A stretch of 64,000 bases of DNA, taken from NCBI RefSeq assembly GCF_910592395.1, contig NC_088320.1, positions 8,122,001 to 8,186,000 of the forward strand, in the 5' to 3' direction. The notes under the pieces are model-generated. The model made no database searches, had not been told where the DNA came from, and worked only from the letters and a program-made list of their open reading frames with translations. Of the stretch, positions 1-64,000 are shown in pieces. Source of the DNA: Lineus longissimus (Eukaryota > Nemertea > Pilidiophora > Heteronemertea > Lineidae). How positions within the stretch are numbered: position 1 is the stretch's first letter; each line of letters begins with the position of its first letter. The translations under genes were made by a program, and so were the position numbers.

Positions 1-103
1 AGCATCCAGCCAAATCTAAATGGAAACAGAGCGTCACTAAATTGCAGCATTTGAAGGGGGAGGGTTTCAAGAACCGGAAGGCCAGGATAGGCAGGCAAAG
101 CTA

Positions 104-2144
104 ATGGGGCCACCTTGTACATCGGGATTCTGCCGTAAATCTAAGCTGCGAGGCTGCCAAAGTCTGACTGAGACAAAGCGCCAGGGAATTTTTGACAGAT
201 TCTGGGCAATGAATTCATGGGAGGAGCGCCGTGTATACATTCATACATTGGTCGATCAGGTAAATTCAATTTCTCAAAATATCACCAGTGATGGCAGCAG
301 AGCTCAATTTACCCAAGCTGATCATGGTCCACTTCGTAGCTCTAATCGTCCTGACAAAGATTATACCATGCAGGCCAACCCATCATTTGAATTCCCTTCA
401 GTAACATGATGAAATTGGAGGAATTTGTTGCTAATGTAGACAAATATTTCTTGCAGGTTGACCAAAAACAGAAGAGTGTAGGCCCAGGATCAAGGTGAAG
501 TTGTTCCCTCACATACCAACTTAAACTAAGTGATGCTACTGCAATCCAAGTGTGCAAATCCTTGTTCGCTTCTACACTTGGCATCTCGAAAAGAACCACT
601 GGTTCATGGATGACAGATCTAGAGGCAGTCGACACAAACCCACCCCGACCCAAGACTCCTAAAAGCGGTGAGTATTGGAGTGTTAAACAGGCGCTTGAAT
701 TTGGTTCAGTCTTGACCTTGTGGATGACCTAGGACCTGAGGGTGGACAGTCATCAAAAATCTACTCAGGCAACCCGTCTCGACACAAAATGGATTTGTCA
801 CAATCAGTAAGTCTGATTGATCATTGCAAACTCTTTCCAAACTAGTGGCTTTTCACCTTTTGAGTTCATGACTTGCATGGAGGCGAGTTGCATTCACTCA
901 CTCACTGCTTTGATTTTTCTTTCAGGAAAACGTGTCCCTGTGGCAGAGGCTGATCGCGAATTCCTGACGACTTGGCTTGCTGGTATGCAGATAGTTCCAT
1001 CGCACTACTGCCGTAACGTCCCTACATACCAAACCAAGAAGTTTCTGTATCCTGGGACAACAAAGCCCAACCTGTATGGCGAGTACAAAATAGCAGCAGA
1101 AGAAGCTGGTTTCCGAGTTGTGAGTTTAACCGTTTTCTCCGAGACCTTCACCACTCAGAACTACTCTGTATTCATCCCAAGAAAAGACCAATGCGATGTT
1201 TGTGTCAGTGCGAAACATGGAAACACTGATGACGATTTGTTCACTGCACACATTAAGGCTAAAGATTAAGCCAGAGCCGAGAAACAACGCGACAAGGACC
1301 GAGCGAGTGAGAGGTTTCTGTCTGGACAATGGACGTACAGGCAGTGCTACTTTGTCCGAAAACAAAGGCTAGTGCTATGTACTATAAGACCAAGTTACAA
1401 GTCCACAATTTCACCCTGTTCGAGCTAACGAAAAAACAGGGATTCTGCTACTTGTAGGAAGAGCATGAAGGCAACCTCAGCAGCGACATGTTTGCATGCC
1501 TCCAGTACAAGCACTTTCACCGCATACGCACAGCCAATGATAACATAGAAGAGCTCATCATCTGGAGTGATGGATGTGGATACCAAAATCGTAACATGAC
1601 CCTTGCAAATGCCTATGTGTCCTTAGCTATGAAACATGGTGTGAAAATTGTGCAAAAATATCTTGTCGCCGGGCACACCCAGATGGAGTGCGACAGCATG
1701 CACAGTACCATAGAGAGAAAAATTGTGTGCGATATTTTCACGCCTCGTGATTATGTGGTCATCATGGAAAATGCGCGTATCAAACCATATCCATACAAAG
1801 TTTACTAGGTCTCCCATAATGAAATGATGAAATTAGCAGGTAGTTATCTTACCAGCATCAGGCCAGGAAAGAAAGCTGGTGATCCCACAGTGCACGACCT
1901 GAGGGGTTTGGTATACTACAGTTCTGGGAAGATTCTGTACAGACTGGCCTTTTCTCAAGAATTGAACTGGCAAATTTTGCCCCAGAGGCTGAACATACCG
2001 CAGGAACCCTTTGCATGGGTTCAACTCTTCGCTGCCCCGCTACCAATTACTTTAAGGAAATTTAATGACCTCCAATCGATGAAACATGTTATGCCACAGT
2101 CCTGTCATCATTACTTCGACTCCCTGCCTCATTTGGCAAAATAA
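104..2144 (+). pseudogene. Decayed GQNRN-type transposon protein
   Basis: Four blocks in varying frames form one protein family seen in many invertebrate mobile elements. 104-409 holds a Cys-rich block (KLRGCQSLTETKRQGIF) resembling the C..C/R..IF..FW segment of these proteins. 550-660 holds a helix-turn-helix-like stretch (VCKSLFASTLGISKRT). 958-1269 has HYCRNVPTYQTKKFLYP and PRKDQCDVCVSA. 1488-2144 has the diagnostic SDGCGYQNRN, then GHTQMECDSMHSTIE, and SIRPGKKAGDPTVHDLRGL. The acidic and histidine residues of these motifs suggest a DDE/RNase-H-like nuclease core, but that is inference. Breaks include an in-frame TAG at 1806-1808, a stop at 1267-1269 and frame changes between blocks, so it is a relic. 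The 5' end may lie outside the window. I know of no characterised activity for the family. Confidence 0.75.
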
Positions 2145-2480
2145 GTTCCGAAGGAATGTTTTACTCTGCCATTTCTGCATTTAGACATTTTGCCCAACTC
2201 ATGTATCAAAGTGCCTAACTCGCCTGCTGATGTTTGTACTTTTTGCCTAAGTCATAGCTAACTGTTATGTAACCACACCTACTATCCTTGTTCATTGTAT
2301 CTTAATTGTCATATTACCATGTACCCGTGTTCAACAAATAGTAAATAAATAAGTTTCCAGTCAGATTTAAAAAGGTTTTTCCTTGTTTTCTCAAAACTAG
2401 CAAAATGAGTGAGGCAGTTATCGTAGGAGGCTGACGATATGATGTATCCTTGCTATGAGTACCTACCACAAAAGTTTTAT
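2145..2480. other. 3' flank of the first relic, no gene seen
   Basis: AT-rich sequence after the GQNRN relic. AATAAA-type signals near 2343-2350 could be its poly(A) site. No coding signal was found on either strand. Confidence 0.4.
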
Positions 2481-2691
2481 CGAAAACAAGTCACTAATAA
2501 GCGAGATATCACATTTTTTAGATATCGACATTTGGCCCCCTGGTGGCCAAGTAGAGAATCAGATCGGACAGAAATTTAGTGTCACGGGTCATCTGACCTA
2601 GGGGGTCATGTGTACAAAGTTTTCAGTCCTTAGGCCTAGCGGTTAAAAAACGTGCCACTGTTTTTGAACTAGGATACGACGGACGACGGAC

Positions 2692-2722
<31 letters not shown>

Positions 2723-2770
2723 GACGACGGACACTGTGGTATTGTATAGACTCCCCTACGGTGAGCCAAA
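2481..2770 (+). repeat. GACCTT-type interspersed repeat, partial copy
   Basis: This diverged copy of the repeat also present at 42280-43330 shares the phrases on lost target binding (tttggccccctggtggcc), acctgacctagggg, catgtgtacaaagttt and aaacgtgcca. It ends in an imperfect (ACG)n array (about 2680-2735) and a ggtgagccaaaaaa tail. Such elements are common in marine invertebrate genomes. Whether this is a LINE/SINE tail or a DNA-element remnant cannot be decided here. Confidence 0.6.
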
Positions 2771-3395
2771 AAAACAACAACCACTAGAGAATTATTTCAA
2801 TAACAAGCATTAATTAGCACTCCAAGTAATTGATTAAAACAAAATTATCATAAAGTGAACCCATTCAATAAGCTCAATTAGCATTGAAGAAGTGAAAAAT
2901 TTAAAAAATCAGCAAAACTCAGATAAAATTTTGTGATTGTACCTATTTTACCTAGTTTCTCTTTTTTGTGTACCCAGGGTTATATCTAGGCCGTTTTGGA
3001 ATGGCGCTGCGCCATGCCCCCTTTCAGCCCCGCCATGCTGCCCCCTTGATCTCAAATCCCGCCAATACTGCCCTTTTTTGACGCCAATGTTCCCCCAGTT
3101 AATCCGCCAAGCCCGTTATTATCTTCAACAAATGATCGCCATGCCTTATCTTCAAGCCGCCATGTGCCGTCGTCTATAATTTATGCAGTTACCGCGAGCG
3201 CGCAATCCAATCCGCCAATCCGAGCCTCAAGCTAGCGATGGGTCTACCTCACCAACAGCCGTCGCCAACAGAACGTCTACCTGTATATCCATCTGCACAT
3301 TATTCATCACTGAACGCGAGGTCGTCACACCAATGCCACGTGCAAGAGGACGAAGGGTGGCGCAGACTGGTGGTAGTTGAAGAAACTATTAAATC
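2771..3395. other. Flank upstream of hAT relic, no gene seen
   Basis: AT-rich to 2930, then a stretch (3000-3180) rich in repeated gccatgccc/ccgccaa words. Short open frames have no recognisable domain. It may hold the 5' end and promoter of the hAT element that starts coding at 3396. Confidence 0.35.
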
Positions 3396-6237
3396 ATGCC
3401 GGGCAAAAAGAGGCGGGCGAAGGAGAAGGAGGCAAAGTTGGCTCAGTTGGCGGCCAAATGTCCTCGGATAGAGGTTTTATTTGGGTAAATAAAACAGAAA
3501 TAATCTTTATCAAATGAATAATAGTGAAATTAAGCATTGTTGTGCCGATATATTGCAATGTTTTGTTCTTCAGCGGCGGTTGCATGCGCCGATCGTGATG
3601 GTGGGCAGGGCTGCAGTCACGGCCACGTGCTTTGGCATTGATAGAGTTAGATCAGTCCTACGTTTGTGCCGTGCATGTATATCTTCCGGGTATATCTGGG
3701 GTATATCTTCTTTGCCATTCTTGTACAAATCCCTCTGCAACTGCGAGTGCAAGTTCACTGAACGGGCTGCTGGCAATGCCATATCAGATTATGTGACTAC
3801 ATTCTTCGAATTATTTTTTCTTTCCAAGCACAAAGGAGAAACCACCACCACCACCTGAGCCTGCCTCTAACACTTCTGAGGAGGAAGAAGCATCTGTAGT
3901 GTTACCCCCACATTATACACCAATTAGTGATGACAGTGGTGATGAACATAGTGACCCAGGTAATTATGTTTAAGAAAATGACGTTATTCAGTTGTGTTAT
4001 TTCAAGTTTAGGTCTTAGAAATCAAAACTGTTGACTGGAATTGTTCTTTGTAAACCACTTATGTCATGAAATGAAAAAGATATATTGATTCTTTAGCACT
4101 TTCCAAAAGTGTTCAGTTTAAAAACCCTGGTTTTCTCTCCAAAAACTCATATTTTAAAAAGAATCTCTAATGAAATTTTCGACAAACTAATTGTCTTACA
4201 TTTTCCAGATACTGAACCAGCAGCAGCTGATCTTGAAGCGACACCAGGACCTAGTCAGGAGAAAGCATGCAACGCCAAACATTCAGAAGGGTTCAACATG
4301 GTTTAATATCCACCCTAGCCTGAGGAACTGGTTGATACACTAGCATGGTGGTGAAGATGGAAGTCATTTCTTCTGTAAAGTGTGTAAAAACATAAAGTAA
4401 AGGCACTGAATGGCAGTGTCGTGTGGACTGAAAAGCCATTCCGAACTGCCCGGTTGGATGCTGTGAGGGCCCATGAGACCAGTAGACAACACACTGAGGC
4501 ACTGAAAAACGAAGCAGATGCCTCTACTGGAACTGCTCTTCAGACTTTAACAGTCAATGATCGCCCAATCAGACAGGGGGTTAACGACCTGTTCAGAATT
4601 CTGAAGTGCATTTGTTTCAATGACATGCCTCTGTCAAAGTTTGGTTCAATGGTCGAACTGTCTATATCTGTAGGAGCCCCCCGTATACCACTGCTGCAAA
4701 AAGGCAAAAATGCAACCTACACCAGTGAAAGTACAATGATTGAATTGTTGGAGATATTGGCCAGTGAAGTTGAGGAGAGCCTGCTTGAGGACATTCAAAA
4801 AAGTCCATTTTTTCACTGATGATGGATGAAACATGCGATGTTGCAGTGAAGAAGAATTTAGCTTTGGCATGTAGATATTTTGACACTGAAGAGGGCATGG
4901 TACAAAATGCATTTGTGCAGGATATGTTTGTCCCTGATGGTTCGGCAGATACGATTTATGAGGCAGTCGTGAAGACAGTGAATGAAAAGGAACTTGATTG
5001 TAACAAGCTTGGTGGAGTGGGCACTGATGGTGCCTCTGTCATGACTGGTCGGGTGAATGGTGTCGTTACAAAAATGAAGGCTTTAGAGCCAAACATCATT
5101 GCAGTTCATTGTGTTAATCATAGGCTTGCCCTTGCAAGCAAGGACAGCTTTGGACAGATGCCAGTTCTTGTCAATTTAGAAGAAACATTGGAGGCCCTCT
5201 TTAAGTACTATAACTACAGTTCTAAGAAAAAAGGTTCATTGGAACAGGTAGGCTAAATACAGTAAATCCGATCGCCTAAGCCAGAGTCGCTAAGTCAGAT
5301 TTTGGCCTTATAGAATACTTTTTAGTATGTATTTTATAAAGCAGATAATGTGTATTGTATCTCAGATCAGATAAATTACATGTAAAATTCTCTGGTCTAC
5401 AGAATCGATCTTAAGCAATTCAGGTGGTGGTAATCTCATTTTCTAATCACGTCCTTGTCCTTTCTTTCAGTTGCAGACTTTACTTACTTCAGAGGAAAGA
5501 GGACGAGCTGTGACAATCAAGCATGCAGCCCATACTAGGTGGCTGTCACATGATGCAGCTGTAGATAGTGTGAGAAAGGCATATGATGCCATCCTTGTTG
5601 ACCTTGAAAGTGAGGTGGTAAAGCCAACCACTGGAGAAGCTGGGGCCAAGGCTGGTGGTCTGAAAAAGCGTATGATGCAGTACAACACACTGGCTTGCAT
5701 TTTGCTGTTGGCTGACGTGCTTCCAAGACTGGCCCAACTTAGTCTGCATTTTCAGAAGGAAAAGGTACTAGTAGGACACAGTGCTAATAGTTTTTTGAGT
5801 CTATCCCCATCCATGATGTAATTTTTGACTAGAGATCAGTTGGTATTAATTCTCTTAACAGTGAAGTCACCACTGAGATTTATGCAGTGTCATCTTCATA
5901 ATTTGTGCAGTGCATATTTAGTTCATGGTTCTCCTGAACTTTGAAGCTTTTATTCAATTTCAGGTTGATTTGACAATGATTGACAGTATGTTGTCATCAA
6001 CACTGAAGTCAATTGGGGACATGAAAGAAACCCCAGGGCGACATCTCGCAAAGTTGGAGACACTTGCTGAGAAATACAAAATAACCAAGTCGCATAATCA
6101 GAACTTTGAACTGACTAAGTGCAGATACATAGATGCTACAATTGCCTCAATAAATAAACGCCTGTGTTGTCCGTGCCATGGGTGTGTTGGATTTTTCAAA
6201 TGTGAGTGGTCAGAGAGTACTGCTTCCTAGCCTCTAT

Positions 6238-7330
6238 AGCCCCTTTTCCACTATCAAAAATTGCCGGGCCTTGACCCGGGTCGAGCACGGCTCGGTTAAA
6301 AAAAGTGTAATGGAAATGGGTCGACCGGGCTCGGCACGGTGCCATTTCCATGTGGGCCGAACCCCCCAAAAGGATGTGAGCTCGACCCGGGTCGAGCACG
6401 GTTCGGCAATAAAAATGAGCAGTGGAAACGCGAACTGGGCCGGGCCCACTTATCTGAGTAATAGTGCGCATGCTCACTAATGACCTTGACCGTTGTCATT
6501 CCCCGGTATTTCTGTCACTGTGCAGTTCTGTCGTAAGTTATTGATTTATATCGCTACAACATGCCAGCAGCAGCAACAACAAGAGGGGCAACGTGGAGCG
6601 TTCCGGAAACGATTGATTACTATTTGGGGCGAGGAGAAGATACAGGCTCAATTGGAGGGGGCTCGCCACAATAACAAGATTTTTTCGCAAATCGCCGTGT
6701 CCCTCTCAATGTCAGGATTCGAAGGACGTGATGGCAAGCAGTGCCAGGAAAAAGTGAAAAAAATGAAAAAAAAGTATCGGGAAGTTCTTGATAACAATGG
6801 CCGGTCCGGCCGTGGGCGGAAAACTTGGGAGTTCTACGATAGGATGGATGAAATCTTGGGAAACAGGCCGATGTCAAGGCCGTCAATTCTGCTCCAGTCT
6901 GCAAAAACGAAAACTTCCAAGACCAAGAAGCCATGTCCTGCCGCATTAGGGGCACCTATTGCCAATGCAGCTGCAGGTTCAAAATTGCAGGATTCCACTT
7001 CGGGGAGAGCCTGTCAGAGCCAGTGGAGGATATCTATAGTATTGCCGGAGATCTGGCCAGTGGAGATGAATATTCAGACACTGACATCAATGCCATTGGT
7101 AAGGGAAAATTATAACCGTCTGCAGCTAAAAGTCTGAGAGAGAATTTTACTAACATTCCTAACTCCAAAAATAGGAGAGTAGCGTTGCTGACAGCGGCCG
7201 ATGTGGACACCAGAATTTGGCCTGGATATTATTGCGCGCAATGGAAATGGTACAAAACAAGTGGGCCGGGTCCGGACCGAGCACGGCACAGTTGAACAGG
7301 GACAGATTGTGCGGTAGTGGAAAAGGGCCT
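6238..7330 (+). mobile_element. Harbinger-like non-autonomous element in the hAT relic
   Basis: The ends are inverted repeats: AGCCCCTTTTCCACTA on the left and, reverse-complemented, AGGCCCTTTTCCACTA on the right (15 of 16 match). A 3-bp duplication TAT flanks them (6235-6237 and 7331-7333). Removing the element and one TAT puts ...SLY in frame with GNEEIETLAEYF of the hAT protein, which fixes both boundaries. A 3-bp target duplication, TIRs of this kind and a Myb/SANT gene are PIF/Harbinger hallmarks. The DDE nuclease gene is absent, so it would have needed help in trans. The subterminal part has repeated gggtcgagcacgg motifs near both ends. Confidence 0.85.
6561..7137 (+). pseudogene. Myb/SANT-like DNA-binding protein, frameshifted
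   Basis: An ATG at 6561 opens a frame reading MPAAATTRGATWSVPET. The domain then continues in another frame (LITIWGEEKIQAQLEGARH), so one indel lies near 6610. The rest is a trihelix Myb/SANT domain: IWGEEKIQAQLEG, IFSQIAVSLS, QCQEKVKKMKKKYREV, FYDRMDEILGNRP. In PIF/Harbinger transposons this second protein binds the element ends and imports the nuclease. Here it is the only gene left. A Ser/Ala-rich tail follows. Confidence 0.8.
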
Positions 7331-7786
7331 TATGGCAATGAAGAGATAGAGACACTAGCAGAATACTTTGGCTTGGAATCTGACGAGGTTCTCTCACAAT
7401 GGGACAGGTTCAAAGATATCTATCGGCCCATGGATTCTACACTTTCAACAGATGTAACCTTGCAGGGTTTGTGTGCTTGTGCATGTAAACAACCACTAGT
7501 ACAATCAGCTTGCCCAGCCATCTGCAAATTCCTTGCTGTGGCTGCCACTCTGCCTATGAGTACAGCCACAGTAGAAAGAATCTTTTCTCATCTGAAGCTT
7601 ATCAAAACTGCTCAGAGGAATAGACTGGGGGAGGACCACCTCAACAAAATCCTAATGATTAAGCTGAATGGTAGGTATGTGAGTGAAGGCCTGCTACAAA
7701 AATGCACCAATGCATACCTCAGCAAGAAAGACAGGCGATTGAGCTTAAATGCATGGAAAGCTGCTGCTTCTAGCAAGAATGCCTAG

Positions 7787-8524
7787 TGAGTCATCCATCT
7801 GGGGTGCACTTGTGCACTATCTATAGTAAATAAAAAAGGTGAAATAAAGAGATCTGTTTCTGAGAACCTTTTTATTTATTCCTTTTTTTCATTTCATGGT
7901 TATAATCTGTATATTATGTGTCTGTACTTGTTGGAAGATCATGATGCCCTCCCCTTTTCTCAGGACTTGGGACCTGCTACCACTCACACTGGCTTTATAT
8001 AAATCCTCCATATAATGTAGGATTAGCCCTGGTCTCCCTGTCACCTCCACAGCCAATTGAAATGAAAATAATCTAGAAGTTGTCACTCAGGTTGGTGTTA
8101 TTAAATGTCAAGTTTACTGGCAGTGGAAGAAAACACAGACTAAAGCTATACTGCTTACTAATACTACTGACAACACTTTGCTATTTAAGCTAGCACTAGT
8201 ACAAGACAATGACATACTGGTAGTGAATGATGATGTGAGTACAATAACATGTAGTAGGTTGTATGAAGGATGGTGCAGGGAGGAGAGTACATGCAACCTA
8301 CACATTGATTGTACATCATTATGACATAGCCATAGGCCTACCTGCTGTAATTAGGCCTAAGTGTACAATATTTGCTGTGCAGCATGGGATGTACTGGTGC
8401 TGTAGCTCCTCATTTCTGGACAAACTGACACTTACACTGACACTGACAGTGACAAGCTGAGAGTGATGGCAGTCTAACATGTTTAGGCGTGACAATAAAT
8501 TTATTTCGTATCATTACTTTTCAG
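7787..8524. other. Spacer between two hAT elements, no gene seen
   Basis: AT-rich, with a poly(A)-like signal near 7843 and short direct repeats (gacactgacactgacagtgaca, 8430-8455). The missing first exon and zinc-finger start of the next hAT gene should lie here, but I could not identify it. The acceptor tttcag at 8519-8524 marks the next exon. Confidence 0.4.
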
Positions 8525-11500
8525 TAACTGCAGGGATGCAACCTGCTCTCCGCTCGCATGCCAAAGGGACTAAACACCAGAGAATCGTACGATCTGTATC
8601 CTCTGCAATATCGTCAACGTCATCCTCGACACACAGCGGTGCTGCCACTACATTTGCAATCACGAACATTGACGATTACTTCGTTATTCGAGAACTGTCG
8701 CCTCCTGAAGCTTTGGGGTCAGAGCCAGTCATTGTTGATGCAGATCATGAAGATGATGATGGTGTTGGAGTCGCTGCAGAACGTCATCCACATCAGGGTA
8801 GGCACGCCTTAAATTTGTTCACTCTCTGCTGCATCTGCCTCATAGCATAGTTTGTTATCATGTTACATACATGTGTATGTGTATAATTTATAGCAAAATA
8901 GGTGATCACTGTTGTCTGCCTGGGCTGTAGCCAGCGGCAATCGCCAGGGCATGCACTACACTTCTATCTATAACTAGTGGATGGGCTACTCAATAGATGC
9001 CACCAATAGATGCCACTAGCATCTGTCAGTCTCATTTCATCCCAGCACAAAATCTGTATACTGGTGTGCACTTTGGGAAAAAAACACATTTACTGATTTC
9101 ATGTCACTATTTTCAGGTGGAAGGACTGCTGCTCTGCCTGAAGCTGATAGACCAGAACGTGATCGTAGACCTGTGCCAGCAACTGCAGGAGTTGGTCAGT
9201 TGAAGACATTGACAAACTTTGTGAGCAAAAACACGTGTTTACGCGCCGAAGTTATATGGACAATGAAAGTTATCAAAGCCCATTACTCATACAATTCCTG
9301 TAGTGACATTGCTGAAACATTCCAGTCAATGTTTCCTGACAGTGCTATAGCTAAACAGTTCAATTGTGGTGAACGTAAATGTGCTTACCTCTCCTGCTAT
9401 GGCATTGCTCCACATTTCCAGGATCTATTGGCAAAATCAGTCCAAGAACAGGATTCATTCGTCACCTTGTTTGATGAGAGCTTAAACAAAGAAACCAAAA
9501 ACAAGCAAATGGACTTGCACGTTCGAACTTGGGGTGAAAATGGCAAGGTGAGTTTTTTTGGAAACTATCACTTAATGACAATATAGTCACAAAATGAAGG
9601 GGCTGAACAGTGTCAGTTATAAACAATGACTGTGATTCACAGTGATCACCCCTCAATGGAATTGTTATGTCTACAAGAAATAGTTCTCCGTATCACCAGC
9701 AGGGTACTGGGTTACCAGAACCAGTGTATACAGACTGGTATTAGGTAATGATGCTTGTATAAATCTTTATAGATACCAATTTGTGTTATAAATAATTATC
9801 ATCATTGGTATCATTAAGAAGTCTGTGCCAAATTTTCAGTCATGTCTAAAATCAGGCGTGAAGGGGTCCTCATTCTTAGTTAAAAATTCTTATCTTAATA
9901 TCACTTTTGTTTCAGATTGCCAGTCGTTATTTTGGTTCTGTGTTTTTGGGACACTCAACTGCAGAAGATATGATTGTACACATGGAAAAGGCGACTACAG
10001 ACCTCAACATGAGAAACCTTGTCCAGATATCGATGGATGGACCAAGTGTTAATTGGAAGTTCTACAGGCTTTTCCAGAACAAACTTAGTGAGATCCATGA
10101 CAAGAAATTAATTGATATCGGAAGCTGTGGCTTACACATAGTACATGGTGCTTTCAAAGATGGAGCTACAGAATCTGGTTGGGAAATAGGTAAACTCTTG
10201 TCTAGTTTGTTTACCTTATTCAAGGATACCCCTGCTCGAATGGAGGACTTTGTTCGTGTGACAAAATCAGACACGTTTCCATTGAAGTTCTGTGCACATA
10301 GATGGGTGGAAAACACTAATGTTGCAAAACGTGCAATTCGGATTTGGGATAATGTCAAGACATATGTTGCAAAGGTTAGAGACAAAACGATCCCTAAGCC
10401 TGATACTGTTTCTTATGATGTCGTGCAGACCCACTGTGCTGACCCACTCACTGTAGCCAAGCTACATTCGTTCATTAGCATCGCTAATGTTGTTGAGCCA
10501 TTTTTGTCCTTCTATCAGACCGATCTTCCAGTGCTGCCGTTCTTGGCAGGTGACATGTTTCGCCTGATGAGGGCTCTGATGAGGCGTTTCCTCAATGAGG
10601 AGGTGATGGAGATGGTGACAAAGGCTAGCATTATGTCAGTGGAGGTAAACAACAAAGAAAACCATGCTCTTCAACAAAATGTTGATGTAGGTTTTGATGC
10701 TGAGGCAGAGGTGAGGCGCCTGTACACAAACAAGAAGATAAGCCCCCGACAGGTCATGGAATTCAGAGAACAGTGCAGGTCATTTCTCATGAAACTGGTC
10801 AACAAGCTTACCGTGAAAGCTCCATTGAAGTATCCCCTTGTGCGACACCTTGCCTGCCTTGATCCAAGACACATGGCAAGAGAAAGGGAGTCATCAGTAA
10901 ATAACTTCAAAAATGTATTGAGAATTTTGAGGAACTCTGAGCGAATCCCATTCGGTTCCACCTGTGATGTAATTCTCCAACAGTACCGATACTTTCTTGA
11001 TACTGTAGTTGCAGAAAATCATGGCACGTACTCAAACTTCAAACCAGGTTTCCAAGCAGCATGTGATGATGAAAGCCGTGTGGATGTTTTGCTACGTCAG
11101 GACATGGGGTGCGATGCAGAAAGTTATGGGAAACTTTGGGCAGTCATCAAGCCTCTACTGTTGCTGTCACATGGGCAGGCTAGTGTTGAGAGAGGCTTCT
11201 CAGTTAATCGTCAAATCGAGGTAGAAAATCTGCAGGAGCAGTCATTCATATCACAGAGACTCATATGTGATCACATTGAGGCTGTGGGAGGGATAAAGAA
11301 TGTGTCTCTGACCAAGCAGTTGCTGCTCTCAGCTGCTTCTGCACGGCAGCGTTACATATCCCACCTTGAGGACCAAAGGCAATCCAAACTCAGAAAAGAA
11401 GCCCAGAGGAAAAGGAAGCATATCCTTGACGAAATTGACACTGTTAAAAAAAAGAAAAAGAGACTAGAGATTGAAATAGAAGAAGTGCTGAAGTCTTCAG

Positions 11501-11649
11501 AGAAGTATGCTGACAAGGCTGAGGCAACGGGGAACATGACACATCTCACGAAATCGAATTGCTTGAGAAAAACATCGAAGGAGAAGAAAAAGGCACTCCA
11601 GCCCATAGTGGAGGAACTTGAGGATAAACTCCAAGCTCTGAAAGAATAA
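8525..11649 (+). CDS. hAT transposase, near-intact, with coiled-coil tail
   Basis: The exons 8525-8797, 9117-9547 and 9916-11649 join with matching phases (G|GT, then phase 0) at canonical GT/AG sites. The first visible exon has the end of a BED-like finger (LRSHAKGTKHQR) and an acidic linker. The second has LTNFVSKNTCLRAEVIWTMK and the first catalytic segment (FVTLFDESLNKETKNKQMD). The third has SRYFGSVFLGHSTAEDM, QISMDGPSVNWK, HIVHGAFKDG, HRWVENTNVAKRA and the hAT dimerisation segment (LLLSHGQASVERGFSVNRQ). About 100 Lys/Glu-rich residues follow (11340-11646), strongly coiled-coil-like and longer than a usual hAT C-terminus. No stop interrupts 1,734 nt of the last exon. The N-terminal exon is missing or unrecognised, so whether it is active is open. 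AATAAA at about 11733 is a plausible poly(A) signal. Confidence 0.85.
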
Positions 11650-12605
11650 AACTAACCCACCCAGTGATTCACAAAGTTTAGTCTTGATCAGGAGCCTAGT
11701 TTCATTCAATTGTGAAATTGTGTTGATTGAATCAATAAATGTAGTGAACTGGGTGATAGTGACAGCAAGATAACTTGAGAACTGTGGTCCTGGACAAAGT
11801 GGCATTCTGTGGTGTCCTAAGTACTGTTTTCATTTTGGCATGGTGCCAATTTTTGGCCTTCTGGGGTCTGCGGTTTAACTTGTTCTGCGGTTTAAATGGA
11901 TAGAATCCTACACACATGTAACATGACTGCTTGACTGCTAACTATCTCTTTTCACCATGTCTGTGACTGTGTATATAAGTGCAACCCTTTAGTGTGGGGT
12001 TAAAACTTCTGATTCTGCCAGGCACCAAACTATAGAATAGTCCTATTTAAAGTGAAGAGGTGAGGAAATCAATCGTGCCTTGTGTGGATTTCCTTTTTGA
12101 GTTTCATCTATCAGGTTGTATTCATTGCATTCACAGCACACTGTAAAATGCATGTTCATGTGGTCTAGTCTTGCTGATATCGTATATTAGTAGTGCATAC
12201 TCAATTTCTGATTTTGTATTTTTGATAAAATTACACTTTTAATACAATTTTAATTTCATACGTAAAACATGGTGTTATTATCTCCTGTTTGAGTAGCCCA
12301 TGATGATGTTTTGTTCATTTAGGAACCATCAAAAGGATAGTCCTGCATACCAAAATTTAGTCGATCAACCCTTCCCTCCCGAAGACTGAATTATTTAGTC
12401 TCCAGGCTTCAAATTTCTTCAATTTGATAATTTGGTGAGACAACCCCCTGATCGATGGTGTACATTAAGTAATGTACATGTATTGTTTCAAGATAGCGTA
12501 GGGTTATCCATTTATGAAGGCTTAAAAATGGGTGATGCCAGCATGAGATTTCCTTGAGACATGTATATTCAGAAGAGTTTCCGGTAGAACTTTACCCTGA
12601 AAAAC
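11650..12605. other. hAT 3' flank, no gene seen
   Basis: AT-rich non-coding sequence with a poly(A)-like signal soon after the hAT stop. No recognisable ORF, repeat family or RNA gene was found before the BEL fragment. Confidence 0.4.
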
Positions 12606-14363
12606 CCTAAAAAAACAAAACTTTCTACCCCTGAAATACCCTAAAAAAATATTTTAAAGTAGGTGTATGAACCCTGTGCTCAGAAGTGGCCCCACCTCCA
12701 AGAAATAGCGAAAGAAATTCAACCCCTTATAGATTGCGACATTGGACTGTTGATAGGCTATAACTGTCCTCGAGCTCTTGCACCACACCGATGCATAGCG
12801 GGAAATGGAAACGAGCCTTTTGCTGTATGCACAGCCCTGGGATGGAGCATAGTTGGCACGTGTGACCCAGTTCCAGATGACCTGTTTGGTGTGACTCACA
12901 AGGTAGTATCAAGGTCAGTGCCAAGAAATCTTGAGTCGGTTGAGGCAAGGCAACATGACCCAGTTGAGGTCAAGTACGAGTGTAGGTTACCATTGAAGGA
13001 GATATCTACTCAAGCCGTCCTTGGGGTCTTGGAATCGGACTTCGACGAAAGAAGAGGCGGCGAAGATGCGACCATGTCCCAGGACGATATGAAATTCATG
13101 AAAATTCTATCAGAGGGTATACATCAACAGCCAGATCGTTACTATGCCATGCCACTGCCGTTCAAGGATGGATCACCAGAAATGCCCAACAACCGGGACG
13201 TGATCAGACACAGACTCAATAGCCTAAGACGAAGATTCAACACAGACTCCAAGTATAAGGAGCAGTATTTTGCATTTATGAATGAAATCCTGAAGAGAGG
13301 TGATGCTGAGGTTGCAGAAACGGAGACAAAGCCCACAACAGTCTGGTACATTCCCCATCACGGAGTGTTCCATCCAAAGAAACCTGATAAAATTAGGGTT
13401 GTCTTTGATTGCAGTGCGAAGTATAAAGGAGCCAGCCTGAATGACAAGCTCTTACCCGGACCTGACCTCATAAACTCACTTGTAGGAGTTCTCTGTCGTT
13501 TCAGACAAGAGAACATAGCTTTCACGTGCGACATTGAAAAAATGTTTCATCAGTTTAGGGTTACCAAGCCTCATCGAGACTACATTCGTTTTTTATGGTG
13601 GACAGATGACAATACCGATGCTGAGCCTGTTGACCACCGTATGGGCGTCCACGTGTTTGGGGCTGTTTCAAGCCCTTCAGCAGCCAACTTCGGACTGAAG
13701 GAGTTAGCAAGGTCAAATGTTGCAATAGACGCAACAGCTGCCCAATTCATTGAAAAACAGTTCTACGTGCGTGAGCACTACGGATCAAGCCATCAAGCTG
13801 ATCGAGAACGCCTGTGCCATCTGCAGAACGGGTAACATCCGTCTGCACAAATTCAACTGCAACAACAGAGAGGTTATGTCATCCATCCCATCGTCAGAAC
13901 GGGCCAAGAATTCCACCAACCTAGATCTTTCATTTGATGAGCTCCCAACAGAGAGAGTACTCGGTGTGCAGTGGAACATCGAATCTGACCATTTTGAATT
14001 CCGAATTTCGAGCTTGAGTACAGCGACGTTAAGAACCAATACTGGACTGATTCAAAGGTAGTCTTGGGATATGTGAACAACGACGCCAGTCGATTCCACA
14101 CCTTTGTGGCCAACCGAGTTCAAGCCATTAAGCAAAGCTCATCATCATCAGAATGGAGTTATGTTTCTACAACAGACAACCCAGCAGACCATGCCTCAAG
14201 AGGACTGAGACCTGAAGAATTGTTGTCATCAAACTGGCTGACTGGACCAAAGTTTCTGTGGGAAAAGGAAGTCCCAGGTTCATCTGAAACCGCTCAAGAA
14301 CCCTCAGAGAATGACCCTGAAGTAAGGAACTTTGTTAACTTCGAATATTCCGTAGAATCATAA
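12606..14363 (+). pseudogene. BEL/Pao retrotransposon pol fragment (protease end, RT, part of RNase H)
   Basis: 12663-13790 begins at the end of the aspartic-protease region (DIGLLIGYNCPRAL, GWSIVG) and runs through the linker and reverse transcriptase (VWYIPHHGVFHP, IRVVFDCSAKYKGASLND, LLPGPDLINSL, DIEKMFHQFRV, YIRFLWW, HVFGAVSSPSAANF). At the active site the frame reads AAQFIEKQFYV and then resumes in another frame as STTDQAIKLIENACAICR, so the catalytic DD is deleted. A second deletion joins the RT end (LGVQWNIESDHFEFRI) to RNase H (YWTDSKVVLGYVNND). Linker sequence GLRPEELLSSNWLTGP follows to 14363. The 5' end, integrase and LTRs are absent. It is a dead, truncated copy. Confidence 0.9.
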
Positions 14364-14576
14364 TACTAATTCTGTTTAGCGTTTTGTAATATCTGTACTT
14401 AAGTTCGGTTCAATTTGTATCTTTGAAGTTTTTCACGTCACAGATCCTTGTTACTGATCCTTGTCATTGATCTTCGTCATTGATCCTAAAGTATATGTCC
14501 ACTCTTTGATAATAAAGGAATGTGCCAGTTATCAAAAGAAGATTCGTTATTCGCTATTTAAAAGCATGGAGTTACA

Positions 14577-15238
14577 CCTGTAACGTACATCTATTCAAAA
14601 TTTGTATTTTTGCATGCTTTGTGTATAAATGATGTAAACAGTTTAAATGGATTGAATGCATTTCAGTATTCTTCGAAAAACCGAAAGTATGTCCACCTTG
14701 TACAGATTTAAAATAGTGCAGTTGACAAAAGAAAAAGGGGCTACCGAAGTTGTTCCCGAAGAATGGCTCATAAGGAACGAAACTCAAACGCTTTGGCCGT
14801 CTTACCGAACCAACGAATGGAATCGGTTAGCCGCTGAAAAGAGGGAGACATAATATTAATATATGATTATAATATTTCTGACAGTTTTTCAACTGCAGGA
14901 TAAGTCAGGCTATTGTTACATGTGGCCTGAAAGTGAGGGCGGCAGGGGAGCTAAAGATATCTCTTCCGCAATATGGTTCTGGTTGAATGAGAAGGACAGG
15001 GAAGGAATAGAACACGCTATAATGTACAGCGACACCTGTGGGGGGCAAAATAGGAATCGAATCTTCTCCACAATGCTCATTACCATGCTCTCTAGATCAT
15101 TATCGCTGAAAAGAATTGATCACAAATTCTTTGAGTCAGGCCATTCGTTCATGGAATGTGACACCATGCATTCCCTGATTGAAAAGAGATCAAGGAACAA
15201 GGAGATTCATATACCTAGTGACGCCAAAAGGGTTATTG
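14577..15238 (+). pseudogene. GQNRN-type transposon, internally deleted copy
   Basis: 14577-14849 is about 96% identical by eye to 63325-63593. It encodes an N-terminal domain (LYRFKIVQLTKEKGATEVVPEEWL) of the type found at the front of BEN- and other transposon-encoded proteins. At 14850 the copies part: here the sequence jumps to an acceptor-like ttcaactgcag (14887-14897) and an exon with SAIWFWLNEKDREGIEHAI, MYSDTCGGQNRNRIF and FFESGHSFMECDTMHSLIEKRS. The two parts show that the N-terminal domain and the GQNRN core belong to one element family. The reading frame decays at 15239, where small palindromes begin. Confidence 0.65.
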
Positions 15239-15243
15239 TCGTC

Positions 15244-15306
15244 CTGGGTGATGCACAATATCACCCAGCCTCTATCTGGGTGATGCACAACATCACCCTG
15301 GGTGAT
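15244..15306. repeat. Tandem short palindromes (CTGGGTGAT...ATCACCCAG)
   Basis: 15244-15268 is a perfect inverted repeat with 9-bp arms CTGGGTGAT and ATCACCCAG around a 7-base loop. A second, slightly imperfect copy is at 15276-15298, and a half copy overlaps at 15298-15306. They interrupt the end of the GQNRN-type ORF. A further copy is at 15723-15746. Confidence 0.8.
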
Positions 15307-15722
15307 CTTGTGCATTCGTTTGGCTATTGGTGACGGGGTTGTCGAATCGGCGGACGTGGAAATGTTCACGGCCAAAAAAAAAATGGTGGCCGTTCATCTG
15401 GTTCACCAGCGCGACTTGAAACATCATTAGGCAGCTATTCCCGAAGTCGAAAGGGCATCTTTAGTTGCCAAAGGCCGGGAAATCAAACAAAAATATGTGC
15501 GTTTAACAAATAAACATGAGAAAGGTGCCGAGGATTTATTCGAGGCAGTGGAGCAGCCTGCTGTGAAATTGCCGGCAAAAAAGCTGTCCTGGCTCGTCAG
15601 GGATGAGCTGATCTGTTCTGGTCGCGGCAACTGCCAGCGAAAGTGCGGCGGAATGGGGGAATGCATTGCAGGTGAGTCTAATGCTGTGTGTGCGTCATTT
15701 TGCTCTAAGGGTAAATGTCGTC

Positions 15723-15746
15723 CTGGGTGATGCATATTATCACCCA
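15723..15746. repeat. Isolated copy of the CTGGGTGAT palindrome
   Basis: CTGGGTGAT, a 7-base loop, then ATCACCCA. As at 15239-15243 it is preceded by gtcgtc, so the repeated unit includes a few bases of 5' flank. It lies in the intron after the exon ending at 15671. Confidence 0.8.
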
Positions 15747-15749
15747 TGC

Positions 15750-16320
15750 AAGCTTTGATTTCTCTAGAACCCATGGATATGGAATCACCCGCCCCTAAAA
15801 TTGAATGGCCCCGCTCTCTCTGACACCCCTCCCTTCGACTGTCCCCCTCACCCCTCCCCAACCAAAATAAAAAACCCTCCCACGACCCCCAATTTAATTA
15901 TGTTAAAAGGACCCACACCCAGCCCCCCCTTACCCTTCTCCACACTAGCCACACTGCCCATGCAAAGCCCTGATTTCTCAAGCACCCCATGGATATGGAC
16001 TCTCCCCTCCCTTGTTGAAAGCCGAGAGGCCCCTCACCCTCCCACATTCCCCGCCCCACCAAAGATTCCCGTCACCCCACCCCAACCAATTTAAGCCCCC
16101 TCACACCTCCCATACAATCTCTTCTAAACACACTTGCTAAAAACTCATTTTTAGTAACGTGTGTTTGAAACAGGCCTATCCCATATACCCCATGGGGGGT
16201 CAAGTAAAGCAGCTAAAACCATTGGAAGTGTTCCTTGTATTGTACACCTTATTCCACTTCCCCGACTTGAGCCTAGGAATTTAAACATGACCCTGATGTT
16301 ACAAGATTAATATCCATTGC
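15750..16320. repeat. C-rich intron with a diverged duplication
   Basis: Strongly pyrimidine-biased, C-rich sequence. A segment near 15753-15890 (gatttctctagaacccatgg) recurs diverged at about 15968-16090 (gatttctcaagcacccc), suggesting an old ~200-bp duplication. It has no coding signal and forms the intron between the exons at 15671 and 16337. Confidence 0.5.
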
Positions 16321-16400
16321 ATTTTCCCCTTTTCAGGATGCGAGAAATCAAAACTTCCCCCCAACAGAGGCCATCGGTGTACCTTTCGTGTACACCTTAA

Positions 16401-16412
16401 CCCTTTCAGTGC
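16401..16412 (+). repeat. piggyBac left TIR
   Basis: CCCTTTCAGTGC directly after TTAA. It matches the inverse at 46908-46919. Confidence 0.93.
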
Positions 16413-16647
16413 GTGGTAGCGGCACTGCCGCTACCAAAAACCTGTAATAGAAGTGCGCGGTAGCGGAAGTGCCGTACCCGCCTAAAACTTAAGAAATACA
16501 GAACTACACGACCGCCATCTGAGAACCAACTGTCGAACTTACTATTGGATTGTATTTAGACTGACTTGACGATGTTTTGATTCCAAACTTTTTCTCATAG
16601 GGGTCACTAGCGACTTTTGCGGAAGCGAAAAATGTCAATTCAGCAAA

Positions 16648-18743
16648 ATGGCGCGTCCGATAAAACGCTTCCTACTGGATCAGGTTATTGATTCATTTAT
16701 TGCCGATAATGATTCTGACGATGACAATTTTGATTTGGGAGATAACGGCAGAGCTTCTGAAGATGAGGAAGGCGCAGATTCTGACTGGGAATATGACTGT
16801 CCAGTGCGTATTGATGCGGTTTCGAGTCCGCGGGCTGATCCGGCCACAGCAAGTACTCCGTTAGCAAGTACAAGTTCTGTACTGCCTGCAGGTAGGAAAC
16901 GTCCACGACCTATATCTAGCTCTGAAAGGGATGTCGAACTACACAATAGTGATACTGATGATTATCAGCCTCCCACTTTGTCAGATTATGTTAGCAGTGC
17001 AGATAATTCTGATGACGGGGCACGTGACCATGCTGTTCACGCGCCCGCACAACCTTGTGATGCTCCACAACGGCGCGGTAGGCCACGAGCACGTGGTGTT
17101 GGTGTGGTCCGTGGACGTGGTCGTGGGCGTGGGAGAGCTCCGAGGAGGGATGTGTCTCCAGCCTGGGTGTGGGAACAGTGTAATTGAGATGAGTTTGACC
17201 CAGTTGACATTCCTTTTACGGGTCAGGAGCGCCTAAAAGTACGCATTGGGCCCAATCCGAATCCAATTGACTTTTTCAATCTCTATATCACAGATGAACT
17301 GATTGCACACTTTGTTACTGAGACTAATAGATTTGCACAACAGTACATGGTGGCTAAAGGTGATCAACTCAAGGATAACTCACGTGCAAAAGCATGGAAA
17401 CCGACTACACCTGAGGAAATGAACACGTTTCTTGGGTTGATTCTTCTTATGGGCGTTGTTCTCAAACCGCGTATCCACATGTATTGGGCAACTGACGAAT
17501 TGGTGTCCACCCCAATATTCAGCCAGGCAATGACAAGGGACCGATTTCAGTTGATTCTGAAATTTTTCCACTTTGCCAATAATGAAGATCGTGATTTCGA
17601 TGCCGAAGACCCAGAGAGGGACAGGCTTCACAAGGTCGGACCTGTGATTGAAATGATTCGTACCCGCATGGCTCAGGTCTATTCCCCAGGGAAAAATCTG
17701 AGCATAGATGAGTCACTTGTCTTATACAAGGGGAGACTGGCTTTCAGACAATTCATTCGTACGAAGAGAGCACGCTTTGGCATAAAACTTTACGAACTGT
17801 GTACTTCGTCTGGTATCACCCTTGACTTTATGGTGTATTGTGGCAAGGGTATGATTGGAGATGATGACCCAAACGATAATATGTCTATCACAGAACGCAT
17901 CCCAGCAAACCTGATGATTCCGTACTTAGGAGAAGGACATTGCCTTTTCATTGATAACTTTTATACGTCACCCAAACTGGCAGATCATCTTCTGAGGAAT
18001 GGTACATATGTGTGTGGGACCATCAATCCCAAACGCAAGAATTTCTCTCGTGAATGTGCTAATGCTAACCTTGATAAGGGCGGAGCTGCTTTCTATAAAC
18101 AGAACGACAAACATCTCCTAGGTGTAAAATTTCGGGCGATTCAAAACAAAGCGAACAATCAGCCAAAACTTGTTTGCATGTTGTCTACTGCCCACAGGAC
18201 TCTCATTGAGGACAGTGGGAAAAAGGATAGGCAAGGTGTTGATATCAGGAAGCCATCGTGCATCTTGTCATACAATAAACAGATGGGGGGAGTTGATAGG
18301 TTGACCAGCAGCTGCATGGAATTCACACCCTCCGCAAGACCTATAAGTGGTACAGAAAGCTGGTTTTTCGCCTTGCTATGCAATCGGCCCTGAATGCTCA
18401 CAAGGTCTATCAGTTCCATACTGGGAATGCAAATGTAGATTTCTTGGGGTTTTTGCACAGTGTCATTGGGTCCCTTCTCACATCAAGTCCTCGCCTCAAT
18501 CAAGAGGTGGTAGCTCATGGGGCAGTAGCACGGCTTACTGGTAGGCACTGGCCAGAGAAGAAGAAAGCAACGGCAGGAGCAACTAAAACGAGGCCATGCA
18601 AAATGTGCAGAGTTTGTTACGCAAAGGGCCGGAAGTCACCAACAGGGGCGAAACTAAGATCCGTTTGGGTTTGTAAAACCTGTGTTTCGGAGCCAGGTCT
18701 TCATGTTGATGAAGGTTGTTTTGAAGCATTCCATACAAAACTT
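16648..18743 (+). pseudogene. piggyBac transposase, three lesions
   Basis: This is a DDE-type cut-and-paste transposase acting at TTAA sites. The N-terminus is acidic (DNDSDDDNFDLGDNGRASEDEE), then RGRGRGRGRAPRR. The core has WKPTTPEEMNTFLGLILLMG, the first catalytic region (NLSIDESLVLYKGR), the second (GHCLFIDNFYTSPKLADHLL) and MGGVDRL. The C-terminal Cys-rich finger (CKMCRVCYAKGRK, WVCKTCV, CFEAFHTK) is present. Lesions are an in-frame TGA at 17185-17187, a 1-nt deletion near 18303 that shifts frame after GGVDRLT, and interruption after codon CTT by the EnSpm element. The true end (...DYSK and stop) lies at 37110-37125. Everything else is conserved, so it died recently. Confidence 0.92.
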
Positions 18744-18762
18744 CCCTCACCGAAAGGCAGTG
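18744..18762 (+). repeat. EnSpm-like left TIR
   Basis: CCCTCACCGAAAGGCAGTG. It runs on immediately into CACTG subterminal repeats. It pairs with 37089-37107. Confidence 0.88.
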
Positions 18763-18930
18763 CACTGAAATTGACTGCTTCACACTGATTCAGACTGCAA
18801 TCACCACTGCTTTTGACTGCCCTTTTGCCTATCATCCTCCATCAGCCACTGCTTATGACTGAAAGGACCACTGCATTACACTGCCCTTTGCATCTCATTA
18901 ACAATCAACACTGCCTATGACTGATGTGAA

Positions 18931-20494
18931 CACTGATTTCCACTGATTCCCCTTAGGAAAATTTTGCTGCTAATTGCTGGCCCACTGATTTACACTTCTT
19001 AGACTTAGAGAAATAATCAGGGATTTAATACCACTGAAAAACACTGCTTTAACTTATACATTTTCAATGGCGGGGGTGGTGGTGGCAGAGGAAGATCAAG
19101 AGCTGTTCTCTGGAAAATTACTGATTGTGCGGTTCCCTATAAATATGCCCCAATTTGAAACACAATGTCTGAAATTGACTGAATATTAACACAACAAAAA
19201 CATTTAATTTTATCAAAAATTTGACTTCATTTATTCAGATTTAAGATCTTTCAAAACAACTAATGTTGAAAATAGTCGGCTTCAACTGAGGCATATTGGC
19301 CACTAACCCAATAAAATCTACAGTCGAATACTATTATTCATACTACCAGGTACATGTTTATATGACCCTATTTGGCAAAATGAGTTTAAAAGTGGCTGGA
19401 TGCACCAATTTAAATTTGGAAAATGCATTACACCATTTGGACTATCTCCAAGTAGAGGTCTATAACAAGAACTGTTTTTGGATAAATGACAATCACCATG
19501 ATCATTCAGCTGATTCATTATTTTGAAGAATGTTTAGTGGGATAGCTCAAAATTTTGTATCAACTCCTTTTATATTTTGGTCAGATACTGTGACACAATT
19601 TACCAGATCAGATCATAAACATTGCACTGAAAATCGAAGTGTGATAACCCTTTCACTTTTGAGCATATTGTGATTCATGATTTCGAAAAAATCTTTAAAA
19701 TTCCATTGAAGATAGTACCACTGATTTCCACTGATTCCCCTTAGGAAAATTTTGCTGCTAATTGCTGGCCCACTGATTTACACTTCTTGGACTTAGAGAA
19801 ATAATCAGGGATTTAATACCACTGAAAAACACTGCTTTAACTTATACATTTTCAATGGCGGGGGTGGTGGTGGCAGAGGAAGATCAAGAGCTGTTCTCTG
19901 GAAAATTACTGATTGTGCGGTTCCCTATAAATATGCCCCAATTTGAAACACAATGTCTGAAATTGACTGAATATTAACACAACAAAAACATTTAATTTTA
20001 TCAAAAATTTGACTTCATTTATGCAGATTTAAGATCTTTCAAAACAACTAATGTTGAAAATAGGTGGCTTCAACTGAGGCATATTGGCCACTAACCCAAT
20101 AAAATCTACAGTCGAATACTATTATTCATACTACCAGGTACATGTTTATATGACCCTATTTGGCAAAATGAGTTTAAAAGTGGCTGGATGCACCAATTTA
20201 AATTTGGAAAATGCATTACACCATTTGGACTATCTCCAAGTAGAGGTCTGTTTTTGGATAAATGACAATCACCATGATCATTCAGCTGATTCATTATTTT
20301 GAAGAATGTTTAGTGGGATAGCTCAAAATTTTGTATCAACTCCTTTTATATTTTGGTCAGATACTGTGACACAATTTACCAGATCAGATCATAAACATTG
20401 CACTGAAAATCGAAGTGTGATAACCCTTTCACTTTTGAGCATATTGTCATTCATGCTTTTGAAAAAATCTTTAAAATTCCATTGAAGATAGTAC
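18931..20494. repeat. 788-bp tandem duplication in the EnSpm left arm
   Basis: 18931-19718 and 19719-20494 are nearly identical. They differ by a 12-base deletion (ataacaagaact, present near 19464 only) and a few substitutions. Neither unit has a credible gene; the matching 76- and 72-codon frames are chance. The first bases of each unit are CACTGATTTCCACTGATT, so the junction lies within the CACTG motif field. Confidence 0.92.
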
Positions 20495-20879
20495 CATAAG
20501 AACCGTTGAAATTGGAGACAAACTTTTTGGGGACATTTGATTCCACAGATGGTACCACAATAACTGCTAGAAATTTTTTGAAAGAAGTACCTACCAAGTA
20601 GTACGGGGCACAAGCATTTTAGAGTCATTCTGCTCTACCAGGTCCTACTATATTGAGTCAGAGAAAGGGTTGTCTAATAATGAACACATGGCATGCATGC
20701 ATGGGCTTAGGAGTCTTGAGAAAAATTACAGATTTTGCCAATGTCAATATGTTCATGTTCTTATATGATAAATCTCGTACACAGGTATTACATGTAACCC
20801 TTTTCAAAGAAAAAAGTTTTTTTTTCTGGGACACCTTGCATGCTGTATGTTGCAAAGAACAATCTCATGATCATGATCA

Positions 20880-23800
20880 TTAGTCATTTTCATTATTGTT
20901 TGGTAGGGCAACAATGAAATTATGTGAGTTCGATTCCATGTACACACACATTGAAAGGATTTTTGAGATTTCAATGGCTTGCAAGCATTCTGCATGAACT
21001 TTTCTCACTGTGACAATTGGAAATTGCACCGGGGGAAGGATGCCTGAAGAGGGAAGAATAGATGTATCTACTTGCACAAGCGGTACAATAACAGCAAAGA
21101 ACCTAATCCCATGCTCCGTTTTACATCGGAAATAGTAGTTGACAAGAGCAAAATTGTTATCTCCATACATGACTGCATAACTGATCCTTCTGCTATGGAC
21201 AGGATAATGCAATGATTTGAATAAAACTCTACCATGTTGAACGGAATAAAAACACTGAACATCCAGCAGCTCTCTAAACCTCTGAGTGTGCAGAGCAGTT
21301 TGCAATGTCAATGGAAGAATGCCAGTTTTGAATGGACCAAGGGCCCACCAGTTTCCTTCAATTCTTTGCCTGTTGTGTGTTAAGTGGTGATGATCAGTTA
21401 AATGATGATAGAGCTTGCTAGCCAATGAACCGTATGGTAATTTAACTGTCAGGTCTTGAACCCTCATCTGAACACAGACAGCAAATAATATTTGTTTCTG
21501 AACATTCTGGTTGCCATGGAACATTTTTCGCAAATCACCATTCAAACTTTCATAGAAAAAACAGGACTGTGCCCAGAGAGGCCCAAGATCTTGCACCTTA
21601 TCACAGAGATGTAGCAAGCAATGAAGGTTGAACGTCTGATCACCAGCACAATAATGTAGAGGAACTTGACGACAGAATTCCTTCAACATAGACCTGGCAT
21701 GAAGCAGATCTTGCTGTGAAATTGAGGATTTCATAAGAATATGCATAGAACACACCAAAAGAGCAAAGTGCTGTAGGTGAGCACCTGAAAGGTATCTAGC
21801 AAGGAGGGGAATAGCATAATATAACATGAAGGATCTGAATTCAGATGCTTTCCAATGTGGAAGATCATCCAGAGACCTGGGTAAACGCGAAATAGCATTG
21901 GGTGGTTTCAATGCCAACAATCTCTGGTTGATTTCTTTCATATGTACTCGTACACTCCATGGTTTTTTTGAATCCGTAGAATCAAACCAACGATGACAAA
22001 ATTTCTTAACGAGGCCAAGACACACACAATGCATATAATCGATGCCTGTACCTCTGACACAGTCAAAATACTTCAGAGGCCTGAAAGCTGAAAAACCTTT
22101 GACACCCTTAACAGGTTCTATGTTCTTATCATTACCAGACAGAAACTTGTCCTCAACTTCCTGAGCAATTAAAGTTGATTCCACATTTGCAAGCCTGAGA
22201 ATAAGCGTCCGGACACGGACATTGTCCGGCACCAAAACCCCATTTGTCCGCCACGCAATCCAATTAGCCTGACAAATTGTCCGACGCCGTTCTGAACACA
22301 ATTGCCGATCTTGTTTTTAGAGTAATCCACCTGACGCCCCATTCCCATTGTAACCCACGCGCTGATTGGGCAAACATCCAGGTTGCCGTGACCCCATTCA
22401 CTGCTCATTGTCAATCACTCGCTCATTGTCGCTCAAGTACTCAACAATGCATTGACCAGCGTGTACACAGTGATCAGCTGGCCTGCTCAAAACATCGCAA
22501 CAATGGCGGTCAATCACGCGAGGTTTAGGCTTATAATCTGGTCAGATTTTGTTGATTCATTCATTGTGTTAGAGCGGGATTTACGATGTCGAAGTTGACA
22601 GATTATTTCGGAAGAAAAAACCCCGTTTCAAAGAAGGATGATTGTATCGTTGTGCCCGAGGCTAATCTGGAGAAAAACCCCGTCAACAATCGCGATGTTG
22701 AGATTATCACCGCCACAGTTTCTGCATCACCGAAGCCGAACAAGCAGAGTTCAAGTACGATTTCTACACCGAATTCGAAGAAAACAAAGCCAAAGCCGGC
22801 TGTATCGTCTTCAACAAAAAAAAGGACATTAAAATCGTCAACTGTTGATAGGTGGATTAAGTCTGATCTTGCACGGGACAATGCAGAACTTTGGTTAAAA
22901 TACACTGCCGATCGTGACGGTAATGTCAGTGCATTGCGGTGTACATTGTGTACATCCTTTGAGGACGAACTGAAAACTATGAAAGATTTTTCACCAGCAT
23001 GGATTAACGGCAGCGGAAACTTAAAGCTTTCGAATCCAAAGGATCATGCCAACACTTTGTGCCATGCAAAGGCATATCGTTTGCATTGTTACAAAGTTCG
23101 TCGGGAAACTGGTGCTGATTGTGTGGTTACTCTGCCTGAGAAACTTGTTGACCCTAAGCAACAAACGATTCCTGACGCTTGTGAACGGCTGTCAACGCGT
23201 GATGAAGAACAGCTGACGAAAAAATTCGAAGTTGCATATATGGTCGCAAAAAAGGAGTTGCCGTTCACCACATACGAGGATATCGTGAAGCTTGAGATGC
23301 GCCATGGTGTGGATGTTGGGACAGCCTACACCAATCGATTCCAGTGCGCAGAATTCATTGATTGTCATGCGGAATATCTTGCCGAAACTCTTAAAAACGA
23401 TCTTGTGAAAGCGAAATTCTACAGTGTGTTATGTGATGGCTCTACTGATTGTACGATTACCGAGAAGGAGGTTGTATACGTTCTCTACTTCGACCCAGTT
23501 GGGGACCCGGACAAAGTGCAAGTGAAATTGACATTTCTATACCTAAAGGACGTCGGTGTACCGAATGCACCTGGAATACAATCGGCCATCGAACGAAGTT
23601 TTCAAAGCCTTGGAATACTTCCTTGTGAAATGTACAGAAAACTTGTTGGCTTTGGTGCTGATGGTGCCAGTGTGAACAGTGGTGACAAAGCTGGTGTCAA
23701 AGCTTTGCTTTCCAAACATGCACCATGGTTGGTCTTCCAGTGGTGTGTTGCGCATAGACTCGAATTGGCTTTAAAGGATGCTTTGAAGGACACGTATTTC

Positions 23801-26800
23801 AAGAAGGTGGACCACATGCTAATGAGGCTATTCTACTTGTACCACAAGGCTCCCAAAAAACTATTTGAATTGAAGGCATTGTACGAAGTAATGAAAAACA
23901 CATTTGAATTTGAAGAGGGTACATTGAAGCCCAAACGAGCTTGTGGTACAAGGTGGATCAGCTTCAAGTTGGATGCGTTGAAGTTAGTTCTGGATAAGTT
24001 TGGTGTTTACATGGCACATTTGAAGAAGTTGTCACCGAAGGTTGCTGAGATTGCTGGTTACCTGAGAAAGTGGAATACTCCTCACATGTTGATTCAGGTC
24101 GCTTTCTACATTGATGTGTTGACCCCAGTTGCAACGTTGTCAAAGATTTATCAGGGTGAAGGGGTTGATGTTGTTAGGGCTGGTGAAGCCTTGGGGAAAA
24201 CTAAAGTGAAATTAGGCAAATTGAAAAAAAAGAAACTTGAGGAAATGTCAACTATGAAGATTTGCTTGCAGAAGGTCGAACACATCAATGAGAAAGCAGT
24301 GTACCAAGGGCTAGAATTCAGTCATGCAAAGTTTGACCATAGCTTGAATGTCATGAGGGGCCAGAAAACTGATATTCTGGATGTTGTAGAGTCGTGTGTT
24401 TCATCCAGATTAGATGCTGGCAGTGATCCATTGATTGAGCAAGTTGCAATGGTACTAAATTGTGAGTCTTGGTTGGCAAGGTCAGAGGTTGATGATGATG
24501 ATGAATGCTTTGCAGATGATGAGATAACTGCTCTCTTTCAGCATTTCTGTTTCGCTCATCAAATGCTTCAAGCCGGTGGAAAAATGTACTAGTACTTGTT
24601 GAGCTTCTGTTCTCCATTCCTGTATCAAATGCAAAATTGGAACGGTTGTTCTCTCGCTTGAAGAGAACTAAAGTTGATGTCAGGGGCTCTCTTGGTGAGC
24701 AACGGTTAACCAATTTGTTGAGAATAGGGGAGGAGGGACCTGATGTTGGGTCAGTTGATGTGAAACCTGTTGTGAAATTGTGGTCAAAAAAGAAACCTAG
24801 ACGGCCAAATCAAGGTACAAAGAGGAAACTGCACTTGGGTGATGGTGAAAACAAACGTAGGCGTGTTGACCATGACAGTAGTGATTCTGAGTCTGAAGCT
24901 TTGTGCAACTTGGAACACTCTGATTTTGATTCTGATGTATCTGATGATGAACTTGATGTCTGTGATGATCAATTTTGGAATGAAAATTTTATCAGTGACT
25001 CAGAAGATGAGGCAGATTTTGAAGGGTTTTAGAGTATTTGCCTTTGAACTACTGCATGTACAATTACTGGTACAATGTTGACACACCTCTTGGTCTATTT
25101 TGCTTTGTTTGATACAAGCAATCACATACATGTACAAGTGCCTACAAGAGATGCACTTGCACCTGATCTTAGATCTACACTGCACTGGACAATGAAAAGC
25201 AGTGCTTGGGTGCACTTATGCAAAATGCTGTAACCTAATGATAACTGATTTTCTTTGTTATCCCCTCATAACAAGATTAGTGCTTCATGGTTAAGAAAAC
25301 AGTCTTTTAACAAAAGTGACAATGTAGTTCAAAAGGTGTTTTGTGTAGCCCTACTACAACAACAGGGTATTTTTAGTATCATCACAAATTGTATTTACAA
25401 TGTGAGAAAAAATGTAATTATTCAGTTAATCCTAATTAGCTAATAAGCATAGGTGATACAAAATAAAAGTTTTGAAAGAGAATTCCATTATTTGTCTCCT
25501 TCCCTAAAGAGTCCATGTCTTATCCCATTATCATGCAGTCTGAGTCTATTGATTTTTAAAATAACTATGCATTGCGCTAGTTGATTTACTGCATCCTGAA
25601 AAAAACTGCATGAAGAGACATGGACCCTGGCTTATCAAAACACTATAACTTAGTGGAATGGCAAATCTTCTCATTCCATTAAGTTTTAGCTAACCAATTC
25701 CAAGGAGCATCACACACAGATGGATCTCATATCAGGATGTCCCACTCAGTCCCCTCTTGCCCATACCTACCAAGGATCGCTCCCATTTGCCTCTATGATG
25801 GTTGCCACAGGAATGCGATGTCTCTCTCCGTCTTTCTAAAGTGGATGGAATCTCCTTGTCCTGTCTCATGCTTACCTTGGACAATGAAATCCACAGGATG
25901 ACCCTCTTGTCCCAGTATCATATCGCCATGATCAGGGATGCAACAACATCTTTTACAAAAAAATTGCCCTTCCATTCCAATTATCAACCCTTGGTGTGCG
26001 ACATGGAAAAAGCACTGAAGCGCGCCAAATTCCCTAAATTATGAAGAAAATTCATGTCAGGTACCAAAATGAAAATGTCAGGCACCAATTCATTGGTGCC
26101 TGACATTTTGTCAGGCACCCCAACAAGACTTATTCTCAGGCTTGCATTTGTGCGTAGTTTGTCATGGCCATTTGGTTCTTTAAATGAATAGATCCTTGAA
26201 TATCCCTTTTCTGAAACTTTGTGCCTGTCCCCTTCCGCGTAACAACAAGGGCAACCGAATTTCCCATTGAATTGCATGACGTTCATCAGGAGACACCTTG
26301 CAGGTGCGTCCGCGATTGTACTGAACAGAATCCCCTTGATGACTTTGTCTTTAACCATGAATCCGTTATTCCTGAATTTCACAAGGTCCTCCATGAACGG
26401 TAGCAGAAATGTTCTCATAGAAGGTTTATCCTCTGAATACCATAGGCCCATCAGAATTCTGTTCTGTTTCTTGTACCTATAGATATAAGAGAAAGCAATG
26501 TGTTGTATAAAAGCAACCTACATATTTCGGCAATTCCATGTCAACACAAAAAAATGGTTCCTGTGTGACCATCTCAGATTTGACCCAAAAAATGACTATA
26601 GAATTAAAATACCTTGTGGTGTATTAAAAATGAACGCATGCAGAATTGCAATTAAAGATATATGTAGAATCCAAATTCTAATGGTTCAGAAGTTATCGCC
26701 CATTAAAATATTTGGTATCTGGCCCACTTGTCTCAGCATTACATGGGGACCCACAGACCCAACAGATACATTTAGTAACATGTAAGCTATGTTTGGATGC

Positions 26801-27801
26801 CAGATTCTGAAAGCCTGGGAAGAAGGTAATATACCTGAGATCAGGAGACAACTCATTGATCGTTGCATACAGCGGCCATACACTGTGTTTGGTGGATTTG
26901 AACAAGGCAACACCATCTGTATTGAGCTGCAAAGAGATGTGTATATCTCGGTCTTTATCCACAACATCACCAATGAAAAATCCACTCGGGTCAAAGTGAA
27001 GCCGGTACAATTCTCCATCATAAACGTCTTCAATGTTGTTTGGAGCTACTTTCTTCCGAGTCTGTCTATATCCAAGGTTTTTGAGGATACCATCACCTGA
27101 AATGCAGAAACAGATAATGGGTTTACTGGAATCTATTGCATGTAAAAATATACTCTTCTTGTTAACAGACTATACTTAAATTTAATGTTTGGATATACGT
27201 ATCTTCCAAACAAGATGTTCTCGAAGTAGTACTAGTATACTAGTATGTGAATGAACATACGAAAACTGAAAGAATGATACCCTATAGGAATACAACTTGA
27301 CTGAGGCAATCGTAGTTCATGAAAAAATATTGACTCACGTTGCAAGATTGATTGAAGTTGATCCTCCAGAGGCACACGTACAAAGTATCCAATGTAAGGT
27401 GACTGGCAGTTACTACATTTATCCCCACTTTGTAATCCAATGTAGTAGGTGCACTTCTTGCAATAATAATGGCAGAGCACAGGATTCTTTGACTTCATGA
27501 AAAATGCCTTGAAAAGATTGCTTGTAATGTGGCATGCATTGTCAACCATACAGTGTAACTCGACCAATGTCAACAAGTCCGTAAGTGCCTCACCACTCAG
27601 ACCATGGCGTATACAGAAAGTGATGATCAAGAGCATGCTTACTCCTATTGTCAAACGAGATCCATCGTACAGTGGCTCGTCTTCTAACAAAAGCTGTTCT
27701 TTATCAACACTAGCATAGTCATGCTCACCAATATCAGGTGAGTCACCTGCACCCATGGCACCGGTTATTGGATCGTGACTGCTTGCAGTGCCAAGTGCCA
27801 T
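20880..27801 (-). CDS. Tnp2-type (EnSpm/CACTA) transposase, interrupted by hAT
   Basis: The exons read downward: 27801-27339 (ATG at 27801), 27096-26835, then 26476-26139 continuing at 22195-20880 once the hAT insert is removed. Donors and acceptors are canonical and phases fit. Exon 1 has SRLTIGVSMLLIITFCIRH and a zinc-binding knuckle (CHYYCKKC, CSNC). Exon 2 has LHFDPSGFF, LNTDGVALFKSTKHSVWPL. Exon 3 has GLWYSEDKPSMRTFLLPF, ADAPARCLLMNVMQFNGKFG, CPCCYAEG. After the insert come VKGVKGFSAF, FDCVRGTGIDYMHCVCLGLVK, HWKASEFRSFML and LHCLLHLCDKVQDLGPLW. These are the Tnp2 core motifs. In-frame sequence continues upstream of the ATG but has a TGA at 27802-27804, so the N-terminus may be longer in intact copies. 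Apart from the insert I see no stop from 27801 to 20883. Confidence 0.88.
22586..25032 (+). CDS. hAT transposase (ZNF862/KIAA1586-like), one frameshift
   Basis: The ATG at 22586 starts MSKLTDYFGRKNP. A Ser/Lys-rich linker follows, then WIKSDLARDNAELWLKYT and a TTF-like finger (LRCTLC... HANTLCHAKAYRLH). The catalytic segments are FYSVLCDGSTDCTITEKEVV, LVGFGADGASVNSGDKAGV and QWCVAHRLELALKDALK, then CGTRWISFKLDALKL. The frame ends at 24592. One base later the dimerisation domain (LVELLFSIPVSNAKLERLFSRLKRT) continues to 25032 with an acidic tail (HDSSDSESEALCNLEHSDFD). The break sits in an A run at 24580-24584, so a single-base deletion or an assembly error explains it. The gene is otherwise intronless and intact. 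It is one of the youngest-looking elements here. Confidence 0.9.
25033..26128. other. hAT 3' non-coding region
   Basis: AT-rich, with a poly(A)-like aaaataaaag near 25459. Short frames have no family match. 26050-26128 carries the gtcaggcacc subterminal motifs. Confidence 0.45.
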
Positions 27802-27804
27802 TCA

Positions 27805-28489
27805 ATCTGAATCGCTGCCAGCATCGGCAGGAAACACACACACATTTTCCCCTGTAATGAATTCATTTTCCATTGTGGTTTTTGCCTCTGGCACCAGACA
27901 TCGATGAAAATCTTCATTACCACCATATCCATGACCATATTCATGATCGCAGTCGGAAGCCTCTGCTGCAACAGTATCACTATCAGGAATCGAACTGCAA
28001 ATGTATGGCTGCTCGGTAGTGTCAGTGACCTAACTCTCAAGTCAAACCAAGGCGAACTGCGAATAACCACGTACTCCAACATCGATATGATGCAGCTTGA
28101 CAACTCGCTTTATTCACTACGGCGACTTTCTGAAGTTGAAAGCTTTATGTTCATAGGTAACTCCTTGAAAATATCGGGCCAAAAAGTCAAAAAGTCACTC
28201 GACGACGTCGACCAGCCATTTTGAAGTCTTGCGTGTACACCAGTACATGTACACTGTACTTACAGTCGGTCGTAGAAAACAACATGCGCAAGACTAGTAT
28301 TGCTTAAACTGCGCATGCGCTTTTGAGCAGTTTCAAAATGTTTGGAAAGAAGATTATTGGGAGATTATCCAATAGGATTAGAAGGTTTATCTGTTTAAAA
28401 CAAAAGGAACTCTGGGAAATTGTTGTTGAGTCGTTGCACAATTTCGAAAATTTATTGATTTTGGCTGAATTTTTCCGATCGTCTACGAT
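27805..28489. promoter_or_regulatory. Shared divergent promoter region of Tnp2 and BEN genes
   Basis: The ATG codons of the two EnSpm genes face away from each other across this 0.7-kb gap. It contains the self-complementary GCGCATGCGC (28311-28320) and atgcgca at 28284, matching the known NRF-1 consensus (YGCGCAYGCGCR), a common element of bidirectional TATA-less promoters. The part next to Tnp2 (27805-28000) reads as an acidic N-terminal extension of Tnp2 closed by a TGA, so some of it may be 5' coding sequence in intact copies. Confidence 0.5.
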
Positions 28490-31400
28490 ATGAATTCTAA
28501 CGCAAACATTGTCAGGAAAGTGAGAGTTTCACTCCATTCTGATGAAGGTATGTTATTGTTTACACCTGATTTTGTTCAAATAAATATTATGTGTAGGGCC
28601 TAGGCCTAATTTTAAAACGTTTCGTAGCTGCGACGTACTGAGTGAATGGATGTTCCAATGCCATGGCCATGCAGCATGCATGCACTGCATGCCCAGCCCA
28701 ACTATCCGTCCAGTATCCATGCATGCGCGCGTGCACCGCGATGCCCTGGGCCTGGGCTGGGGGAGGGGAGTCAAGGCTAAAGTGTACGTAGGCTATAATG
28801 CACCGAAAGTACACTTTCTTCCCACCTGAAATCACTGATAATTACCGTATTTGACTGACAATCGATTTCTCGGTGCAATAATGAATAAGCGTCACATACA
28901 CTGATACAGACACATAACGTGCATTTCAATGTTGACAATTGGACGCTGGCTGGCACTCGATCGGGCAGTAAAATTAAGTCCCTAATTCCACACCGGCAGC
29001 TGAGTCGCAGCTAGAGCGTATTTTCTCTCAGGGGGGGGGGGGGGCATAACCGAAGCGTATCAAACATTGGATTAATTATTGGCAATAATTTTGCAACTTG
29101 CACAATCTATACTCAGGCCTGCATGCCTTGCCCTTGGCTTCTCGCTCACTGTGTTTTTTTCGTTTTAGTCAGGTGGGCTGTTGTACGATTTGATGACGAC
29201 ATAGTTAGCAAAGTACTTTATGCTCGTGATGTTGTGACTGAGGGGGAAGATGGCTGTGATCTGCAGGACAAAACCAAGGCTGAGCTAGGGGACAGGTGCA
29301 TCGCCCCATATGGAAATGAAAAATACTCTGGCACATTGGTTTGTGTTTCAGGTAAGAAGATACCCTACGTACTTGGGATTTGAATTCTGCTACCATGCAA
29401 TGAACAACCATGAATGGGGTCTAGCTTATTACAGGGCTATAGGCCAACCTATACATTGAATAAAAGCTGGGAATTCTTACTATGTAAAATGCGTAGGAGG
29501 AGGCACTACTTTGTAGCCCTTCCTTATCCCGTCTGCTTTGAAACTATAGTTGCATGGATCCAGTGAATTTTACCTGGACTGCCTTATGGAACCACCTGCT
29601 CAAGTTCAACACTATAGCTTGCTGTCGTCAGTCTCGATCACATAGGTTTTGTGAAAATGGCACTCCTTTCCCAACTCACGACCAGAGATTTTTATAGGAT
29701 CTAAATGTACTTCGGTGTATAATGTTCTCATGATTTTTTTCAGTTGACAAGCAAATTGTGACCCAAGCTAAGATGAATGAGGAAAAACGTCTGAAAGAAG
29801 AAAAGGCCAGGAAGAGGATGAGCGACAAAAAGGCTGAGACAACCAATGGCAATGTCCCAGGTATGGTGTGAAGTTTTATCAGTGCTAGGGAAACCCTTGA
29901 AAATAGAGAATTTTGAGACAAACATTCCTGAGAGTATTTGGAAATACTTTTTGGGAAGAGTGGTGAAATTTTTATGTTCGTTGCAGCTTTGATCATTTGG
30001 GAAATATTAAGATCTGAATAAAAAATGGCAAGATGAGGTTTCTGCCAGTGGGGATGGGGTCTGAGGTTACAAAATCCTTCATCTCAACTGAAAATCTCAT
30101 CAATGAGGTTATCAGACAATGGCAGATTAGGTGCATAGATTTTTTGAACTAGTTTAAAATTTATGGCCTTGAATGGTTCACATGCTACTTGACAAGCCCT
30201 AGCTGTTTCTCCAAGTAGCTCGAGCATAGGTTGCCAACAAGATTTTACCACTTCCTCCTGTCCTGGGCAGTTCTACTCATACAGTGAAGGCCCAATGGAA
30301 ATGTTAAACAGTAAAAATATTTCAGTGTGAGTAGAGCAATTCTTTGTTCTATTTAAAGTACCTTCCCCTTTTTTTCTTCAAGCTCAAGTTGTGGGAAAGA
30401 CGAAAGCAAAAAATGTGAAGAAGAAGGCAAATATTGAGAGGATTGCTGCTGTATCTCAAGGTAATTTGTCTTCTCTTGGTAAAGATTCAGATTCAGGATT
30501 TTACGATTTACACAAGAACATAATAATTTGGCATTTTACCACTCGCTCCATGGCAGTCTTCAGATCATATATTAATAGAATCATGCTGAAACTTCAAGTG
30601 GGAATCAGGTTTTATTTACAGATATTGCCAACATGTCTGTCAAGTGAAGTGAGCTCTCATAATAATACTTGTCTGCGCGTGATCCCTCTTCTCTCTTTTA
30701 AGTTTTAGTACTGTTATAAAAATGAAGTCCATCCACATCTGCAACACAACTGTCCGTATTGTCTGGTGTGGAGTGTCTGGTGTGAAATTAATCGAATACT
30801 GTTCTAGTAATGAATAACCAGTCCTTTTTTCTTGAAGCTTGTGTTGAGGGAATTAAGACAGCGACAGATGATGGGAAAAAGAAGGCCAACAGTCGGGAGG
30901 TTGTTGGTGTAGCACAAGGTAATTTGTCAAGTGATGCTTGTCATAATATTTGTTTGCAGGGAACACTTCTCTTTCATAAGTCCACCCCAAACTGTTTTGT
31001 TTTTGAAATTCCAGTGATCACTTTTTTCGCTGGTGCTGTTTGATATTGTAAGTCAAGGGATTTAGAGTGAACCTTGGCTGAAGATGGGGGGGGGGGGGAG
31101 TGACTCTTCATATCTTCTTCAGAAATTGAAATTTCTTTCTTCTTCTTCCAGTCCATTTTGATAATAGTCTTCCACAATCAGGGGGAAACCACACCCACAG
31201 AGACAAGAAGAGAAAAGAGCAAGATGTTGAGAAAAAATCAAAGAAAAGTGCGGAAAAAAAATTGGTGAGCACTGTGAGCAAGGACTCTGTCCATGGAATA
31301 GCGCTATAAAAGAGACTATTATTATTATTATTATTATTATCATTATATCGAGGAACCTCCCACAATCGGTCGTCTCTAAGTAATATATGCCTAACTTCAA

Positions 31401-34318
31401 AAGCCATAGCTGACTGAAAATATTTTGTGATTAACCAGTAGTTATCTACCTGCAACAACATCAGAGGTACATTTCTTACAATGTATATGTAGCTGGATCT
31501 GGGTCATTCTTACGGGCCCACCCCCAGTTTCACATCCTCTCACCGTCAAATAGAATGTGAACAAATGAGGTGAACTGAACTGGGTCCTATTTCATGAATG
31601 ACCACCAACTTTAACACATGCAATTCATAAACAGTGATTGGGTTCAAATTTACCCCTGTATGCACATACATAGTTCTATTAGTTAGTCGTGTAAAAACTG
31701 TGATTATATTTAAGACTATTTTTGCCTTTAAATTGCAGCTGAAGATCTTCAAAAGAGCAGAAAACGTGCTCTTTCTCAGACCATAAGGAGGGAAGAGGAA
31801 ATCCTCACACAAAATGGCATCGACGATCAAGGTAGGCTTGACCATCAAGGTGATTTGGATGAACACTACAGATCTCGCCAACCTTCAGGATTTAAAAAAA
31901 AATGGAATTGTCGCCCTCCGGATGACGATTCGGAGACCATAACTGCCGGACCACACAGCTCTCAAATATGGGTTTCACAGATACGGGATGTTAAATAAGT
32001 CATTTCATAAACACCCAAAGTTACCCCTGTTTGCGCAGAGTTCTATTAGAAGTGTAAAACTGTGATTATATTTAAAATAATTTGCCTTTAAATTGCAGCT
32101 AAAGATCTTCAGAACAAAAAAAAATGTGCTACTTCTCTTACAAAAAGATTGGAAGAGGAAATGCTCACAGAATATGACGGCAATGATCAAGGTAGGCTTG
32201 TCCATTGAGGAGATTTAGATGAACACTCAAGCTCTCACCGAACTTCAGGAAGAAAACAAAAATCGAATCCACGATCCTCCAGATTATGAGTCTGAGACTG
32301 CTAGACCACACAGTTCTCAAATATGGGATTCACAGATACGGGATGTCAAATATAAAGTTATTACTAAACATAGGAGCATAGCTGGGAGGGGGGGGGCAAA
32401 TGGCCCTGGCCCAGGCAGCCCCGAACAAAGTAGTTTTCTATGTAAGTTTTGGCCAAAACTAGCTAGGTCCCTGCATTGCACTCATCATTAGATTTTAATT
32501 GATTTCAAACTGGTTATATTTCACTTTCAGAAATGATTTCAAATTCCAAGGGCCACCCTACCACTGGAGGTAAAAGGCCTCGGCAGGAGTATGTTGACCT
32601 GAGAACATCGATGAGCGATGATGCCGGTGATTCGGATGATTCCATCATTTATGAACTGGTCCCCCTTGACTTTGAAATGGAGACTGTTGAATCACCCAAA
32701 CAGATGCCAGTCCCGTCAGCATATGCTGTGCACCCAAGCAGTGTTCTTCACTTATCGCCATCAGCAAAGACACCTACATCTAGGACACCAGTACAGATGA
32801 CACCGAAGACATCCTCTTATCCTATTCCAAGCCATGTCCTGTCGCCAATGATAAATACTCCCCCTTCGTGCCAGAGTTGTCTACAAAAGAATCATGAAAT
32901 AACGAGGCTACTTGAAGGTGAGTGCAAATGTACATTGTACTTGCCATTTGAGAATCTTGGTTTGACGCAGCTGAAGAAAGTACTTGTACCTTACATTCAT
33001 GTAGCCTGTAGCAACCAGGTGGCACAAGTTTCAAAAACCTGCTTCTTTTGATGTCTTTTTTCAAACTTGCCCTGGTGTGGTGTGCTATGGGTCACTCCAA
33101 ACCAAATCACAAAAGCGTACAGGCAAATGTACAGATGTACATGTACACCTGTTCTGGGCTGAACATCACAGACAGCCTCCCCTCAATCACAAAAAAAGGG
33201 TATGGAGACCATGGGAATTAACCTTAATGTAAGGGGTAAAAATTGTTGTTTATCAGGTGGATTTGTGACCAGCATGACAGGAATAGACATTGTCTCTTAA
33301 GATTTATGATTTTCTTAATTCCAGAAAACAGAAGACTGCGTACTGGTAGGGTCGAGAGGATGACAAGTCCCATCCACTCCCGGAGTGAGATTGAGAACCG
33401 TTACGCACGTCCACGACCAGGGTATCGAACCAAAGAGGAGGCGCACCAATATCAGGTGAGTTAATGCAGAACTTATAGAGAATTGTCATCAACCAATTAT
33501 TTCTGACTCCCGCTGTTTTAAGGATAGATGCATATCAACATAATGGAATCTTGGTATTGTTGTGAGGACATCTGCCTTATAGGAAGTAAAAAATTTTAAA
33601 TTGAACTTTGATGCTAGAGTTCAGGACACAATTGTCAGCCTCTTATGTTGTCATGGTGGAATCATATCATACGATTTGCATTTAATTTCAGATGGTGGAA
33701 TTGGTGAGTGGAAGTGGCATATACCTCTATCAGGACAACATCGAGCCAGTGAGGCGAAGAAGTTACAATGCCCAAAACAAAACTTTGAGCGGGGAAGGTT
33801 TAGCCAGAGGGCTGATGGGAGAGATATTTTCGCGGGAGGAAATCATATACGGCTCACTGAGCCGTACCCCAAAACATCACAGATTGTCAACCCTTGACCC
33901 AAGAGTAATCCAGGCCATAACAAGTGAGTTTAAATTTTAAATAACGCCATGTTTTTCATCTTAGAGTCCTTCTGTATAGTGCTTGTTTTTGGCGTTAGTT
34001 TCAAGTAGTCACACGTTTTAAATAATCTAGACAGAACTGATAAGAAGTATAATATTTCAGCGTCCGCAATGACCAGATTATCTGGTACTTTAATTTTAAG
34101 TACCAGAACTATTGTAGTTTGCTTTATTATATTTTCCTTGATGTTTTCTAAACAAAAGTGCATTCAAATGACCATGAAACAAAGATGGTTAAAATTATTT
34201 GTTTCGTTTTTCAGGTTACTGTGTGGTTCATGGAAATACGACAGCTGGACGGGTGAGAGATGCCATGACGCGTAAAATAACTTCCTCTAGGAAGAAGGCA
34301 AAGGTTGTTTTGGAGTAG
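28490..34318 (+). CDS. BEN-domain protein encoded by the EnSpm-like element
   Basis: The exons are 28490-28547, 29169-29351, 29744-29860, 30383-30460, 30838-30918, (31152-31264), 31739-31831, 32099-32191, 32531-32917, 33325-33455, 33692-33923 and 34215-34318. All have GT/AG sites and nearly all are phase 1-1. The N-terminus holds a small domain (VRWAVVRFDDDIVSKVLYA, CIAPYGNEKYSGTLVCVSG) of the kind that opens many transposon-encoded BEN proteins. A Lys-rich middle with coiled-coil character follows, then an acidic/Pro-Ser linker. The C-terminus is a BEN domain (MVELVSGSGIYLYQDNIEPV, LARGLMGEIFSREEIIYGS, LSTLDPRVIQAI). BEN domains bind DNA and recruit chromatin factors. The place inside the EnSpm ends suggests a TNPA-like role in binding element ends, which is inference. 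One exon (31152-31264) breaks phase and may be skipped. No clear poly(A) signal lies before the downstream BEL LTR. Confidence 0.85.
30383..30918 (+). repeat. Duplicated Lys-rich exon pair in the BEN gene
   Basis: Exons 30383-30460 and 30838-30918 encode related peptides (KKKANIERIAAVSQG and KKKANSREVVGVAQG). Both are phase 1-1 and are followed by the same donor context (caag|gtaatttgtc), which points to exon duplication. Confidence 0.75.
31265..31345 (+). repeat. SINE/LINE 3'-tail-like fragment with (ATT)n
   Basis: The phrase ccatggaatagcgctataaa followed by an (ATT)n run is typical of 3' tails of invertebrate retroposons. It abuts the odd exon ending at 31264. Confidence 0.5.
31590..32230 (+). 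repeat. Duplicated exon plus flanks in the BEN gene
   Basis: Exons 31739-31831 and 32099-32191 are both 93 nt and phase 1-1, encode AEDLQKSRKRALSQ and AKDLQNKKKCATSL, and share about 100 bp of upstream intron (tgattatatttaa...aattgcag) and the downstream caaggtaggcttg. This is a segmental duplication of about 360 bp. Confidence 0.85.
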
Positions 34319-34547
34319 AGGATCATTCGATATGAGAGCCATCTGAAATTTGTGTACATTGGCATAATGCATTCAATTAGGAGATTTTATACTCGATCTG
34401 TACAGTCTATTTTTGGAGCAATCTGGATGACATGATCAAGTTATACGAATGGACTGTAGTCTGATTTAATATATACATGTACTGTTGGTGACGGCTGGCC
34501 CGGCAACTAGTACATGAAATGTTGTAATTGTACTGTGACTATTTTTG

Positions 34548-34759
34548 TGTAAACTAGGTTTACAGGCCACCGTAGACAAATTCACTGTAGTGAAATATGA
34601 CATGCATTTACGGAGTCACGTGGTTTATATGTTCACCCTTATAATAATGTTGTAATAAAGATCACTTCGCATGTGGAGTCACAAGAAGCACGTAGTTCCT
34701 CTTGCGTTTGTCCCTGTGGGCTCTAACAGGAACCTGGTGTTTTAGTATTGATGTTTACA
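34548..34759 (+). repeat. 5' LTR of the BEL derivative
   Basis: 212 bp, TGTAAAC...GTTTACA, with AATAAA near 34654. It may also supply the poly(A) signal for the BEN gene upstream. Confidence 0.92.
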
Positions 34760-34910
34760 AATGGTGCCGTGACCAGGATCCCTGTGGGCTCTAACAGGAA
34801 TCTGGTGTTTTAGTATTGATGTCTACAAATGGTGCCGTGACCGGTTACCACAGAGCCCTGATCTACCCGAATACCGTATTGATGCGACCAAAGCGTTTAG
34901 TAACATTGGT

Positions 34911-35937
34911 ATGGACTTCACGGGACATCTTCTGGTGAAAGATCGCGATGGACATGTGTTCAAAGTTTACGTGTGTTTATTTACATGTTTAGGCACTAGA
35001 GGTGTAAACCTTGAACTGGTCAATGATTTGAGCGCCGATTCGTTCATCAAAGCATTCAGAAGGCATTGTGGCACTTATGTTGTTCCAGATAGGTGTTTCT
35101 CCGACAACGCAACCAATTTCAAGTCGGGAAGTAGTGAAATCGAAAAGTTACTAAGGCGTGTGGCGAGTTCAGAAGTGCAAGAGCATTTTATTGCAAAGCG
35201 CATTAGATTTGATTTCATACCGGTACAGTCCCCCTGGTGGGGAGGTTCTTGGGAACGTCTCATAGGCGTAATGAAGTCAGTACTTAGGAAAGTGTTAGGC
35301 CGGGCATTGATTAGTTTTGAAGAAATGTACACATTGATCAAAGAGGTTCAGTCCGTCCTAAACAATAGGCCATTGACGTATGCAAGTGGATCAATAGAAG
35401 ATCCAAAACCTCTGACACTGTCAATGCTATTGTTTGGCTACGAGACTGATGAGTTGCCACATGAGTTGTTTGATGAAACTGACCCTGATTGGTCACAAGT
35501 TGGGACTGCTGACTTCATTACGAGGGCAGAACGTAGGCGCGCTCAATTGCACACTCATTTTGTGACAAGGTTCAAGAATGAATACCTAAGCTGCTTACGT
35601 GAGAGACACGCTTACCAAGTGCGGTGACGTGGTACAGGTGACGTAGTACAGGTTCATGAGGACAATATACCACGTACACGTTGGAAACTAGGCCTTGTAA
35701 CTGAGTTATTGTTCGGCTCTGACAGTAGAGTCAGAGCAGCCAAAGTAAAAAGTGGGAATTGTTTTACTAGCAGAGCAATTTCGAAGTTGTATCCGTTAGA
35801 AGTCAGATCAAAATCTGTTAGACAAACTGTGTTAAGTGAATTAAAGTCATGTGATGATCCCGGGGAACCTGAGCTAAGATGTAGCAAGCGCCCTTCGGTG
35901 GCAGCGACGAGAAGCAAAATTGCAGCGCAGTTGGCCG
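34911..35937 (+). pseudogene. BEL/Pao integrase fragment
   Basis: The retroviral-type integrase core starts in frame before the ATG at 34911 (GMDFTGHL). The catalytic triad is visible: D in GMDFTG, D in FSDNATNF and E in GGSWERLIGVMKS. The zinc-binding N-terminus is deleted. The frame ends at a TGA near 35625, where a 14-bp tandem duplication (ggtgacgtRgtaca) disrupts the start of the C-terminal domain. That domain then continues as GDVVQVHEDNIPRTRWKLG. The element cannot encode a complete pol protein. Confidence 0.85.
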
Positions 35938-35949
35938 GGGCGGAGGATG

Positions 35950-36161
35950 TGTAAACTAGGTTTACAGGCCACCGTAGACAAATTCACTGTAGTGAAATAT
36001 GACATGCATTTACGGAGTCACGTGGTTTATATGTTCACCCTTATAATAATGTTGTAATAAAGATCACTTCGCATGTGGAGTCATAAGAAGCACGTAGTTC
36101 CTCTTGCGTTTGTCCCTGTGGGCTCTAACAGGAATCTGGTGTTTTAGTATTGATGTTTACA
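35950..36161 (+). repeat. 3' LTR of the BEL derivative
   Basis: 212 bp, nearly identical to 34548-34759, preceded by a purine-rich stretch (ggggcggaggatg). Confidence 0.92.
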
Positions 36162-37088
36162 AAATTTTGGATGCTTTTGACCTCCCAAAACATGTAAATG
36201 GATAGCATGACCACAAAATGATGGTTTTTCCATACTGGTGCTTTAACCCACAGTTACGATGTAAATCTGTGAGGTTTAGTTGCGTAATTTTGTCTCCAAT
36301 GACTTTTTATGAAATTTCCTAGTCTACAGTGAGTCATGTGATATGGTGCTTCATGCATGTTTAAAGAAAGCATATTAAAATAAAATGTTTTTCTCAAGAA
36401 TAATAAATGTCTTTATTTTTTCATCCTCTCTTCAGTTGCAAGATATTGAAGGTAGGACCATCGGTTTCTTGATTCCAAACCACAAAAAAAGATCTAACTG
36501 CCATGGCTCTCAATTACATCATTACAAAAGCGCCCATTTCTTTGTGGGATGTAATGGAATTGTGACAATATAAGCCTATAAATTCAGGGGAGGAGAATGT
36601 ATGTCATGGAGAAAGGCCTTGTATGCATAATTATTAGATACCTATCTAATAAATAAATTATTCAGATTAACACTGAAAATGACTGCTCCCTCCAGGAGGT
36701 TTTGGAAATGGCAGTCAAAATCAGTGGTGTTTCAGTGTGGATTCAGTGTGCTGCGAAATATTTAAATTAACACTGAACCCCACTGCCAGCCCTGTGCATA
36801 ATGCATAGTGGGGAGTCATTTTCAGTGTCGAAAACAGTGGAAATCAGTCACCCTAAATATTTAAATTAGCACTGCTTTTGACTGCCTTACCACTGATTTT
36901 GACTGCCTTACCACTGATTTTGACTGTCTCACCACTGCTTCTGACTGCCTGACCTCTATTGTATATCTACATGCTTTGGTAATGCATGACTAAAAAAAAA
37001 CACTGCCTGTGACTGCTTTCCACTGATTTCAACACTGCCATAAAAATTTAGGTACCATTGCAACCTGACTGAATCCTGACTGATACCA
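36162..37088. other. EnSpm right subterminal region
   Basis: 36162-36660 is AT-rich with one possible but unsupported exon (36435-36573, ...LQDIEGRTIGFLIPNHKKR). 36670-37088 holds many CACTG, GACTGCC and inverse CAGTG words, the mirror of the left arm. Confidence 0.55.
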
Positions 37089-37107
37089 CACTGCTTTTCG
37101 GTGAGGG
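37089..37107 (-). repeat. EnSpm-like right TIR
   Basis: CACTGCTTTTCGGTGAGGG, the inverse of the left TIR with one change. The inner side is rich in CACTG/GACTGCC words (36670-37088). Confidence 0.88.
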
Positions 37108-40063
37108 TTGACTATTCAAAATGAATTTTGAATTCAAGTTTTGTATGGAAAACCTAACTTCAACATCAGGTCACTGATTGACGTCATTGATGTCAAGAAG
37201 ACGTCAAATAGTTACAAACATTCTGCCTCTGTATTATAAAATGTTTATAATGAGTAAAAACAATCATTTTCAAGCTGAGAACTATAATATCAAAACTTTG
37301 TACATTTGAGGTAATTTGTGAAATTTTTGACAATTTTCGTTTTTCAAATAAAATCATTTTTCAAAAACAAAAATCAGAATTTGTGAAATTTTTTTTCAGG
37401 AATGTGGAGGAAACATACTACTGCAAATAATATATAAAAAACAGAAATAAAAACCAACCAGAAATACAGTTTCAGTAATGTTTTATTGGAAATTTTCACA
37501 TGAAAATAAAATCCAAGATGGCCGCCAACAGGTCACGTGACCATTGGACGCCCCAAAAATAAAAACAAATATTTTATTCTGAAAGGCCATCAAGTTCCCT
37601 CCAAAATGACATTTATTTTTCTTTTATATCTTTCTTGGTTTTGGAACAATAATTTATTTCCTAAAAGCTTCAAAAAAGCCTAATTTGGCTCCAGCACTAT
37701 ATAGCAAGGCCACAATACACATTGATTCACCGTGCATCATTGCGTCACGTCACGATTTCAAGGCAGGTCACTAACTTCAAATGTAAATAGCTCTAAAACT
37801 GTTTCGTGCATCGTAATAAAAATTATACCATCGTAATCTCAGTTTTTCTCTTCATATTGTCCTTTCATACTGATAAAATCCTCAAATTATTACTGTGCCG
37901 ATTTGCGAACGGAACTTTGGATTGTGTGTAAAATCGGCGACGTGAAAGTTGTGCGGGAATGTCGCGGCTTTTCGAGGGCCGTTCGTTTGATATCCTGTGA
38001 TCCTTCAAAAAGCCGCGGGCCTTCTCCTTATTTGGCTGAGATGAAATTTAAGGATGCAGAAGAAGGGACCAATGAGAACCCCCAGAAAAAGTACCAAGTC
38101 ATTCCGTTCCCGATTTTTTGAGATTTTGACACGGTAAGTTTAGTCTTCATTTCCATCTCCGTGTTTCGAAAACAACGAAATATCTGCTCAAAGCACATCG
38201 ACACGCTAACACAACAACTCACCGTGATTACGCCTATGTAAATTATATAAACATTGCACACGTTTTAGATCCGCGGATATTGATTTTGTTGGCGAATACC
38301 CTCCAAAAAACTGAAAGATTTTGACGTAAATGTTACTTGTTTGTGATGACGGCGAACGATCCTGCCGCCATGATGAAATTCCTGGAAAAACCTGTCAATA
38401 AGCTCTGACGCTGCACACGTCACGGCTGGCTCGCCGTTAATTGGTGGATGAGCGAGATGGCGCGACGTTCATTGGCCGACAATTTTACGTCACCGATCGC
38501 GTAAACATAAACCCACGTGGGTTGGGTGATCGCACGTGGGATGATCTTGCTGGGTAGAACCTCTTATTACTTCGTTATTATTGAATTAATTCACGATCAT
38601 TAATGATATAGTGTGATCATATGAAAATACCACGGCTTCACTGCTCACACATGTTGCATTATTTTCAATATTTCGGCACTGTTGCTGTCAAAAATATCCT
38701 GGTTTTAAACTGTCGCTGTTAAAGCTCACTAAATATCCATGACGTCAGATACATGCATAAACAGCGGGGCCCGGATCATGTATATTCAGAAGACGTCAAT
38801 GTTTTCATTATATTTATGTGAGCTGGGTTTGGAAGGACTGTTTACAAACATCAGCTTATTGGGAATGATGGTTACTCTTTGCCTGAAGACCTACTGACGA
38901 AACTAAGACCCCCACTACAAAAACAAGACCCAACATTAAAACAAAGACCATCTCACTTCTGCATCAAGACCCCATGTCTAAACTTAAGACCATAAAGACT
39001 ATACCTAGAAGACTAAACTTGATATTGAGCTGCATGCTCCCCGGTGGCCAGGGAATGGCCACAGGGGGTTACTCAATGAAATAAAAACAAACCATCCACT
39101 TACTTGTACTTGATACTGTTTAGTCTCAATGTTCAGAAGACTATGAAAGTTTACCAAATAATATTGAATTCTTATAATCAAATTTTGTTCTTCTCAGGAA
39201 CTGTAGTCAAGATGATAACACAAGAGACAAGAGGGGCAGCCGAAGGGAGCAATGATGGGATGGATGATGAGTGTGATGTCATGGCGTTGGTTGACTTTCC
39301 TACCAATTCCAGAAGAAAAGAGGAATTCACCTGGCCAAGCGGCGAAGACCAGCAGAATGTTATGCCAAAGTTCATCCTCTCCAGCAGCATTGAAGTTACC
39401 ACCACTACAGGAAGGATCTGGTCGATCGCCAAAAAAACAATGGATGATATTTCTGATATCTATTCACTTTTCAAAAAACTGTACTTTGACAACACTGATT
39501 TAGACTGATGCTAGTACAAAGAATTCCAATTCTCATTCATGTGACTCAAAGTTAATTCTCACGTTCTCCTCAATAGTCAGTTGCGCTTTTAAATCTTACC
39601 AACAGCTTTTTCAAATCAAGATGTCTGCAACAGTTTATGTTACATTAATTTGTTGCTGTAGAATAATAGCTGCAGTTCAGTCCGAGAACTTTATTGCCAG
39701 TGTTCTAAGCTGCATTTTGATATATCACATGCCATATTTCAAAATTGGGCAAAGATTCTCGAAAAAATATATACACGGCGGCCATTTTGAATTTTCAATC
39801 TTGCAACAAAATGGCCGCCATCGTAGAAAAATATTCAGTGTTCTATGAACCTCTCTTTAAGGATTGAATGCACAATACTGAAATTGTGTTTTCTTTTTTT
39901 GAATTACTAATTAATTGATTCGTTTTAAACAATGGATGTAAGAGGTTTTCTGGTGCTGGCGGCCATTTTGAATCAAGATGGCCACCATTTTAGGGATATT
40001 TTTCGATTTTTCGCTAGATTTGGGAAGGTTTGACCAAAGTTCAATGATACCTGACTATTTTTT
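37108..40063 (+). other. piggyBac 3' region with one possible exon
   Basis: The first codons (TTGACTATTCAAAATGA) finish the piggyBac transposase. The rest is AT-rich 3' sequence. An acceptor-like ttcttctcag at 39188-39197 opens a frame to 39508 (ALVDFPTNSRRKEEFTW, IWSIAKKTMDDISDIYSLFK) with no match I recognise. Near 39770-39990 the words ggcggccattttgaat and aaaatggccgcc occur in both orientations, a common animal repeat motif. Confidence 0.45.
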
Positions 40064-40388
40064 GGGTGTCTATAAACCGAAGATCGAAGACCGAAGATCG
40101 AAGATAGAAGACCCACCCAAAACTATAAAACGAAGATCCCCCAACTATAAAAGGAAGACCCTAATGTCAACTATAAAACGAAGATCCCCCCATCTATAAA
40201 AGGAAGACCCTAATGTCAACTATAAAACGAAGATCCCCCAACTATAAAAGGAAGACCCTGATGTCAACTATAAAACGAAGATCCCCCAACTATAAAAGGA
40301 AGACCCTAATGTCAACTATAAAACGAAGATCCCCCCATCTATAAAAGGAAGACCATAATGGTTTTCATTCTCATGTTCAGTTACTGCA
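40064..40388 (+). repeat. Left inverted repeat with minisatellite
   Basis: A ~65-bp unique outer part with gaagatcgaagaccg words precedes about five ~49-bp units of actataaaacgaagatcccc / actataaaaggaagaccc. It pairs with 45473-46392. Confidence 0.9.
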
Positions 40389-40807
40389 CAGTTTGTTTTC
40401 ATTTTCATTTGTTTTCATTTTCGGTCCATGCTACATTAATGATTTGAGAAAGTAAGTGTACCGGGTACTACACCAGTCGTGTCTAGCCTTAGCAGCTTAG
40501 TGGCACAGTTTACATAAGGCGGGGAGCCCCGTACCTGTTACCATGCAGCCGTGCTCCAATATGACCTAGTTTCTCACTGTACTCATCATAGCCAGCCCTC
40601 AGCTTCGTCCAGAAGCTGTTTCTATGTGCATGTGTGTGTATCGTCATAGGCTCCCAGCAGGTTAGTTGATCACACGGCCAATATGGAATTGGTCCTACAT
40701 ACAGAAAAACAATCCAAACGTGCACGTGCAGGCGATGTCTACATGGCACTTGCCTGCTAGTTTTCATTGACATTGATTTTCAGGATTCCCTTTATCAGTT
40801 TTCAAAC

Positions 40808-43224
40808 ATGGCTTTTAAATTACCAAAATTGAATGTGTCAGGTAAACAGAAGTGCGAGACATTTTTCAAGAAATTCAAATGGGCCGATTTGAGTGTCGTA
40901 GAAGAGATCGGGCAAGGAGCTTACGGGACTGTGTTTCGGGCAAAATGTACGGGTAATACTGTTTCATATGACAACCCCGTCGTCGTTAAAAAGGTTCACG
41001 GCGACACAGTCAATGTTGAACGCAACTTTTTAAAAGAGTGTCACCTGCTTAATGATATGAGCCACCGAAATGTAACTTCGTTTATCGCAATGTGTGAGAT
41101 GCCTTTCGCGATTATGAGCGAATATGAATGCTTTGACTTTGCGCCGTTTGGCATTGATAAATCGGTAAATAATCTTTCCCAGTGGTTGTGCGTGATTGAC
41201 TCTTTGGATGACATCAATCCATTATTAAATTTGTTTACTCTCGTTGGCAGTGATGCCATTAGTGGCCTCGCGTATCTTCACGGTAAAGGCGTTGCCCACC
41301 GCGACATTAAGCCAGCGAATATATTGATATCCAACAAGAACTACAGTTCACTGGAACCATCCAGTAAAAGATTCATGGAAGCATACGAGTTCTCTCCATT
41401 ATTATGTAAGCTAACTGATTTCGGGGAAAGTCGTTCAGACATTGTCCAAACCAACACGGTGATGAACGCCGGAGCGACAACTAATGTACAGAGGGGGTCA
41501 CTGCCATTCATGGCTCCCGAAATTCTAGTGGAAGAGCTTCGTGGGACCAATGCCTCACTGGAAGATCTCAAGAAAATGGATATATGGGCAATGGGGATGA
41601 CTTTGTACACTCTCATTAATCCCGACCAGCCCTATCCATTTAGCTTGGAATCTAAAGAGGAAAATATGAGAGGTCAAGACCTGTACAAGAACCTTGTGGC
41701 TTCAAAGCTGAGGGTCGGGCACCGGCCTCGTCCTTCACCAAAATTCGAATTCTTGCAGAGGACCAAGTTGGCAAATTTGTATCGGATATACAAACAGTTC
41801 ACCTTGCAAGACCCATATGCAAGGCCCTCCGCTGAAACATTGAAGCAAGCTTTTTTCATTGTTGACGACGTGGAGTTTATGTCTCTCGGAGTAAGCCAAG
41901 CTACCCCACAAGAGAACCATGATCGCATCATAGCATCAGCACTGACCCGTGGAGAAAATGTGGCACTTGGCACAACCCTGGCAAACGACGGTACAAATGC
42001 CTGTACCTTCTTAGCTTTGGGGATTGCTTCCGACGTACAGAAGAAAGGGCCCGAATTTGTATGGCAGGACGTACCTTTATTAGCTGTGAAGTACATCAAT
42101 ATTACTTTGGAAGTGATCAATGACATCCGAGAACACGACCGTACGTATGACACTTTGGAAGCAATGGTAGTGATGAATGAATTGCCAGGGCCATTGTGCT
42201 CACCTCATGTGGAGGAAAGATGGATAAAGAGCATGGTATTGTGTCATGTAGTGTTAGGTTTGATGTAGGTCCAAGCAATTATAATTTCCCCAAAATGGCC
42301 AATTTACAGTACATTCGACCTCTGTGACCTTGAAAAGTAGGTCAAATCAAAGAAGACCCGGGTGACACATTGAATGGTTGTTAGAATTAGATGTACCTAT
42401 GATATAAAATTGGTGCCAATCGGGCAAGTCATTACTAGGAATAATGGCATTTTGAAGAATTTAGGATTTGGCCCCCTCCCTGGATGCCAAACGGCAAATC
42501 AGATCGCACCAAACTTCGGTACCTGAGATCACCTGACCAAGGGGTACATGTGTACTTAATTTGTGATCAATAGTCATTGCAGTTAAGAAACGTGCCATAG
42601 TTACGGCCTGACGGCGAATTTACGCCATTTGACCTCTGTGACCTTGACAAGAAGGTCAAATTAAAAACCTGTGTGACATATACTGTATGGTGGTTAGATG
42701 TACCCATGATATCAAATTAGTGGCAATCGGGCAAGAAGTTAAGGAATAATCACATTTTTAAGGTTTTTGGATTTTGCCACCTGGTGGTCAAGTGGTGAAT
42801 CATATTGGACCAAACTTCGGTCCCTGAGATCACCTGACTAAGGGGTAAATGTGTACCAAATTTGGTATCAATAGTCATTGCAGTTTAGAAACGTGCCATC
42901 GTTACATCCTAATGGCCAATTTACACCATTTGACCTCTGTGACCTTGAAAAGGAGGTCAAATCAAAAACCCGGAGGATATATGATGCACCTTTGCTAGAA
43001 GTACCTACCATATTTTTTTCAAAATTTCCCGACTACTATTAAGGGAGATATTGCATATTTTCACTTTTAACGTTTGGCCCCCTGGTGGCCAAACCATGAA
43101 ACGAATCGGACCGAAACTTGGTCTCCAAGGTGTCATTACATAAGGGTACATGTGTACCAAGTTTCAACTCAATAGCTCTAACAGTTACGAAACGTGCCCT
43201 GCTAACGGACGACGGACGACGACG

Positions 43225-43277
<53 letters not shown>

Positions 43278-43703
43278 ACGACGGACGCCACGGTATGGGA
43301 TAAGCTCACCTCTGCTAAGAGGTGAGCTAAAAAGGCTGGTCTTCTCCCCCCGTCCTTGGAAATATTCGAAGAAACACCATCCGGTAGTCCTGCCAATTCG
43401 GACAGGGGTGTTGAGGAGTTAGAGAAAGGTCTTCTATTTGGTTCCACCCAATCGGATTCGGAGTGTTATTGGGTGTACACGTGTGTCCCGTATTCATTTC
43501 TAATAGGGTTTAGGAGGGACTGCTTCTTTGTGGTGGACACTCACCCACAGGCAGATGGTAATGGTGTACTTGCTGTATTCGGAGAGAGTGGGATGTTGGA
43601 ACGCAAAGAAATCGTCAGGAACGTGTGTGGTTGGATTGTAGATCGTGTTGGAGAAGCAGGCAAGAACCATGGCCAATCCCTATCGCGCATAGACGACGGG
43701 TAA
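40808..43703 (+). pseudogene. Intronless protein kinase fused to a cysteine-protease-like domain, interrupted
   Basis: 40808-42268 is 486 codons without introns. Residues about 30-355 form a complete Ser/Thr-type kinase: GQGAYGTVFRA loop, VVVKKV lysine, FLKECHLL glutamate, VAHRDIKPANIL catalytic loop, TDFGES, MAPEIL and DIWAMGMTLYTL. All catalytic residues are present. From residue about 395 another domain begins (LANDGTNACTFLALGIA). Its NACTFLAL cysteine resembles the nucleophile region of papain-fold proteases. The frame stops at 42268 where a GACCTT-type repeat lies (to 43330). After it a frame from about 43331 to 43703 gives CYWVYTCVPYSFLIGF and CFFVVDTHPQADGNGVLAVF, a plausible His/Asp half of the same domain. 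So the gene was probably a kinase-protease fusion split by a repeat. Function and protease assignment are inference. Confidence 0.75.
42280..43330 (+). repeat. GACCTT-type repeat, three tandem segments with (ACG)n end
   Basis: Three diverged ~300-bp segments each contain tttgacctctgtgaccttga, aaaggaggtcaaatc, ggtacatgtgtaccaa and aaacgtgcc. The last runs into (ACG)n (43206-43285) and a terminal hairpin AGCTCACCTCT/AGAGGTGAGCT (43303-43328) followed by aaaaa. It sits within the kinase-protease gene. The same family is at 2481-2770. Confidence 0.8.
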
Positions 43704-45472
43704 GTCAAGATTTTATACTTTGGGCATAGGGGAGACATATTTTACACATATTGAAAAGAATGAAACTTAAATGGCCTATTTGTGATACCATTGGGCCTTC
43801 GCTATAGAAAACACACTTTTGGATCGTGTACCTTGATTTGTCCATGGAGGTATTACTAATAAATATAATACCTCCATGATTTGTCAAACTAAATACGTTT
43901 AAATGTCTTGTCGAAGTTGGCGAACTTTATCCCGCATTGGGGAAAACGGGTAAAACTTATCAATTAAGGGTAAAAGTTGTAAATCGACCATTCAAAGCAA
44001 TGAGGGATATAATGTTTTGCTATACAAAACAAAAACACTTAAAACCCTTTCCCTTGCTGACCTTTTGTCAAATTGATTTGCATGTATGGGCCTCAGAGGG
44101 TTCAGAAATGTACTAGTATAATATTCCTGTTTCTCTTTCAAAAAGCTGTTTGCCTTTTCACTGGTTCCAGCAGCATTGGTTTCAGTCTATCTCTCATTGT
44201 ATCTAATTGTTTGACTTGTTCTTACTGCAACTACAAAAATTATGCGTAGTACATTTCATGGATCTCATTTTTTTCGGGGTATGATTCATGTGGTACAAGT
44301 GCACTGCGCGTATAGTCTGTATAGTATGTTTGCTTCTATTCTACCGTGTCTATAGGAAATATTTGCTTCTCTGTAACAAGTGTAATGGTAAACATTAGTG
44401 TACCGGTAGCAAGTTTTTCAAAAGTTGTAGATATGAACTTGGATGACAGTAACTCATGGACGAAATTTCGGCATCTTTTCCTGTTTTGGCAACCTTAGAC
44501 TAATGGCTACTAAGTATTTCTAGCGATGAGACAACATATATAACAGTATAATAATCTTCACGTGATCTTTATGTATTTCTCAGGGTCACTGCTTAGTCTC
44601 TCTCAGGGTTGCTGAGGTAAAAGTCGTCTATTTTTTATCAAGTCCAGCTATTTTTTTTGTCAAGTCCAGCATAATTGATGGATATCTCATGGCAAATGGT
44701 CATCTGACAAGTTTGACCATTTCCTAATGAAAAAATACCAGTACCAAGGTGAGCACTATCTTGGTTCATGAAAAAAATTGATCTCCGTACGGTCTCTTCC
44801 AGTCACAGGTAATCATATCAATCGAATACACTTATAAGAACTAGTCCATTAATGTAAATTTAATACATGTGTGCATAAAATTAATGAGAAGCCTCCACTT
44901 CTGTACTCAATCATTCAGATATGATTTTACTGCTGATTTCTTGTTGTTGAGTGAATAAAGTTTGATCATCATGTTTTACACAAACAAGTTGTTTTCTGTT
45001 TTGAAAAAACTGACAATTCCTTGGAGTGAGCCAAGTGATAATTACATGTGTCGGCTCCATGGAATCCTGGAGGTACATGTATACAAAAAGTGATTTACCT
45101 CCATAATGGAATTTACAGATAAGAGAAAAAAAAAGTTTTCAAGACTTGGGAGACCTTCGGAACCCCTGCCAGATTGCCAGAACACTTGTTTTCTCCGAGC
45201 AGCGCATCGACCCATAGCTACCCCCCCCCCCCCCCAACAGTTTCAATGTTTCCCTGCTCTGGGTGACTTGGTAATTTAGAATCTCGTCCCCAGGGGTTAG
45301 GCTCCACCATCATGGGTCGAGACTGGCAGGTCGGTCGCCAACTCCTAAATGCAGTGTTAGGAAAATCCGGAATTTACCTGAATGATCTGATCTCCTATGT
45401 CACTACGCCGCACTCAGGCTAGCTTGCTTGTTGAAATAAAGATGCTCAGTCACGTGTTATGACGTGCAAGTC
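43704..45472. other. Foldback element interior, no gene seen
   Basis: AT-rich, with inverted tacctccat/atggaggt words near 43840-43880 and a C13-type homopolymer at 45221-45234. I see no transposase or further gene. Confidence 0.5.
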
Positions 45473-46392
45473 TGCAGTAACTGAACTTGAGGGTCTAAAA
45501 CCACCAGGGTCTTCCTTTTATAGATGGGGGGATCTTCGTTTTATAGTTGACATTAGGGTCTTCCTTTTCTAGTTGGGGGGATCTTCGTTTTATAGTTGAC
45601 ATTAGGGTCTTCCTTTTATAGATTGGGGGATCTTCGTTTTATAGTTGACATTAGGGTCTTCCTTTTATAGTTGGGGGGATCTTCGTTTTATAGTTGACAT
45701 CAGGGTCTTCCTTTTATAGTTGGGGGATCTTCGTTTTATAGTTGACATTAGGGTCTTCCTTTTATAGTTGGGGGGATCTTCGTTTTATAGTTGACATCAG
45801 GGTCTTCCTTTTATAGTTGGGGGGATCTTCGTTTTATAGTTGACATTAGGGTCTTCCTTTTATAGTTGGGGGGATCTTCGTTTTATAGTTGACATTAGGG
45901 TCTTCCTTTTATAGTTGGGGGATCTTCGTTTTATAGTTGACATCAGGGTCTTCCTTTTATAGTTGGGGGGATCTTCGTTTTATAGTTGACATTAGGGTCT
46001 TCCTTTTATAGATGGGGGGATCTTCGTTTTATAGTTGACATCAGGGTCTTCCTTTTATAGTTGGGGGGATCTTCGTTTTATAGTTGACATTAGGGTCTTC
46101 CTTTTCTAGTTGGGGGGATCTTCGTTTTATAGTTGACATTAGGGTCTTCCTTTTATAGTTGGGGGATCTTCGTTTTATAGTTGACATTAGGGTCTTCCTT
46201 TTATAGTTGGGGGGATCTTCGTTTTATAGTTGACATCAGGGTCTTCCTTTTATAGTTGGGGGGATCTTCGTTTTATAGTTGACATCAGGGTCTTCCTTTT
46301 ATAGTTGGGGGGATCTTCGTTTTATAGTTTTGGGGGGTCTTCCATCTTCGATCTTCGGTCTTCGGTCTTTGGTCTTCGGTTTATAGACACCC
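45473..46392 (-). repeat. Right inverted repeat with expanded minisatellite
   Basis: About seventeen ~49-bp units (cttttatagttgggggg / atcttcgttttatagttgac) alternate between 'cattaggg' and 'catcaggg' variants, inverse to the left arm. It ends in the outer tcttcggtttatagacaccc. Confidence 0.9.
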
Positions 46393-46907
46393 CTATTTTT
46401 TGCTGAATTAACATCTTGGCAATCAACTTAACACCATTTCTCTCTTTTGTAATGAATCTGTGGTATCGAATTAACAAAATTTATGCAAATTACGTGTCCT
46501 CTCCTGATTGGCCGATCTCAAATCTGAGCCCGCGAACGCGTTTCTCGTCAAATTTTAACATAGATCAGTAATTTTTATCAAAATTCAGTAAATATTAGTA
46601 AGTTAATCTGCTTTTCAGTTGATTTTCTTATGTTAAATGCAAGAAATCCCTCGAAATCATTAACAGGGTCCCCCTCAGCCAATCTAAGGCTAATCCCTTA
46701 GACCTCATAAGTTGAACCGGACCAAAACAAGGCCTGTTTCGGCACCTTTAATTTGCTATATCTTGAGAACCAGTCACCCGATTTTCAAAATATAGACAGT
46801 TATATGCTTGTTTTAAAGGGTACCATCAGACTGCTGTGAAAAAAAAACAGTCTTTCAACATTCAAAATTTAAGTGGCCTTGCTACACTATAGGGTAAAAA
46901 AGGCTTA
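46393..46907. other. piggyBac right subterminal region
   Basis: After the second CTATTTTTT, AT-rich sequence ends near 46870-46900 in aagtggccttgctacactata, which resembles an inverted stretch at 37690-37715 (actatatagcaaggccac). It is part of the piggyBac 3' end. Confidence 0.5.
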
Positions 46908-46919
46908 GCACTGAAAGGG
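46908..46919 (-). repeat. piggyBac right TIR
   Basis: GCACTGAAAGGG directly before TTAA. Reverse-complemented it equals the left TIR. Confidence 0.93.
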
Positions 46920-46923
46920 TTAA

Positions 46924-47691
46924 GATGAAGGAGGTAAACAAATGGCACATCAGCATTGAAGGCCGACATGTCCCTCGAACTGAAGTTTGGGAGCCTCCAA
47001 AAAAGAACCCACTCACCACTCAGCAGGTAGATATAATTGCACAAAAAAGTTCAGCTGTCAACTTGACATACTCTCTCAGGAGCCGTCATGTCTTTCAAGG
47101 TGGCAGCACCCACATTGAAATGGAATATATAATTGTAGAAATGGTGCTGCCACCTATAGAAATTGGCAACTGCTCCTGACCAATTTTGCAGTAGCCTAAT
47201 TGCCATTTCGTTTGAAGAATTGTATCAAATTCAATATTTCATATAAGTATTCATAATTTGATCGCAGGTCAATCATGAACCGGCAAAAAATCGATTGGGG
47301 GTGGGGATCATCTATGTAGCTTCCTTTTGCATACACTTTTCTTGTTGGGTTTACTCTTGCCTTTCAGTCCAACATTTCAACTCCGGAAATATTGACTGTT
47401 GATGGCGTCAGGGAGGCTGCCAGGGTTAAAACTGGAATCTTGCCAACTCGCCGTCAATCAGAGACCTTCATCCAGAGAAAAAGAAAGAAACTGAGGGCTG
47501 AAACAGGGATGACGGAAAATGGGATCAACAGACCACTAAGAGCTATTGCTGAATCCTATGATAGTGATAGTGATGAGGAAACAGACTATTCTTTTGGATT
47601 AGTTCCAGCTGTTGCAGACATCAGGCCAAACGACATGTTCTATACCGGTCTTACTTCTGTTATAGTTGACCCTGCACCAGGTCTGGTCTAG
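46924..47691 (+). pseudogene. Cys/His-rich gene, 3' exons
   Basis: The exon interrupted at 16396 continues here in frame (MKEVNKWHISIEGRHVPRTE) to the donor gtagat after 47026. The next exon 47368-47691 joins in phase 0 and encodes ISTPEILTVDGVREAARVKT, RKRKKLRAETGM, an acidic stretch (SYDSDSDEETDY) and a stop. A poly(A)-like aataaa near 47758 follows. The basic and acidic composition suggests a nuclear protein. No known family is recognised. Confidence 0.55.
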
Positions 47692-48660
47692 CACAAGAAC
47701 ACAGATAAAAGACCAACTCATTTATGTTCCTAATTCACTGCCATTATCCCCAGCTTTAATAAAGAACTATTCAAAAATACATAACAACTGATAACAGAAC
47801 TCTAGTCCAAAAGTGAAGTCATATGAAGTAACCTGAAGATAACAGAACTCTGTTATAAAACCTTATTTACATAATGTCATTTTGTCATATCTGCTTCACC
47901 TGTTCAAACCGTGCAGATCTGCAGTACCTCTATCTTGCCAAAAACTTACTTCTGGTCACAAGTTCGAACACATGCAGGTTTGTTTTGTACAAGAGAGAAC
48001 CTATATTTTAAAGATTGCACTTGCTGCATGTACCACCAGATTTTAATTCTTCCATGTTTATTTCAAAACATGTAGCATGAAAAGACTACTGTAAAACCTG
48101 CCTAGTCATGCCTTCATGCTAGTCTCTTCAGTCCAATTTGCATAATGACTATTCAGATATGAATGTGTACGTCAATGTTTAAAAACCACTAATTCAGCAG
48201 AAAATGGGTGATATCCCCTGGTTTGTTCTGTACAGTTTTCAAAATTTTAATAAATGGGTGTAGACTTTTAAAATACATGTACATACATGTTATTATTAAT
48301 AAAAAGTTTACAATGTACATTCTTTCTTTTTCAGTTTCCTATGGTGAGGCTTGCTTCGTTTCAGATAAGAAATATCTCCACGCAGCAGCTACAAATCCTC
48401 TGGCACATCCTTCAAGGATCGTCGGAAAATCTCAAATGGTTTCATACCATATTTGTTTCGCATCTGCAAGATTTCATCCCGGGTTTTTTCAGACATCCTT
48501 GGAAGAAGGACTGGCTGCATGTTTTCTGAAGGAGAGCCATGCTGCCCACTAATTCTTATCTTCCACTTTTTCAAATTGCTGAGGTGGATTGTCATTGAGA
48601 GAGTCAGGGAGCAGTTATGACAACTGTGCCTCTTGCCACCACTACAGCCTGAAATTTAAA
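47692..48660. other. Spacer, no gene seen
   Basis: AT-rich. Opposing short frames at 48287-48595 overlap and neither has a convincing family match; the minus-strand one (MSEKTRDEILQMRNKYGMKP) is the more protein-like. Confidence 0.35.
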
Positions 48661-48664
48661 AGAA

Positions 48665-50239
48665 ATGTATCATGAAAGTTGTGTGGACGCAGGTCATAAG
48701 TATGTGTACGCGAGATGGAACCTCCTCGAAAACAACAAAGAAGTGAAGAAATCGGTCAAGTCCTGCTTCGCAAAAGCAGAGACATTCGCAGACGACACCA
48801 TTACCGAGATGTTCAAGAGATATTCAAGCTGGCACCACCTGAAGAAAGCAGTGTCGTACATCCACAAGTTCATCGAATGGCTGCGCCTAAAGCGACCTGC
48901 ACAGAAAAAGCCCTTGACTGTACAAGACTTGGAGACAGCCAAGAAGTCTATCCTGCGCTATATCCAAGCCAAGAACTACAAAGAAGAGATACAGTCATTG
49001 AAAGCTGGCAGCCCCGTCGCAAGAAAGAGTCTAATTCGTGAATTAGAGCAATTCCTAGACCAGGACCAACTGCTGAGATTGAACGGTCGTCTGAAATATG
49101 CTGCAATACCGAACAAGACCAAGTATCCGATCATCGTCCCGACGAACGAACACGTCACAGAGCTGCTAATTCGAGACATCTCAAAGCATTCCGGTCAAGA
49201 GCACGCCATGGCGAATCTTCGAGAGCGATACTGGGTCCCACAAGCACGCACTGTGGTGAAACGAGTCCGGCGCACCTGCATCATCTGCAACCTACTCTAC
49301 AAGAAGCTTTGTCAACAAAGAATGTCCGACCTGCCCGCCGACAGAGTCTCGCGCCCTGGAGAAACACTACGGTTGCATATTCACCTGCCTGTTGATGCGT
49401 GCAATACACATCGAGAAGCTTTCGTCCATGGATGCTGATTCCTTCATCAATGCCTTGGTTCGATTCTCTGCCCGCAGAGGTGTGCCCACTCGAGTTAGAA
49501 GCGACAACGGTGGAAATTTCCTGAAAGGCTGCCGGGAATTGAGAGAGTCCAACGCCAAGTGGAACGAGAGCCACCGTCTCCAGCAGCACCCACAGCAGAA
49601 TCAGATAGAGTGGGTGTTCAACACTCCGACAGCCTCGAACATGGGAGGAGTGTGGGAGAGATGCATCCGATCAGTCTGAAGGGTGTTAAATGCCATCATC
49701 CTGAAGCAGTCATTGGATGACGAACGTCTCGATACGATATTCGCAGAAGTCGAGTCCGTGATAAATAGCCCCCCCCGCTTACGGTGTTGTCAACAGATCC
49801 CAAGGACCAGCCGCCATCGACTCCAAACGCCCTGCTGCGTCCATACGCCGAACGATTTACGTCTCCGCTGGGAAACTTCGGAGAGCAAGACCAGTTCAGC
49901 CGCAGATGGAGACACGTACAATTCGTAGTAGACCAATTTTGGAAACGTTGGACTGCTGAATACATGCCCACCTTGCAGTTACGCCCGAAATGGATTGAGC
50001 AGCAGAAGAATCTCAAAGTCGACGACATCGTTTTGGTACTTGATAACACCCAGCCGAGGACACACTGGCCTATGGCTCGCATGCAGAAAACGTTCCCAGG
50101 AAGAGATGGGCTGGTTCGGTCCGTGCAGCTGAAGATGTCATCAGGAGATACGCTGACAAGACCAATCAACAAGGTCGTGGCATTGGAGGCGTCATTGTCA
50201 GAAAGTGACGACAAGGACGACACTCCTAATTCGGATTAA
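48665..50239 (+). pseudogene. BEL/Pao integrase region, frameshifted
   Basis: 48665-49370 encodes FKRYSSWHHLKKAVSYIHKF, the H2C2 zinc segment (HSGQEHAMANLRERYWVP, RTCIICNLLYKK) and RMSDLPADRV. At about 49370 a deletion removes the first catalytic Asp region and the frame shifts. The core resumes as LLMRAIHIEKLSSMDADSFI and RSDNGGNFLKGC with E in GGVWERCIRSV, then an in-frame TGA at 49677-49679. The C-terminal domain follows in other frames (QFSRRWRHVQFVVDQFWKRW, DDIVLVLDN, PINKVVALE). It is a dead fragment, not contiguous with the BEL RT fragment at 12606. Confidence 0.88.
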
Positions 50240-50649
50240 CTTACGTTACTACGCGAGATTAAAGACTATCGATTATTTCACTTTGGATTACATTTCGATG
50301 TGGAATATAGACATTCGTATACTTATACAGGAATACATTATTTATTTGGACTATCATTGTGTGTGTTTGAACTTTCATATTCATATTTTGAACTATATTT
50401 CAAGTAATCTTGGATTATGTGTTTGTTTCTTTCGGACTTGCAATTCTTATTTTGGACTTACATTACAAGGTTCGATTCTTATTGGATTAGTTGTTGTCGA
50501 AATTGGACTATTCAGTTACTATATTCAGACTACTTTAAGGATTACTAATTGCTATTCGTTCGGAATATCGAATATTCAGATTGGACTATGTTTAGAATTT
50601 GGATATTTGTGGTAAATGCTCCCTCCAAAGACGCATTTAAGGGGGGCCG

Positions 50650-51065
50650 TGTTGGTGCCCCTCAACTTTGGCACAGTTAAATTTAAGTGTTAAGTTTTGG
50701 TTTCCATGAGCCTGGAAACCGCTGAATGAGTTTCACTTTAAAGGGCCATATGGTACTGGTGACTAGTGGACAATCTGGAGGCTGTTCTATAAACACAGCA
50801 TGTGGTATCTAACCTGACCTGATTGGCCGTTCACAGCTGATGGGTATCTGTCATGCTATCTTGTGATGTCACTCCCGCCAAATTTCCACATGGCTACAGT
50901 ATTTATTGAGTGGCTAGTGGACAATCTGGAGGTTGTTCTATAAACACAGCATGTGGTATCTAACCTGACCTGATTGGCCGTTCACAGCTGATGGGTATCT
51001 GTCATGCTATCTTGTGATGTCACTCCCGCCAAATTTCCACATGGCTACAGTATTTATTGAGTGGT
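50650..51065 (+). repeat. BEL/Pao 3' LTR with tandem promoter duplication
   Basis: A polypurine tract AAGGGGGGCCG (50639-50649) precedes TGTTGGTGCCCC, as expected for a 3' LTR start. Inside, a 151-bp unit is repeated nearly exactly (50763-50913, 50914-51064), each with TATAAA (50788-50793, 50939-50944). The 3' end of the LTR is not clear. Confidence 0.7.
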
Positions 51066-51445
51066 TTTGCATTTGAGCAGTGTGGTAATGTTCAGTTAGT
51101 TCAACAGCTTTTGAAATAGTTTGAACATGTGGCCAGACTTTCTTACTCATAAGGCAAAGAAAGGTCAAGCAAATTGTCAGCTTCTTGCCTTGTTCATCAA
51201 TGTAAAAGTTCATTGTTTTTGTTTAATCTAATTTTCTTAAAATTGGACAAGAAGCAATAAAATCACATTACAAATTTACAAAAGTCAGTTGCCAGGTGGT
51301 ACTTATCTTACCCAGAAATGGTACAGTCCGGCTAATTACCAGTGTCCTGGCACAGCCTGGTGCAACAGGATGAGAATAAATAACTTCAGATAGCAAGTTT
51401 ATAGGTTAAATGACTGTTATACTGTTGCCCTCAAAATTGCAGTAA

Positions 51446-52606
51446 AAGTTGAAATGATAACAATGGAAAGTGAAATAAACATTCTTGCTAGTAGTGAAGG
51501 GGTCCGGGATGTAGACCTCGGCCTGGAGAGATTCCGTGATGAGAACCGCCAACAGCATTCGATGAAACGAAAAAGTACCAATCGATTGAGAAATGAGGCA
51601 ACTGAGACGAAGAAAGCTCTTGTGAAAGGAGGACTGAATTTTTATTGCGCAAACGATGAAGAAAAGGTTAACTTTTTTAACAAAATGGACAGGATAAAGG
51701 CAAAACTTGGTCGAGGGATATTTTCAGTGGTCTCCAACTATCAATTCCTGAATGAAGTGATTGACTTTTTTGTGGAAAATAATGTGACTCACAATGAAAA
51801 TGATGATGCTTCATCACCAGCAATGACCAGCACAACTGTGCCTCAAGTAACACCCAGTTACCAGCTTTGTGCAAGAGAAGATATCAAGCAACCATTTTTT
51901 GTCTGTACCGGGTCCTTTCTCAGGAATTGGCAGGGTACAGGCCCATTCCCTAAATTACAAGGGCAATCTGCACACGAAGGAGTTCAGAAGGGATGGTCAC
52001 ACAGCTTGTTTGACATTAGCATGCCAAGGAATGGAGCAGCACAATCTCCACTGGACCTCTTCCCCACATGTTGATAATGGTGGCAAGTTTCTAGTCAATG
52101 CGAGGCTAGCCCATGGCTTTTTTACATCAGGACTACTGCCAGTGCAATACACCAAATTCATGGAAAGCTCTGATATTGGAGTACTATCATCAGAAACCCC
52201 GAACAGATTTGTGGACACTTATTGTCCGATTGTGCAGCAACAGGCTAAAGAGTCAAAACAAGATGCTATCCTCATGGAAAGTAGCCTTTCAATGGCAAAT
52301 GGTGTAGAAGCGATAGATATTTCGACAGATGCTCGCCACTGCTGGCGCAAGAATGCCGAATTTAGTGATGTTGTTTGCCTTGGCGACCAGAGCCACAAGG
52401 TGCTCCACATCGCAACCATTTCGAAGACGGTGGATGATCCTGTGACACAAAGACATGAGCTAATCGGTGTAAAAGAGATTAATAAAGTACTCGATGACCA
52501 ACAAGTTCCTGTACGTTATCACAGTCATGATCACAACAACAGCATAACAAAGTTTATTACCGAGGAGAGAAAAGAAACACGAAATGCCGAAGACATCTGG
52601 CATACC
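51446..52606 (+). pseudogene. Kolobok-like transposase fragment
   Basis: 51446-51960 encodes a basic N-terminal region (QQHSMKRKSTNRLRNEATET, FFNKMDRIKAKLGRGIFSVV). After a frame change, 52070-52606 gives KFLVNARLAHGFFTSGL, DISTDARHCWRKNAEFSDVV, HELIGVKEINKVLDD, YHSHDHNNSITKFITEE and EDIWHTTK. The spaced Asp motifs and final WH.TK resemble Kolobok-type transposases of fish and invertebrates, a call from memory of motifs rather than alignment. The frame is lost at the junction with the next fragment. Confidence 0.6.
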
Positions 52607-53391
52607 ACGAAGACAATGGCATTATTGTCAATTCCTTGAGGTGTGATCTTAAAGTTCACTGTTTTATATGCGATGCCCCAGCCCGTGCATTTGTTAAACA
52701 AGTGAAAGGCCATGCGGGATACGATTGTTGTGAGAAGTGTGTTCAGAAAGGTGAATGGGAAGGAAAATTGACTTTTCCTGTTCACATTTCTTTACTTCAA
52801 CGTGAAGATGTTCCATTGCGTGATGATGCCCGGTTCAAGGAGCAATTCTACGATGATACTCATCAGACAGGTATCTCACCTTTGAACGATCTTTCACTTG
52901 GTGTTGTGTCCCAGTTCCCCTTAGATTATATGCATTTAGTATGCCTTGGAGTGATGAAGCGTCTTCTTTGGCTGTGGGCACGTGCCCCTATAAAGAAACA
53001 TGCATCAAAGTTGTCTGCTGAACACCTCAAGCAAATTTCGGAACATATACATCTTTGTCAAGATAGTCTTCCCTCTGAATTTCAAAGAAAATGTCGTTCT
53101 CTATCTGAACTGGAGAGATGGAAGGCAACAGAATACAGGAAGTTCCTGTTGTACCTCGGTCCTGTTGTAGTCAAGGGGTGCATGTCAGAGCAATGTTACA
53201 GCAGTAGTTAAACATTCCAGAAGGAAAGAGGACTTCTTTACTCATCCTATGTCATCATCTCAGCTGGGTGTTTGGAAAGTTTCCCACTTGGCTCCTAACC
53301 ATGAAGTCATCCCTTTGCCAAACCATGTCAAGAAATGTGTGATGTTGCCGTACAAGGATGGTTTTGTTTCTTTTCCATTACTTCATCAGTA
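52607..53391 (+). pseudogene. Second Tnp2-like transposase fragment
   Basis: From 52610 the frame reads VHCFICDAPARAFVKQVKGH, YDCCEKCVQKGEWEG, VVSQFPLDYMHLVCLGVMKR and RWKATEYRKFLLYLGPVV. These are the same Tnp2 core motifs as the minus-strand gene at 20880-27801, but a distinct lineage. From 53195 another frame (VVKHSRRKEDFFTHPMSSSQ) reaches 53391. The N-terminal half is replaced by the Kolobok-like fragment, so the two form a chimera. Confidence 0.8.
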
Positions 53392-53599
53392 GGCCTACAA
53401 AATGTACTATCCAGTTGACAGATTCATTCATTCGCGTTGTTCTTCATGGGTGGGATGTTTGTTAATAGAGAATTCAATACAATGCAGTCATATTGTGTCT
53501 GATTGAAAACTGTCATGATTGTGGAAATTGAAGCTATCAAGCAAGTGACTACATGTAGTAGTATATCTCAGTGAGTCAACTTCGTATTAGGGATGGCAC

Positions 53600-54842
53600 T
53601 GGAAAGTGATTCATAGGGGCTCTTCTCAAAAACATCGCGGCTTAATCCTTGACGAATGTCTTAACTTCAGTGAACATCTTACCGATCTAATTGTCAAATG
53701 TAATGCTATGCTAAACCCGATGAAATTGTTAAAATCATCAGTCCGATCAAAACATCTTGAAAAAATGTACATGTCTTTTATCCTGCCTCATCTTGAATTT
53801 GGTTCAATCATTTTTGCCTCTGCTAGCCAGATTTTATTAGCTAAACTTGATCAGATCAATTATCGGGCTGCCATAATAGTTAGTGGCTGTCTACATGGAA
53901 CAAATCATATGAAACTGTATAAAAGGCTTGGCTGGATGACACTTGATTCCCGTCGAGTTGAAAAGAAAGTAATTTTAATGTACGATGTAGAAAATCATTC
54001 TGTCCCGTCATATGTTTGTAAAATTTTTAACTCATATCGTAATCAGGTTATAGATGCTAGACTTAGGCAACCTAGACCATATCGTCTTCCTCAGAATGTA
54101 TCCCAGGGATTCTCCTAGTCCACTGTTCTAAGTTCTATTCGTCTATGGGACACTATACCAACTAATGCCAAGCAATGTTTATCGCGTAATTCATTTAAAT
54201 ATAATCTTAGATTACTTCGGAAAGGGCCAAAAGACCCGCTTGTCTCCACTAAATTAGATTTAACCCGGTATGAAGAACTATATCTAAATAGAACCAGGTG
54301 TGTTTTGATCTTTAAATCACACCTGTTTAGTCATAATTTTACTAATGTACAAAGCTCATCCTGCACCTGTGGTTTTAAGAATCAATCCACAAAACATATA
54401 TTTCTCGACTGCCCTCCACTTCTAGATCTTCGTGTCTCACTGTTCAATGACCTGGGTTGGCTGACCAACTTTTCTTTTGTCAATTTTCACCGCATAGATG
54501 AGCGCCTGCAAGCCCTTTTGTATGGTCACAGTTCCCTTTCAACAGCTACTAACAAGAAAGTGGTTGAAAGAGTTGCCAAATTTATTTTTGCTGTGGTAAA
54601 TTACTTTGCCGACCATTGAAAGGGCTTGCAGCGCTGCATCTCAAAATTACAAAATTTTATTCTTCCTACCTCTTTGCTTGTTATTATTTTATACTTCCTT
54701 ATGTGGTCCATTATCATTTGTAAATATATTGTTTGTACTCCAGGGCTAATAATGCACATTGTGCCTCAGCCCTGGAAATTTATACCTTTTGTAACTTTGT
54801 ATCTTCTTGTGATTCTGAATAAAATTTCATTAAACCTAACAT
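53600..54842 (+). pseudogene. LINE 3' end (RT C-terminal part and 3' UTR)
   Basis: 53606-54118 encodes the post-RT region of a non-LTR element (HRGLILDECLNFSEHLTDL, MYMSFILPHLEFGSIIFASA, LYKRLGWMTLDSRRVEKKV). After a stop at 54116-54118, 54305-54619 gives a Cys/His segment (SCTCGFKNQSTKHIFLDCPP) usual at LINE C-termini. A short 3' UTR ends attctgaataaaatttcatt (about 54820). The copy is 5'-truncated, as is normal for LINEs. Confidence 0.75.
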
Positions 54843-54845
54843 ATT

Positions 54846-57812
54846 GATGCACTGGAAAACCAGTTACCCGAATCATTACGTGAAATGTTTAGACGTGGAA
54901 CTTCATATCTCTCCGGGGATCAGCCGCAGAAATTGAAGGATTTGTTGGTGAATCATTTGCCGTTATTTTCCAAATCAAAGTTAGACATAGGAACCGCAAC
55001 AGGAATCAAACACCGAATAGATACGGGAGATGCCCCACCACTCAGCCAACCATTGAGACAATTACCAATACATCAAGAAGAAGAAGCAGACAAACAAGTC
55101 CGAGAGATGTTGCAGGCCGGGGTTATTGAGAAGTCAATCAGCCCCTGGAGCTGTGGCGTCGTCTTGGTCGAAAAAAAGGACTCAACGCAAAGATTTTGTA
55201 TTGATTTTCGACGTTTGAACCAGGTCACAATCAAAACGAATAGTGGTCTTCAAAGAACCGACAGTCAGTTAGACAGCTTACAAGGGTCAAAATGGTTTTG
55301 CGCCCTTGACATTTCCAGTGCGTACTGGAACGTGGAGATGGAAGAATCTTCAAAAGAAAAGACAGCTTTCTCGACCAGGCTGGGTCATTTCCAGTTCTGC
55401 CGCATGCTGTTTGGACTTGTGAATGCTGGCGCCATCTTCTCCCGCCTGATGCAAAACATACTCGGTGGACTAGAATGGGAGGCGTGCTTAGTTTACCTCG
55501 ACGACATAATTACCATGGGAAAAGATTTCGAAGACGCGTTTGAAAATTTGTCCAAAATTTTCACCAAGTTAGAAGCAGCAGGCATTAAACTAAAACCAAA
55601 GAAATGTAATCTGTTCCAGAAGTCAGTTGAATTTCTGGGTCACCTGGTGACTGAAGACGGGATCGGTACAGCCCCTGGCAAGATTGAAACAGTGAAACAA
55701 TGGCCAACTCCGGAGTGCCTCACGGATGTAAAGTCCTTCCTTGGGCTGGTCACCTACTACAAAGCCTTTATTCCATCCTTCGGAGACATAGCCAAACCGT
55801 TATACCGTTTATCCACCAACGCTAAGGCCTTTGAATGGGACGAAGATTGTGAACAGTCGTTCCAGACTTTAAAGAACCTGTTGATATCCGCACCAATTTT
55901 GGGGTACCCAAATAGACACGGAAAATTCATATTGGACACTGACGCGTCCGGTTACGCTATCGGGGCCGTGTTAAACCAAATGCAAGACGGCCAGGAACGA
56001 GTTATTTCCTATGGGAGTAAAACGTTGTCCCCCGCCGAAAAGAATTACTGTGTTACTCGAAGGGAGCTGTTGGCTGTGGTTACCTTTGTTAAAAAGTACT
56101 GGCACTATCTGTACGGCAAGAAATTCACAATCAGAAGAGATCACAGCTGTCTACAGTGGCTGATGAATTTCAAAGAACCCGAGGGCCAGCTTGCGCGCTG
56201 GATAGAATTTCTCAGCACTTTCGACTTTGAAATTGTCCATAGGAAAGGGAAACTTCACGGCAACGCGGATGCCATGTCCAGAGTACCATGTGGATACTGT
56301 TCCAGCAAACGGAATAATTCTCCCTGCGTGCGACAAGTCCAAACAGCCACAGAAAAACAGTCCAATGACGTAGAAACTCAAACGGAACACTCCGGACCCC
56401 TGGAAGATGCTGCGCCTATTGTGATCAAGTGGATACCCAAGCACTGGTATCAAAAACCCCGACCAATTAGGAAGAAACGAAAGCCTCAAAGGAAGACAGG
56501 TGGTGCGGTTCGCCAGACACAAATCGGCAGGGCCGATAACTGGTCAGATCAGGTCATGAGCGACGCACAAAAGTTAGACCCCGAATTCAGATGGATTTAT
56601 GACTTAAAGGAACAACATCAAGAACGACCAGCCTGGGAAACAGTCTCCTTGCATAACGAAAGTGATAAACATTATTGGTCTATGTGGGATCAGTTACGAT
56701 TCAAAAATGGAGTACTGTGTCAGAGATACGAGGCTGACGATGGAAAATCCATGAAGTTGAAACCCTTGTTGCCTGCCAAGTTCCGCGAAGAACTGTTCCA
56801 TCATCTACACAGCGCGAAGACAGCAGCTCACCTCGGGATCCAGAAGACTTATGAAAAAATGAAGGCCCGGTTTTATTGGAAAAACATGAAGGACACCGTA
56901 TCTGAATTGTGCCAAAAATGCGACAAGTGCGAGTCAAGAAAGGCCCCACCTCATAAAAACAGAGGACAACTTCAGACCTACCTGGTAGGCTTACCCATGG
57001 AACGAATAAGTACCGATTTACTAGGCCCCCTACCCATAACCGCGAGACGTAACAAATACATCCTATTGGTCGGGGATCATTTCACGAAGTGGATAGAGGG
57101 ATACGCCCTGCCGAACCAAGAAGCCGTAACTGTGGCTAAGAAAATTGTGAGCGAGTTTGTGTGTTGCTATGGTTCATTTCGTCAACTTCATTCTGATCAG
57201 GGCACAAACTACGAGTCTCATCTAATCAAGGAGGTGTGCAAAATTCTGGATATCCAAAAGACGAGAACAACTCCAGTCCACCCACAGTCTGACGGCATGA
57301 TCGAGAGGCATAACCGGACCTTACCGAATTCATTATCGGTCATGGTGAAGAAAAACCAGAAGGATTGGGACGAACAACTACCTTTTGCGATGATGGCACA
57401 TCGATCCGCCGTCCATAGCACCACCCCCGAGACCCCTTACTACATGATGTTCGGTAGAGAAATGGCCGTACCGTTAGACGTTATTTACGGCGACTTAAAC
57501 AATGAAGAGTTGGTAACTCAGGACTATGCGGTGGAGTTAAAGAAAAGACTCACCCAAGCGTACAGCAAGGCCAGAGAACAAATCAAGAAACAACATCGGA
57601 GACAGAAACGAACATACGACCAAAGACAGCATGGTGCACCGTTTGAGAAAGGAGATTTCGTCTGGGTATATTATCCCCGCCACAGAAAAGGACTGGCAAC
57701 TAAACTTTCATGTAACTGGGTGGGACCGTATCTCGTATTGAAGAGACTATCCGACACAGTATACCGAGTCCAGCAATTTAAATCGGTAACTAATCAATCA
57801 TTTTTTTTATAG
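54846..57812 (+). CDS. Ty3/Gypsy pol (RT, RNase H, integrase), 5'-truncated
   Basis: The open frame enters from the truncation point at about 54845. The RT has VLVEKKDSTQRFCIDFRRLN, DISSAYWNVEMEESSKEKTA and the YLDD active site (ACLVYLDDIITMG). RNase H has FILDTDASGYAIGAVL, TRRELLAVV and RRDHSCLQWL. The integrase zinc finger (HLGIQKTYEKMKARFYW, CQKCDKC) and triad (ISTDLLGPLP, LHSDQGTNYES, DGMIERHNRTL) are complete. A GPY-type end (CNWVGPYLVLKRL) closes it. There is no internal stop in 2.97 kb, so the copy is young. Gag, protease and the 5' LTR are missing. The stop is one base before the next ORF's ATG. Confidence 0.93.
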   Translation, partial: DALENQLPESLREMFRRGTSYLSGDQPQKLKDLLVNHLPLFSKSKLDIGTATGIKHRIDTGDAPPLSQPLRQLPIHQEEEADKQVREMLQAGVIEKSISPWSCGVVLVEKKDSTQRFCIDFRRLNQVTIKTNSGLQRTDSQLDSLQGSKWFCALDISSAYWNVEMEESSKEKTAFSTRLGHFQFCRMLFGLVNAGAIFSRLMQNILGGLEWEACLVYLDDIITMGKDFEDAFENLSKIFTKLEAAGIKLKPKKCNLFQKSVEFLGHLVTEDGIGTAPGKIETVKQWPTPECLTDVKSFLGLVTYYKAFIPSFGDIAKPLYRLSTNAKAFEWDEDCEQSFQTLKNLLISAPILGYPNRHGKFILDTDASGYAIGAVLNQMQDGQERVISYGSKTLSPAEKNYCVTRRELLAVVTFVKKYWHYLYGKKFTIRRDHSCLQWLMNFKEPEGQLARWIEFLSTFDFEIVHRKGKLHGNADAMSRVPCGYCSSKRNNSPCVRQVQTATEKQSNDVETQTEHSGPLEDAAPIVIKWIPKHWYQKPRPIRKKRKPQRKTGGAVRQTQIGRADNWSDQVMSDAQKLDPEFRWIYDLKEQHQERPAWETVSLHNESDKHYWSMWDQLRFKNGVLCQRYEADDGKSMKLKPLLPAKFREELFHHLHSAKTAAHLGIQKTYEKMKARFYWKNMKDTVSELCQKCDKCESRKAPPHKNRGQLQTYLVGLPMERISTDLLGPLPITARRNKYILLVGDHFTKWIEGYALPNQEAVTVAKKIVSEFVCCYGSFRQLHSDQGTNYESHLIKEVCKILDIQKTRTTPVHPQSDGMIERHNRTLPNSLSVMVKKNQKDWDEQLPFAMMAHRSAVHSTTPETPYYMMFGREMAVPLDVIYGDLNNEELVTQDYAVELKKRLTQAYSKAREQIKKQHRRQKRTYDQRQHGAPFEKGDFVWVYYPRHRKGLATKLSCNWVGPYLVLKRLSDTVYRVQQFKSVTNQSFFL

Positions 57813-57813
57813 C

Positions 57814-58311
57814 ATGTCGTTAAAAAAACCACTTCCGCCCCGAAAGCTGTGGCCATGTCCAAAGTGCCCGCGCGTTTATCGATTTGAACACAACATGGAG
57901 AATCATCAGAAAACCTGTGGTGCCCCTCCAGCGGTGACATGCCCCGAACCATCATGTCACGAACGTTTCACGTCCAACAAGAGAGCAGAGATGCACTATG
58001 TTGTAGAGCACTACCTGCCCACCCCCTGCGAACGAGCAGGGTGCGAAGAAGTTTTCGGCAACCGCCGGCTTATGCGTCGCCACTGTAGCGAGGACCACCC
58101 GTCGGCACAAGATATAGAAATTGGCGAGCCGCAAATGATTTTCCTGGACGAGGATGTGACAAACGCGGTTACTTCGAAATACGGGCGTACACCGTGCAAA
58201 CGAAAATACGGTTTTCACGTATTGGGGGCTAAGAAATTAAACCGTGTGAATGCCTACGAACTGCCGGATGGGAGCCTGAAGATCGTGGACGAGACCTGGA
58301 CCTTTTACTAG
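57814..58311 (+). CDS. C2H2 zinc-finger protein of the Gypsy element (first)
   Basis: 165 codons starting at the ATG one base after the pol stop. It has three finger-like units: CPKCPRVYRFEHNMENHQKTC, CPEPSCHERFTSNKRAEMH and CERAGCEEVFGNRRLMRRH. A basic C-terminus ends PDGSLKIVDETWTFY. Its position, where some Gypsy elements have an env-like ORF, and its tight spacing imply expression with pol. It shows no signal peptide or membrane segment, so it is not an envelope protein. The likely role is nucleic-acid binding, which is inference. Confidence 0.85.
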   Translation: MSLKKPLPPRKLWPCPKCPRVYRFEHNMENHQKTCGAPPAVTCPEPSCHERFTSNKRAEMHYVVEHYLPTPCERAGCEEVFGNRRLMRRHCSEDHPSAQDIEIGEPQMIFLDEDVTNAVTSKYGRTPCKRKYGFHVLGAKKLNRVNAYELPDGSLKIVDETWTFY

Positions 58312-58391
58312 CACCAATAACCATTCCACCATACTGCAGAATGCCCGCTCAGCACCTATTATACCATTTGCCTCGCTTCCTCCATTTCAGC

Positions 58392-59369
58392 ATGGTATTC
58401 CAAGCAAACCGTAGTGTGCTGTGTCGCGGATGTGGGAAGACGTTTTCGACGGAGAAGACTTTGCAGTCTCACCGTAAGACCTGCCGTGGCCGTCGAGTAA
58501 AGTCCGCCATCGTAAAGCCAGACCAAGAAGAGGGGGTTTCTATGTACGAGTGCCGGTTCTGTTGCCGTACCTTTTCGAAAAAAGCCACATTCTTGCCACA
58601 TCGCCAGCTGTGCAGCGAGAAGAAGAGAGAGACGCCACCTAGGACGACTACCCCTAGTAAGCCGGTGTCACCTCCGAGAAAACCTGAGGCAGCCACACGC
58701 AACTCAGTCTCAGATTCCGATTGGGAGTCGGCGACATCAGACGTAGAGTCGGAAGTTTCCGTTAACGATCCCCTGCTGACCTCAGACAAGGAGAGGGAGC
58801 TGTTTATCCAACTTTTCGGCGCCGAGACTCCGGTAAAGACAAGGCCTACACCACCATCTCAAACGCCTGTGAAGCTACCAACCGCCGCGGATGCCGGCCT
58901 TTTCGCCAGCCCTGTGAGGACGGTACGCCATTGCCAGATCCCGCCCTATGTGCCCGACGCAGAAGACATTGAGGCGTACAGTCCCAAGCCCGTGGGAAAT
59001 GGAAGAACGCCAGAACCCCAGTGCGTGCCTACCGGCGATAACTACGAGGCGTACCGGCCCACCCCAGGGCCAACGCCCAACGAAGAACCCTTACCAGCTC
59101 AGCCAGAAGATAGCACCGCCTCCTTTGTCTCCCCGATGCCGACGAGAAAGGACGAGGACACTCATGAGCAGTACGACAGTGAGTCCAGTGACGGCGGCTT
59201 GGCTGACTGCCTTAGTAGAGACGCGGCTCAGGCCGAGTCGCGCATCAACTCAGAACCTGTCGGTCATGTAGGAGATGAACAACTTACATTCCGGGCTCCA
59301 GCTGAACTTCCAGAAACACGTGGACCCACCACCCCTGTCAGTCGTCCGCGTCGACCACGCTCGTTCTAG
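58392..59369 (+). CDS. C2H2 zinc-finger protein of the Gypsy element (second), possible readthrough to 59531
   Basis: The best start is the ATG at 58392 (MVFQANRSVLCRGCG); an in-frame ATG at 58341 is also possible. Two fingers (CRGCGKTFSTEKTLQSHRKTC, CRFCCRTFSKKATFLPHRQLC) are followed by a long Pro/Ser/Thr- and acid-rich region with repeated EAYSPKP/EAYRPTP units. It ends at TAG 59367-59369, but the same frame continues 53 more codons to TGA at 59529-59531 with KITKEEWVYP, similar to the C-terminus of the preceding ORF. So the TAG is either a recent mutation or a readthrough site. Confidence 0.82.
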   Translation: MVFQANRSVLCRGCGKTFSTEKTLQSHRKTCRGRRVKSAIVKPDQEEGVSMYECRFCCRTFSKKATFLPHRQLCSEKKRETPPRTTTPSKPVSPPRKPEAATRNSVSDSDWESATSDVESEVSVNDPLLTSDKERELFIQLFGAETPVKTRPTPPSQTPVKLPTAADAGLFASPVRTVRHCQIPPYVPDAEDIEAYSPKPVGNGRTPEPQCVPTGDNYEAYRPTPGPTPNEEPLPAQPEDSTASFVSPMPTRKDEDTHEQYDSESSDGGLADCLSRDAAQAESRINSEPVGHVGDEQLTFRAPAELPETRGPTTPVSRPRRPRSF

Positions 59370-59531
59370 AGTAAATGTACGTTTGACGGCGTGGTCCCCC
59401 GGAAGTATCGTAGGAAGGTGACGGAGATCGCCCCGGACGGCACCAAGAAGATCACAAAGGAAGAGTGGGTTTATCCGAGGTACGCCAACGCCTGTCCTCC
59501 ATTTCCGGATGTGCTTTCGGACTCTGACTGA

Positions 59532-62500
59532 CTCTGTCTGTGACGCGATGTTATAGTCATATATTTTGGGTGCGCTTGACATAATTTTTCACGAGTTAAA
59601 TTCGAGTAGATTCTAATTTTGGTTGGGGGCTGTGTAGAATTTTTCATCAAAATTTATGGTTCAAAATTATGTTAAACACCTCTCCCTTTAAAACTGTTCT
59701 CCTATCAGTCCCTGTTTTCCACCTTCCCTCCTTCTTGTCAAGAACCCCCTTTTCAAGACAACATTCATGTAAGTGTCCTTTTTTATTATCTACTATTTGT
59801 GCTTAATTACCCAACCAGAATCCTTCCTGCTCTTGTTTATCTTGTCTAAGATTGTGTCAAGCAAACCATTTTCATATCCTGCGCCACCCGTGTTATGAAC
59901 TTCCAGTAGAAAACCAGTTCCAATGTTGGCACCATTGGCTAAATTTGGACATTTCGTATTTCGCGCACTTCTTCCCCCTTTGAGGTGCTATTCGTAATGC
60001 TAAACTTGTGTCTACGTACATCGTTACACTGTGTACATTTGTACACCTAGTTTAATACTATCATGTCTGACCTGTTCAAGAGGTGAAGTCGGGGTTTTAG
60101 ACGAGAATCTAAATTGTTTATATTGCCAGACGAAGTTATTGCCTGTCTGAACAATAGCTATGTATATTGGTTGATGATTCATTAGAATTATCTTGGGTTC
60201 AGTAAACTTGTTGCCTTGTTAGACGGTGTTTTTATGGGCAATGCCCGTTTCTGGCCATCGGCCATATTTCTTTTATTGAAGCATCGTGGCTCTTTCCTGC
60301 ATCAGACTTTTCGTCTACAAACCCGACTTATACTCCTTGAAACTTACTGGGATCTTGTTTTATGGTCGTTGAGACATTTATTCACATCCTGAATACAATC
60401 ACTGTTGCGATAATCCGTTGTGAACTAAAGAAATCGGCACTTTTAGTGAGCGCATTTTCGGCCTTGTGTTCCATCCAGTAGAATAGGGTGTGAAGGGACA
60501 CGACGTCGTGATCTCCACCACGCCTTTCCGTCGATGCCTTTCCTTCGGGAAAAGTTAAATAACTCTAAATCTGTACATACGAATAGATTGTGCTCTCGGG
60601 ATTATAAAGATGAATATCCAACATGTTTAAGGATATAATCATATCCTTTGCGGTTTTTATGGGTGCTGGTGTATTTCGGTGGCCTTTCGGGCACATGCCC
60701 TTTTGTTTTCATGATTGTCGTGAAATCACATAAATTAGCGTCGGACCGCCAAAGTATAGACCATGTCCTATGCAAAGTTAATTTTCACAAATTCTGTACA
60801 TACAATCTTCATATATGTTGTATTTAAGACGACATAGGATGAATTTCTTGTGTGTTTCGTAAAGGGCTAATGCATTACGGCATTTGTGCAAGACGGCTGT
60901 GAGTGGTGTGCGGCAAAAGCCATATCTCCTTGTAAAGTAAAAACCGCAGCAATTTTGACTTTGAATAACTGTTGTATATCGTTAGAAGAAGAAGTCCTCC
61001 AATTTATACATTGATTCTATGTACAGTTTTCTCTCGTTATCGATGTTTGTGTGAGGTAAAATCGGTAAAAAGCATGTTTGCCTGTAAGGAAATACCTTAG
61101 GAGCCGTCGCGTCCTGGAGGGGGTGTCTCCTCACTTAAGTCAAAATCACACGAATTTGGTACATAGAAAGTTTTTGTAAATAGTTTTATCAGCTTCTTTA
61201 TCGGGCCGAGTTTGTATGAAATAGATATTTTGCGGTTTTTGTGATGCCCGAGTTATGGAGTGAGATTTGTGAAGATTTGAGACAAAAGGTTCATCTTTTT
61301 CCGTCATGTGACGCATTATACGGTCGGTGATTGGCCGCTGCACGACGTCGAAAAACTATATAAGACGTCGCCTTTCGTGTATAAGGCAGTCTAGATCATG
61401 CGTTCCTATCGACAACACTGACTCCAACCTAAGGTACGATCCCGGTCCCGGGCCCAGTCCTCACCCCTCGGGGTGGCGGCTGCCGCTCTTGCGGCCCTTT
61501 GACAATTCCATCCGTCACTGAATCCAATCAGACTCACTCCATCTACGGGACACTCCTTGCTCATCATTAGAACTTTCGGACTTATTCCGTAGTCTAAGCA
61601 TTACTTAGCTATCACACGGCGTGCTTCTCGTGGTCACTTCCGAGCGGTGCGCGCTTCCAGCGCAGGACTCCGGGGCGCGCTCCCAGCGCCCGTTCCTCTG
61701 TGCGCTCTCCAGCGACCGGCGCGCAGTGTGATATTTGAAAGATGATATGTTGAATGTTATAGTCTCAATGTACGCTCCTAGCGTAAAGTTTAATTCTCTG
61801 TACATAAAATTGAGCGAATTGTTTGATAATGTCACGCCGATCTGGTGCGGAAATTGTAAATATATTTAGCGTAACAGCATAAATGTTGGCGGACCAGCCT
61901 ATTTCATGAAAGAATTATACACTTTATTTTACCTGATGACTTTGTTGGCCATTATTCAACGAACCCCACGTATTGTAGCAACGCCCATTCGGGTATTTTG
62001 GTCTGTGCGAGGACAGGTCATTTTGAGAAATCTATCATGTCATCGAGGATGCTCTTTCACGGGGTATGTGCGACGGCTAGATCATTAGAGTCAGATTCCA
62101 TGACGCTCTCGAACCAGGTACCATCCGCCTTAGGCCATCCATGGCGCACCACCATATCCGTCATTCCAATGCCAAGGCCCGACCGGGCGTGTCCCCGCAC
62201 GATCATACGCCCTTGAGTGTCCTCGTTTGACAATGATATATTTCGATTATCTAACGTATAAAATAAGAATGCCAGACATGGAACCCCTATTTGTTATACT
62301 CGACATGCATAGCCAGACGTGCTGTCTTGCGGCTCTGGAGACAATGTCGTCTCTGATCATATTTTCGGTGTGCGTATGCACTATAAGTTGCCATTAGACG
62401 GGATGACCCCCTTATCATCTGTCTCCATGTATCGCAACCAGTTTCCATGGTTTGCACTAGCCACGACAGTTTACGCCAGCCGTTAAGACCAGAGTTAGGA

Positions 62501-63085
62501 CTTGCTATGACGACCAGCTTCCATGGTAGTAGTAAGACACGACGTCCATCCCGCGACGTCCATCCCAGTCGACCGGCCTTCGGCGATCTCTATTGAGTGT
62601 GCACCTTGTCTCCGTACGCACACCGACGAAAGGCTATTACCTACATGTCACCCTGAAGAGACAACCTATCCTTTGCCTGAGACAGGGACCGGAGGCCCAG
62701 TTCGTTGATTATTATCGTGTATGCGTGTTGTGCTGACATTAGCCGCCTAAGATTTGCCAACGTCCTGCCAGACCGAACTGCATAACCCTGGACAACCATG
62801 TCCGACATTGCCACTGGGAGTCAAGTTACGTCACGCATGTGCATACTACGATATTATCTTCTGTCTGGAATCCCGGGGCCTGTCTCTCTATCTGAGTTCG
62901 ATGCGAAAACAACCATGTCTGGACAGTCTTAATGTAAATATCGGCGGTGTTATTGACCGATATGGACGACACCTGGTTGTGACATTGTCTCGTGACGATG
63001 ACTGACCGTCCAAACCTACGCACAGTTATAAAAAAAAAGGAGACCGAGATTCGCTACAGTACATGTATATAGGCCTAGCAATTTT
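59532..63085 (+). other. Long non-coding 3' region of the Gypsy element
   Basis: No recognisable ORF over 3.5 kb. It contains TATATAAG at 61357-61364 followed by GC-rich sequence with repeated cagcgc words (61650-61720). This looks like an internal promoter or the U3/R part of a very long LTR. Without a 5' LTR in the window I cannot decide whether it is UTR, a long LTR or remains of another insertion. Confidence 0.5.
61357..61364 (+). promoter_or_regulatory. Candidate TATA box
   Basis: TATATAAG upstream of cagtctag (61388) within the otherwise non-coding region. It is the only good TATA-like site near GC-rich leader-like sequence there. Confidence 0.35.
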
Positions 63086-63098
63086 AAAGGGGGGATGG

Positions 63099-63305
63099 TG
63101 TGGTGAGCAGGCCTTATGAGACGGCCCCTCACCAGCGAGCGACGAATGAGGTCGCGCAAGTGCAGAGCGCGGCGATTGAGCGGATCGACGAGACACACCG
63201 ATTTGACTGTAGCTCCAGAGAATAAAGAGCGTTGAAATCAAGAATAACCATACATAGATCGTAGACGTGAGTTATTACGTAGTAGCTAGAAACACGAATA
63301 TTACA
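63099..63305 (+). repeat. Candidate 3' LTR (207 bp)
   Basis: A polypurine tract AAAGGGGGGA (63086-63095) is followed by TGTGGTGAGCAGG. AATAAA lies at 63221-63226 and the candidate ends ATATTACA at 63305, just before the next element's conserved start at 63325. No partner LTR is in the window. Confidence 0.55.
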
Positions 63306-63324
63306 TGATGATCTAAAATCTGTG

Positions 63325-64000
63325 CCTGTAACGTACATTTATTCAAAATTTATTTTTGCATGCTTTGTGTATAAATGATGTAAACAGTTTAAATGGATCG
63401 AATGCATTTCAGTATTCTTCGAAAAAACGAAAGTATCACCCTGTACAGATTTAAAATAGTGCAGTTTACAAAAGAAAAAGGGGCTACCGAAGTTGTTCCC
63501 GAAGAATGGCTCATAAGGAACGAAACTCAAACGCTTTGGCCGTCTTACCGAACCAATGAATGGAATCGGCTAGCCGCTGAAAAGAGGGAGACTGTTCGGA
63601 AAGATTGGAAGTCATACGACATCAAAATCCTTGGCAAACAAAGTATAGTACTAGTTAGGCTATCACCGCTGTCTTTTCCTGCCTCAGATCGACAACTTAG
63701 TTAAAGTAGGCCACTCTTGATTATCTGATCTCAATTCTGGGTCAAAGGCCCAGATGGGTATTTATAGTAACACGATAGGTGGCGTATTTGCAGGAAGAAA
63801 TCTTGACTCTCTGTCAGATATAATTAATTTTCTTAATTAAAGATGGGTCTTTAATGAAACAGTTGTTTGTAGTCTTCTCTTGTTTATATATGCCAACACA
63901 TATGAGTCACACTTTCTCGGTACAGCGGGCCTAGTGCCCTATATCGGTGTCTGAAGTTAACAATTGAGAGAAGCCACATGCTTAAATTTTGAGTGTAATG
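63325..64000 (+). mobile_element. GQNRN-type transposon, 5' end (runs off the window)
   Basis: 63325-63593 matches 14577-14849 at about 96% by eye, so the family 5' end is near here. The ORF from 63393 encodes LYRFKIVQFTKEKGATEVV, WLIRNETQTLWPSYRTNEW and DWKSYDIKILGK, an N-terminal domain shared with BEN-type transposon proteins. Unlike the earlier copy it is not deleted after EKRET. The rest of the element should lie beyond 64000. Confidence 0.7.

Follow-up and report, generated by a model that had tools for sequence, protein, structure and literature searches.

A kinase-VTD gene between foldback arms in Lineus longissimus

The window (the whole 64,000-nucleotide stretch of DNA of the bootlace worm Lineus longissimus analysed here) contains a mobile unit at 40064-46392 that has foldback arms, GGGTGTCTATAAACC ends and a 9-bp duplication, CTATTTTTT (Table 1). 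The 19-bp terminal sequence at 40065-40083 is found inverted at 46373-46391 with 0 mismatches, and of 192 inverted pairs the longest 25 are 95-99% complementary. The long inverted arms of tandem repeats are those of Foldback (FB) elements and are likewise present in two families of relatives, while the terminal inverted repeats are a feature of Mutator-like elements (MULEs). The inverted ends, opposed minisatellites and perfect duplication given in a preliminary description of the locus were thereby all recovered.

Table 1 Features of the mobile unit and its flanks (positions within the window)
Feature	Position	Strand	Remark
Left target-site duplication CTATTTTTT	40055..40063	+	Perfect match to right copy
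Left terminus GGGTGTCTATAAACCGAAGA, then degenerate 7-bp repeats CGAAGAY	40064..40120	+	
Left foldback arm	40121..40360	+	48-bp minisatellite, 5 copies
Kinase-VTD ORF, first part	40808..42181	+	NDGTNAC protease motif near its end
Kinase domain	40895-41851		Within first part of ORF
Nested ~1.15-kb repeat	about 42182..43328	+	301-bp internal duplication, GAC microsatellite; splits kinase-VTD ORF
Kinase-VTD ORF, second part	43329..43703	+	VTD protease C-terminal half, DTH motif, stop TAA
Internal stretch	43704..45505	.	No ORF of at least 120 aa
Right foldback arm	45506..46329	-	49-bp minisatellite, 16.9 copies, opposed to left arm
Right terminus	46330..46392	-	Inverted GGGTGTCTATAAACCGAAGACC with 7-bp repeats
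Right target-site duplication CTATTTTTT	46393..46401	+	Perfect

The kinase ORF (40808-42268) is intronless, retains the HRDxKxxN, DFG and APE motifs and matches the Pfam Pkinase profile at E=6.9e-31, in agreement with its first description as catalytically complete. Its frame continues to 42268 solely by reading on into the nested repeat, which is missing from the corresponding place in the C3, C8 and C11 copies of the element. By sequence, the nearest solved chain is ULK1 (E=1.2e-9), and all 50 Foldseek matches listed for a model of the full-length homologue P0006 are kinases. Complete catalytic motifs and fold identify the product as a protein kinase.

A possible cysteine-protease domain fused to the kinase had also been proposed. 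This protease-like part is real, with both NDGTNAC and DTH, and lies in two pieces in the window copy, where the insert interrupts it; the C3 copy has one intact ORF of 579 aa. The fused domain is a predicted VTD (viral-tegument-like deubiquitinase): it conforms to the VTD/M48-type papain-like fold and has the catalytic Cys, the Asp-x-His and the upstream Gln. In an alignment of 32, Q10, C46 and D180 were invariant and H182 was conserved at 90% or more; Q10 corresponds to the upstream Gln that has a role in VTD deubiquitinases. The domain alone matched Herpes_teg_N at only E=0.19, and 2 of 27 full-length homologues reached E<=1 with that profile (best 0.061). Ten pattern matches were obtained in viral contigs, none of which tblastn confirmed as a relative.

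No transposase was detected in the window copy, either as an ORF of at least 120 aa in the internal stretch or by tblastn with the transposase ORFs of its relatives at E<=1e-3.

Copies and target-site duplications

The kinase is present at 99% identity at three further sites, C11, C8 and C3, with 3 substitutions between the window and C11 and 4 between the window and C3. Both ends were found for the C11 and C8 copies, each with a 9-bp duplication other than that of the window. Kinase copies between these ends with different duplications, which the preliminary description had named as a check, are thus present at the window, C11 and C8. For the C3 copy we found one end only, as the 3.3 kb downstream contained neither the right end nor any other element match; the right end of the C1:13.37-Mb copy was not found within the 3.0 kb examined.

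All five window-type units for which both ends were examined (window, C11, C8, L019 and L023) have perfect target-site duplications (TSDs), 9 or 10 bp long and no two alike. This is beyond chance, and the lengths fall within the about 9-11 bp of MULEs. TSDs of 8-10 bp were found in 10 of 11 independent units with both ends (one of 8 bp; C14 low-complexity), counting four C14 copies that share one flank only once; the C1 15.4-kb copy is the unit without a TSD. Taken together, the ends, arms and differing duplications support a mobile unit of Foldback/Mutator style.

Scoring of 88 of 2450 candidates gave at least 25 grouped kinase loci. At 15 of 25 there is at least one end of the window type, at three the foldback ends are of different sequence, and three belong to a repeat family (C15) in which tandem arrays were detected on a single side; the remaining four have no end assignment. 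A genome-wide occurrence of the kinase without these ends, which had been put forward as grounds for rejecting the preliminary reading, therefore applies to the three loci with other ends, themselves foldback elements, and may apply to a further seven, but not to the 15 with a window-type end.

Larger relatives with transposase-like ORFs

In larger elements of the L. longissimus genome, foldback ends enclose a kinase and a VTD protease along with a transposase-like ORF. Other families show this gene order (kinase, VTD, transposase) as well, and a C-terminal region is common to the transposase-like ORFs of all three families; in a profile comparison of two of these ORFs, the alignment was confined to that region. 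The 610-aa ORF of a C1 relative matched PF10551 (MULE) at E=4.3e-4 with 21.1 bits, below the Pfam curated cut-off of 27.6. This MULE-like ORF is found in larger relatives whose ends are homologous, not identical, to those of the window unit; among the elements examined, none whose ends match those of the window exactly bore a transposase. Both 15.4-kb-type copies, of which the C1 reading alone was scanned, share the stretch that holds the ORF at 99.7%. A second transposase-like ORF had no convincing Pfam match. The two ORFs scanned, which may lack upstream exons, gave no match to FLYWCH, a Phantom trait. In the 11.5-kb family, the C13:11.07-Mb copy lacks a left end in the stretch examined.

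Kinases related to that of the window, some with protein identities as low as about 40%, are located in units with homologous ends, so that the kinase has been retained across deep divergence. The four tested from such units formed one clade in a midpoint-rooted tree of six worm kinases (two from other families, no cellular kinase as outgroup), in which the window kinase clustered with non-fused kinases. When dN/dS was attempted, synonymous sites between element families were saturated, while within families the differences were too few.

Origin of the kinase-VTD gene

Since larger relatives combine a kinase with a similar protease and a transposase-like gene, the kinase appears to be an old component of a transposon lineage and not a stray passenger. 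We consider it likely that the window unit belongs, as a non-autonomous element, to a DNA transposon lineage with Foldback ends that is probably Mutator-like and in which kinase and VTD are long-standing accessory genes.

The preliminary description had instead called the kinase cargo, meaning a foreign gene picked up by the element. Mobilisation of foreign genes is a known property of MULE and Foldback elements, and a Foldback/MULE element that recently captured a host kinase gene would be compatible with a window copy in which no transposase was detected. However, a single recent capture explains neither the clade of diverged kinases, at 40-46% identity to the window kinase between homologous ends, nor the recurrence of kinase, VTD and transposase-like ORF in other families. 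The term cargo is therefore not supported, and we regard recent capture as unlikely.

The ends could also derive from another superfamily with Foldback-like ends (cf. Galileo, a P-type element), with the MULE-like ORF being incidental. Foldback-like ends accompany different transposase classes (available text of PMC3169594 and PMC3573991), and the MULE score lies beneath the curated cut-off. Against this stand the 9-10 bp TSDs, the position of the MULE-matching ORF inside a stretch shared by both 15.4-kb-type copies, and the repeated gene order with its common C-terminal region, which together make such an origin improbable.

In the window and C8 copies, the kinase-VTD gene is the sole recognised gene and is flanked by full arms, as would be expected if the element were an autonomous mobile unit of a separate kind, with no need of a DDE transposase. 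Yet a MULE-like ORF is present in larger relatives with homologous ends, and TSDs of 9-10 bp with inverted ends are typical of DDE transposases; we give this explanation very little weight. Segmental duplication, in which the inverted arrays would merely have travelled along, does add copies, since four near-identical C14 loci have common flanks and the same 10-bp duplication, but as the sole cause it is refuted for the window, C11, C8, L019 and L023, which differ in their perfect TSDs at the exact ends and in the bases beyond, and it scarcely merits consideration as the general way in which the kinase loci spread.

Comparison with known elements

In Drosophila and other insects, the Phantom and Foldback (FB/NOF) elements have tandem-repeat inverted arms, 9-bp duplications and a link to MULE transposases. 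They resemble the window element in arms and duplications; to our knowledge, no kinase or VTD is associated with them. Nor do we know of an accessory kinase or protease in Muta1. That element is an active MULE of an animal, Aedes aegypti (PMC5225508, available text).

The Tm1 Foldback/Mutator family of root-knot nematodes, according to the available text of PMC3169594, has composite foldback-like ends of variable length, duplications of 8-10 bp (mostly 9), members with and without transposase, and a resident gene, Cg-1. Foldback-like ends, duplications of ~9 bp and transposase-less members are common to Tm1 and the window element's family. In contrast to the latter, Tm1 has a Phantom-subclass transposase with a FLYWCH finger. 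Its elements measure 1080 and 2593 bp in the available text, which mentions neither kinase nor VTD and in which the words "kinase" and "protease" have 0 occurrences.

VTDs of Helitrons, as portrayed in the available text of PMC9741609, are carried by animal transposons and have a catalytic Cys with Asp-x-His, in common with the window VTD; the authors suggest that the VTD protects transposition proteins. Helitrons differ in rolling-circle transposition and cnidarian fusions, whereas the window lineage has foldback ends, 8-10 bp duplications and a kinase fusion; the words "kinase", "mutator" and "MULE" are absent from the main text of that paper. Judged by titles and the beginnings of abstracts, none of the papers listed in our literature searches describes a kinase in a Foldback/Mutator-like element.

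Proposed mechanism and implications

For an element of the proposed Mutator-like lineage, the MULE-type transposase of a larger relative would bind the terminal repeats in trans, cut the element out and reinsert it with a staggered cut of 9-10 bp. More speculatively, the kinase-VTD protein, or two separate proteins in the larger relatives, might aid transposition or shield element proteins: the VTD might remove ubiquitin and so stabilise the transposase, and the kinase might phosphorylate the transposase or host repair and signalling proteins.

It is plausible, although we propose it only tentatively, that the kinase and the VTD deubiquitinase together constitute a conserved accessory module in an old foldback-ended animal MULE lineage, long inherited and managing the host during transposition, and that many "ULK-like" or orphan kinases of invertebrates such as corals and nemerteans are genes of such elements. 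If true, a standing equipment of kinase and deubiquitinase would imply that DDE elements actively control host signalling, as large viruses do. The range of transposons that carry VTDs, described for Helitrons (PMC9741609), widens here to foldback-ended, probably Mutator-like elements, with a bearing on how such enzymes came to herpesviruses and animal genes. The finding is also a warning that some annotated kinase "genes" of invertebrates, for example P0001, which carries the name ULK1-like in L. longissimus, are transposon genes.

Structure of the element and its gene

Each end of the window element opens with GGGTGTCTATAAACCGAAGA, followed by 7-bp repeats and then by a minisatellite arm, and the two opposed arms are 95-99% complementary (25 inverted pairs listed). 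The sole gene recognised inside the element is an intronless ORF whose kinase domain matches Pfam at E=6.9e-31; it also encodes the beginning of a protease-like domain of the viral tegument-like deubiquitinase (VTD) type, with the motif NDGTNAC. The closest protein match of this ORF was a 'serine/threonine-protein kinase ULK1-like' of the bootlace worm Lineus longissimus (Nemertea), with 100% identity and 98% query coverage. The ORF is split by a nested repeat, at whose junction no clear duplication was found, only an AA/AAAAA ambiguity. This repeat alone was matched by 58 of the 88 rows of the genome kinase search (query residues 421 and up) and is therefore common in the genome. A copy of the element on contig C3 carries the same kinase-VTD gene without the interruption (579 aa). 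In the public gene models of L. longissimus, the window (C13) and C3 copies of the gene appear as P0001 and P0002 ('ULK1-like', LOC135484643), annotated as host genes, with C-terminal parts unlike each other. Further mobile elements in the window are represented by a retroelement pol ORF and by a transposase ORF that we take to be piggyBac-type.

Features of the window element and of other mobile elements in the window
Feature	Position in window	Details
Element	40064-46392	target-site duplication CTATTTTTT at 40055-40063 and 46393-46401
Left foldback arm	40121-40360	48-bp units x5
Right foldback arm	45506-46329	49-bp units x16.9, orientation opposite to left arm
Kinase-VTD ORF	40808 onward	intronless
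Nested repeat	about 42182-43328	~1.15 kb; splits ORF; 301-bp unit present twice in diverged form; (GAC)n tract
Rest of second domain	43329-43703	3' of nested repeat; DTH motif
Transposase ORF	17347-18390	PF13843, E=1.8e-72
Retroelement pol ORF	54885-57809	RVT_1, RNase H, integrase

Near-identical copies

In a search of the genome assembly (391,118,348 bases), in which the window is C13:8122001-8186000, matches 99% identical to the window kinase were found on C11, C3 and C8. With the first G counted as base 1 of the element, perfect duplications flank all five window-type units for which both ends were recovered: the window element, the C11 (GCAATTTGT) and C8 (ACTTTATCC) copies, and two internally deleted copies at loci L019 (GTGTCAAGTT) and L023 (ATATATGTA). 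The preliminary description had read the unit as a mobile element carrying the kinase, and this held: the window, C11 and C8 copies have the kinase between these ends, each with a different duplication.

The window, C11, C3 and C8 copies all keep an open reading frame across the kinase domain. In the C11 copy the whole stretch from 43461 into the right array is missing, and with it part of the protease; in the C8 copy, 43806-44646 is missing and the reading frame is broken inside the second domain. The C3 copy has extra sequence before the kinase (locus L003, about 3117-3948) and its match to the window element ends at 44062; one end was seen, and the other was not found in the 3.3 kb examined. 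Elsewhere, on C14, a kinase-fragment element occurs four times (L025, L026, L027 and L028; 93.8-99.5% identity over aligned stretches). Because the 10-bp duplication and the flanking sequence are common to all four, they were multiplied by locus duplication and not by transposition.

Larger relatives and distribution of the ends

The kinases at C1:14195669 and C14:10299301 (46% identity) sit within a 15.4-16.0 kb repeat. The ends of this repeat, GGGTGTATACAAAACCAAGACC, agree with those of the window element at 18-19 of 24 bases; none of 200,000 random draws of 24-mers from the window outside the element reached 18 against the left end. Gene content was taken from the C1 copy. Between its ends, kinase and VTD are encoded by separate ORFs (Herpes_teg_N match of the VTD, E=3.8e-4), and a further ORF of 610 aa has a MULE transposase domain match below the cut-off (E=4.3e-4; 21.1 bits, cut-off 27.6). 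The C14 copy is flanked by a low-complexity 9-bp duplication; no duplication was found at the ends of the C1 copy. A second left-type terminus (L045, C1 about 14208618) starts exactly 9 bp (CTTTCTCTT) past the right end of the C1 element; the similarity that follows extends only about 210 bp, and this terminus may be a fragment.

A second family comprises the kinases at C8, C13 and C6 (41% identity), which are contained in one repeat. Its length is 11.5 kb on C8 and 11.7 kb on C6; on C13, about 7.2 kb and the right end are shared, the left end being absent from the stretch examined. The ends, GAGGGTTTCTTTTATGCGAG..., have the same foldback minisatellite style as the window element but a different sequence (7-10 of 24 bases in common), and the duplications are 8 bp (C8) and 9 bp (C6). 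The C8 copy, from which gene content was taken, encodes a kinase, a VTD (E=3.6e-4) and a transposase-like protein of 660 aa. The ORF of the latter had no convincing match in Pfam; read by eye, it has putative MULE-like D, D and C-x2-H motifs. Our description of a third family, with loci on C15, C8 and C20, follows its C15 copy; at the other two loci the stretches examined cover the kinase part alone. The C15 copy has a kinase, a VTD ORF with 56% identity to its counterpart in the 11.5-kb family, and both ends of that family's transposase-like protein, without the middle.

In a FastTree phylogeny (124 kinases, 345 columns; midpoint-rooted, no cellular outgroups), the window kinase, those of loci L010 and L017, that of the 15.4-kb element and two unnamed proteins form one clade (support 0.981). 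Each of the four worm kinases in this clade belongs to a unit that has GGGTGTnTAnAAA ends; the remaining two worm kinases, from the 11.5-kb family with its other ends and from the third family, fall outside. On this sequence evidence, kinase and ends appear to travel together. The tree neighbours of the window kinase lack the fusion. At the L010 kinase remnant (C15), a minisatellite with a 31-bp unit, repeated about 41 times (L010 1-1297), lies immediately next to the foldback arm.

At least 25 kinase loci were grouped from 88 of 2450 candidates scored, leaving out the rows that match the nested repeat only. Among the matches listed, 15 of the 25 have at least one window-type end, three have foldback ends of other sequence and three belong to the third family. 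The other four (C1:11.2 Mb, C1:14.3 Mb, C6:9.0 Mb, C17:1.7 Mb) are left unassigned.

Interpretation

A limited literature search for elements of this kind showed none. These observations are most simply explained by an old lineage with Foldback ends, probably Mutator-like, whose regular equipment includes kinase and VTD. The window copy, in which a kinase and a VTD are fused, would then be a shortened, non-autonomous form, one of several, and window-type copies would be moved by a transposase made elsewhere. For Helitrons, the authors of PMC9741609 suggest that VTDs shield transposition proteins from degradation. By extension, our guess is that the VTD here might likewise protect transposition proteins.
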